This document shows, in pieces, positions 1 through 36,770 of a DNA stretch of 36,770 bases. The position numbers and the translations under genes are program-made. The stretch's first letter is position 1, and each line of letters begins with the position of its first letter. The stretch is from a bacterium (GTDB lineage Bacteria > UBP15 > UBA6099). The stretch lies in NCBI GenBank assembly GCA_029564595.1, contig JAKQPS010000135.1, positions 1-36,770 on the forward strand. Reading direction: 5' to 3'. The notes beneath the pieces were generated by a model. That model did not search any database. It had not been told where the DNA came from and saw nothing but the letters and a program-made list of their open reading frames with translations.

Positions 1-1
1 T

Positions 2-277
2 GTCAATTGGACTCCCGACGGGAGAATATTATATACGACAGCGGATTCTCTTGGCGGAGAGGACAAATTGTATGTGATGAACGCTGACGGGACTAACAAG
101 CAAATATGGAATGTTCCTGCGGGAGAGAACGACATAGAAGACGCGGTAATGACGGATGATGGCAACTTTATCTTCTATGTGAATGATTTGTTTATTCACG
201 TTATGTATTCGGACGGCAGCGCGAATCTGAATCTTGGAGTTTACGGCGCTGTGCTTGACTACCATCCCGGGCCGTGA
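2..277 (+). CDS. WD40-like (PD40/TolB-type) beta-propeller protein, C-terminal fragment
   Basis: The reading frame is already open at the first base of the window, so only the last 91 or so residues are present and the start lies outside. The text begins VNWTPDGRILYTT and continues to KLYVMNADGTNK, the standard PD40 (WD40-like/TolB C-terminal) blade signature. A second, weaker blade runs through DAVMTDDGNFIFYVND. The protein ends ...LDYHPGP followed by TGA. Such propellers are usually exported or periplasmic and serve as protein-interaction scaffolds; nothing here identifies a partner. The gene lies just upstream of dockerin and cohesin remnants on the same strand, so it may belong to the same decayed secreted-protein locus. 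The family call is fairly safe, the exact function unknown. Confidence 0.7.
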   Translation, partial: VNWTPDGRILYTTADSLGGEDKLYVMNADGTNKQIWNVPAGENDIEDAVMTDDGNFIFYVNDLFIHVMYSDGSANLNLGVYGAVLDYHPGP

Positions 278-314
278 GGGAGCGGGGGGAGATGGGGAAA
301 GAATAAGGAAATAA

Positions 315-605
315 AACATAAGCATTAAGCGGACGCATGACGGGGTTTGTGGCAAAAAAAGAGTCGAAATATTGGACGGCGATCAGGACGGCGATTAGGA
401 CGGCAGGGTAAGTGTACATGATCTTGGGCCGTTGAAAAGGAATTTCGGACTTGATTGCGGGCCGAGAGCCAAGAAAGACGTCTTGCGCGGCGTCTCTGAA
501 GGGATGCGCGGCATGGCCCGGCTGGACTTCAACGAAGACGGCGTCATCGACTTTAAGGACGAGCAACTGATGGAACTCGGAAAAGACAGATGCGGGGTTT
601 TATAA
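315..605 (+). pseudogene. Dockerin type I-like remnant with in-frame TAG
   Basis: One frame reads VEILDGDQDGD, stop, DGRVSVHDLGPLKRNFG, then after about 25 residues ARLDFNEDGVIDFKDEQL, ending with TAA at 603-605. These are two EF-hand-like calcium loops (D-x-D/N-x-D-G-x-V/I-x-x-x-D) separated as in type I dockerins. The TAG at 396-398 falls at loop position 4 of the first repeat. The codon at the equivalent place in the preceding GACGGCGATCAG unit is CAG, so a single C-to-T change could have made the stop. No convincing start or N-terminal partner domain is visible upstream, so this looks like a decayed C-terminal tail. Readthrough or recoding is possible but nothing else supports it. Dockerins bind cohesins, and a broken cohesin gene lies only about 80 bp downstream. 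Confidence 0.55.
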
Positions 606-683
606 GACATAACAGATGGGCATTTTAATTAAGGATATTTGATGGCGAAAATGTTGAACAATCAATAATGGATGGAGCTCAGG

Positions 684-1329
684 ATGAAAAACAGCAGATT
701 ACTGTCGAGCATGACTCTAATTGGAATACACGCAATGATGGCTATGGCGCTATTATCGGCAAGGGCGGAAGCGTCTCCGCTGATCTATTTGCGCGGAGTT
801 CCAGCGCATGTGACGGAAACTAGCGGATTCGATTCGGTTCAACACGAATTCACGGCAGAAATTGTCTTGGCTGGGGTCAGCAGGCTCAAAGGGATGAGCA
901 TAACGTTTATGTATGACTCGAGTGTGATGGAGGCAGTTGATGAGAACGGACAGACCGCTGATTCATCCCGGATTCGTCGATAGAGCTGACGAACGGGGGC
1001 GATTTTCATAGCGTCGAACTGCTTCGTTGCCGCCACATTTTTTTGTTCACGAACCCTATGTTCTATTCACTGCAAAAATGCGTCTTGCGCCTCGCATTTC
1101 ATCCGCTCTGAACAATCGCTCCCGAATCCTAATGTCGGATTCGGGTTCATTGACTATATATCCGGGATTGTTTGACACAGAGATAAGCAACGAAGTGGAA
1201 GACACTAGGTCGGTGGTAATTGGGGATGAGGCAGACACAACGCTGCAAGGGATTATAAGATTGACGGGATTATCCACGGGAAGCGCGGTTGATGTAAGCG
1301 GGGAGCAAGTTATACGAAGAACTAAATGA
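684..1329 (+). pseudogene. Secreted cohesin-domain protein split by a MITE-like insertion
   Basis: The 5' part (684-983) encodes a signal peptide (MKNSRLL...ALLSARAEAS) followed by the first half of a cohesin domain: EFTAEIVLAGVSRLKGMSITF then YDSSVMEAVDENG. The second half (about 1147-1329) reads SLTIYPGLFDTEI ... GIIRLTGLSTGSAVDVSGEQVI, matching the later cohesin strands in a different frame. Between them lies a 179-bp dispersed repeat (967-1145) flanked by TTCAT on both sides. Removing 184 bp (element plus one TTCAT) joins codons GAT TCA TTG ACT and restores one continuous cohesin reading frame. The start at 684 is preferred over 672 because GGAG lies at 674-677. The 3' end also looks short, so some decay after insertion is likely. 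Cohesins bind dockerins in extracellular assemblies; here the gene is probably inactive. Confidence 0.65.
967..1145 (+). mobile_element. MITE-like 179-bp element, copy A
   Basis: The sequence from CCCGGATTCG to GATTCGGG aligns along its full length with 36392-36570 (same 179-bp length, no indel seen by eye). It is flanked by TTCAT at 962-966 and 1146-1150. The ends form an imperfect inverted repeat: CCCGGATTCGTC at the left against CCCGAATCCGAC read inward from the right, 9 of 12 matching. It encodes no plausible transposase, so it would be mobilised in trans if mobile at all. It interrupts the cohesin gene. The existence of a dispersed repeat is certain; the MITE assignment is inference from ends, flanks and frame restoration. 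Confidence 0.7.
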
Positions 1330-1360
1330 AAGCTCCCATTAACTATTTTGTGAAAAGCAT

Positions 1361-1389
1361 CATGCGCAAAAGAAAAAGTTTTGCGCATG
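1361..1389. terminator. Hairpin between converging cohesin remnant and polA
   Basis: CATGCGCAAAA (1361-1371) and TTTTGCGCATG (1379-1389) form a perfect 11-bp stem with a 7-nt loop. It lies in the gap between two converging genes, 27 bp past the polA stop, which suits a bidirectional terminator. There is no long T-tract immediately after the stem in either direction, so intrinsic termination is uncertain. Confidence 0.4.
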
Positions 1390-1415
1390 GCACACTTGGT
1401 AGTGGGTAGAATCAT

Positions 1416-4217
1416 CTAATAACATGTATAAACCGTTTCCATGTCGAGCCAGTTCGGCCCGGCTTTGACGTCTGCCGGAAGTTCGACGGATAGAGCGCCC
1501 CAATCGCGTCCCGCTGCTTCCATCGCTCTGCGGGTTTTCTCCGCCGTGTCCGCCACTTTTTCCACCGGCGTTTCAAGCACGATTTCGTCGTGAACCTGAA
1601 GGAGCATTAGAGCGTCCATTTCGCCCGCGAGGATCATCTTGTGAACGTCTATCATGGCGAGTTTCATAATGTCCGCCGCAGAGCCTTGAATGCGGGTGTT
1701 GAAAGCCGCGCGCAATCCCGCTTCGCGTTCCTGCCGGTTGGAAGACCTCAGTTCCGGCACGCGGCGTCGGCGTCCGAACAGCGTCTCTGCGAAACCGTCT
1801 TCAAGGAGTTTTTCGTTTGTCTTTTCTATGAAGTCGCGCACGCCGGGGAACCGCGAGAAATAAGTTTCGATGAAGTCGGCGGCCTGCTGACGGGAGATGC
1901 CAAGCTCTTGCGAAAGCCTGAACTCGCGCATCCCGTATATGAGGCCGAAGTTGATTGTTTTCGCGTATCTGCGCTGGTCCTGCGTCACTTCCGCGACGGG
2001 GACGCCGAACACCTGAGCGGCTACGGACGCGTGAATGTCTTCCCGGTTACGGAACGCTTCGAGCAGGGAAGGGTCGCCGGACATCTCGGCGAGGAGCCGT
2101 ATCTCGATCTGGGAGTAGTCGGCGGAGACAAGGGCGAGGCCTTTGGAGCCGGGGATGAACGCGCGCCTGATTTCGCGCCCCTCCTCGGAGCGCACCGGGA
2201 TGTTCTGCATATTTGGATTGCTGCTTGACAACCTGCCTGACGCGGCCAGCGTCTGGTTGAAGCTCGTGTGGACTCTGCCCGTGCGCGGGTTTATCAGCGC
2301 GGGCAGCGCGTCTATGTACGTGCCGCGAAGCTTGCTCGCCTGCCGGAACTTTATTATCAGCGGGACCGCCGGGTGGTCGCATTTAAGCTGTTCAAGGACG
2401 GCTATGTCGGTGGATTCCTTTTTGACTTTCCTGAGTCCGAGTTTTACGAAGAGCAACTCGGCCACCTGTTTCGGGGAATTCAGGTTGACATCCGCTCCGG
2501 AAAGCTCCGCCACCGCCGCGCTCAGCGCTCGCTCTCTAGCGGCGAAGTCTTCGGACATCCCCGCGAGCGCGGACGCGTCCAGCGCCACCCCGTTCCACTC
2601 CATCTCGGCCAGAACGGGGATGAGAGGCATTTCGATTTTCCCGAACACCCTGTCGAGGCCGTCTGCGGCCAGCCGCCTCGAAAGCTCCGGCTCTATCCTC
2701 AACGCGGCGTCCACGTCCGCGCAGGCGTAATCCACCGCGTCCCTTATCTTGACCTCTGAGAATTTCTTCTGAGATTTTCCCTTGCCGACCATGTCCTCGT
2801 ATGTTTTCAGGCCCGCTCCCAGCAGGTTCGCCGCGACCGTTTTCAGCCCGTATCTGCGGCCGTCCGGGTCTATCAGGTAAGCGGCGATGAATGAGTCGTA
2901 AGCGATGTTGGCAAGAGACACGCCCGCCGCGCGAAGCATCTGCGCGTCGAATTTGAGGTTGTGGCCGATTTTTTCTATGTCGGGGTTTTCCAGATATGGT
3001 TTCAACAGGGCAATCGCGCGGTCCGGGTCTAACTGTTTTCCAGCGTCCGGGTCGGAGTCGTCTTCATCGTCCGAGCCGTCGCCGCCGCCGAAAAGGTCGC
3101 CGCCGCCGCGTTTCACGGTGGAGCCGTGTCGAATGGGGATGTAGATGGCGTCGCCGGCCTCGGACGCCAAAGCGATGCCAACTATGGGGTCGGCGAAGGG
3201 GTCCAGCCCATCGGTTTCGAGGTCCACGCAAAGCCTGCCGCGCGCGGCGGCCCGCTCCAGCGCCTCGCGGATTTCGGCCTCGTCGAACACAGCCTTGTAC
3301 ACCGAGTCGAACTGAACGGCGGCGGGGCGGGGCGGGGCGGCCGCCTCCTCTTTCATTCCAAGCTCCGATATGAAACTTCTCATTTCATATTTCTCAAAGA
3401 ACGCCGCAAGCTTTTCGTTGTCGACCGCCGGGAGTTTGTACGCGCCGATTTCAAATGGGAGCGGCGCGTTTTTCTCTATCGTGCCGAGCCTTCTGCTCAG
3501 TTCAGCAAGTTCCCTGTTCGCCGCCAGTTTTTCCCGCAGCCCTTTCTTGTCAATTTGTTCAAGAGAGTCGAACACGGCGTCCAGATTTCCGAATTGTTCC
3601 AGCAGAGCCGTCGCTGTTTTCGGGCCTACGCCCGGCACTCCGGGGATGTTGTCCGAACTGTCGCCCTCAAGCCCTTTGAGGTCGGGTATCCTCTCCGGGT
3701 AAACGCCCATTTTTTCTTTAACCGCCTCGCGGTCGAACCTCTCTAGCTCGGATGAGCCTTTCAGCGACATCAGCACGGACACGCTGTCGTCCACTAACTG
3801 GAACATATCTCTGTCGCCTGTAAGGATTTCGACCTCAAGGCCGTGTTCCGCGCCCGCCCGCGCCAGCGTGCCGATCACATCGTCAGCCTCGTACCCGTCG
3901 AGCTTGGCGGGAGTTATCCCGAAAGCTGAAATAAGCTCGTTGATGGCCGGAATCTGTTCCCGCAACTCGTCCGGCATGCGGTCCCTGTGAGCTTTGTAGG
4001 CGGCATATTCGGCATGCCTGAAAGTGGGCGTCTCGGACTCCATCGCCACCACCAGATAGTCGGGCTTATTATCTTTAAAAATCTTCAGCAGCGCGCGCGC
4101 CATGCCGAACACCGCCCCGGTGGGAATTCCCGCCGCTGTCTTCATCTTGGGCATGGTGTGATAGAACCTGTATATAAGGCCGAATGTGTCAATCAGCAAT
4201 AGTTTGTCTTTGGTCAT
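1416..4217 (-). CDS. polA: DNA polymerase I
   Basis: Encodes a 933-residue, full-length Pol I for gap filling, RNA-primer removal and repair synthesis. The N-terminal 5' nuclease domain (about 1-290) has GYEADDVIGTLA near 108-119, TGDRDMFQL at 133-141 and LEGDSSDNIPGVPGVGPKTA at 183-202 (helix-hairpin-helix). The proofreading domain keeps its acidic residues: D332-x-E334, GHNLKFD at 418-424 and YACAD at 497-501, so 3'-5' exonuclease should be active, unlike in many thermophile and Gram-positive Pol I proteins. Polymerase motifs A (SADYSQIEIR, 698-707), B (RRYAKTINFGLIYG, 749-762) and C (QVHDE, 874-878) are all intact. An unusual glycine/aspartate-rich acidic insert occupies about 370-395 inside the exonuclease domain. 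GGGGAG lies about 12 nt before the ATG. It is followed upstream by an array of hairpins, so it is probably transcribed alone. Confidence 0.97.
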   Translation of the reverse strand: MTKDKLLLIDTFGLIYRFYHTMPKMKTAAGIPTGAVFGMARALLKIFKDNKPDYLVVAMESETPTFRHAEYAAYKAHRDRMPDELREQIPAINELISAFGITPAKLDGYEADDVIGTLARAGAEHGLEVEILTGDRDMFQLVDDSVSVLMSLKGSSELERFDREAVKEKMGVYPERIPDLKGLEGDSSDNIPGVPGVGPKTATALLEQFGNLDAVFDSLEQIDKKGLREKLAANRELAELSRRLGTIEKNAPLPFEIGAYKLPAVDNEKLAAFFEKYEMRSFISELGMKEEAAAPPRPAAVQFDSVYKAVFDEAEIREALERAAARGRLCVDLETDGLDPFADPIVGIALASEAGDAIYIPIRHGSTVKRGGGDLFGGGDGSDDEDDSDPDAGKQLDPDRAIALLKPYLENPDIEKIGHNLKFDAQMLRAAGVSLANIAYDSFIAAYLIDPDGRRYGLKTVAANLLGAGLKTYEDMVGKGKSQKKFSEVKIRDAVDYACADVDAALRIEPELSRRLAADGLDRVFGKIEMPLIPVLAEMEWNGVALDASALAGMSEDFAARERALSAAVAELSGADVNLNSPKQVAELLFVKLGLRKVKKESTDIAVLEQLKCDHPAVPLIIKFRQASKLRGTYIDALPALINPRTGRVHTSFNQTLAASGRLSSSNPNMQNIPVRSEEGREIRRAFIPGSKGLALVSADYSQIEIRLLAEMSGDPSLLEAFRNREDIHASVAAQVFGVPVAEVTQDQRRYAKTINFGLIYGMREFRLSQELGISRQQAADFIETYFSRFPGVRDFIEKTNEKLLEDGFAETLFGRRRRVPELRSSNRQEREAGLRAAFNTRIQGSAADIMKLAMIDVHKMILAGEMDALMLLQVHDEIVLETPVEKVADTAEKTRRAMEAAGRDWGALSVELPADVKAGPNWLDMETVYTCY

Positions 4218-4267
4218 AATACTGCCGTCTCCCCGCGAGGCGCGGTAGCCCGACGCCCGCGTTGAAT

Positions 4268-4273
4268 ATTATA
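4268..4273 (-). promoter_or_regulatory. Candidate -10 box for polA
   Basis: On the minus strand these bases read TATAAT, about 50 nt before the polA ATG. No good -35 hexamer is present at the expected spacing, so this is only a candidate. Confidence 0.25.
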
Positions 4274-4336
4274 GCGCAGGAGCGCCGCTCACGCGCGCGG
4301 AAACGATATGCGCGGAGTATTATTGAGGAGAAGAGT

Positions 4337-4594
4337 AAGGGAAAACTTTTGAAAAAGTTTTCCCTTAAACCCTTTCAAAACTTTTCGCGCTAGCGCCGAA
4401 AGCGGAGCTTCGCTTCCGCCTTCGGCGCGTATCATGCGAAAAGATATTGGAAAAGAGTATAATGAGAATCTTCGTCTTAAATGATTTTACATAGGGCGTC
4501 GGGAGAAGAAGCGCGGCAGCGATTCTCTCCCGACGCCCATTGAAACGTTTTGAAGAGATTCCAAAGAGAAACTTTTTCAAAAGTTTCTCTTTGG
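4337..4594. repeat. Array of four inverted-repeat hairpins in the aminotransferase-polA gap
   Basis: The 393-bp gap between the aminotransferase stop and the polA start holds no gene but four separate hairpins. The first is a 14-bp stem 4337-4350/4353-4366 (AAGGGAAAACTTTT and complement, 2-nt loop). The second is a GC-rich imperfect hairpin at 4393-4428 whose outer 8 bp GCGCCGAA/TTCGGCGC are perfect. The third is a 13-bp stem 4494-4506/4526-4538 (GGGCGTCGGGAGA). The fourth is a 16-bp stem 4561-4576/4579-4594 (CCAAAGAGAAACTTTT). The last lies 16 bp beyond the aminotransferase stop and could terminate it, although no external T-tract follows. Their number and near-perfect symmetry suggest dispersed palindromes rather than a single terminator. 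Confidence 0.6.
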
Positions 4595-4610
4595 CCGCCG
4601 GAGGCGCGCT

Positions 4611-5852
4611 TCAGTCGCTTCCGTATTTGTCTTTGACTTTCTTGAAAGCGATGTCGGCCACTTCGAGCGATTTCTTGACATCTTCCTCCGTGTGCGCGCA
4701 AGAGGTGAACCAGTTATGGTGCGGGTGGAAGATGACGCCACGGATGGCGGCCTCGCCGCTGAAGAGCTGTTTAAGCATGAAGTTCTTCTCGCGGGCGAAC
4801 CGCATGAACGGTATGTCGTACGGGCCGGACATGATAATCTCGAACCCGTTGGATTTGCCTACGCTGACAAGGCCGTCGCAGAGCGCCTTGCCGATTTTCA
4901 TCATATAGTTTACTCCGTCCAGCCGTTTCAATTCCTTCACTGTGGCAATGGACGCCGCCATCGGAACCATGCTGCTGAAGAAAGTCCCAGTGAACAGAAC
5001 GTGTTCGGCGGTCTCTTTCAGCTTACTCGTTCCCAGACCGGCGGAGATCGGATAGGTGTTGGCGATAGCCTTGGAGTAGCAGACCAGATCCGGCTCGTAT
5101 CCGAAGTAGGCGTGGCTGCCAGCCATGTCGAGCCTGAACCCGGCGCGCACGTCGTCCGATATCAGAATCAATTCTTCCTGTTTGCAGACTTTGCCGATGG
5201 CTTCCCACCAGCCGGGAGCGGGCATCTGCTGGTCCGCGTATATGCAGTGGTGGTACGGCGTCATCATCACGCCCGCGACCTGTCCTTTGTATGTGTTGAT
5301 CAGTTCCATGAAGGAGTCTAGGTTGTTCCACTCGAAGAAGTGCACGTGCGTGCGGTCCTCGTCGATGATGCCGCCGTAGCTTGGGGTGGACCACGCCTGA
5401 GCGCCGTGATACGCGCCGCGCACAATCAGGATTTTCTTTCTGCCCGTGTATTCGCGCGCCAGCCTCATGCACCACGTGGTGATGTCCGCGCCGTTCTTTC
5501 CGTACACGCACCAGTCCATGCCCTTTGTTAGTTTGACCATCATCTCGGCGTACTCGATGCTGATCGGCCCCGGATGGCTCATGCCGTCGCCCAGTTTCGC
5601 CTGTTCCTGCGCCGCCGCGTCAACCACCGGGTTGTTGTATCCCAGCACCATCGGCCCGAACCCGCACATCCAGTCGATGAACTCGTTGCCGTCCGGGTCC
5701 CAGTAGTGGCTTCCCTCGCCGCGAGAAGCGAAATACGGATATGAGCCGGGGACGGTGAACGCTGGGTGTTTGTGCCCTATCACTCCGCCCGGAATGACTT
5801 TGCAAGCCCGCTCGAACCACTCGTATGATTTATCGAATTTGTAAGTTTCCAT
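4611..5852 (-). CDS. Class III aminotransferase, glutamate-1-semialdehyde aminomutase-like
   Basis: A 413-residue fold-type I, PLP-dependent enzyme of the class III (GSA-aminotransferase/omega-transaminase) group. Visible landmarks are GEGSHYWDPDGNEFIDW at 45-61 (N-terminal beta-meander), GAYHGAQAW at 146-154, the cofactor aspartate segment ISDDVRAGFR at 231-240 and the Schiff-base lysine K261 in CYSKAIANTYPIS. The usual D-E/x-V motif is D-D-V here, and the phosphate-loop NSGTEA is replaced by KNGADI (about 119-124), so it is not a standard HemL. The ATG at 5852 is chosen because GGAGGG precedes it by about 7 nt; an upstream in-frame TTG would overlap the previous gene. It follows an SCP2-like gene by 35 bp and is probably co-transcribed with it. 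Substrate unknown; a bulky or lipid-linked amine is a guess from the neighbour. Confidence 0.85.
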   Translation of the reverse strand: METYKFDKSYEWFERACKVIPGGVIGHKHPAFTVPGSYPYFASRGEGSHYWDPDGNEFIDWMCGFGPMVLGYNNPVVDAAAQEQAKLGDGMSHPGPISIEYAEMMVKLTKGMDWCVYGKNGADITTWCMRLAREYTGRKKILIVRGAYHGAQAWSTPSYGGIIDEDRTHVHFFEWNNLDSFMELINTYKGQVAGVMMTPYHHCIYADQQMPAPGWWEAIGKVCKQEELILISDDVRAGFRLDMAGSHAYFGYEPDLVCYSKAIANTYPISAGLGTSKLKETAEHVLFTGTFFSSMVPMAASIATVKELKRLDGVNYMMKIGKALCDGLVSVGKSNGFEIIMSGPYDIPFMRFAREKNFMLKQLFSGEAAIRGVIFHPHHNWFTSCAHTEEDVKKSLEVADIAFKKVKDKYGSD

Positions 5853-5887
5853 TTTCAAGCCCTCCAGTTGGGTATAGTCATCCGGCG

Positions 5888-6661
5888 TCAACTGATATAC
5901 AGGCCGATGCGCTCCATAACGACCGCGAGGCTTTCAGCCATTCCGACGTGCCCGCGCAGCCTTATGCGGCACAGGCCCAGCTCTTCCATGAACTCTACAT
6001 TGGCGTTCAGCATGTCGTACGCCAGCTTGATGTCTTTAATTTCCATCACGACCATCGGGTTCGCCGCCGGCCCTTTGGCCACAGCGAACTTTCCGTTGTC
6101 CAGCACGATATGCGCCACCGGCCCGTCCGGCAGCACCTTTATCTCCATCGGCCCGTTCGGCACTTTCGACACTATTCCTTTTACGTACGTGTCGTGCTCT
6201 CCGACGGCCTTCATCCCGTACACGGCCATCATCAGTTTCACGCGCGTGTGGAACTCGAAGAAGTCCTTGTTTTTGAGGTCTTCTTCCGACGGCCGCAGAT
6301 ATTTCTCCATGAGCTTCGTCAGCTTCATGAACTTTCCGAGTTTCCCGATGTTCCAGAAGCCCCATATCATGGGAATGACCGTGCCGGTGTTCTCAATCAT
6401 CTTGTTGGCGGCTTCCGGCGTCGGAATCCTCAGCGATATCGTGGGCATGCTCACAGCGCCCAGCTTCGCCTCGCATTTGCCGTCTTTGAAGACGAACCTT
6501 ACTCCCGCCCCGCCGGGCACGTGCATCTGGATCGTGCAGTTCCAGCCCTTCGTCAGCTCGCGCGCCTCCGCGTCATACGCGATTATCTCCTCAAGCTGAG
6601 GAAGGACGGCGTTAAGGTAAAGATACGACTTTACTAATTCTTTTTCTTTTTCCTTATCCAT
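5888..6661 (-). CDS. Tandem SCP2-like (sterol-carrier-protein fold) protein
   Basis: A 257-residue cytosolic protein (no signal peptide or membrane span) that appears to hold two SCP2-like lipid-binding modules. The first covers about residues 20-100 (NCTIQMHVPGGAGVRFVFKDG ... MPTISLRIPTPEAANKMIEN). The second covers about 165-255 (MEIKVLPDGPVAHIVLDNG ... NPMVVMEIKDIKLAYDMLN ... GLCRIRLRGHVGMAESL). The pattern of a beta-sheet ending in an '...V.IKD...A..ML...G.I.IRG...MAE.L' helix is characteristic of the fold. The ATG at 6661 has GGGGAG about 8 nt upstream; a longer frame to 6724 has no comparable site. The stop lies 35 bp before the aminotransferase start, indicating one operon. Assignment rests on motif pattern only, so it is moderately certain. 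The ligand cannot be deduced. Confidence 0.55.
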   Translation of the reverse strand: MDKEKEKELVKSYLYLNAVLPQLEEIIAYDAEARELTKGWNCTIQMHVPGGAGVRFVFKDGKCEAKLGAVSMPTISLRIPTPEAANKMIENTGTVIPMIWGFWNIGKLGKFMKLTKLMEKYLRPSEEDLKNKDFFEFHTRVKLMMAVYGMKAVGEHDTYVKGIVSKVPNGPMEIKVLPDGPVAHIVLDNGKFAVAKGPAANPMVVMEIKDIKLAYDMLNANVEFMEELGLCRIRLRGHVGMAESLAVVMERIGLYIS

Positions 6662-6823
6662 CGCGGCACTCCCCTGATGAATTTTGACGTGCGCGCCGCC
6701 ATTCTTTCCGCGACCCTCCGCCAACAGGCATTATTATTGTTATTGAGATATATTTTTGCAACTTTATTTAAATCAAGTTAAAAACGGGTTGCCTGCCGCT
6801 GCAAACCGCGCTCCGCCGCGCCG

Positions 6824-7819
6824 TCAATCCCCGTCAGGCAGGGATATTTCGCAAAGAATAGCGAAATGGTCCGGCGCTTCCTGAATCGGAGCCCCCTTCG
6901 GATGCCCGTCCAGCCGTTCCGTTCCGGGGGCTTGTCCCAGCGTGACGCAAGAGCCGCGCGCCGCGTTCGTTATCACATGGTCCAGCGTGAACCCGGAGCA
7001 CGTCCTGAACGGCGGGTCGTTTTCCGCAGGCCCGCTCAAGTAATAATATTCCTTTCCATCCCCCACATGCTTCCGCCAAACCGCCACATCGTCTTTTGCG
7101 GCGTCCCCTTGAAACGGGTCCATGTTCATGTCGCCCATGATAATCGCAGGCCTGTCCGTGGCCGCAAGCGCCGGGAACCCTTCGTATCCCTCGAACAACC
7201 TTCTCAACTCTTCGGCGCGGCATCCGGCGTCCGCCGCAGACGGATGCCCGTTGACTATTCTCACCCTTTTTCCTCGAATTTCCGCGTCCACCCCGAACAC
7301 GACCGTCTTTGTCGAGCATCCTTCCGGCGTTTCGATTGTCAGCGGCCAGCCCGGAGCGCGGCACAGTTCCCCGCTCCCGCAGCCTTCAACCGTTCCGGCG
7401 CTCTTTTTCACCCCTATGCACTCGTAGTTGGCGCGCCCGTCGCACACTATCGTGTAATCTTCCCCCAGCAGCCTCCGAACCTGATGCCTCTCTTTCCTGT
7501 CCTCGAACCGGAAGCACACATTCTTCTTGTTTTTCTCCACAGCCGCCGCCTCGCACCACTGAACGTCCAGCACTTCCTGCAGCGACACGATGTCCGGCGA
7601 CAACTTGGCTATCCCTTCCGCCACCTTTTTCTCCCATTCGACGAGGCACAGTTTATAAAAATATTTCGGGCCGCAGTTCAGTATGTCCGCGTTGCCGACG
7701 TTTGCCGTTAGAACCCTCAGCGGAGCGGGCGAGGGGGAGCCTCCGTCCGCCAGCGCGCGGGGACTGCCCGACATAAACGCCGCCGCAACTATAGCCAACG
7801 CGATTGTTTTTGCCTTCAT
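6824..7819 (-). CDS. Secreted endonuclease/exonuclease/phosphatase-family protein
   Basis: A 331-residue protein with a signal peptide (MKAKTIALAIVAAAFMSGSPRALA) and a DNase-I/EEP fold. Motifs in order are VLTANVGN near 35-42, the metal-binding glutamate in IVSLQEVLD, VNGHPSAAD, the catalytic GDMNMDP, LDHVI and the terminal histidine in PDHFAILCEI. The family cleaves phosphodiesters or phosphomonoesters (DNA, inositol phosphates, sphingomyelin). The mature region contains 13 cysteines, consistent with disulfides in the periplasm or outside. GGAGG lies 8 nt before the ATG. It stands alone between the SCP2 gene and moaC, so it is probably monocistronic. The fold is secure; the substrate is open. 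Confidence 0.85.
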   Translation of the reverse strand: MKAKTIALAIVAAAFMSGSPRALADGGSPSPAPLRVLTANVGNADILNCGPKYFYKLCLVEWEKKVAEGIAKLSPDIVSLQEVLDVQWCEAAAVEKNKKNVCFRFEDRKERHQVRRLLGEDYTIVCDGRANYECIGVKKSAGTVEGCGSGELCRAPGWPLTIETPEGCSTKTVVFGVDAEIRGKRVRIVNGHPSAADAGCRAEELRRLFEGYEGFPALAATDRPAIIMGDMNMDPFQGDAAKDDVAVWRKHVGDGKEYYYLSGPAENDPPFRTCSGFTLDHVITNAARGSCVTLGQAPGTERLDGHPKGAPIQEAPDHFAILCEISLPDGD

Positions 7820-7902
7820 TCTGAACGCCTCCGGACGCGGTCAACCATCGACAGTTTTTTAATCTGATTTCTTCCGGCAAATATTTTTATTCAAGTTCGG
7901 GT

Positions 7903-8388
7903 TCAAGCTTCGTTTTTATAAGGGCCGCTCTTGCCGCCTTCTTTTTCCATAAGGCGGAAAGGGCCGATGGAGATGTCTTTCTGGACGGCTTTGCACATGT
8001 CGTAGATTGTGAGGGCGGCCACAGTCGCGGCGGTTAGCGCTTCCATCTCCACCCCCGTCCTGTCCATCGCTTTGGCTTCCGCGTCGATAACGATTATTCC
8101 AGCGTCTCTGTCGGCGCTGAACTCGACGGAAACTTTCGTCAGGCTGAGAGGATGGCACAGGGGGATAAGGTCGGAGGTTTTTTTCGCGGCGCACACGGCG
8201 GCGACGCGGGCGACTTGGAACACGTCTCCCTTGGAGATTCCGCCGGACAGTATTTTGTCTATCACGTCGGGCCTGAGCCGCACTTCGCCCCGGACGGATG
8301 CGCGCCGCGCCGTCCGGTCCTTCTCCGACACGTCCACCATCGACGCGCGGCCTTTTTCGTCTATGTGGCTCAGTTCGCCGCCGCTCAT
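7903..8388 (-). CDS. moaC: Cyclic pyranopterin monophosphate synthase MoaC
   Basis: A 161-residue MoaC, which converts the MoaA product (3',8-cyclo-7,8-dihydro-GTP) to cyclic pyranopterin monophosphate in molybdenum-cofactor synthesis. Hallmarks are SHIDEKGRASMVDVSEK at the N-terminus, LIPLCHPLSLTKV in the middle, DRTGVEMEALTA and YDMCKAVQKD, and the C-terminal KSGPYKNEA. The true start is the ATG at 8388; the frame stays open upstream only because it shadows galT. ATGA at 8385-8388 overlaps the galT stop, so the two are translationally coupled although their pathways are unrelated. No other moa gene is in the window, so MoaA must come from elsewhere. Confidence 0.95.
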   Translation of the reverse strand: MSGGELSHIDEKGRASMVDVSEKDRTARRASVRGEVRLRPDVIDKILSGGISKGDVFQVARVAAVCAAKKTSDLIPLCHPLSLTKVSVEFSADRDAGIIVIDAEAKAMDRTGVEMEALTAATVAALTIYDMCKAVQKDISIGPFRLMEKEGGKSGPYKNEA

Positions 8389-9392
8389 TGCGAGTCTCCG
8401 TTCGCCGAGCGCAGAATCTCCACCGCCTGTTCGGGCGGAACAGGATTGATGTAGAACCCTGTGCCCCACTCGAATCCCGCTATGTTGGTCAGGCGCGGTA
8501 TTATCTCTATGTGCCAGTGGTACGTGTACTGCCGGCTGGTGTTCACGGGGATGGTGTGGATGATGTAGTTGTAAGGCGGGAAGTCCAGCGCCTTGTCCAG
8601 ATATTTCAACGACTTCTGGAAACACTGCGCCAGAGACGCGATGTCGGAGTCTTCCAAGTCCGCGAAATTGGGGTCGTGATGTTTCGGCACAAGCCACATC
8701 TCGAACGGGAACCGGGACGCGAACGGCGCGAAACAGATGAACCGGTCGTTTTCGTTGATGACCCTTCTGTGGTAATCTCTCTCTTCGTCTATCATGTCGC
8801 AGAACACGCAGCGGTCTTTGAAGTTGAAGTATTCCTGAGCGCCGTTAAGTTCCTCGGTTATTCTTTTGGGGACGGTCGGCGTGGCGATGAGCTGCGAGTG
8901 CGGATGAGCCAACGACGCCCCGGCTGACTGACCCGCGTTCCGGAATATCAATATGTATTTGAACCGTTCGTCGTTTTCGAGGTCTATCATCCTTTCCCTG
9001 TACATCCACATGAGTTGTTCCATGTTTTGCGGTTCAAGTGTGGATATGGTTTTATCGTGGTCGGGCGTTTCGATGAAGACTTCGTGCGCGCCGATGCCGT
9101 TCATGATGTCGTAGATGCCGCGCGCCCGCTTGTTGAGGTCGCCCTCGATTGACAGGGCGGGATACTTGTTCGACACCACGCGCACGCGCCAGCCGGGCTT
9201 GTTCGGCTCTGTGCACGAGTCCCTCACCGCGTCTATCTCAGGCGGCGTCTTGTCTTCGTTGCCCGGACAGAACGGACAGAAGCCCGTCTTCGGAAGAGGT
9301 TTCGCTGCGATGAAATCGCTCGGCCTGTCGCCGCGCTCGGAGGATATTATCACCCATCGACCCAACACGGGGTCGCGTCTTAATTCCGACAT
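8385..9392 (-). CDS. galT: Galactose-1-phosphate uridylyltransferase
   Basis: A 335-residue GalT that exchanges UMP between UDP-glucose and galactose-1-phosphate in the Leloir pathway. It starts MSELRRDPVLGRWVIISSERGDRPSDF, typical of bacterial and archaeal GalT. Zinc-site cysteines appear in GFCPFCPGNE and RCVFCDMI. The catalytic histidine triad motif is in SLAHPHSQLIATP, and a second conserved histidine segment is YHWHIEIIPRLT near 295-305. Length and motifs are complete, and these features separate it from the related ADP-glucose phosphorylases only weakly, so a nucleotidyltransferase with another sugar substrate is possible. A good Shine-Dalgarno is not evident (AAGG abuts the ATG). The stop overlaps moaC by 4 bp. 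Confidence 0.85.
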   Translation of the reverse strand: MSELRRDPVLGRWVIISSERGDRPSDFIAAKPLPKTGFCPFCPGNEDKTPPEIDAVRDSCTEPNKPGWRVRVVSNKYPALSIEGDLNKRARGIYDIMNGIGAHEVFIETPDHDKTISTLEPQNMEQLMWMYRERMIDLENDERFKYILIFRNAGQSAGASLAHPHSQLIATPTVPKRITEELNGAQEYFNFKDRCVFCDMIDEERDYHRRVINENDRFICFAPFASRFPFEMWLVPKHHDPNFADLEDSDIASLAQCFQKSLKYLDKALDFPPYNYIIHTIPVNTSRQYTYHWHIEIIPRLTNIAGFEWGTGFYINPVPPEQAVEILRSANGDSQ

Positions 9393-9485
9393 CCTTAATC
9401 GTCCCGCTTTCCTTGCCTCGTCTCAATTATACGCATTTGCGCCCCGGTGTATACCCCGCCCGAAAGGGACTCTCCGGCGCGCCCG

Positions 9486-10625
9486 CTACCGGCCCCATTC
9501 GACCGGGAACAGCATGCGTATGTGCGTGACGTCTTTCAAGGCTTTGTCGTCCCGCCCGGACACCGACGGCATCCGCGTCCATTCCCCGCCGCCGATCCGC
9601 GCCTGAACTATGAACGCCCCCAGAGCCTGTTCAAGCGTTCTTCCCTGCGGCCCGCTTTTGAAATGCGCCGGCCTGATGAAATGCCTGAACAGTGGAGCCA
9701 CCCCTTCGAGCGACGGGTCCGCCGCCCCCGGCGGCCCGACCACCATCCACTGCGTCAGCAGCCTCGCGTTCTCCATCTCCGCGCTCATCGCGTGGTTTTC
9801 AGGGATTATCTGAAAACCGCCTATCTCTCCCACCGGCGATGTCGAGACGCAGATGACTCCCGTGTGGTTCGCCCTGATTCTCCCGACGTCCGTGTACAGC
9901 GAGCCTTCGAACCTTCCCACCCCCGCCACCGGTTTCAACACCTGCCCGATGAGTTTCGGTTCCTCTCCGGGATACTTTATGAGGATAAACCCGCCGAACC
10001 TGTTTTCGAAGACGATTTCCGATGGATACTTCTCCGGCTGTTCGACGATTATCAGCAGGGAATCGCCTTCCGACGGCGCATAATCCTCGGCAATAGGGGA
10101 GTGAGCGGAACCGGCGCGGGCCGCCAGAACCCGCGAGCCTATGAACGGCGATTCGGCCCCTCCGAAAATCCCCTCGCCCGCAGGGATGCTCGTTATTATT
10201 GAACTGTTCCGGGAATAGAAAGATTTGTAGTCCGCCGGCGGAGAGAAAAAATCTTTGGGCAGGATGCTGAACACCGCGCCTCTGTCTTCGTTCTGTTTCA
10301 CTTTTATATGGATGGCGTTTACGGCTGTCGCAGCGACGGCCCCCGGAGACGCCCAGCCGCTGGCGGTGTACGCTCGCGGATTTATCGTCCCGGCGGCCAG
10401 CAATACTTTTCCGGCAGCCGTCCACGAAGCGCCTCCGTCTTCGCTCACTTCCACCGCGCCGCCCGCCGCGTTCTCCACCCGTATCCTGAATATCTCTTTC
10501 ATCTCCGGCGAGTTCTCAGCGGCGACCGCCGCGTGCGGCCCTCGCGCGTCCGGAAGAACCGCCGCCGCTGGAGCGCACGCCCATGCCGCCGCTATCGCCG
10601 CTATGATTGCCACCTTTATTCTCAT
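9486..10625 (-). CDS. Exported protein of unknown function
   Basis: A 379-residue protein beginning with a clear signal peptide (MRIKVAIIAAIAAAWACAPAAA) and preceded by GGAGG at 5-nt spacing. I do not recognise the family. What can be seen: a segment IRVENAAGGAVEVSEDGGASW near 45-70 that resembles an Ig-like or Asp-box beta strand pair, a central region with EGIFGGAESPFIGSR, and a beta-rich second half (FENRFGGFILIKYPGEEPKLIG, GSLYTDVGRIRANHTGVICVS) ending in VTHIRMLFPVEWGR. No catalytic motif stands out and only two cysteines are evident. It lies 42 bp downstream of a phosphodiesterase gene on the same strand and may be co-transcribed. It is a real gene by length, start signals and coding character. 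Confidence 0.75.
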   Translation of the reverse strand: MRIKVAIIAAIAAAWACAPAAAVLPDARGPHAAVAAENSPEMKEIFRIRVENAAGGAVEVSEDGGASWTAAGKVLLAAGTINPRAYTASGWASPGAVAATAVNAIHIKVKQNEDRGAVFSILPKDFFSPPADYKSFYSRNSSIITSIPAGEGIFGGAESPFIGSRVLAARAGSAHSPIAEDYAPSEGDSLLIIVEQPEKYPSEIVFENRFGGFILIKYPGEEPKLIGQVLKPVAGVGRFEGSLYTDVGRIRANHTGVICVSTSPVGEIGGFQIIPENHAMSAEMENARLLTQWMVVGPPGAADPSLEGVAPLFRHFIRPAHFKSGPQGRTLEQALGAFIVQARIGGGEWTRMPSVSGRDDKALKDVTHIRMLFPVEWGR

Positions 10626-10667
10626 TGTCGCCTCCGAAGTCAGACGGCCCCCGCGCGTCGTCCGATC

Positions 10668-11150
10668 CTACAACTCGATTAGATCCGCCTTCATTCCCTC
10701 TGTGTCAAAAACGGCGATAGTCGATTTGCCAGTCAGCCATCCGCAACACTCTCCGGGATTCACTATCACGGGTTTGCCGTCCTTGAGAACAGGATGATGC
10801 GTGTGCCCGAACAACACGGCGTCCACCGGCAGCGCGGCCATCGCCTCTTCCGGCATCGGCTCGTGAAGCACGGCAAAACGCGCTCCGCCCATCTCTATAA
10901 AAGTCGGCGGCTTCGCGATTCGCCCTATCGTCTTAAATGTTTCCGAAAGATAAATCAATTCTCCGTCGTTGTTGCCGAACACTCCGAAACACTCCTCGAA
11001 CCCGGCTTCCGCGATAGCTTTCACAACGAACGGGGAAACGATGTCGCCGCAATGGATAAGCCGCGCGGCGCCGCGGGATTTCAGCGTCGATATCGCCGCT
11101 CTTAACCGGTCAAGGTTGTCGTGAGTGTCGGATATAATGCCTATTAACAT
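10668..11150 (-). CDS. YfcE/MJ0936-type metallophosphoesterase
   Basis: A 160-residue minimal calcineurin-like phosphodiesterase. The metal-binding motifs are all present: GIISDTHDN at the N-terminus, IHCGDI near 33-38, GNND near 59-62, and LFGHTHHP near 114-121. Proteins of this size (YfcE, MJ0936) hydrolyse small phosphodiesters with Mn or Ni in vitro; cellular substrates are largely unknown. GAGGAG lies about 8 nt before the ATG. It ends 42 bp before the exported unknown-function gene and probably heads that transcript. Confidence 0.92.
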   Translation of the reverse strand: MLIGIISDTHDNLDRLRAAISTLKSRGAARLIHCGDIVSPFVVKAIAEAGFEECFGVFGNNDGELIYLSETFKTIGRIAKPPTFIEMGGARFAVLHEPMPEEAMAALPVDAVLFGHTHHPVLKDGKPVIVNPGECCGWLTGKSTIAVFDTEGMKADLIEL

Positions 11151-11307
11151 ACTCTCGCTCCTCGGCGTTCGCGCCCCGCATTCTCCGGTTCAATACGTTA
11201 CAAAACGCGAAACGCATTTCCCGCGCCATAATACTTTTTTAAGCCGCCACACATTCTTCATGCCGTCATTGTTTTTATTTTACGGCGTCATTGCTTTCAT
11301 TTTTATC

Positions 11308-11340
11308 CGTCATTCCCGCGAAAGCGGGAACCCATTTTCA
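11308..11340 (+). repeat. CGTCATTCCCGCG palindromic repeat, copy 1
   Basis: This 33-bp stretch contains the inverted repeat TTCCCGC/GCGGGAA. It is an exact reverse complement of 17831-17863, and 17975-18007 differs by one base. It belongs to a very widespread class of bacterial intergenic palindromes. Confidence 0.85.
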
Positions 11341-11541
11341 ATAATTAGAAAGCAACTATTGCTCCCTCGGCAACCCGCGAATCCGCGCAGGTTTCGCGGC
11401 GTCCCCACCGCAACCGCCTCGAATCATTATATCAGCGATTAAATAAAATTAGCTATCGCAATAAAGCCGCGCTGAATGTCCCCAATTTCCTTGTTTGTGT
11501 TTGTGAGAACCGGGTTGCCGGAAATAATGCATAAACAAGCC

Positions 11542-11566
11542 GTAGGGGCGACCCGTCGGGTCGCCC
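11542..11566 (+). repeat. GTAGGGGCG-type REP, single hairpin
   Basis: GTAG is followed by GGGCGACCC, GT and the complementary CGGGTCGCCC, giving one REP hairpin with the GTAG head on its 5' side. It is related to the two-hairpin copies at 17054-17111 and 24208-24270. Confidence 0.8.
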
Positions 11567-11640
11567 GGATGATACGCCGCCAATCGACAATTACTATATA
11601 GGCCGCTGTCCATGATCATATTCCGCAGAGCAGCGAAAAA

Positions 11641-11680
11641 GGGGACTGGCCGCGCGCGTCACAGCGATGCCTGTACCCTC
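11641..11680 (+). repeat. GGGGACTGGCCGCGCG dispersed repeat, copy 1
   Basis: The run GGGGACTGGCC ... CAGCGATGCCTGTACCC recurs in reverse orientation at 24108-24145 with a few differences. The function is unknown and no palindrome is obvious, so it differs from the REP families. Confidence 0.65.
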
Positions 11681-11752
11681 TTTTCCATTGCGAGACTCTC
11701 CCAATCGGCAAAACTATCAAAAACTGATATATAAGAAGAATTAAAAGATATT

Positions 11753-11803
11753 ACCCATTGTGCTGGGTGGCGACCACAACCCAGTTGTGGGTGTGCGATG
11801 GGT
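11753..11803 (+). repeat. CCCACAACCCAGTTGTGGG hairpin repeat
   Basis: A compound palindrome: outer ACCCAT/ATGGGT and inner CCACAACCCAGTTGTGG. A close relative lies at 24341-24366. Hairpins at 13013-13036 and 13082-13110 share the gccaccc...gggtgg(c) design. Confidence 0.65.
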
Positions 11804-11822
11804 AAAACAAATTAAGAACTGA

Positions 11823-11828
11823 TATAAT
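11823..11828 (+). promoter_or_regulatory. Candidate -10 box for the M24-fold gene
   Basis: TATAAT lies 50 bp before the ATG at 11879. No clear -35 hexamer is seen, so confidence is low. Confidence 0.3.
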
Positions 11829-11878
11829 ATCCGAATCGCGGCGGCATCGCGACAAACAATAACCTGAGGGCCGGAACC

Positions 11879-12979
11879 ATGACCAGAGCGGAAGAATTCG
11901 GCATAAAGATAGACAGGATGCGGGAGAGAATGAAGGAGCGGGGCTGGGGCGCGCTCGCCCTGTCCCGGTCGGACAACTTTGCGTGGGCCGTTTGCGGAGC
12001 CAGTTGCCACGTGAACATGGCAGCCGAATCGGGCGTCGCCTCCTTTGTTCTGCTTCCAGACCGATGCGCGGTCGTGACCAACCGAATCGAGTCCGCAAGA
12101 ATCAGAGACGAGGAACTCGCCGGGCTGGACGTGGAGCTTGTCGAGATTCCATGGGCCGACGACAGGAACGCGAAGATAGCGCGGATGTGCGCGGGGGCCG
12201 GCCCGATTGCCACCGACATGCCGGCCTCCGGCTTCATCCCGGCGGGCGACGATTTTTCCGACCTGATGATGGAGTTGACGGAAAGCGAGTTGGACAGGTT
12301 CAGAGCGCTCGGAGCGGACGCCGGGGCCGCGCTCGAGTCCGCAGCAAGGGCTTTGCGTCCGGGTATGACCGAGAACTCCGCCGCCGCCTCTCTCGCCTCC
12401 GAATGCTGGAAGCGGGACGCCCAACCGATTGTCATCCTCGTCGCTTCCGGCGAAAGGCTCCCGGCATACAGGCATCCGCTGCCCACTCCCAAACCCCTTG
12501 AGCGCGCCGCCATGCTCGTACTTTGCGCGCGCCGCGCAGGTCTCGTTGCCTCTGCCACTCGCATGGTCAGCTTCGGCTCCGCCACTGACGAACTTCGCAG
12601 CAGGCACATTTCCTGTTGCCGCGTCGATGCCGTCTTCAACACACTCACCCGGCCCGGCGCTTCCATCTCCGCGATTTTTCGCGACGCCACCTCCGTTTAC
12701 GCCAGCGAAGGCTTCGACCACGAATGGCTCCTTCACCATCAGGGCGGCCCGTGCGGCTACAAGTCAAGATACTTCTGCGCCGGCCCCGACACCCCCGGCG
12801 AGGTCAAACCCAACTGCGCTTTCGCTTGGAACCCCTCCATTACAGGCACAAAATCCGAAGACACCATAATCGCGTTTGACGACCGCGCCGAATTCATCAC
12901 CCGCACAGGCGAATGGCCCGAACTCGAAGTCGATTTCCACGGCGCCCGCCTGTCCCGCCCCGACATCCTTGAGCTTTAG
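11879..12979 (+). CDS. M24 (aminopeptidase P/creatinase fold) protein with atypical active site
   Basis: A 366-residue protein with the two-domain layout of M24B proteins: an N-terminal creatinase-like domain (to about 130) and a C-terminal pita-bread domain. Landmarks in the latter are AGLVASATRMVSFG where peptidases have GY.SD.TRTF, HHQGGPCGYKSRYF in place of the GHGIG region, and AFAWNPSITGTKSEDTII where peptidases have EPG...EDTVLV. Two aspartates and one glutamate that normally hold the dinuclear metal site appear to be replaced (C/R, A and N), while the final SEDT glutamate is kept. It is therefore either a non-metal hydrolase like creatinase or a non-catalytic binding protein. GAGG precedes the ATG by about 9 nt. 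It is a single gene with repeats on both sides. Confidence 0.8.
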   Translation: MTRAEEFGIKIDRMRERMKERGWGALALSRSDNFAWAVCGASCHVNMAAESGVASFVLLPDRCAVVTNRIESARIRDEELAGLDVELVEIPWADDRNAKIARMCAGAGPIATDMPASGFIPAGDDFSDLMMELTESELDRFRALGADAGAALESAARALRPGMTENSAAASLASECWKRDAQPIVILVASGERLPAYRHPLPTPKPLERAAMLVLCARRAGLVASATRMVSFGSATDELRSRHISCCRVDAVFNTLTRPGASISAIFRDATSVYASEGFDHEWLLHHQGGPCGYKSRYFCAGPDTPGEVKPNCAFAWNPSITGTKSEDTIIAFDDRAEFITRTGEWPELEVDFHGARLSRPDILEL

Positions 12980-13012
12980 CGCCCACACCTACTTCGCTCT
13001 TATCCTCCGGAC

Positions 13013-13110
13013 GCCACCCCCAACTTTTTTGGTGGCATTGTCGTAATGAAAATACAACGAAGTAAAAAGATATCCCACAGGCGCCACCCCCAAACTCGTT
13101 GGGGGGTGCG
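13013..13110. repeat. Two GCCACCCCCAA hairpins after the M24 gene
   Basis: GCCACCCCCAACTTTTTTGGTGGC (13013-13036, outer stem GCCACC/GGTGGC) and a second hairpin CGCCACCCCCAA...TTGGGGGGTGCG (13082-13110) lie 34 and 103 bp past the stop. They may terminate the M24 transcript, but their similarity to each other and to the 11753 and 24341 hairpins points to a repeat family. The rest of the 416-bp gap (12980-13395) contains one further repeat (13188-13214) and no gene that I can support. Confidence 0.55.
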
Positions 13111-13187
13111 CATTGCTTAATAACCAATCAACAACCGGCGCTTTTGCAATAACCGCACACACCCTTTTTTCTTTTTTGATGCCTTAA

Positions 13188-13214
13188 TTTGGAGTGCGGC
13201 AATTCATTCCCGGC
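13188..13214 (+). repeat. TTTGGAGTGCGGCAATTCAT repeat, copy 1
   Basis: Shares the core TGGA.TGCGGCAATTCATT..CGGC with 14054-14083, and a more divergent copy (GGAGCGCTGCGATTCATCGCC) sits at 36721-36750. The core contains a GCGGCAATTCATTGCCGC palindrome, best preserved in the second copy. Confidence 0.65.
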
Positions 13215-13395
13215 ATCCCACTCCTTAAGCCACCCCATCCGCCCTCCACAACACACAACCTCCCATCCCCCCGTTGCCAAACCGTTCTCCTTCGTTCATA
13301 ATTGCTTCATAAACGCCATGAAGCCACGACGAGCCTCAACACATTATCCGCGTTGTCTGAACTACCACCCATATTCTTAGTTAGATGAAAGAGAA

Positions 13396-13950
13396 ATGTT
13401 TATGACAATAACATTGAACGAAGAAGATACAAGCAAACTGAATCAATACCAAAAAGTCATTTACGAGCAAGTTATAGCTATTCTCGCGGCATCGACTGAT
13501 TTGCCGGTAGATTATGAGAATTCTAGCGTTAAATTACTGAATGATGAAAATGGCTTTACGCTTGAGTATTATATCGAATTCACTATCAATAAATGCTCAA
13601 TATATCTAATACTAGAAGAAACAAACTATATATTTTGGATATGCGGATGGCACGCAAATGATTATTATGATGATGACGGAGCATTTTTCAAGCACGACGA
13701 AATACCCAACGTATTGAAATTGTTTATAGAAGGAGACGCAAAAATACTAGAATATCGATGCAACGGCAAGCCCTATAAATGGAAATTGTGCGTTTATAAA
13801 AATGGCAAATGGGTGTGTGGCCAAACAACGGCCGATTCTTTGTTGCTTCGGATTGGTATTAGAACCAAACATGACTTCTATCTGAAAAAGCATTCTGAAA
13901 GAAAATACTTTATCGAAAAAACTAAGTCAGGCAAGAAAAACCGAGCATGA
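13396..13950 (+). CDS. AT-rich orphan protein of unknown function
   Basis: A 184-residue protein I do not recognise. It has no signal peptide or membrane span and reads as a soluble mixed alpha/beta protein. It has an acidic, aromatic-rich middle (YIFWICGWHANDYYDDDG near 76-93) and a lysine-rich C-terminus (KKHSERKYFIEKTKSGKK). Base composition is clearly poorer in GC than every neighbouring gene, with A/T-ending codons throughout, which suggests recent transfer. Size, composition and position between repeats resemble polymorphic-toxin immunity proteins or phage-defence accessory proteins, but no motif proves either. A second ATG two codons in (13402) is an alternative start; only a weak GAAAGAGAA precedes them. 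Confidence 0.65.
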   Translation: MFMTITLNEEDTSKLNQYQKVIYEQVIAILAASTDLPVDYENSSVKLLNDENGFTLEYYIEFTINKCSIYLILEETNYIFWICGWHANDYYDDDGAFFKHDEIPNVLKLFIEGDAKILEYRCNGKPYKWKLCVYKNGKWVCGQTTADSLLLRIGIRTKHDFYLKKHSERKYFIEKTKSGKKNRA

Positions 13951-14053
13951 TACGAGCCATGCCTAGACAGACGGGTAAAGAAGAGTAAGCATCATTGAAG
14001 TGGCAGCTAAATACTGTTCCTGACAATGCCTAAAAACAGACTCTTAATGCATT

Positions 14054-14083
14054 AATATGGACTGCGGCAATTCATTGCCGCTT
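14054..14083 (+). repeat. TGCGGCAATTCATTGCCGC repeat, copy 2
   Basis: GCGGCAATTCATTGCCGC is a near-perfect palindrome and matches 13188-13214. A further GGGAATTCATTCCC palindrome follows at 14093-14106. The 545-bp gap from 13951 to 14495 otherwise holds the promoter and structured leader listed next, and no gene. Confidence 0.65.
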
Positions 14084-14294
14084 TGCCTTTCAGGGAATTC
14101 ATTCCCGGCTCTAGCGTAAAACAGTAACGCCGATTCCCGCCATCATCTAAAAATACAAATTACAGACCTGACCTTTTGTGTGCGATCACTCTCTTGCTTT
14201 CTTTCCAAGTACAGATTGTTTGTTTTGATCGAAGTCCGAAGCTGATTGGTAAAAAAGATTTTTATAGAATCCGCATTGAAACCACGTTTTCAGG

Positions 14295-14300
14295 TATAAT
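14295..14300 (+). promoter_or_regulatory. Probable -10 box for the Cys-rich lipoprotein transcript
   Basis: TATAAT is perfect and lies 6 bp before the predicted base of the leader RNA at 14306, as expected for a transcription start there. A TTGAAA at 14276-14281 is only 13 bp upstream, too close for a normal -35, so upstream recognition is unclear. Confidence 0.5.
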
Positions 14301-14305
14301 TTGAA

Positions 14306-14433
14306 TTGCGCAACGAACGGAGTTTTATATGGTTATGTGTCTTAGCTTATTCACAAGCGACCCTGAGCTGCTTTTTGGGGCAGCCTCGGAACAACGGTCG
14401 CTGAGTGATTGGCACATTCCGTTTGTTGCGCAA
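14306..14433 (+). ncRNA. Rod-like structured leader RNA, unassigned class
   Basis: Nested complementary segments fold the 128 nt into one long rod. The stems are 16 bp (14306-14321 with 14418-14433, one G-U), 7 bp (14335-14341 with 14411-14417), 4 bp (14351-14354 with 14405-14408), 7 bp AGCGACC/GGTCGCT (14356-14362 with 14396-14402), and an apical GAGCTGC/GCAGCCTC stem (14365-14371 with 1480-84 of the same line, i.e. 14380-14387) with an 8-nt loop. A 13-nt one-sided bulge follows the basal stem. It begins just after a perfect TATAAT and ends 62 nt before the lipoprotein ATG, so it is either a 5' leader or a separate small RNA. It lacks the SRP GGAA-loop motif and is shorter than typical 6S RNA. 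Confidence 0.5.
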
Positions 14434-14495
14434 CCGGGGTCTGCCCTTTCAGGTTTGTCTCCCGCACACTTCACATTTCAAAGGAGAGATTCGGC

Positions 14496-16775
14496 ATGAA
14501 AAAGAATTTTGTATTTTGTCTGCTCGCTTGTTTCGCGTTTGCTTCCGCAATGCTGTCCGGTTGCGGCGGCGGCGGCTCCGCCCCGGGGGTAACTAGAACG
14601 GCCATCGTCGGCACAGTTCTGGCGCCAGAAGGAGTTGCTTTGTCGCGCATAGCGTCAGAGCCGGGCTCTTCAGTCGCGCGAGTAGCCTCAGCCTCTGGGC
14701 TCCGAGGAAACTCGGGAGTTTCTGTCACGATGTATATCATCGACGAAACAGGGATGCAACAAGGTAATATCCTCGTTACAGCGACGACGAACGAGCAGGG
14801 AGAATACAATCTGCTCATTCCGGAAGACATCAGTAACGACAGCGTTCTGGTGGTCGCAGTCGGCGGCGGGGCAAATCAGATGAGGGCTATAGTAGTATCA
14901 AGAAACCGTCAGGTGAAAACTCGGACGGATATCAGCCCTTATTCTGAACTGGTCCTCGACAAGATCATTGATTACGGTCAGCCGATATCCGCCTATTCTG
15001 CTGCTGAGATAGCGGCGCTGGTGGATCAGGTTATCGCGGATTCGTCCTCAATGGATCTGTCAGGAGCGGCTACGATCGAAGCGGCGCTCTCGGCTCTATA
15101 CACAGGAGCGGTCGCTACCAATCTCGACAGAGATTTGGCGATAGCCTCCGGGGTATACTGCGGGAATGGCGATGTTGAGGAGGGCGAAGGATGCGATGAC
15201 GGCAATAATGTGAGCGGCGATGGCTGCTCAGCTAATTGCCAAGTCGAAACCATCGACCCCGTCTGTGGGAACGGAGTTCCCGAGACAGGAGAGCAGTGCG
15301 ACGCAGGGACATCGAATACCAATACGCCCTGCGTGCCCGGTTATGATTCTTCCTGCGACTACTGCGACACTTCGTGTGTCTCGCATACTGTTGCCGGAGG
15401 CTACTGCGGGGATGGAATAACGGAAGATCCCGAAGAAGGATGCGATGATGGAGACGCCGTATCGGGGGATGGTTGTTCGGAGTCTTGTCAGGTGGAAACG
15501 CCCAGCCCCGTTTGCGGGAATGGCACCACTGAGACAGGTGAGACCTGCGATGACGGAAATACCGTCACCGAGGTATGCACCTACGGACAGATCTCCTGCG
15601 CGGTTTGCAATGCAAGCTGTCAGTTGGTCGCCGGCGCTACCGCTTATTGCGGAGATAGCACGGTAAATGGTTCCGAGCAGTGCGACGCGGGTGGTTCAAA
15701 CACCAATACACCCTGCGTGCCCGGCTACGACTCTTCCTGCAGCTACTGCAATCTTTCCTGCCAGACAGCAACAGTTCAGGGAGGATACTGCGGCGACGGG
15801 ATCATCAACGGAACAGAGCAGTGCGATGGAGTGGCTCTAGGAGGAGCGACCTGCACCAGCCGCGGTTTTGATGGCGGGACACTGAGTTGTTCGTCCTGCT
15901 CTTTCGACACCTCGGCTTGCACGACAGACCCGGCTTGGGAACCACAGCTCTATGTGAGCGAGTGGACGGTCGCAGGCAACCCTAGAGGTGTAGCCTACTC
16001 TGCCGGCCGCGTCTATGTGGCGGACTCTGTCAATGCTCGCGTCATCGTCTATGACGAGAGCGGGAATCCCATTACAACGCTTTCTCCAACGGGAATGGAA
16101 GTTGAGAATGCGTGCATTTCCCCAGACGGAGGCAAGATAGTCATCACCGGAGGAACATCGAGCACTTTTGCTCTTTATACCTTCTCCGGCGGGAACTACA
16201 CAGAAGTTGGGACATTTGGGAGTCATGGAAGTTCAGCTGTTGGCGAGTTTTATAATGTTCAACAGTGTGTCTTTGACTCGGATGGAGTTATAGTTTCTCT
16301 CGTCGACGATACCTCTGTTGTTGGGAACGAAACTAACCACGGCTTCTGCCAGTGGAACTCAGTAACCCAACAATTCGTGGGTTGCACGCGAGGAAAGGGG
16401 ACGACAGACGGCCTTTTCACTCGCCCATACGGGATCACTCGAGATAGCTCGGGAAATCTCTATGTCGGCGATAGCACTGGTCGAATTCAGAAGTTTTCTT
16501 CAAGCGGATCCTTTGTCACCTATCTAATGCAGGTAGGTGGTACGCCAATGTCTTTGGCCTACTTGGACGAAATTATCTATGTGGCTGATTACTATCAGAA
16601 CAAGGTCAATGCTTTTGATCTGGACGGAAACCCAATTGGGTTTGTCAATGATGGCGGATCGGTTGCGGGGAATCTCCTTGACCCGATCGGTGTCGCTATC
16701 AAGTCCGACGGAACACTTTTTGTGAGCGAACCTCTCGCAATCACGAAAAAGATCAAAAAATACGCGTTTCAGTAA
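14496..16775 (+). CDS. Cys-rich (DUF4215-type) and NHL-propeller surface lipoprotein
   Basis: A 759-residue lipoprotein. The signal peptide ends in the lipobox LSGC (C23) followed by a glycine-rich linker. Residues about 40-220 are a carboxypeptidase-regulatory-like beta domain (GTVLAPEGVALS ... GEYNLLIPEDIS) and a helical stretch. Residues about 222-475 hold repeated Cys motifs of the CGNG...EGCDDGNNVSGDGC..C type (DUF4215/myxococcus Cys-rich repeat). These include two near-identical modules containing SNTNTPCVPGYDSSC about 128 residues apart. Residues about 480-759 form an NHL-like beta-propeller (GNPRGVAYSAGRVYVADSVNARV, RPYGITRDSSGNLYVGDS, DPIGVAIKSDGTLFVSEP). AAGGAGAG lies 8 nt before the ATG at 14496; longer in-frame starts read into the leader. 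A strong terminator follows. Likely a surface binding or adhesion protein. Confidence 0.85.
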   Translation: MKKNFVFCLLACFAFASAMLSGCGGGGSAPGVTRTAIVGTVLAPEGVALSRIASEPGSSVARVASASGLRGNSGVSVTMYIIDETGMQQGNILVTATTNEQGEYNLLIPEDISNDSVLVVAVGGGANQMRAIVVSRNRQVKTRTDISPYSELVLDKIIDYGQPISAYSAAEIAALVDQVIADSSSMDLSGAATIEAALSALYTGAVATNLDRDLAIASGVYCGNGDVEEGEGCDDGNNVSGDGCSANCQVETIDPVCGNGVPETGEQCDAGTSNTNTPCVPGYDSSCDYCDTSCVSHTVAGGYCGDGITEDPEEGCDDGDAVSGDGCSESCQVETPSPVCGNGTTETGETCDDGNTVTEVCTYGQISCAVCNASCQLVAGATAYCGDSTVNGSEQCDAGGSNTNTPCVPGYDSSCSYCNLSCQTATVQGGYCGDGIINGTEQCDGVALGGATCTSRGFDGGTLSCSSCSFDTSACTTDPAWEPQLYVSEWTVAGNPRGVAYSAGRVYVADSVNARVIVYDESGNPITTLSPTGMEVENACISPDGGKIVITGGTSSTFALYTFSGGNYTEVGTFGSHGSSAVGEFYNVQQCVFDSDGVIVSLVDDTSVVGNETNHGFCQWNSVTQQFVGCTRGKGTTDGLFTRPYGITRDSSGNLYVGDSTGRIQKFSSSGSFVTYLMQVGGTPMSLAYLDEIIYVADYYQNKVNAFDLDGNPIGFVNDGGSVAGNLLDPIGVAIKSDGTLFVSEPLAITKKIKKYAFQ

Positions 16776-16800
16776 AACGCGTTTCTCGAAAGAATCTCAA

Positions 16801-16830
16801 TGCTTCCCCGTAGTGGGGGAGCATTTTTTT
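16801..16830 (+). terminator. Intrinsic terminator of the lipoprotein gene
   Basis: TGCTTCCCC and GGGGGAGCA (one wobble pair) form a 9-bp GC-rich stem with a 5-nt loop, directly followed by seven T residues, 26 bp after the stop codon. Confidence 0.85.
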
Positions 16831-16848
16831 ATTTCTGAACCAGGATTT

Positions 16849-17382
16849 TCAGGATTTATATATTGTGGGGTGATTTCTATCCCGATCCCATGTTTGGGGA
16901 TTGGATTCTATATAGGTATATATTTCGTCATAGGATTTGTCATTGCGGATGATGTGTTCGTGGTAGTTGCGTTGGAATAAATTTATACCAGTGCGTTTAG
17001 ATGAGATAGATTTTATTTGTCCGATAATCGAACCAATTGTGTCTGATTTCAATGTAGGGGCGACCCGCTGGGTCGCCCTTGAATCCGGGCGATCCACCGG
17101 ATCGCCCCTACGATCATCACATAAAATGGACATTATCAAATGTATATGGTTTGGCATGATTGAATAAATATCAATTGAAATGTTGTTTCTAATTTTCTGG
17201 GTGTTCAATATTTCCTCCTCTACAATCTTCCCCAAATCATTTAAAACCATCTCACCATATATAATCTCACCAAAAATACACTCTCTGCCATGAGAACAAA
17301 TGGTAATAAAATAATCAGATGGAGATGAATAATCAAATTCTCTTAGGCGGATGGGTTTGCGTTTTGGTTTTTGGGTTTGCAT
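16849..17382 (-). CDS. REP-associated tyrosine transposase (RAYT, Y1/IS200-like)
   Basis: A 177-residue single-copy Y1 transposase. The HUH motif is MPNHIHLIM and the catalytic tyrosine is in FQRNYHEHIIR; the N-terminal RLREFDYSSPSDYFITICSH and C-terminal YIESNPQTWDRD are typical of this group. RAYTs cut and join single-stranded REP/REPIN hairpins and mobilise them through the genome. Between the two catalytic motifs the protein contains RRGDPVDRPDSRATQRVAPT, encoded entirely by a GTAGGGGCG-type REPIN (17054-17111). The frame stays open across it. A related GTAGGAGCG hairpin lies just before the start codon (17393-17437). The ATG at 17382 is chosen because earlier in-frame starts fall inside that hairpin. 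Beyond its upstream end is a truncated pilin-like gene. Confidence 0.88.
   Translation of the reverse strand: MQTQKPKRKPIRLREFDYSSPSDYFITICSHGRECIFGEIIYGEMVLNDLGKIVEEEILNTQKIRNNISIDIYSIMPNHIHLIMSILCDDRRGDPVDRPDSRATQRVAPTLKSDTIGSIIGQIKSISSKRTGINLFQRNYHEHIIRNDKSYDEIYTYIESNPQTWDRDRNHPTIYKS
17054..17111. repeat. REPIN inside the RAYT coding sequence
   Basis: Two REP hairpins face each other: GTAG plus GGGCGACCC/GGGTCGCCC, an 8-nt spacer, and GGGCGATCC/GGATCGCCC plus CTAC. The terminal GTAGGGGCGA and TCGCCCCTAC are exact inverted repeats. This is the canonical REPIN arrangement of the substrates RAYTs act on, yet it lies within the RAYT gene. Confidence 0.85.
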
Positions 17383-17392
17383 TGGGTTCAGC

Positions 17393-17437
17393 GGGCGAAC
17401 GGCCGCCTGCCTGCCGGTAGGCAAGGTTCGCTCCTAC
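17393..17437 (-). repeat. GTAGGAGCGAACC REP-like hairpin upstream of RAYT
   Basis: On the minus strand the element starts GTAGGAGCGAACC and closes with GGTTCGC-type complementarity around a GCCTACCGGCAGGC core. Its GTAG head and hairpin design match the GTAGGGGCG family with a diverged stem. It sits immediately before the RAYT start codon. Confidence 0.7.
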
Positions 17438-17446
17438 AAGGTAAAT

Positions 17447-17775
17447 TTATTTTATCAAATCACCACCACTATAGAGAGTGAAATCAAAAATGCCTTTGAT
17501 ATTCCCCGAAATATGGTCAACGCTATTTACTATTTTTCTCTGAACCCCGCCATAATACCCGATGGATTGAATCTCTGTGGTGGTGATTCCTAGCGAATCG
17601 CTGGGTGATCCCTTGGTAACAGTTAGTTCGATATTTGGATATTTATCTATAGGATCTGTTATCCCCGGGATCGTGCCATCTGGATTCAGTCCTGTGCCAC
17701 CGTCAGGTTGAATTTCAGGACATCCGGGCGACAATGGAAATTGTGTGTACCATGGCTTTATTCTTATTGAGATTT
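17447..17775 (-). pseudogene. Pilin-like (PilX-type) gene fragment, truncated at both ends
   Basis: The open frame encodes about 100 residues with no start or normal end. The text DKYPNIELTVTKG ... TEIQSIGYYGGVQRKIVNSVD ... IKGIFDFTLYSGGDL resembles the middle of PilX/PilW-like minor pilin proteins, where an 'I.S.G.YGG..R' strand is followed by a 'P.IF.YAL.SGGDL' segment. Upstream, the frame hits a stop within the 110-bp repeat beginning at 17769. Downstream, it stops just before the RAYT/REP unit. Both losses therefore coincide with repeat or transposase boundaries. The homology call is from pattern memory and is moderate. Confidence 0.45.
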
Positions 17776-17878
17776 GGGGTCAGGCCGAGATTATTGACAG
17801 TTTATTATTGAGGCTGATTGGCAATATGGGTGAAAATGGGTTCCCGCTTTCGCGGGAATGACGGCACAAGAGAAAAGG
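17769..17878 (+). repeat. 110-bp direct repeat, unit 1
   Basis: Runs from GAGATTTGGGGTCAGGCC to AGAGAAAAGG and includes the CGTCATTCCCGCG palindrome (17831-17863). It matches unit 2 (17913-18022) with two base differences. A third, partial copy of GGGGTCAGGCCGAGAT lies between them at 17886-17902. Confidence 0.9.
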
Positions 17879-17912
17879 GAGATATGGGGTCAGGCCGAGA
17901 TGGAGATATGCG

Positions 17913-18022
17913 GAGATTTGGGGTCAGGCCGAGATTGTTGACAGTTTATTATTGAGGCTGATTGGCAATATGGGTGAAAATAGGTTCCCGCTTTCGCGGG
18001 AATGACGGCACAAGAGAAAAGG
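17913..18022 (+). repeat. 110-bp direct repeat, unit 2
   Basis: Same length as unit 1, differing at ATTATTGAC/ATTGTTGAC and AAAATGGG/AAAATAGG. The 337-bp gap from 17778 to 18114 contains only these repeats and the downstream end of the YtfJ-like gene's trailer; no gene is seen. Confidence 0.9.
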
Positions 18023-18114
18023 AATGACGGCGCGGGAATTACCTGTCTTTGCTCAATATCTATTCAACTTCAAAAAACATTTCATTGATTCTGCTGTGAA
18101 CTCAGATTAGGTTT

Positions 18115-18663
18115 TTATATAGATTCGATAATTGCGGATACTTTTGAGATGTCATCGTCGGCGTTTTTGATATTGCCTGAAAACCGCACTATGCCTTTTC
18201 CGTCCACGACAAACGCGGCAATCCCTTTCTCGTCATACCCGTAGGTTGCCGCTATCTCGCCTTTCCAGTCCATGAGGAACGAAGGATAACGCGGCTCTTT
18301 CATGCGGTTTTTCACCATCTTCTTGACGAAAACGGGAACGCCTTTTAAGTTCGCCGCGCCGACTATGCGGATATCCTTGCCGGCTTTTTTTCCGTCTTCC
18401 CGCCCGCTATGTTTCTTGTCGAGTTTCTTGATGATTTCAGCCGCGTCGTCGAACCCGTTTCTGCCGGTGTAAATTATGACAACCGTCGATCCGCGCAGCT
18501 TGTCCAGTTCCACCAACTGCATGTGCTGGTCGTTCAGTTTGAAATTCTTCGCCTTAGCGCCCGTCGCGACATATCCTGAATCCGAAGCGAACGCAATCGA
18601 AACAACGGAGGAAGCGGCGATAATCAGACTCAGACAAGTTATCCGCGCAAACATAGTTTTCAT
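18115..18663 (-). CDS. Exported thioredoxin-fold (YtfJ/redoxin-like) protein
   Basis: A 182-residue protein with a signal peptide (MKTMFARITCLSLIIAASSVVSIAFA). The mature part follows the redoxin plan: KAKNFKLNDQHMQLVELDKLRGSTVVIIYTGR, then YPSFLMDWKGEIAATYGYDEKGIAAFVVDGKGIVRFSG near the C-terminus. There is no CxxC and no peroxidatic cysteine where Trx or AhpC would have one (IYTGRNGFDD), as in E. coli YtfJ-type proteins, so it is not an ordinary reductase. AGGAG lies about 11 nt before the ATG. It is the last gene of a leftward operon with TspO, DUF2177 and a PNPOx-like protein, which suggests envelope stress or redox duty, by inference. Confidence 0.65.
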   Translation of the reverse strand: MKTMFARITCLSLIIAASSVVSIAFASDSGYVATGAKAKNFKLNDQHMQLVELDKLRGSTVVIIYTGRNGFDDAAEIIKKLDKKHSGREDGKKAGKDIRIVGAANLKGVPVFVKKMVKNRMKEPRYPSFLMDWKGEIAATYGYDEKGIAAFVVDGKGIVRFSGNIKNADDDISKVSAIIESI

Positions 18664-18682
18664 CTTGCGGGCGTCTCCTGTT

Positions 18683-19150
18683 TCACGTCTTATTCAACGC
18701 GTAGATGCAGTAATTCAGATATGTCGCGAACCCGACCCACAGCGCGTATGGCAGAAGGAGAACCGCCGCCGCGCGCGACTTCTTCCACAGAACCGGAATG
18801 AGCGCCAGCAGCGTGATTTCAATCGCCATCGAATCTATGACCGCCGGGCCTATCATGCGCCGGGCGAAAAATATGTAGCTCCACGCGAGGTTGAACGCCG
18901 CGTTCATCATGAACAGTCCGGCAACAAGATAGAATCGGGAATCCCCCGTGAAAACTCTCCAAGCTATAATCGCCGATATCGCCGTCAGTATGTATATCGT
19001 CGTCCACACTATGCCGATGACGGAACCCGGCGGGGTCCATTCCGGCAGTTGTATAGTCCGGTACCAGTCCATGCCGGACGACGTGAACTGTCCCCCGGCG
19101 AACGACAGAAGGAGAACGACTCCGATGATAACGATTTGGTTCAGTTTCAT
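18683..19150 (-). CDS. tspO: TspO/MBR family membrane protein
   Basis: A 155-residue protein with five predicted membrane helices, the size and layout of bacterial TspO (tryptophan-rich sensory protein). The family signature is visible in WYRTIQLPEWTPPGSVIGIVW near 30-50, followed by AAFNLAWSYIFF and the C-terminal LPYALWVGFATYLNYCIYALN. TspO binds porphyrins and cholesterol-like ligands and modulates stress and tetrapyrrole responses. It begins 7 bp after the DUF2177 gene and ends 20 bp before the YtfJ-like gene, so co-transcription is very likely. Only a weak GTGAG precedes the ATG, consistent with translational coupling. Confidence 0.93.
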   Translation of the reverse strand: MKLNQIVIIGVVLLLSFAGGQFTSSGMDWYRTIQLPEWTPPGSVIGIVWTTIYILTAISAIIAWRVFTGDSRFYLVAGLFMMNAAFNLAWSYIFFARRMIGPAVIDSMAIEITLLALIPVLWKKSRAAAVLLLPYALWVGFATYLNYCIYALNKT

Positions 19151-19157
19151 TTGACGC

Positions 19158-19571
19158 TCACTTTACGGCGGCGGCCGTCGCGGCGCTTGCCACGGAACAC
19201 AGGAATGTCCCCCAAAGCATGTCCGCCACCGTCATTTCCCACGACCACCCCTTGAGCGTGGCCATGTTCGTAAGGTCGTAAATCCCATAGCTTATCAACC
19301 CGAATAACGCGCCCCTGATGAGCGACTTCCTTATGCGTCCGCCGCCGGACCCCGTATCCACCGCGAATATGTTCAGGCCCGCCGTCAGCGCAACGTAAAC
19401 CAATATCACTGCGGTCCAATCCGGGGTCAGCCCGGCGTCGTTCCTTCTGGCCAGTTCTCCGAGATGCTCTTTGTAATAGTCGTTCATCACTACGCCCAGC
19501 CATACGGAGTCAAGCGCCGCCAGCGTCGCCGCGGTCGTCCCGATTCTTTTCACAATTTTCCATGCTTTCAT
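19158..19571 (-). CDS. DUF2177 family membrane protein
   Basis: A 137-residue integral membrane protein. The opening LAALDSVWLGVVMNDYYKEHLG, the middle FGLISYGIYDLTNMATLKGW and the following ADMLWGTFLC are the DUF2177 signature. The family has no established function but often neighbours photolyase, TspO-like or other stress membrane genes. The ATG at 19571 has AGGAGG 9 nt upstream, whereas an earlier ATG at 19589 would overlap that site and the previous stop. It sits between the PNPOx-like gene and tspO. Confidence 0.85.
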   Translation of the reverse strand: MKAWKIVKRIGTTAATLAALDSVWLGVVMNDYYKEHLGELARRNDAGLTPDWTAVILVYVALTAGLNIFAVDTGSGGGRIRKSLIRGALFGLISYGIYDLTNMATLKGWSWEMTVADMLWGTFLCSVASAATAAAVK

Positions 19572-19585
19572 TGCGGCCCGCCTCC

Positions 19586-20080
19586 TCATTTCATGCTTAA
19601 TGTCATAACGCTCTGGAACTTGCTGACATAGCAGTACTCATTAACGCTCACCGCGACGACGGCGGTATCGTCCGCCCCCAAGAAATCCGCTAAATGAGGA
19701 TGCCTTTCCGCGTATAGCTCAAAGTAAACGCTATCATTGACGCGGTCGATTTCCCTGACCGCTCCGAGAATGGTTACGGCTGCGGCGTCATGAATGTCGC
19801 CTTTGCTGTTGCTCCTGTTGTCAACCAGAAGCGAAACGCGCGGCTCTCCGAGCAGATTGTCGAATTTTCTTGTGTTTCGGGGCGTCGCAAAAACAAGATG
19901 TTTGAGATCGTCCGTAGCCGCAAAACCGATTATGTTTGAATACGGACTGCCGTCGCTCTGCACCGAGGAAAGAACCGCAAAATACTGGCTGAGCAATAGA
20001 TGTTTAACTTTTTCAAACAGGTCTTTGGAATCGTTCACAATATCTCCAGCCTCGCCGTTATGGATTTGTTTCACAATCAA
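19586..20080 (-). CDS. Pyridoxamine-5'-phosphate-oxidase-like flavin-binding protein
   Basis: A protein of up to 164 residues with the FMN-binding split-barrel fold: YFAVLSSVQSDGSPYSNIIGFAATDDLKHLVFATPRNTRKFDNLLGEPRVSLLVDNR is the typical first half (strand, dipeptide-Pro turn, RK.NL segment). The C-terminal FQSVMTLSMK ends the barrel. Such proteins bind FMN, F420 or heme and often act as general stress proteins. The start is uncertain: TTG at 20080 or GTG at 20074, neither with a clear ribosome site. It is the first gene of the four-gene leftward operon and its TGA overlaps the AGGAGG region of the next gene. Confidence 0.8.
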   Translation of the reverse strand: MIVKQIHNGEAGDIVNDSKDLFEKVKHLLLSQYFAVLSSVQSDGSPYSNIIGFAATDDLKHLVFATPRNTRKFDNLLGEPRVSLLVDNRSNSKGDIHDAAAVTILGAVREIDRVNDSVYFELYAERHPHLADFLGADDTAVVAVSVNEYCYVSKFQSVMTLSMK

Positions 20081-20171
20081 TAATAAAACAGAATAACGGC
20101 AATTTTGTTCCGAGCGCTTAAATTAATGTAGATTCATAAATAAGAGATACAGATTCGCGAAACATGTTGAA

Positions 20172-20414
20172 TCCATCATTAGGATTCGGGAGCGAATGTT
20201 CAAAGCGGAAGAAATGCGGACCGCAAGACGCATTTTTTAAAGTAGAGGCTGGGTTGCGGTTGCCCCGCCCGAAACAACGCCGTGATAGGGCGCGGAAACC
20301 GCGCCCCTACAGAAAAACAAACATGGGCGGCGCTCACAAGCTCGTTTGTGCTTGAGAAGCAGTGTGCCGCTATGAAAATGGCCCGGTTCTCAGGGGTCTA
20401 TAAATAAAGCCGGG
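20172..20414 (-). mobile_element. MITE-like element, copy B, with internal REP-bearing segment
   Basis: Both ends match the 179-bp element in reverse: the left 75 bp (CATTAGGATTCGGGAGCGA... to CAAGACGCATTTTT) and the right 60 bp (GCCGCTATGAAAATGGCCCGG ... AAGCCGGG). The middle is replaced by about 100 bp of unrelated sequence that includes a GTAGGGGCG-type REP hairpin (20288-20310). It is flanked by TTGAA (20167-20171) and TTCAA (20415-20419). It fills most of the 382-bp gap between the PNPOx-like and PhnD-like genes; no other gene is there. Confidence 0.65.
20288..20310 (-). repeat. REP hairpin nested in MITE copy B
   Basis: On the minus strand it reads GTAG then GGGCGCGG, TTT, CCGCGCCC, a single REP hairpin of the same family as 11542-11566. 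Confidence 0.75.
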
Positions 20415-20462
20415 TTCAAGCATGAATACGGCAGTTTCATTTAACGCGTTTATATCGGCGAA

Positions 20463-21362
20463 CTATTTTTTAGCGGCTGAGAGCCATTTATTGTAGTCTT
20501 TGTCCCAGCCGCTTTTGGCGGCGTCGGTGTATAGCTTAATGAGCGGGTCGAAGTCTTTTATGGTAACGGGGAAAAAGCGTATTTTCGTGGTTTTCATCAG
20601 GCTTCGGTAGGGCTTCAGGGTTTCGGACGTGTGGGCGCTTTCCATCACGCTGGACAGCCTGTTGACGAGCAGGGTCGGGGCGTTCTTGTGTTTCATTATG
20701 CCCGGCTGTACGGTCGCCTCAGAGCAAACAAGCTCGTTCAGTTTGCTTATCATGGCGGGGTTGAACAGCTTGAGGGAAAAGACGTTCATCTCGTGCACAA
20801 GGGCGAGGTCGACCTCTTTTTTCGCCAGCATGTCGAGCGAGGTCATTCCGTTGCTGTTCAATTTCACTTCCTTGAAAAGCCCGTCGAAAATCTTGTCGCC
20901 GAACATTTTGCGAAGAGGGTAGTAGCCGTCGTGTTCCTTGTAGGTGGCTAGACGCAGGCCTTTCATTTTGTCGATGCCTGTGATTTTTGTGTCCGAGCTT
21001 GAGTAGAGGCACATCCGGGCGGTCTTCTTGTCGAAAAGCGACACGCCAAGTATCGGCTCGTATCCGAGCTTGGTTACCAGAAGAAAAAACGGATCGGTGT
21101 TTTTTGTGAACGCGAAATCGAGGGCGCCTTTCGCCGCGTCGTCCGTGAAAGCTTTTTCATCGTCGTACCATTTGAGCTTCATATCGACTTTCTCGATGTC
21201 GGCGACGTATTTGACCACCGCGCCGAGAACGGTTTTAAGCTGCTGGTCCCGCTCGTCCGGCCCCATGTAAACGCCGAAGTTGTATGTTTCCGCCGCAAAG
21301 GTCGCGACCGTTGACACCGCTATCATCGCCGCCGCTATCGTCGCCGCCGCAATTTTTTTCAT
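20463..21362 (-). CDS. PhnD-like phosphonate/phosphite ABC-type substrate-binding protein, orphan
   Basis: A 299-residue periplasmic binding protein with a cleaved signal peptide (MKKIAAATIAAAMIAVSTVATFA). The body follows the PhnD/PBP2 pattern: YNFGVYMGPDERDQQLKTVLGAVVKYVADIEKVDMKLKWYDD, then ALDFAFTKNTDPFFL, KMKGLRLATYKEHDGYYPLRKMF, LAKKEVDLALVHEMNV. GGAGG lies 9 nt before the ATG. No permease or ATPase gene is adjacent, so it is an orphan receptor: either it works with a transporter encoded elsewhere or it senses a ligand. Family members bind phosphonates, phosphite, phosphate or unrelated small anions, so the ligand cannot be named. The first hydrophobic run could also anchor it. Confidence 0.8.
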   Translation of the reverse strand: MKKIAAATIAAAMIAVSTVATFAAETYNFGVYMGPDERDQQLKTVLGAVVKYVADIEKVDMKLKWYDDEKAFTDDAAKGALDFAFTKNTDPFFLLVTKLGYEPILGVSLFDKKTARMCLYSSSDTKITGIDKMKGLRLATYKEHDGYYPLRKMFGDKIFDGLFKEVKLNSNGMTSLDMLAKKEVDLALVHEMNVFSLKLFNPAMISKLNELVCSEATVQPGIMKHKNAPTLLVNRLSSVMESAHTSETLKPYRSLMKTTKIRFFPVTIKDFDPLIKLYTDAAKSGWDKDYNKWLSAAKK

Positions 21363-21625
21363 AGCCGCCGCCTCCGTTCCGAGGGAAAACTCTCTTGTAG
21401 CATTTTATCCGGTGTTTTATCCCTCATTACTATATTACCGAAATTCCTCAGGGTTTACACGAAACCGCGAAATATTTAACAGAGCCGCTTGAGTAATAAA
21501 CGAAGAAAACAGGAGTAATAAAGAGGTTCAGAGGGGTATATCTGCCGACAAGCGATATATGGCGGAATTTCGCAGTTTATGTTCAATGCCATATAAAAAA
21601 CCGTTTGTTCGGATGAAATAATTGG

Positions 21626-21631
21626 TATAAT
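21626..21631 (+). promoter_or_regulatory. Candidate -10 box with near-leaderless start
   Basis: TATAAT lies 6 bp before the ATG at 21638, so transcription would begin at or beside the start codon. TTTGTT at 21604-21609 is a possible -35 with a 16-bp spacer. No Shine-Dalgarno is present between them, consistent with leaderless translation. The rest of the 275-bp gap shows no gene. Confidence 0.45.
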
Positions 21632-21637
21632 TCAACA

Positions 21638-24022
21638 ATGGACAATCTGAGCGACATCGCGAAGCTGTTCGCGCTGAATCTGCCCGCAGCGGCGGCGGCG
21701 TGGGTGGCGTCGGGGTTGCTGACGGGGAATCGACGCGGGCCTGAGCGGTTGCTTGCCGCCTGCGTCGTTTTTGTCTCCACGGTCGCTTTTACTCTGCTCC
21801 TGTTGTCTATGGCGGGCGCGATAAAGTATCCGAATGCGTTCGCGGCGCAGGTCGTGATTCTGGCGGTTGTTGTCGCGGCGGCGCGCGTCAAGTCGAAATC
21901 TTCGCGAGCGGTTTACTCCCCTGACGTTCTTTCTTATGGCGAAGCGTCGAATTCGGAGCCGGACGCGATGGCGGGCGCGGCGATGGCCGCAGTAAAAGTC
22001 ATATCCGCTGTCCTTTTCTTGATGATGTGCTCGTTTGCGCTGACCATGCCTCCGGCGCCGACGGACGCTTTTCTGGATCATCTTGTTTTTCCGGCGGAGT
22101 GGCTGCGCGCGGGCAAGATAGTTTTTGTCCAGACGCTAAGCCCGGAACAGGCGACTACGTATTATCCGGGGAACGGCGAACTGATGTATCTGTGGCTGAT
22201 GCTGCCGCTGAACGACGACCTGCTGTGCGGGCTGATGGAGTCGGCGAGCCTGCTGACGGCGTTGCTGGCGGCGTGCGTAATCGGGCTGCGGGCGGGGATG
22301 CCGCCAAAGAGCGCGGCGACGGCTGCGGCGGCGGGAGCCGCGGTCCCGATTGTCCTTGCGCAAACACTTCAATTTGGAATCGACCTTTATTTTACGGCAT
22401 TTTTTTTGACCGCAGTCGCATTTTTGATCCCGAGGTCGGACGGCGCGCGCGCGAAAGGCGACATGCTGATGGCAGGACTAGCGGCGGGGCTGGCTGTCGG
22501 CTCGAAGTATTTCGGGGCGGTGATGCTGGCGCTACTGGTTCCGTTAGTGGTTGCGCGAGCGCGCGGCGAGTCATGGAAAAAAGTTCTGTCCAGAGCGGAC
22601 GCATTTTTCGCCGCCGCCGCCGCCGCAGGCATATTCTGGTACGCGCGCAACCTTTCATTGACAGGCAGCCCGTTCTACCCGATGGGGCTGGACATATTCG
22701 GATGGAAAATATTCGAGGGGGCATTCGAGAGGGCGGCGATGTTCCGGTCATACCTGCACATACCCGCGTCGGACATGGGGGCGTTCGGGAAGATAGTGGT
22801 CGGGCGGGCGCTCGGCGGCGGGGCGGCTGCGGTTTTATTTGGAGCGGCTCTGATTGCGGGGGCGCTGAAAGCGGCTCCGGGCAGGGCGACTGCGGCGCGC
22901 GCGGCGGCGTTCGCAGCGGCAGTGGGGGCGACTGCGGCGCAGGCGCGACACCCCGGTTTTTTACCAGCGTCGGCGGCTTCGGCGCTTCCGTTGATATCGG
23001 GAGCCCTGTTTTTCTCGCTGATGTCCGCAGCGTTGAAAACCCGCCGCGCGCCGCATGTCCGATTGGTTATCGCGCTAGTCCCGGCGGTCTTTCTCCTGTT
23101 CTGGCATGTGAACCCTTACAACATCGAGAACAACGCGAGGTTTCTGGCTCCGGGCCTGATGCTTGCCGCGATAGGGATAGGGATTGCGATGTGGAAGGGG
23201 AAGTGGGAAAGGGGATGGTGGGCGGTCGCGGGCGCGTTGGCGTTGGGCAACGTAGGGGCCGCGACGCGTTTCGGCGCGTTCGCGCGGGACGCGTTTTTCG
23301 GCGGGGCCGGGATGCCGGAATGGGTCTCAAACGCGGCTCCGGCGCTTGCGCTGTTCGCTGTGGCGGCGCTCGCGGGGTCGGCGGCGTTTTTCGCCCCGGC
23401 GGGACGAAAACCCGCGCGCGCGATTGTCCCCGCGTTGGTGGCCGCCGCGGCTCTGCATTTCGCGCTCCCTTACAAATCCGGCCACATGGAAAGATTCAGA
23501 TACGATTGGTACGGCGCTCACTATCTGGCGTCAGGATGGCGGGCGCTGAATTCCATCGACTCGGCTTTGACGGTCGCGTATTCAGGCAACTGTTCGCCGT
23601 ACGGACTTTACGGGCATAAGCTGAAAAACAGAGTGATATACGCGAATGTGGACGGCAGGCAGGGCGCTGTTTTTCACCACTATGAAAAAGACCTCCGCTC
23701 GTTCCCCGGCTACAAGCCGCCCTTGGAATCGGTTTGGCTCAATCACATCTTCAGGGGATATCCCGATTTCGACGCATGGCTCGCTGTATTGATAAAGGAA
23801 GATGTGGACGTTCTTTTCCTCACGCGGGAGTTTGCGCGCGGGAGAGTGGAAACGCCGGTGGAAGCATATTGGGCGGCGGAAAATCCGGACTTGTTTCATC
23901 CCTATTTCATTCAGGGAGACACATTCATATTCGTAATCAACAAATCAAGGTTCAAACCGGATTCCCCTGAGCCGTTCGAACAAGAAACAGAAACGCCGGA
24001 CGCCTCCGAGACTGCCGAATAA
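21638..24022 (+). CDS. GT-C superfamily membrane glycosyltransferase-like protein
   Basis: A 794-residue polytopic membrane protein with 12 or more hydrophobic helices and a soluble C-terminal domain of about 170 residues. After the first helices, PAPTDAFLDHLVFPAEWLRAGKIVF near 140-165 matches the first external loop of GT-C enzymes (ArnT/PMT/ALG9-like), where an Asp followed by a D/Y-H pair lies in the active site. A second conserved feature is the YYPGNGELMYLW stretch. GT-C enzymes transfer a sugar from a polyprenyl-phosphate donor on the periplasmic side. The nearby DPM1-like GT2 (26995) could make that donor. The stop is at 24022; no downstream gene is coupled. Specific acceptor unknown. 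Confidence 0.75.
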   Translation: MDNLSDIAKLFALNLPAAAAAWVASGLLTGNRRGPERLLAACVVFVSTVAFTLLLLSMAGAIKYPNAFAAQVVILAVVVAAARVKSKSSRAVYSPDVLSYGEASNSEPDAMAGAAMAAVKVISAVLFLMMCSFALTMPPAPTDAFLDHLVFPAEWLRAGKIVFVQTLSPEQATTYYPGNGELMYLWLMLPLNDDLLCGLMESASLLTALLAACVIGLRAGMPPKSAATAAAAGAAVPIVLAQTLQFGIDLYFTAFFLTAVAFLIPRSDGARAKGDMLMAGLAAGLAVGSKYFGAVMLALLVPLVVARARGESWKKVLSRADAFFAAAAAAGIFWYARNLSLTGSPFYPMGLDIFGWKIFEGAFERAAMFRSYLHIPASDMGAFGKIVVGRALGGGAAAVLFGAALIAGALKAAPGRATAARAAAFAAAVGATAAQARHPGFLPASAASALPLISGALFFSLMSAALKTRRAPHVRLVIALVPAVFLLFWHVNPYNIENNARFLAPGLMLAAIGIGIAMWKGKWERGWWAVAGALALGNVGAATRFGAFARDAFFGGAGMPEWVSNAAPALALFAVAALAGSAAFFAPAGRKPARAIVPALVAAAALHFALPYKSGHMERFRYDWYGAHYLASGWRALNSIDSALTVAYSGNCSPYGLYGHKLKNRVIYANVDGRQGAVFHHYEKDLRSFPGYKPPLESVWLNHIFRGYPDFDAWLAVLIKEDVDVLFLTREFARGRVETPVEAYWAAENPDLFHPYFIQGDTFIFVINKSRFKPDSPEPFEQETETPDASETAE

Positions 24023-24107
24023 GAAACAGATACGACAAAATAAAAAGAGCCTCCCCACGCCAGCAACGCTTCGCGTTTATGTTGTTGTATTCGCGAAGTG
24101 GCAAAAA

Positions 24108-24145
24108 GCGGGTACAGGCATCGCTGGGACGCGCGGCTAGTCCCC
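24108..24145 (-). repeat. GGGGACTGGCC dispersed repeat, copy 2
   Basis: Reverse complement reads GGGGACTAGCCGCGCG...CAGCGATGCCTGTACCC, matching 11641-11680 with a 2-bp deletion and a few substitutions. Confidence 0.65.
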
Positions 24146-24207
24146 GATATTCGCTTGGAGCGCTCCCACAAAGGTGATGAGGGTGTCGACCGTATTTATA
24201 TTGTTAT

Positions 24208-24270
24208 GTAGGGCGCAGTTTCCGCGCCTGATAAAGGAGGCAATTTGGGGCGGGGAAACCCCGCCCCTAC
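24208..24270. repeat. GTAGGGGCG-type REPIN
   Basis: GTAGGGCGCAG...GCGCC and GGGGCGGGG/CCCCGCCCCTAC form two hairpins in inverted orientation, with GTAG and CTAC at the ends, 63 bp in all. Same class as 17054-17111. Confidence 0.8.
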
Positions 24271-24340
24271 CGCAAAAAAGCGCCTTGTGGATATGCAAGG
24301 CGTGGTGTTGTGACAGTTCTTAGTTGGGTTTGAAAATGAC

Positions 24341-24366
24341 ACACCCACAACTGGGTTGTGGGTGGC
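24341..24366 (+). repeat. CACCCACAACTGGGTTGTGGGTGG hairpin
   Basis: A near-perfect palindrome, CCCACAAC/GTTGTGGG, matching the reverse complement of the core of 11753-11803. Confidence 0.7.
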
Positions 24367-24501
24367 GTGGAAATGGCAAATGGGGAGTTCGTGTTTAATA
24401 TTCCTTTAATATATAATAAAATCCAATAAAGTGTGCGAGCGGGCCTGTGTCCGGCGGGGAATGGAAGGCGGGGGGAGCCGGGCGGGCGGAATGGATTGTC
24501 G

Positions 24502-25824
24502 ATGACGAGGCCGTGGGTGTCGGCGTTGTTTGACGCCGCGCTTGTAAATGTCTGCATAGTGGCGGTGTTCGCCGCGAGGTTTCTGGGCGATGTGCCGGAG
24601 CGCAATATTGTGGCGTACCGGCAGACGTGGTTCTATATTACCGCGATTTTCGTGGCGGTGTTTTATCTGCAGGGGCTGTACGACAACGACGAGAGCGACG
24701 ACGCGATATCGATATTTTTCAAGGCGATGTCCGGGGTGGCGCTGGCGACGGTGTGCGTGATGGCGCTGACGTTTCTGAGCCGGGCGTTCGCGTTTCCCCG
24801 GACGGTTATCATGATGTCGGCGTTCGTGCAGTTGGTGGCGGTGTCCGTGGTTCATATCCGGACGCACCGGGCGCATCTGAGGACGCTGCCCGCGAGGAAA
24901 ACGGTGGTGTTCGGGGGGGACGCGAAGAGGGAGCATATAGAGGGGTGTGTGGTTGGGTCTCGGTGGGGCAGGTTTGTTTTGTGGGAAGGGGAGGCGGCGA
25001 GGAGCGAGGGGGATGTGAGGGCGGCGCTGGGGGCGGGGGCGGACTGCGCGATTGTGTCTGACGACGCGCCGCGCGCGCGGGATTTCGCGTTCGAGCTTGC
25101 GTTGTCGTTTCCGCGCGCGGTCATATATCTGGTTCCGGATGTGGCGGACATAGCGGCTGGGGCGAGGCATCATATTGTGATAGGGGATGTGCCGTTGACG
25201 TCGCCGTCTAGGCCGTCGGTGTCCGGGAGGTTTTCGCTGATAAAGAGGGCGATGGACGCGGTGGTTGCAGGGGTGGCGCTTGTGGCGCTGGCTCCGGTGA
25301 TGGCGGTGGCGGCGGCGGCAGTGATTGCGACGTCGCGAGGCCCTGTGTTTTACAGTCAGGAGCGGGTTGGGCGCGGGGGCCGGATGTTCAGGATATTGAA
25401 GTTCAGGACGATGGCGGTGGGCGCGGAAGAGGAGACGGGGCCGGCGTTGTGCGGCGAGGATGATCCGAGGGTGACGCGGGCGGGGCGGGTTCTGAGGAAT
25501 TTAAAAATAGACGAGTTGCCGCAGTTGATAAATGTGCTGAAGGGAGAAATGAGCGTGGTGGGGCCGAGGCCGGAGAGGCCGGAGTTCGTGGCGGAGTTCG
25601 AGGCCGGGCTTCCGGCGTACGCGAACAGGAAACTGGCTCTGCCGGGGATGACCGGGTTGGCGCAGGTGTATGGCCGCTATGAGACGGACGCGGCGATGAA
25701 GCTGAAATATGACTTGATATATATTTACAATTACAGTCCCGGGCTGGACGTGAAAATTATGTACAGGACGGCGCAGCACATATTGAGGGAAAACGCGGGG
25801 CGCGGGAGGCGGGCGTCTCGCTGA
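24502..25824 (+). CDS. Polyprenyl-phosphate sugar-1-phosphate transferase (WbaP/WcaJ type)
   Basis: A 440-residue initiating enzyme of glycan assembly that moves a sugar-1-phosphate from a nucleotide sugar to undecaprenyl phosphate. The N-terminal half has about four membrane helices and a degenerate nucleotide-binding-like domain. The catalytic domain begins at SLIKRAMDAVVAGVALVALAP and shows GPVFYSQERVGRGGRMFRILKFRTM, LRNLKIDELPQLINVLKGEMSVVGPRPE and LPGMTGLAQV, all diagnostic of the bacterial sugar transferase family. The ATG at 24502 is preferred because a longer frame to 24433 lacks hydrophobic or conserved content; the ribosome site is weak. It heads a long rightward run of coupled genes. 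Confidence 0.9.
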   Translation: MTRPWVSALFDAALVNVCIVAVFAARFLGDVPERNIVAYRQTWFYITAIFVAVFYLQGLYDNDESDDAISIFFKAMSGVALATVCVMALTFLSRAFAFPRTVIMMSAFVQLVAVSVVHIRTHRAHLRTLPARKTVVFGGDAKREHIEGCVVGSRWGRFVLWEGEAARSEGDVRAALGAGADCAIVSDDAPRARDFAFELALSFPRAVIYLVPDVADIAAGARHHIVIGDVPLTSPSRPSVSGRFSLIKRAMDAVVAGVALVALAPVMAVAAAAVIATSRGPVFYSQERVGRGGRMFRILKFRTMAVGAEEETGPALCGEDDPRVTRAGRVLRNLKIDELPQLINVLKGEMSVVGPRPERPEFVAEFEAGLPAYANRKLALPGMTGLAQVYGRYETDAAMKLKYDLIYIYNYSPGLDVKIMYRTAQHILRENAGRGRRASR

Positions 25825-25849
25825 CGCGTCGCGCGGAAGGGTGTCTGAC

Positions 25850-26998
25850 ATGAGGATTGTTATTGCGTCCAACCCGTTCAAGGGAAGCATGAGCGGGATA
25901 GAGGTTGCGGACAGGATAGCGGCGGGGATGAAGGCCGGGTTCGGCGGGCGGATGTCCGCGGACAAGGTTCCGATCGCCGACGGCGGGGACGGGACGCTGG
26001 ACGCGGTGGCGGCGAGCGTGAGGGCGAGGGAGGTTCGGATGAAGGCTCCGGACGCTCTGGGGCGGTCGCGGGCGACGCGGTATCTGCTCATCGACGGCGG
26101 GGCGACGGCGGTTGTGGAGATGGCGCTTGTGAGCGGGCTGGCGATGATTGAGGCGTCGGAGAGGAATCCTGAAGCGGCGTCGACGCGGGGGATGGGGGCG
26201 TTGATAGCGGACGCGCTGGAGCGTGGCGCGAGACGGGTGATAGTGGGGATAGGGGGAAGCGCGACTAACGACGGCGGGGTTGGGATGGCGGCGGCGCTGG
26301 GATACAGGTTTATCGGGGCGGACGGCCGGGAGGTTGAGCCTCGCGGCGGGACGCTGAAAGACATAAAGAAAATCGACGCGGCCGGAGCTAACGTAAGGCT
26401 GCGGGGCGCCGAGATACTGGTGGCGTGCGACGTGACGAACCCGCTGGTCGGGCCGAAGGGGGCGAGCGTGGTGTACGGTCCGCAGAAGGGCGCGGACGCG
26501 GCGATGGTGAAACGGCTGGACGCGGGACTGAAAAGCTACGCGGGGGTTGTCGAGAGGCATTTCAAGAGGGAGTTCCGAAACGAGCCGGGAGCGGGAGCGG
26601 CGGGCGGCGCGGGGTTCGGCCTGATGGCGTTCGCCGGCGCGCGGTTGGTCTCCGGCATCGATTTGATGATTGACATTACAGGGCTGGACAAAAGGGCGGC
26701 CGCGGCTGACATGATGGTGACGGGAGAGGGGCGGATGGATTCGCAGTCCGCGCAGGGGAAGGCTCCGTTCGGGGCGCTGAAGCTGGCGAAGAAATATGGG
26801 ATTCCGGCGATAGCGTTCTGCGGCGGAGTGGAGGAGGAGGAATCACTGTACGAGGCGGGTTTCGCGGCGGTGTTCCCGATAGTGGACAAGCCGATGTCGC
26901 TGGAGGCGGCGATGAGGGACGGAGGGGAGTTGCTGGAGAGGGCGGCGAAGCGCGCGGGGCGGCTGTTGCGCGCGGGCGTCAGGATGGGCGCAAAATGA
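25850..26998 (+). CDS. Glycerate kinase (GarK/GlxK family)
   Basis: A 382-residue glycerate 2- or 3-kinase of the bacterial type, phosphorylating glycerate with ATP. Family motifs are IVIASNPFKGSMSGIEVA at the N-terminus, PIADGGDGTLDA near 42-53, IVGIGGSATNDGGVGMAAALGY near 135-156 and TGEGRMDSQSAQGKAPFG near 290-307. ATG at 25850 has GGAAGG 9 nt upstream; an in-frame GTG at 25841 is an alternative. It sits between a sugar-phosphate transferase and a polyprenol-phosphate glycosyltransferase and overlaps the latter by 4 bp (ATGA). A role in making a glycerate decoration or nucleotide-glycerate for the glycan is a possibility raised only by context. Confidence 0.9.
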   Translation: MRIVIASNPFKGSMSGIEVADRIAAGMKAGFGGRMSADKVPIADGGDGTLDAVAASVRAREVRMKAPDALGRSRATRYLLIDGGATAVVEMALVSGLAMIEASERNPEAASTRGMGALIADALERGARRVIVGIGGSATNDGGVGMAAALGYRFIGADGREVEPRGGTLKDIKKIDAAGANVRLRGAEILVACDVTNPLVGPKGASVVYGPQKGADAAMVKRLDAGLKSYAGVVERHFKREFRNEPGAGAAGGAGFGLMAFAGARLVSGIDLMIDITGLDKRAAAADMMVTGEGRMDSQSAQGKAPFGALKLAKKYGIPAIAFCGGVEEEESLYEAGFAAVFPIVDKPMSLEAAMRDGGELLERAAKRAGRLLRAGVRMGAK

Positions 26999-27741
26999 AA
27001 AGACGCGCGGTGGCGATACTGCCGACGTACAACGAGCGGGAGAATATCGTGTCCGCGATAGAAGGCGTGTTGGCGAGGCCGGGCGGGTTCGACGCGATGG
27101 TGGTGGACGACATGTCGCCGGACGGGACGGCGGGGCTTGTGAGGGAGAGGTTCGGAGCGGAGCCGAGGGTGTTGCTGATCGAGCGTGGCGGGCCGAGGGG
27201 GAGAGGATACGCGGGTGTGGAAGGGTTCCGGCGGGCGCTGGCGCTGGGATACGAATATATATTTGAGATGGACGCGGACGGGTCGCATGATCCGGCGGCG
27301 CTGGACGGGTTGCTGGCGGCGCTGGGGCGGGCGGACGCGGCGGTGGCGTCAAGGCTGATCCCCGGAGGCGGGGAGCGGGGCCGGGGCACGGCGCGCAGGT
27401 GGATAACGCTCGCGGCAAACGTGTACCTGAGGGTGGCGCTGGGGCTGAAAACGAGGGACTGCACGACGGGGTTCCGGGGGTTCCGGCGGGAGGCGCTTGA
27501 GGCGGTTCCGTGGGAGAAGATGAGGGCGGCGGGGCCGGCGGTGGTGCAGGAAGTGTTGTTCGCCGTCGAGTCGCGCGGGTTCGCCGTCGAGGAGGTCCCG
27601 TTCATGTTCGAGGAGCGCCGGGCGGGCAAGTCTAAACTTAACTGGAAACTTCTGGTCGCCGGGTTTGCGGCGGCTCCGGGGATAAGGCGCAGGCTCGCTC
27701 CCTCGGAAGACGAAATTAAAAAGAAAGAATCGGCGCGATGA
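26995..27741 (+). CDS. Polyprenol-phosphate mannosyl/glucosyl transferase (DPM1-like GT2)
   Basis: A 248-residue GT-A enzyme without transmembrane anchors. Motifs are AILPTYNERENIVSAIEGVL, MVVDDMSPDGTAGLV, the DxD-containing IFEMDADGSHDP and ASRLIPGG, then DCTTGFRGFRREAL and VEEVPFMFEERRAGKSKLNW. This series is characteristic of dolichol- and polyprenol-phosphate mannose synthases. Its product would be a polyprenyl-phosphate sugar usable by GT-C enzymes such as the one at 21638. The gene overlaps glycerate kinase and the LptC-like gene by 4 bp at each side, indicating coupled translation. Confidence 0.92.
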   Translation: MKRRAVAILPTYNERENIVSAIEGVLARPGGFDAMVVDDMSPDGTAGLVRERFGAEPRVLLIERGGPRGRGYAGVEGFRRALALGYEYIFEMDADGSHDPAALDGLLAALGRADAAVASRLIPGGGERGRGTARRWITLAANVYLRVALGLKTRDCTTGFRGFRREALEAVPWEKMRAAGPAVVQEVLFAVESRGFAVEEVPFMFEERRAGKSKLNWKLLVAGFAAAPGIRRRLAPSEDEIKKKESAR

Positions 27742-28340
27742 GAGAATTATTGACGAAAATAATATACGCGGCGGCGCTGCCGGTTTTGCTGGCGGCGATG
27801 GCGTTCGCGGTGTACAGGTTCGTGATAGCGCCGAAGCCGGGCGCTGAGCCGCCGCCGATTGAGAGCGCGCAGGAAATCGGCGAGCCGGAGAATCCGGCCC
27901 TGCCCGGAATAGAGGCGGAGAACCCGAAGATAAAGCACTTCGTGGACGGCAAGGTGAAATGGACGATGGGGGCCGAATCGATATCGAGCGAAGACCTCTC
28001 CGGGCAGACGGTGTTCTCGAAATCGAGCGGGGTGTTCGTGAGGGAGGAAGGATTTGAGTTGGTGTTTGCCGCGCCGCTTACGATATATGACCGGGCGGAG
28101 AAGACTGTGAGGGTCGAGGGAGGGGTGAGCGGGACGCTGAAGCCGGAAGGGCACGAGATGAGCGCGCGGCAGATGGAATGGAAGGAAAGCTCGGACGAGT
28201 TGTCTGCGGCGGACGCGGTGGTGAAGGTGGACGGCGGGAGCATCCGGGGGGACGAGATGAGGCTCAAGCGGGAAGGCAGGCGGGTGGCGATGGAAGGCAA
28301 CGTAGTGATTGAACTGGAGCTGAACAGGGAAAAAAGATGA
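27738..28340 (+). CDS. lptC: LptC-like LPS-export periplasmic protein
   Basis: A 200-residue protein with one N-terminal membrane anchor (KIIYAAALPVLLAAMAFAVYRFVI) and a beta-strand-rich periplasmic part. It follows the LptC/OstA beta-jellyroll pattern: KWTMGAESISSEDLSGQTVF, LVFAAPLTIYDRAEKTVRVEGGVSG, SARQMEWKESSDELSAADAVVKVDGGSIRGDEMRLKREGRRVAMEGNV. LptC links the inner-membrane LptBFG complex to LptA. No lptA or lptB follows, unlike the common arrangement, so lipopolysaccharide-export partners must be elsewhere. ATGA overlaps at both ends with neighbours. Sequence identity is low in this family, so moderate confidence. Confidence 0.75.
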   Translation: MRELLTKIIYAAALPVLLAAMAFAVYRFVIAPKPGAEPPPIESAQEIGEPENPALPGIEAENPKIKHFVDGKVKWTMGAESISSEDLSGQTVFSKSSGVFVREEGFELVFAAPLTIYDRAEKTVRVEGGVSGTLKPEGHEMSARQMEWKESSDELSAADAVVKVDGGSIRGDEMRLKREGRRVAMEGNVVIELELNREKR

Positions 28341-29188
28341 AAGTCGAGCGCAGATGCGACAACCATCCGGACCGCGAGGCAAGCTCGTTTTGCGTCGGGT
28401 GCGGGAAGGCGATATGCCCTGAATGCGAGAGGCCGCAGGCAGGCCGGCCGTACTGCGCGCCGTGCGCGAAAGCGCGCAAAAAGGAAAAGAGGAAAGCGAA
28501 TTCGCAGAGGCGGGCGGAGGGAATAGGAAGCGGGATTGCGGGGGCGGCGCGCGCGGCGGCGGAAGGGGCCAAGCATGGAGCGCCGGAAAAGTTTCCGAAA
28601 GAGGCTCTGCGGGCGGCGGCGTTCGCTGTGGACGCGGCGGCGATTGTTCTGATATCGATTCCATTGACGCTGATTTTCAGGGCGGCGTCCATGCAATGGA
28701 TGTCGGACATCGGCGGGATGGGATACCCGGTGAGCGTGTACCTGTCGGTATTGACGGTGTCGTCGTTGTATTTCATATTGTGGCACTGGCGGGGCGGGGC
28801 GACGCCGGGGAAGGCGCTGCTGGGGTTGAAGGTGAAGGCGGCGGCGGGGGGCGGCCCGGTAAGCGCGGCGGCTTCCGTGTGGCGCTGGATCGGGATGTTG
28901 GCGGCCATCATCTGGGCGGCGGCGGGCGCGGCTATCATGTGGCGCATTATTCTCTGGGGGAAGTACCTGACCAAGGGGCTGTCTATGCCGCAGGCGGTGG
29001 TGGTGTTCGTGTTCGGGGCGGCGGTCATGGCGGCGCTTTCCTCAGGGCTTTTGATAACGCTAGTCGGCAAACACAAAAGAGGATTTCACGACCTGCTCGG
29101 CGGAACTGTCGTCGAGAGGGAGATAAAAAAGAACAGGAGACGGGAAAGTGAGAGTCAAACCGGAGAAGTACCCGTTCGCGGGGATTAA
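28337..29188 (+). CDS. RDD-family membrane protein with N-terminal B-box-like zinc finger
   Basis: A 283-residue protein in two parts. Residues 1-45 carry a zinc-binding cluster: C7-x2-H10, C19-x2-C22, C27-x2-C30 and C40-x2-C43, in the spacing of bacterial B-box-type fingers. After a basic linker, residues about 95-265 are an RDD domain with three to four helices: ALRAAAFAVDAAAIVLISIP, GGATPGKALLGLKVKAAAGG and HKRGFHDLLGGTVV. RDD proteins are poorly understood and some are linked to ion transport. The start overlaps the lptC stop by 4 bp and the end overlaps lysA by 41 bp. The finger suggests a protein- or nucleic-acid-binding cytosolic head. Confidence 0.88.
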   Translation: MKVERRCDNHPDREASSFCVGCGKAICPECERPQAGRPYCAPCAKARKKEKRKANSQRRAEGIGSGIAGAARAAAEGAKHGAPEKFPKEALRAAAFAVDAAAIVLISIPLTLIFRAASMQWMSDIGGMGYPVSVYLSVLTVSSLYFILWHWRGGATPGKALLGLKVKAAAGGGPVSAAASVWRWIGMLAAIIWAAAGAAIMWRIILWGKYLTKGLSMPQAVVVFVFGAAVMAALSSGLLITLVGKHKRGFHDLLGGTVVEREIKKNRRRESESQTGEVPVRGD

Positions 29189-30491
29189 GAGCGGAAGGCT
29201 GACATTCGGAGGAGCGGACGTCGCGGCGATGGCGAAGAAGTTCGGCACGCCGCTTTATCTGTTCGACGAGGATGGATTCAGGTCGCGGTGTAAAAGTTTC
29301 AAGACGGCGTTCGAGGGCGCGTACGGAGACGTGTTGGCGCTGTTCGCCAGCAAGTCGCTGACGACGCTAGCGGCGCTTGCGATAGCGAGCGACGAAGGGC
29401 TGGGGCTGGACGTGGCGAGCATGGGCGAGCTGGCCGGGGCAGAGCGCGTCGGAGCCGACATGTCGAAGGTGGTTCTGCACGGCAGTTTCAAAAAAGAAGA
29501 AGAGCTTGAGAGGGCGATCAAGGCCGGCGTAGGGAGGATAGTTCTGGACTCGGCGCTGGAGGCGGACGCGGCGGACAGGGCGGCGCGGCGGCTGGGAGCC
29601 AAGGCGAAGGTCATGCTGCGAGTGACGCCGGGCATTGAGGCGCACGTGCACGAGATGGTGCAGGTGGGCAAGCTGGACAGCAAATTCGGGGTTCCGCTCG
29701 AAGGCGGGGCGGCGAAGACGCTAATCGGCCACATCATCAAGAAGCGCAACCTCGATTTTACTGGGATACACTATCACATCGGCTCGCAGATACTTGAGAC
29801 GGAGCCGTTCCGGGCGGCGGTGGCGCGCGCGGCGGAATTCATGTCCGAGCTCAAGAGAGAATACGGCCTGACGCTGCGCGACCTGAACATCGGCGGCGGG
29901 TATCCGGTGAGGTACGACAGCGCGCAGGCGATGGTGAGCGAGGCGAAGTTCGCGGCGGCGGTGTGCGGCGCGCTCAAGAAAGAGTTGCGGGAACGCAAAC
30001 TTGACGCTCCGAGGCTGATGCTGGAGCCGGGTCGGGGAATCGCCGGCCCGTCCGGTATGACCGTCTACACGATAGGCCCGGTAAAGAGCATTCCCGGCGT
30101 GCGCAACTATATCAACGTGGACGGCGGGCTGTCGGACAACCCGCGCCCGGCTCTTTACGGCTCGGTGTACGAGGCGGTTGTCGCCGAAAGGCCGCTTGAC
30201 CGCAAGGGCGTGAAAAAGTACAGAGTGAGCGGAAGGCACTGCGAGACGGACACGCTGATAAGCGAGATAGAGCTGCCGGACCCGAAGCCGGGGGAGACGC
30301 TTGCGGTATTTTCCACAGGGGCGTACAACCATTCGATGTCCGGCAACTACAACAAGTTCCCGAGGCCGGCGACGGTGTTGTTGAGGGGAGGAAAGCCTGA
30401 AGTGGCGGTGAGGCGCGAGACGGAGGAAGACCTGTACGCCTGCGACACGCCGCCGGCAAGGCTGATGAAGAAATGCGGAAAGAAGAAATAA
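29148..30491 (+). CDS. lysA: Diaminopimelate decarboxylase
   Basis: A 447-residue PLP enzyme that decarboxylates meso-diaminopimelate to lysine, with an alanine-racemase-like barrel. The PLP lysine is K69 in LALFASKSLTTLAAL. Further motifs are IHYHIGSQI, LNIGGGYPV, the phosphate-binding LMLEPGRGIAGPS, the active-site cysteine in GRHCETDTL and GAYNHSMSGNYNKFPRPATVL near the C-terminus. The usual YA(V/I)KAN is FASKS here, a divergence seen in the wider decarboxylase group, so carboxynorspermidine or other decarboxylases are conceivable but less likely. GTG at 29148 is preceded by AGGAG. It overlaps the RDD gene by 41 bp and the next gene by 19 bp. Confidence 0.92.
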   Translation: MRVKPEKYPFAGIKSGRLTFGGADVAAMAKKFGTPLYLFDEDGFRSRCKSFKTAFEGAYGDVLALFASKSLTTLAALAIASDEGLGLDVASMGELAGAERVGADMSKVVLHGSFKKEEELERAIKAGVGRIVLDSALEADAADRAARRLGAKAKVMLRVTPGIEAHVHEMVQVGKLDSKFGVPLEGGAAKTLIGHIIKKRNLDFTGIHYHIGSQILETEPFRAAVARAAEFMSELKREYGLTLRDLNIGGGYPVRYDSAQAMVSEAKFAAAVCGALKKELRERKLDAPRLMLEPGRGIAGPSGMTVYTIGPVKSIPGVRNYINVDGGLSDNPRPALYGSVYEAVVAERPLDRKGVKKYRVSGRHCETDTLISEIELPDPKPGETLAVFSTGAYNHSMSGNYNKFPRPATVLLRGGKPEVAVRRETEEDLYACDTPPARLMKKCGKKK

Positions 30492-31273
30492 AGAAGCGCC
30501 AGTTCGCAAGATCGGCCGCGCTCGCGGCGGTTCTCGCTTTGGCATGCGCGGCGTCCGGCTGCGGAGCGCGTCTCAAGTATGATTTTCCCGTCCGCAAAAC
30601 ATTCGTCTATTCTTATACAGAAAGCCGGCAGGTTGAAAAGGCTGAAGGCGAGTTTGAAGACAACATAGCGTGGAAGAAGCTTGTGACGAAGGCGAGAGTG
30701 GCCGAGATTTCCAGAGGAGGGACGACGATAGTCAAGCTGACGGCGCACCCGCCGGAAGGCGAGGGACACGCGACAAAGGGCCGCTCATACGGAGATGTCG
30801 AAGTCTATATCGACCGTTCGGGACGGCATCTGGACATGAGAGGCTCCGGCATGCCGCCGTCCATAAACCTTTATCATCTGCTCCCGGAGCTTCCCAAGAA
30901 GAGAATGCGCAGGCGCGCCGTTTGGAAGGAGACCTCCGATGTCAAGGTCTTCAACATGGACCTGAAGATGGAGTTGACAAAGAGATATCTCGGCAGGGAG
31001 CGCGTCAATTCCATCCTTTGTCATCGATTGGAAGGCGCGGGCAGATATGAGGTGGAAAGAAAGGCGCAGGACCCCGAAAGCGGGAGCATCGTGGAAGTGC
31101 GCATGGAAATTGACTACAAGGAAGAACTGTGGTTCGCGAAGAACGGCTATCCGGTCAAGCTGGTCGTCACGCAGAATCGGGTCAGGAAGATGAAGGACAC
31201 GGCCACCGGACTGGACCTAATCAGGCGAGGGGACAGGGTGACGACGGAACTGATGTTGATGGGGTCGGAATGA
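30473..31273 (+). CDS. Lipoprotein of unknown function
   Basis: A 266-residue protein with a signal peptide and lipobox (LACAASGC, cysteine near 30). The mature part is beta-rich and basic, with no motif I recognise. Segments such as FVYSYTESRQVEKAEGEFED, ARVAEISRGGTTIVKL and VEVRMEIDYKEELWFAKNGYPVKLVVTQNRV resemble the repeated strands of lipid- or carbohydrate-sheet proteins (LolA-like shape), but this is only a shape impression. It lies between lysA (19-bp overlap) and the CCA-adding enzyme (4-bp ATGA overlap), so it is expressed with a basal metabolic operon. Confidence 0.8.
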   Translation: MRKEEIKKRQFARSAALAAVLALACAASGCGARLKYDFPVRKTFVYSYTESRQVEKAEGEFEDNIAWKKLVTKARVAEISRGGTTIVKLTAHPPEGEGHATKGRSYGDVEVYIDRSGRHLDMRGSGMPPSINLYHLLPELPKKRMRRRAVWKETSDVKVFNMDLKMELTKRYLGRERVNSILCHRLEGAGRYEVERKAQDPESGSIVEVRMEIDYKEELWFAKNGYPVKLVVTQNRVRKMKDTATGLDLIRRGDRVTTELMLMGSE

Positions 31274-32568
31274 ATCTGGGGGCGAGGCTTAAGGAGTCGT
31301 TGCCGGAGTCTTGGAGCGTCGCGCTCGCGGCTCTGGGAAAAATGGCGGCGGACGCCGGGTTGCGGCTGTGCGTGGTGGGCGGATGCGCGAGAGACTTGGC
31401 GATGGGGCTGCGCCCGCCGGATGTCGACCTCGTCCTTGAAGGAGACGCGGTGAAGTTCGCCGCGGCGGCGGCGCGCGCGCTCGGACTCGAATGCGACAGC
31501 CACGCGCGTTTCGGCGTAGCCACGCTGCGGGCTTCCGGCGGTTTCAGATTCGATGTGGCGTCCGCGAGGACTGAGACCTATTCGCGGCCCGGCGCTCTGC
31601 CGGATGTTTCTTTCGGCTCGATAGAGGACGACCTTCGCCGCCGCGACTTCACCATAAACGCTATCGCCGTCGAGCTTCGGCCCGGCAGCTTCGGCGAGGC
31701 GCTCGACCCTTTCGGCGGGTTGAAGGACATCGAGGCCGGGATTGTCAGGTTGCTTCACAGCAAAAGCTTCATAGACGACCCCACCCGGATCGCCCGATGC
31801 GCGCGGTTCAGCGGAAGGCTCTCTTTTAAAGTTGAGCCTGAGACGGCGGCGCTCGCGGCGGACGCATTGGCCGCCGGGGCGATGGACACGGTGTCGGGCG
31901 AGAGAATCAAGAAGGAATTGAAAACGTTATTCGAGGAGAAGCCATCGGGGCGCGGGCGGGCGGTCGCAGCGTTCTCAAAAATGGGCGTTGATTCCGCTGT
32001 CTGCCCCGGTTACGCCATGAGCGCGGCGCTTTTTCTGCCGGAAGATTTAGCGGCGGAATCAGAAACGGCGGAGCGGTTTGCAGTGGACGGAGCGTTCTGC
32101 GGATGGATGGCCGGGCTTGCCGCGGCTTCCATTGGAAACGCGCGGGACGTCATGCGGCGGCTTTCGGAGAGGATATGCGCGACCCGCGAGGAGGAAAGGA
32201 TTCTGGAGGCTGCGGGAGAGATTGACGCCGGGGCGCTGAGCGCGGCGCTGGAATCGGCGGCTGGAGGCGCGGAGGTTTGCGGCGCGCTTGAAGCTTTGCC
32301 GCTTGAAGCTTTGGCGGCGTTCAGGGCGGCGGCCTCGCCGCAGGCGCGCGCGCGCTTGGACGATTTCCTCCTCAGGCTGCGCGGCATGAAACTGGAAATA
32401 ACAGGAGAGGATTTGGCGCGGATCGGGTTCGGGCGCGGGCCTAGCATGGGCGCGGCGCTGGCCGAACTTCTCCGCAGAAAAAGGAACGGCATTCTATCCG
32501 GCGCGGCGGACGAACTGGCTGCGGCGCGCGACATTCTCAACAACGGTTCGGAGCGGACAAAATATTAA
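31270..32568 (+). CDS. CCA-adding enzyme / poly(A) polymerase family tRNA nucleotidyltransferase
   Basis: A 432-residue class II nucleotidyltransferase. Domain landmarks are CVVGGCARDLAMG near 35-47, the metal-binding DVDLV (D-x-D), RRDFTINAIAV near 120-130, then DPTRIARCARFSGRLSF. This order is the N-terminal nucleotidyltransferase and neck of bacterial CCA enzymes and poly(A) polymerases. The C-terminal half is alanine-rich and weakly conserved, with no HD domain. The start is ATG at 31270, overlapping the previous stop by 4 bp; a longer frame is a shadow. Full CCA addition versus A- or CC-addition cannot be told from sequence alone. The M50 gene follows by one base. Confidence 0.9.
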   Translation: MNLGARLKESLPESWSVALAALGKMAADAGLRLCVVGGCARDLAMGLRPPDVDLVLEGDAVKFAAAAARALGLECDSHARFGVATLRASGGFRFDVASARTETYSRPGALPDVSFGSIEDDLRRRDFTINAIAVELRPGSFGEALDPFGGLKDIEAGIVRLLHSKSFIDDPTRIARCARFSGRLSFKVEPETAALAADALAAGAMDTVSGERIKKELKTLFEEKPSGRGRAVAAFSKMGVDSAVCPGYAMSAALFLPEDLAAESETAERFAVDGAFCGWMAGLAAASIGNARDVMRRLSERICATREEERILEAAGEIDAGALSAALESAAGGAEVCGALEALPLEALAAFRAAASPQARARLDDFLLRLRGMKLEITGEDLARIGFGRGPSMGAALAELLRRKRNGILSGAADELAAARDILNNGSERTKY

Positions 32569-33237
32569 ATGGACAATTTCATAAACCTCGTAGTTTTCTT
32601 TCCTTTCTTTCTCATCGCCATAATGTTCCACGAAGTGGCGCACGGATACGCGGCCCTGAGGGCGGGAGACGACACGGCGAAACATTCGGGCAGGCTCACT
32701 CTGAACCCGATAGCGCACATCGACCCCGTCGGCCTCGTTTTTTTCATCATCTCCGCGATGGCCGGCGTCGGCTTCGGTTGGGCAAAACCTGTTCCGGTGA
32801 ACCCCGCGCGGTTTAGGAATTTCAAGCGAGACTTCATAGTCGTTTCAATCGCCGGAGTCGCGGCGAACTTGGCTCTGATATTATTCACCGTCTTAACGAT
32901 AAAACTGTTGATGATGGCGGGAGTGTTGGAGCTGGGGGCGGACGGCTCCATCTACGGGGAAAGCGCGGCGGCGCAGTATATCCGGATGGTGGTGATGAGG
33001 TTCATCGCGCTGAACGGGATATTGATAGTGTTCAATCTGATACCGATACCGCCGCTGGACGGGTCGAAGGTATTGATGATGCTGTTGCCGCCGAGGCAGG
33101 CGGTGGCGCTTGCGCGCATAGAGCCTTTTGGCTTTCTCATACTTCTGGCGGGGCTGTGGTTCGGAGTGTTCGACATCTTGTTCAGGGGCGCGCTGTACGC
33201 GGTGATGAGCTTCGCCTACTATATTTTTATCCTATGA
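32569..33237 (+). CDS. M50 family site-2-protease-like membrane metalloprotease
   Basis: A 222-residue, six-helix membrane protein. The zinc-binding HEVAHG motif is in the first helix (MFHEVAHGYAALRAGD) and the second signature NLIPIPPLDGSK lies near 160. The mid-protein RFRNFKRDFIVVSIAGVAANL matches short bacterial M50B (YdiL/rhomboid-like) proteins found beside scpA and scpB. They lack PDZ domains and their substrates are mostly unknown. ATG follows the CCA-enzyme stop directly. Confidence 0.93.
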   Translation: MDNFINLVVFFPFFLIAIMFHEVAHGYAALRAGDDTAKHSGRLTLNPIAHIDPVGLVFFIISAMAGVGFGWAKPVPVNPARFRNFKRDFIVVSIAGVAANLALILFTVLTIKLLMMAGVLELGADGSIYGESAAAQYIRMVVMRFIALNGILIVFNLIPIPPLDGSKVLMMLLPPRQAVALARIEPFGFLILLAGLWFGVFDILFRGALYAVMSFAYYIFIL

Positions 33238-33297
33238 CGGGCGCGGGGCGCGCATATTTGGTATACTGAACAGCCGCAGGGGAGCGCGGCGGAACGA

Positions 33298-34074
33298 ATG
33301 AAAATACTGAGCGCGTTGAAACTGAAGCTGGCGGGATTCGTCGGCAGGCTCGAAGAGCTTGTGTCGGCGGTGAAGACGCACGTGATGGACATATTGGACG
33401 TGCGGCTGGGAGACGCCGCGCGCCAGTTGGCGGACGCCGCAAGAGCCGGCGGACACGACACCATGCGTTTCACCCCTTTCCTTTCTCTTGCGCGGCTCAT
33501 GTTCATCAAGTCCCGCAACCTCCTGCCCGGACAGGACCAGTTCGAGGAAACCGACCTCGAAGCCGAGGAAGTCCAGCCGGAGGAAGAGCCGACCGAGGTG
33601 CGCGAGAGGCTCAAAAAGCAGCAGCACAGGTTTCAGGAAGTGGCGTTGCGCCTGCGCGTTCTGGAAGAAACCAACGCGACGAAACTGCGCTCCCGGCGGA
33701 CCCGCTCGGAGGGCCTCCCGGAGTTCATAGACGAGATTTCATTCCTCGAACAGGCCACCCCGTTCGACCTCATGCAGACGATGATACAACTGCTCCGCAT
33801 GAAGCCGGAGGAGCGGCTGTACCGCGTGAGGGTGGACGACGCCAAACTGTTGTCCATGAGGATATCCGAAGTGTTCGATTTTCTGCTGGCCCGCCGGGGC
33901 GAGCCGGCTCTGTACTCCGAAATCGTGTCCGCCGAAGCGCGGCGCGAGGAAAAGGCCCTCTCGTTTTTGGCCGTGCTGTTCCTGCTCAATCAGGGCCGGA
34001 TCACCGCCGAACAGTCCGCCCCGTACGCGGACATCGAGATAAGGGTCAGGCAGGCTGAAGGAGGGGCGGGCTGA
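33298..34074 (+). CDS. scpA: Segregation and condensation protein A, divergent
   Basis: A 258-residue kleisin partner of SMC. The N-terminal region FVGRLEELVSAVKTHVMDILDVRLGDAARQL corresponds to the usual FEGPLDLLL...IDIYDIPI segment but has lost the canonical PL. RFTPFLSLARLMFIKSRNLLPGQ near 56-78 is the conserved second helix (MA.LL.IKS..LLP). The C-terminal winged-helix part is EEKALSFLAVLFLLNQGRITAEQSAPYADIEI. A long acidic linker lies between. The assignment is strong because scpB begins 2 bp after its stop. Confidence 0.85.
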   Translation: MKILSALKLKLAGFVGRLEELVSAVKTHVMDILDVRLGDAARQLADAARAGGHDTMRFTPFLSLARLMFIKSRNLLPGQDQFEETDLEAEEVQPEEEPTEVRERLKKQQHRFQEVALRLRVLEETNATKLRSRRTRSEGLPEFIDEISFLEQATPFDLMQTMIQLLRMKPEERLYRVRVDDAKLLSMRISEVFDFLLARRGEPALYSEIVSAEARREEKALSFLAVLFLLNQGRITAEQSAPYADIEIRVRQAEGGAG

Positions 34075-34076
34075 AC

Positions 34077-34598
34077 ATGCTCACTATCGACGAGATAACA
34101 AACGTGATTGAAGGCATATTGTTTCTGTCGCCGACGCCGGTGAAGATTGATGATATCGCCGAACACCTGAATGTGGACGCGTCTCTTGTGGGCGAGGCGA
34201 TGGAGCGACTCAGAGCGCGGAGCGAGGGCGGCGGGCTGGAAGTCCTCAAGACCGCGGGCGGCTGGGAGATGGCCACGAGGAGCGAATACGTCGAGCATCT
34301 GCGCGCGTTCTTCGGCGGGCTTGACCGTTCCCGCCTTTCGCGCGCATCTCTTGAGACGATGGCGATAATAGCCTATCAGCAACCCGTCACGCGCGGCGCG
34401 ATAGAGGCCCTTCGCGGCGTCAACTCCGCCGGAACCATCAAGTCGCTCCTAGACAAAGGACTGATCCGCATCAGCGGCAGGGAAGACGCCCCCGGACGCC
34501 CTTTCCTGTTCTCCACCACGCCGGATTTCCTTTCCTACCTCGGACTGGACAAGCTTGCGGACCTCCCCCCGCTCGAAACTTACGACTCCAAAGTCTGA
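34077..34598 (+). CDS. scpB: Segregation and condensation protein B
   Basis: A 173-residue, two-winged-helix protein that binds ScpA-SMC. Motifs are IEGILFLSPTPVKIDDIAEHLNV at the N-terminus, GGWEMATRSEYVEHL, and LSRASLETMAIIAYQQPVTRGAIEALRGVNSAGTIKSLLDKGLI near 95-140, closing with GRPFLFSTTPDFLSYLGL. GGAGG lies about 9 nt before the ATG, inside the scpA end. Length and motif order are standard. Confidence 0.95.
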   Translation: MLTIDEITNVIEGILFLSPTPVKIDDIAEHLNVDASLVGEAMERLRARSEGGGLEVLKTAGGWEMATRSEYVEHLRAFFGGLDRSRLSRASLETMAIIAYQQPVTRGAIEALRGVNSAGTIKSLLDKGLIRISGREDAPGRPFLFSTTPDFLSYLGLDKLADLPPLETYDSKV

Positions 34599-34629
34599 CC
34601 CGCGGTCTTTCGCTGCGGCGGAAATTCCT

Positions 34630-34635
34630 TATAAT
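34630..34635 (+). promoter_or_regulatory. Candidate -10 box for larE-larB
   Basis: TATAAT lies in the 120-bp gap after scpB, about 84 nt before the larE ATG. No good -35 is visible, so it is tentative. Confidence 0.3.
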
Positions 34636-34718
34636 CGGAAAATGCGGCGGTTCGGCGCGTTGATTCGCGACTTTGCCTGCCGCCGAGAGCGCTTTCAGCG
34701 CGATATGGAGAGTCTGAA

Positions 34719-35561
34719 ATGACAGGGCAGGGACTGACGACAGAGGAAAAGCTTGAGAAGCTGCGCGCCGAAGTCCGCGCGCTCGGCTCTGCGGTCGTCG
34801 CTTTTTCCGGCGGGGCGGACAGTTCGCTGCTGGCGAGAGTGGCTTCGGAGGAACTGAGCGGCCGCGTAGCGCTCGTCACCGCCGAATCAGAAACGTACAC
34901 TCCAGAAGAGCTTGAGACGGCGAAGGCGACGGCCGCGAGCCTCGGCGCGCCCCATGTGGTTATTTCCACGCGGGAGTTCGACGACCCTGTGTTCCGCTCG
35001 AACCCGCCGGACAGGTGCTACCACTGCAAAAAGGAACTGTTCGGCGCGCTTGAGCGGATAAGGGCCGAACGCGGATACGCGCGGATAGCGGACGGGTCGA
35101 ACGCGGACGATTCGAGCGATTACAGGCCGGGGAGCCGCGCTGCGGCGGAGCTTAATGTGGCAAAACCTATAGCCGCCGCGGGGTTGACGAAGGCGGACGT
35201 GAGGGAAATATCAAAGGCGCTGGGGCTGGCAGGGTGGGACAGGCCCGCCGCCGCGTGTCTGGCCTCGCGCGTGCCGTACGGAGTGGAACTGACGCCCGGC
35301 CTGATGGGGCGCATCGCGGAAGCGGAATCGAAAGTTAGGGAACTGACGGGAGCGCGTCAGGTCCGCGTCAGGCATCACGGAGAAGTCGCCCGCGTCGAGG
35401 TTCCGGAACAGGACATCCCGGCGGTCGCCGCTTCGGCTGCGCGCCGCGCGCTCGTTGACGCCCTCCGCTCCCTCGGCTACCATTATGTCGCTCTCGACCT
35501 GCTCGGATACCGGACGGGCAGCTTGAACGAGACGCTTCCAATCGATGGACGGAAGGATTGA
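34719..35561 (+). CDS. larE: LarE ATP-dependent sacrificial sulfur transferase
   Basis: A 280-residue PP-loop enzyme that adenylates and sulfurates the pyridinium dinucleotide precursor of the nickel-pincer cofactor used by lactate racemase and related epimerases. The ATP loop is VVAFSGGADSSLLARV near 25-40. Two cysteine sites are RCYHCKKELF near 107 and AAACLASRVPYG near 182. The latter matches the conserved sacrificial-cysteine region of LarE, so it may donate sulfur by dehydroalanine formation, while the CxxC raises the alternative Fe-S type. GGAGA precedes the ATG. larB starts 4 bp after its stop. Confidence 0.9.
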   Translation: MTGQGLTTEEKLEKLRAEVRALGSAVVAFSGGADSSLLARVASEELSGRVALVTAESETYTPEELETAKATAASLGAPHVVISTREFDDPVFRSNPPDRCYHCKKELFGALERIRAERGYARIADGSNADDSSDYRPGSRAAAELNVAKPIAAAGLTKADVREISKALGLAGWDRPAAACLASRVPYGVELTPGLMGRIAEAESKVRELTGARQVRVRHHGEVARVEVPEQDIPAVAASAARRALVDALRSLGYHYVALDLLGYRTGSLNETLPIDGRKD

Positions 35562-35565
35562 AGTT

Positions 35566-36321
35566 ATGAACGGAGACAAAGTGAGAGAGCTTCTAGAGTC
35601 GGTCGGGCGCGGCGATGTGTCCGTCGACGAGGCTTGCGAACGCCTCAAGACGCTTCCTTTTGAAGAACTGGACGGGGTGAAACTCGACCATCACCGCGCG
35701 TTGCGCAAAGGGTTTCCCGAAGTGGTGTACAGCGAGGGCAAGAGTGAGGAGCATCTGAGGGAGATAGTGAAGACATACGCGGCGAGGCGGGTGAATATGC
35801 TGCTGACGCGGGCCGGGGAGAGGGTGGCGGAGCTTGCGAGGGAGATAGAGCCGGGAGTGGAATACAACGCCGCGGCGCGGACAGTGCGAATGATATACGA
35901 TCCGCCGCAGGTCTGCGCGAAGCGGGCGCTAATCGTAACCGCCGGAACGTCGGACATCCCGGTGGCCGAAGAGGCGCTTGTCACCGCCGAATCAATGGGA
36001 TGTCCCGTCGAAAGGCTGTACGACGTGGGAGTGGCGGGGATACACAGGCTGCTCGGCAACAGGGAAAAACTGGACGCCGCCGGGGCGATAGTTGTGGCGG
36101 CTGGAATGGAAGGGGCGCTCGCGAGCGTGGTCGGCGGGCTGACCGGCAGGCCCATCATCGCCGTCCCCACAAGCGTCGGTTACGGGGCCTCCTTCAAAGG
36201 GCTTTCCGCGCTTCTCGGAATGCTCAACACATGCGCGCCCGGCGTGGCCGTCGTCAATATCGACAACGGCTTCGGAGCCGGATACTTCGCCGCCGTCATC
36301 TGCCGAGAACTAAGCGCGTAA
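35566..36321 (+). CDS. larB: LarB nickel-pincer cofactor carboxylase/hydrolase
   Basis: A 251-residue LarB, which carboxylates nicotinic acid adenine dinucleotide at C5 and releases AMP. The N-terminal helical part (VRELLESVGRGDVSVDEACERL, KLDHHRALRKGFPEVVYSEGKSE) precedes a PurE/AIRC-like domain: ALIVTAGTSDIPVAEEALVTAESMG, ERLYDVGVAGIHRLL, VVAAGMEGALASVVGGL, PVIAVPTSVGYGASFKGLSAL-like and VVNIDNGFGAGYFAA. The ATG at 35566 has GGAAGGA 9 nt before it; an earlier ATG at 35545 lies inside larE without such a site. larC and a LarA-type racemase are not in the window and may lie beyond the right edge. Confidence 0.95.
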   Translation: MNGDKVRELLESVGRGDVSVDEACERLKTLPFEELDGVKLDHHRALRKGFPEVVYSEGKSEEHLREIVKTYAARRVNMLLTRAGERVAELAREIEPGVEYNAAARTVRMIYDPPQVCAKRALIVTAGTSDIPVAEEALVTAESMGCPVERLYDVGVAGIHRLLGNREKLDAAGAIVVAAGMEGALASVVGGLTGRPIIAVPTSVGYGASFKGLSALLGMLNTCAPGVAVVNIDNGFGAGYFAAVICRELSA

Positions 36322-36391
36322 TCCCTTCAACCCGAAAACCGATAGATAGAAGAGGTTTTAGCCTACGGCGATTGGGGATAAACCCTTTCAA

Positions 36392-36570
36392 CCCGGATTC
36401 GTCTATAGAGCCGACGAACCGGGGCGATTTTCATAGCGGCGAACTGTTTCGTTGCCGTCGCATTTTTTTGTTCATGAACCATAAGTTCTATCCGTTGCAA
36501 AAACGCGTCTTGCGTCTTGCAATTCATCCGCTCTGAACAATCGCTCCCGAATCCTAACGACGGATTCTGG
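36392..36570 (+). mobile_element. MITE-like 179-bp element, copy C
   Basis: Matches copy A (967-1145) across all 179 bp with scattered substitutions, and lies between TTCAA at 36387-36391 and TTCAA at 36571-36575. Ends are CCCGGATTCGTC and, inward from the right, CCAGAATCCGTC. It sits 70 bp after larB. The minus-strand frame through it (NPSLGFGSDCSER...) is a shadow repeated in the other copies, not a gene. Confidence 0.75.
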
Positions 36571-36720
36571 TTCAAAAAAGTTCATTCAAGAAATCCTTTT
36601 TCCGAAACATATTATACGAAGCATTAAAAGATTTCCTGATTCCCCCTGAAACTCATATAGTGGTAAAACCTAAAAAAGCCCCGTTTCACTTAACAAATAT
36701 CTTCTCGAGGCGCATTGATT

Positions 36721-36750
36721 TTGGAGCGCTGCGATTCATCGCCGCTTTAA
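36721..36750 (+). repeat. TTGGAGCGCTGCGATTCATC repeat, copy 3
   Basis: A diverged member of the TGGAGTGCGGCAATTCATTGCCGC family at 13188 and 14054, here with GCGATTCATCGC as palindrome. The 449-bp tail of the window (36322-36770) otherwise holds copy C of the MITE-like element and AT-rich sequence; no gene is seen. Confidence 0.6.
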
Positions 36751-36770
36751 TCGCGATCAACGCTGACAAG

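Follow-up and report, generated by a model that had tools for sequence, protein, structure and literature searches.

A REPIN translated within a RAYT transposase gene, at a loop that in most related genes holds REP DNA of changing family

Introduction

REPs and RAYTs both diverge and yet keep matching each other, and for the question of how they do so a RAYT gene with a REP inside it is of interest as a physical link of enzyme and substrate. The window analyzed here, a whole stretch of 36,770 nucleotides from a bacterium of the UBA6099 lineage (assembly GCA_029564595.1, contig JAKQPS010000135.1), contains such a gene and raises the question of what is conserved at the site of the insert and how the insert came to be there. 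The arrangement itself has already been described: in Quentin et al. 2018 (PMC6006769), the passages on subclass 2.4 of TnpAREP name as its hallmark REPs that are inserted in frame in the stretch from HuH to Y, and the window gene is an instance. Phase counts, in-place swapping, and internal-only copies are not reported in those passages, and no later follow-up of in-frame REP insertions was found in the open literature. What is new here is evidence, from comparison of sequences, for conservation of the insert at the DNA level, for its replacement in place, and, in some genomes, for its presence inside the gene only.

Results

Gene, fold, and classification of the RAYT

The minus-strand open reading frame extends over positions 16849 to 17424. 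The gene probably starts at the ATG at 17382 (MQTQKPKRKPIRLREFDY), in agreement with the homologue alignment; a start at the TTG at 17424, which would give 191 aa, is possible and less likely. The protein has an HUH motif and one presumed catalytic tyrosine, Tyr157, the combination that makes up the Y1 HUH core (Table 1); the role of Tyr157 is assigned by analogy with other Y1 transposases. It is followed by 20 residues, so that no C-terminal extension beyond the core is present. The NCBIfam profile REP_Tyr_transpos matched the protein with an E value of 3.9e-13 and 49.5 bits, below the curated cutoff of 80 bits, and Pfam Y1_Tnp matched with an E value of 0.0028. An alignment profile of the protein led to the E. 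coli TnpAREP structure 4er8 (E value, 1.7e-8), and a Foldseek search with the predicted fold returned the same structure (TM, 0.53; E value, 6e-5) along with TnpA of IS608 and ISDra2. E. coli TnpAREP shares the Y1 HUH fold but, according to the profile alignment and the pertinent passages of PMC6006769, has a shorter HUH-Y interval without a REP-encoded loop.

Table 1. Features of the RAYT locus, in window positions
Feature	Position	Strand	Basis or remark
RAYT (TnpAREP, Y1 HUH transposase), 177 aa	16849..17382	(-)	start probably ATG 17382
HUH motif NHIH, residues 78-81	17140..17151	(-)	PNHxH invariant or nearly so among homologues
REPIN, two GTAG-footed hairpins inverted, encoding residues 91-110 (RRGDPVDRPDSRATQRVAPT)	17054..17111	(-)	arms, fold, genome copies
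First hairpin (gene orientation), GTAGGGGCGATCCGGTGGATCGCCC	17087..17111	(-)	
Second hairpin (gene orientation), GGGCGACCCAGCGGGTCGCCCCTAC	17054..17078	(-)	
FQ, residues 136-137 (WQ in most homologues)	16972..16977	(-)	alignment
Presumed catalytic Tyr157 in YIESNP	16912..16914	(-)	Y157 invariant over 55 homologues
Degenerate REP-like stretch, GTAGGAGCGAAC...GTTCGC	17395..17437	(-)	weak fold, z = -1.8

The feature characteristic of subclass 2.4, a variable REP-derived in-frame insertion between beta3 (HuH) and alphaC, is present in the window RAYT. Other traits given for that subclass in the same passages of PMC6006769 are likewise shared, namely the missing C-terminal extension, REPs with GTAG feet that are long or of the "double foot" kind, and a scattered distribution over phyla. 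The window copy differs in that its insert is a two-hairpin REPIN and in having FQ and YIESNP, not the WQ and YIxNNP of the subclass consensus (Table 1 of that paper); because this consensus is descriptive rather than defining, the gene is called 2.4-like. FQ also occurs in a second RAYT of the same genome (contig C88) and its counterpart in the related genome G002, and WQ is found in a third (contig C108) and in one G002 homologue. For the cores of the window RAYT and its homologues in G002 and G003, dN/dS was about 0.12 to 0.15, a rough value at a dS of ~1.4, which suggests purifying selection on the core. Despite FQ in place of WQ, the window RAYT is probably not a dead copy.

A REPIN is translated within the gene

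The earlier note had claimed, from the sequence alone, that the RAYT carries a REPIN within its coding sequence, and this was borne out by the fold, the open frame, the position between the HUH motif and Tyr157, and matches to the same family. The two arms, of 25 nt each, are 88% complementary and separated by a spacer of 8 nt, and either arm forms a hairpin by itself, opening with GTAGGGGCGA. Folded as single-stranded DNA, the coding strand of the REPIN reached -27.2 kcal/mol (z = -8.2), a value that none of 200 shuffles equaled. The frame stays open through the element, whose residues are numbered from the ATG at 17382. Exact GTAGGGGCGA occurred 34 times in the 4.4-Mb genome, versus 21 times for the reversed control, and a 70-nt query gave 56 matches in that genome, many of which were REP pairs elsewhere (for example, C79:7597, C92:44339, and C157:46051). 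The 8-mer GTAGGGGC alone was not enriched in the genome (146 occurrences versus 365 for the reversed control), so the enrichment claims rest on the longer matches. The element thus consists of two inverted GTAG-footed REPs with a short spacer, recurs in the genome, and shares that genome with a RAYT. The REPINs of Pseudomonas (Bertels and Rainey 2011, PMC3116915) are likewise dispersed pairs of this build in RAYT-bearing genomes, whereas here the copy number is low (tens) and one copy lies within the RAYT gene. A single REP hairpin of the same family, GTAGGGGCGACCCGTCGGGTCGCCC, is located on the same contig at 11542 to 11566.

A further REP-like hairpin had been placed at the start codon. A degenerate REP-like stretch does exist at 17395 to 17437, and the G002 homologue has a similar one (GTATGGGCGAAC...GTTCGCCC) in the corresponding position. 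The fold of the window stretch is weak, with 12 of 200 shuffles as good, and given the probable gene start at the ATG at 17382, it lies 13 to 55 nt upstream of the start rather than at it.

Other features were seen near the gene. Between the RAYT gene and a converging gene for a 788-aa putative lipoprotein lies a terminator-like GCTTCCCCGTAGTGGGGGAGC with a run of T after it (16800 to 16830). The putative lipoprotein (14409 to 16775) has repeated Cys-rich CGNGxxExGExCDDGN units followed by apparent NHL-type beta-propeller repeats. On the other side, a 110-nt direct repeat is present twice at 17769 to 18022 with 98% identity; it starts near TTGGGGTCAGGCCGAGAT, contains CCGCTTTCGCGGGAATGAC, and has short copies of its start nearby.

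The REPIN-encoded residues are predicted to form a disordered loop

In an AlphaFold2 model built with 55 homologues (mean pLDDT, 86), the 20 residues encoded by the REPIN had a mean pLDDT of 57 to 59 and no secondary structure, and they lay between the HUH strand (residues 79 to 86) and a helix (residues 116 to 131). They are thus modeled as a disordered loop, which, together with the retention of all other motifs in family members that lack a REP, supports the suggestion of the earlier note that the insert marks a tolerant loop. The same prediction suits passive tolerance, under which REPs spread randomly, the loop of the RAYT merely tolerates them, and the internal copy has no role (passages of Quentin et al. 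2018; Di Nocera et al. 2013, PMC3733652). In-frame GTAG REPs are indeed known from other genes in other species, where flexible loops have been suggested as their sites (PMC3733652), and some RAYT members have no REP. The intragenic GTAG/CGTC REPs and Rickettsia palindromic elements of that study share with the window element the translation of palindromic repeats in frame, but they occur in many unrelated genes, whereas the insertions described here recur at one loop in the gene of the presumed mobilizing enzyme. In the window's own genome, the examination for in-frame insertions covered the RAYT loci.

The insert is conserved as DNA rather than as peptide

A sample of 77 genes of this type was assembled from relatives of the genome and from genome contigs scanned by the HUH and WQ motifs, and by record titles it covered at least 17 named phyla. 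The motif scan involved no selection for inserts; the first set of relatives (L093 to L132) was chosen partly for long or split matches and leans toward inserts. In 64 of the 77 homologues, the strongest hairpin of the whole gene fell in the interval between HUH and alphaC, versus 17.4 expected by length. The 5' foot GTRGGGG occurred 57 times in the HUH-WQ intervals (14.6 kb) versus twice elsewhere in the genes (23.7 kb), and its complement, the 3' foot, occurred 57 times versus none in the same sequence. Genes of other RAYT/Y1 subclasses, in which the HUH-Y spacing is short, were also searched, and none of the 21 had REP feet.

Alternatively, selection might act on the inserted residues, as a linker or a contact, with the REP-like DNA being incidental, a case that the frequency of a VGA...APT reading among homologues would favor. 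The 5' foot was found in phase 0 in 37 cases, in phase 1 in 20, and never in phase 2, in which the usual GTAG foot would supply an in-frame TAG. One DNA motif is therefore read as different peptides, which points to DNA, not peptide, as the conserved object; in addition, the stems vary freely, and the loop peptides of REP-less members are unrelated. The earlier note had named retention of the peptide in homologues without REP DNA as evidence against its view, and no such retention was found. Conservation of the insert at the peptide level was thus largely refuted by the two-phase foot count, and a function of the inserted residues themselves appears highly improbable.

No foot was recognizable in 15 of the 77 members, whose HUH-Y spacing was shorter (median, 82 versus 90). 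The REP is thus not obligatory, and as these members keep the other motifs conserved in the family, the insert is not needed for those motifs. REP-like or palindromic DNA was also noted at other places in two genes: L121 (G026:C76) has, besides the REPs in its HUH-Y loop, a second REP-like stretch near the C terminus (translated AIRELPLQ), and a RAYT of Rhizonema sp. (L163) has a long palindrome, ATGCAATTGAATAATT...AATTATTCAATTGCAT, unlike GTAG REPs, in its N-terminal coding part.

The occupant of the site changes

A protein search of the window's own genome revealed two further RAYTs of this type, those on contigs C88 and C108, for which the alignment to the window protein was interrupted at the insert site. 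Both have GTAG-footed REPs at that place that differ from the window REPIN. Between the window gene and its C108, G002, and G003 counterparts, the DNA aligned on both sides of the insert and the REP family differed, with the 3' boundaries of the REP about 15 nt apart; identity to the G002 homologue was 72% in the core and 65% in the REP stem. A more extreme pair, L116 and L130, was 81% identical in the core and 29% identical in the REP stem. Closely related cores with unrelated REPs indicate, at the level of sequence, that REP families switch between close RAYTs, so that the site is persistently occupied while the occupant changes. On the tree of RAYTs, REP families changed 36 times, versus 46.8 in shuffles, and they tracked the tree weakly (Mantel r, 0.17; P = 0.0005). 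The locus around the C108 gene (L094, G000:C108:80300-81700) also contains tandem copies of REPIN units and a second, broken RAYT fragment, a local amplification of REP DNA along with part of a RAYT gene.

That the site stays occupied and its GTAG feet are conserved while the sequence changes would also suit an autoregulatory role, in which the internal REP is an operator or a site of cleavage and the RAYT uses it, by nicking of single strands or by mRNA hairpins, to limit its own gene. By analogy, mRNA structure and small RNAs regulate another transposase, that of ISPpu9, according to the relevant passages of PMC8450116. However, the REP-less members retain their motifs, and such autoregulation is considered quite unlikely.

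Internal REPs often have cognate copies nearby and in some genomes are the only copy found

Near-copies of the internal REP (at least 20 of 24 positions) were present in the gene's own flanks, taken up to 1.5 kb, at 24 of 45 loci, versus 4.1% for the flanks of other loci. The window element had matches in four of four same-genus genomes (15 to 25 as scored) and in 7 of 56 others. The genome G054 contained 73 double-foot REPs, and those listed were almost all one sequence, which the REP within its RAYT shares; the exact double-foot pattern misses the elements of the window's own genome, whose feet are further apart. A count of G054 REPs within other genes was discarded, as 20 of 41 were in long open frames unlike proteins and nothing follows from it. 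The presumption in the earlier note that the REPIN is the substrate of the enzyme gained support from family relatedness and these cognate-copy tests, and the cutting relation stays putative.

In three genomes, each at least 94% complete, no copy of the family was found outside the RAYT gene. The sole copy within three mismatches in G035 (94% complete) was inside its RAYT, and searches of G025 and G049 at E values up to 0.01 returned the internal element only; the 2.2 Mb of G049 contain eight occurrences of GTAGGGGC, of which two are inside its RAYT. In G007, both double-foot REPs were in RAYT genes, and this genome, being 59% complete, was left out of the internal-only evidence. Such copies are hard to derive from a repeat that is abundant locally and lands at random, and they fit either the transfer, as one unit, of a gene already occupied or insertion in cis. 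Random landing alone is weakened accordingly, and passive tolerance also leaves unexplained an occupancy of ~80% over at least 17 phyla; we regard it as rather unlikely.

Discussion

The reading that we consider best, and somewhat favored overall, is that REPs of the enzyme's own kind have settled again and again in a tolerant loop and are inherited with the gene. The loop between the HUH strand and the next helix, encoded in the window gene by a REP pair of a genus-wide family, would serve as a tolerant landing and exchange site. Acting on single-stranded DNA, the RAYT would itself deposit cognate REPs within its gene or close to it, with survival limited to insertions that do not interrupt the reading frame. 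From then on, the REP would be passed on together with the gene, by descent and by transfer, enzyme gene and substrate forming a single traveling unit, and the resident REP would now and then be replaced by one of another family. Counting against this reading are the Phe at the WQ position of the window copy, the 15 of 77 members without a recognizable foot, and the weakness of the Mantel correlation; moreover, the data fit horizontal transfer of a previously occupied gene as well as insertion in cis. Any benefit of the internal REP is something we infer.

A further proposal, which we hold only tentatively and as less probable than the repeated occupation of a tolerant loop, is that the internal REP serves as a cis-substrate that is maintained yet exchangeable. 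RAYT genes of this type would then cross phyla with a built-in recognition element and either seed a new genomic REP population, as may have happened with the 73 copies in G054, or stay with the sole copy, as in G035, G025, and G049. A maintained cis-substrate, like autoregulation, would lie a step beyond the DNA-level findings.

For annotators, the findings carry a warning that stretches in Y1 transposases resembling VGAGLxPA...RVAPT are translated REP DNA. The many natural swaps at one loop, in which similar cores carry different REPs, provide paired material for testing whether recognition shifts with the internal REP. If the cis-substrate proposal is true, REP families would found new populations from inside the gene of their own enzyme.
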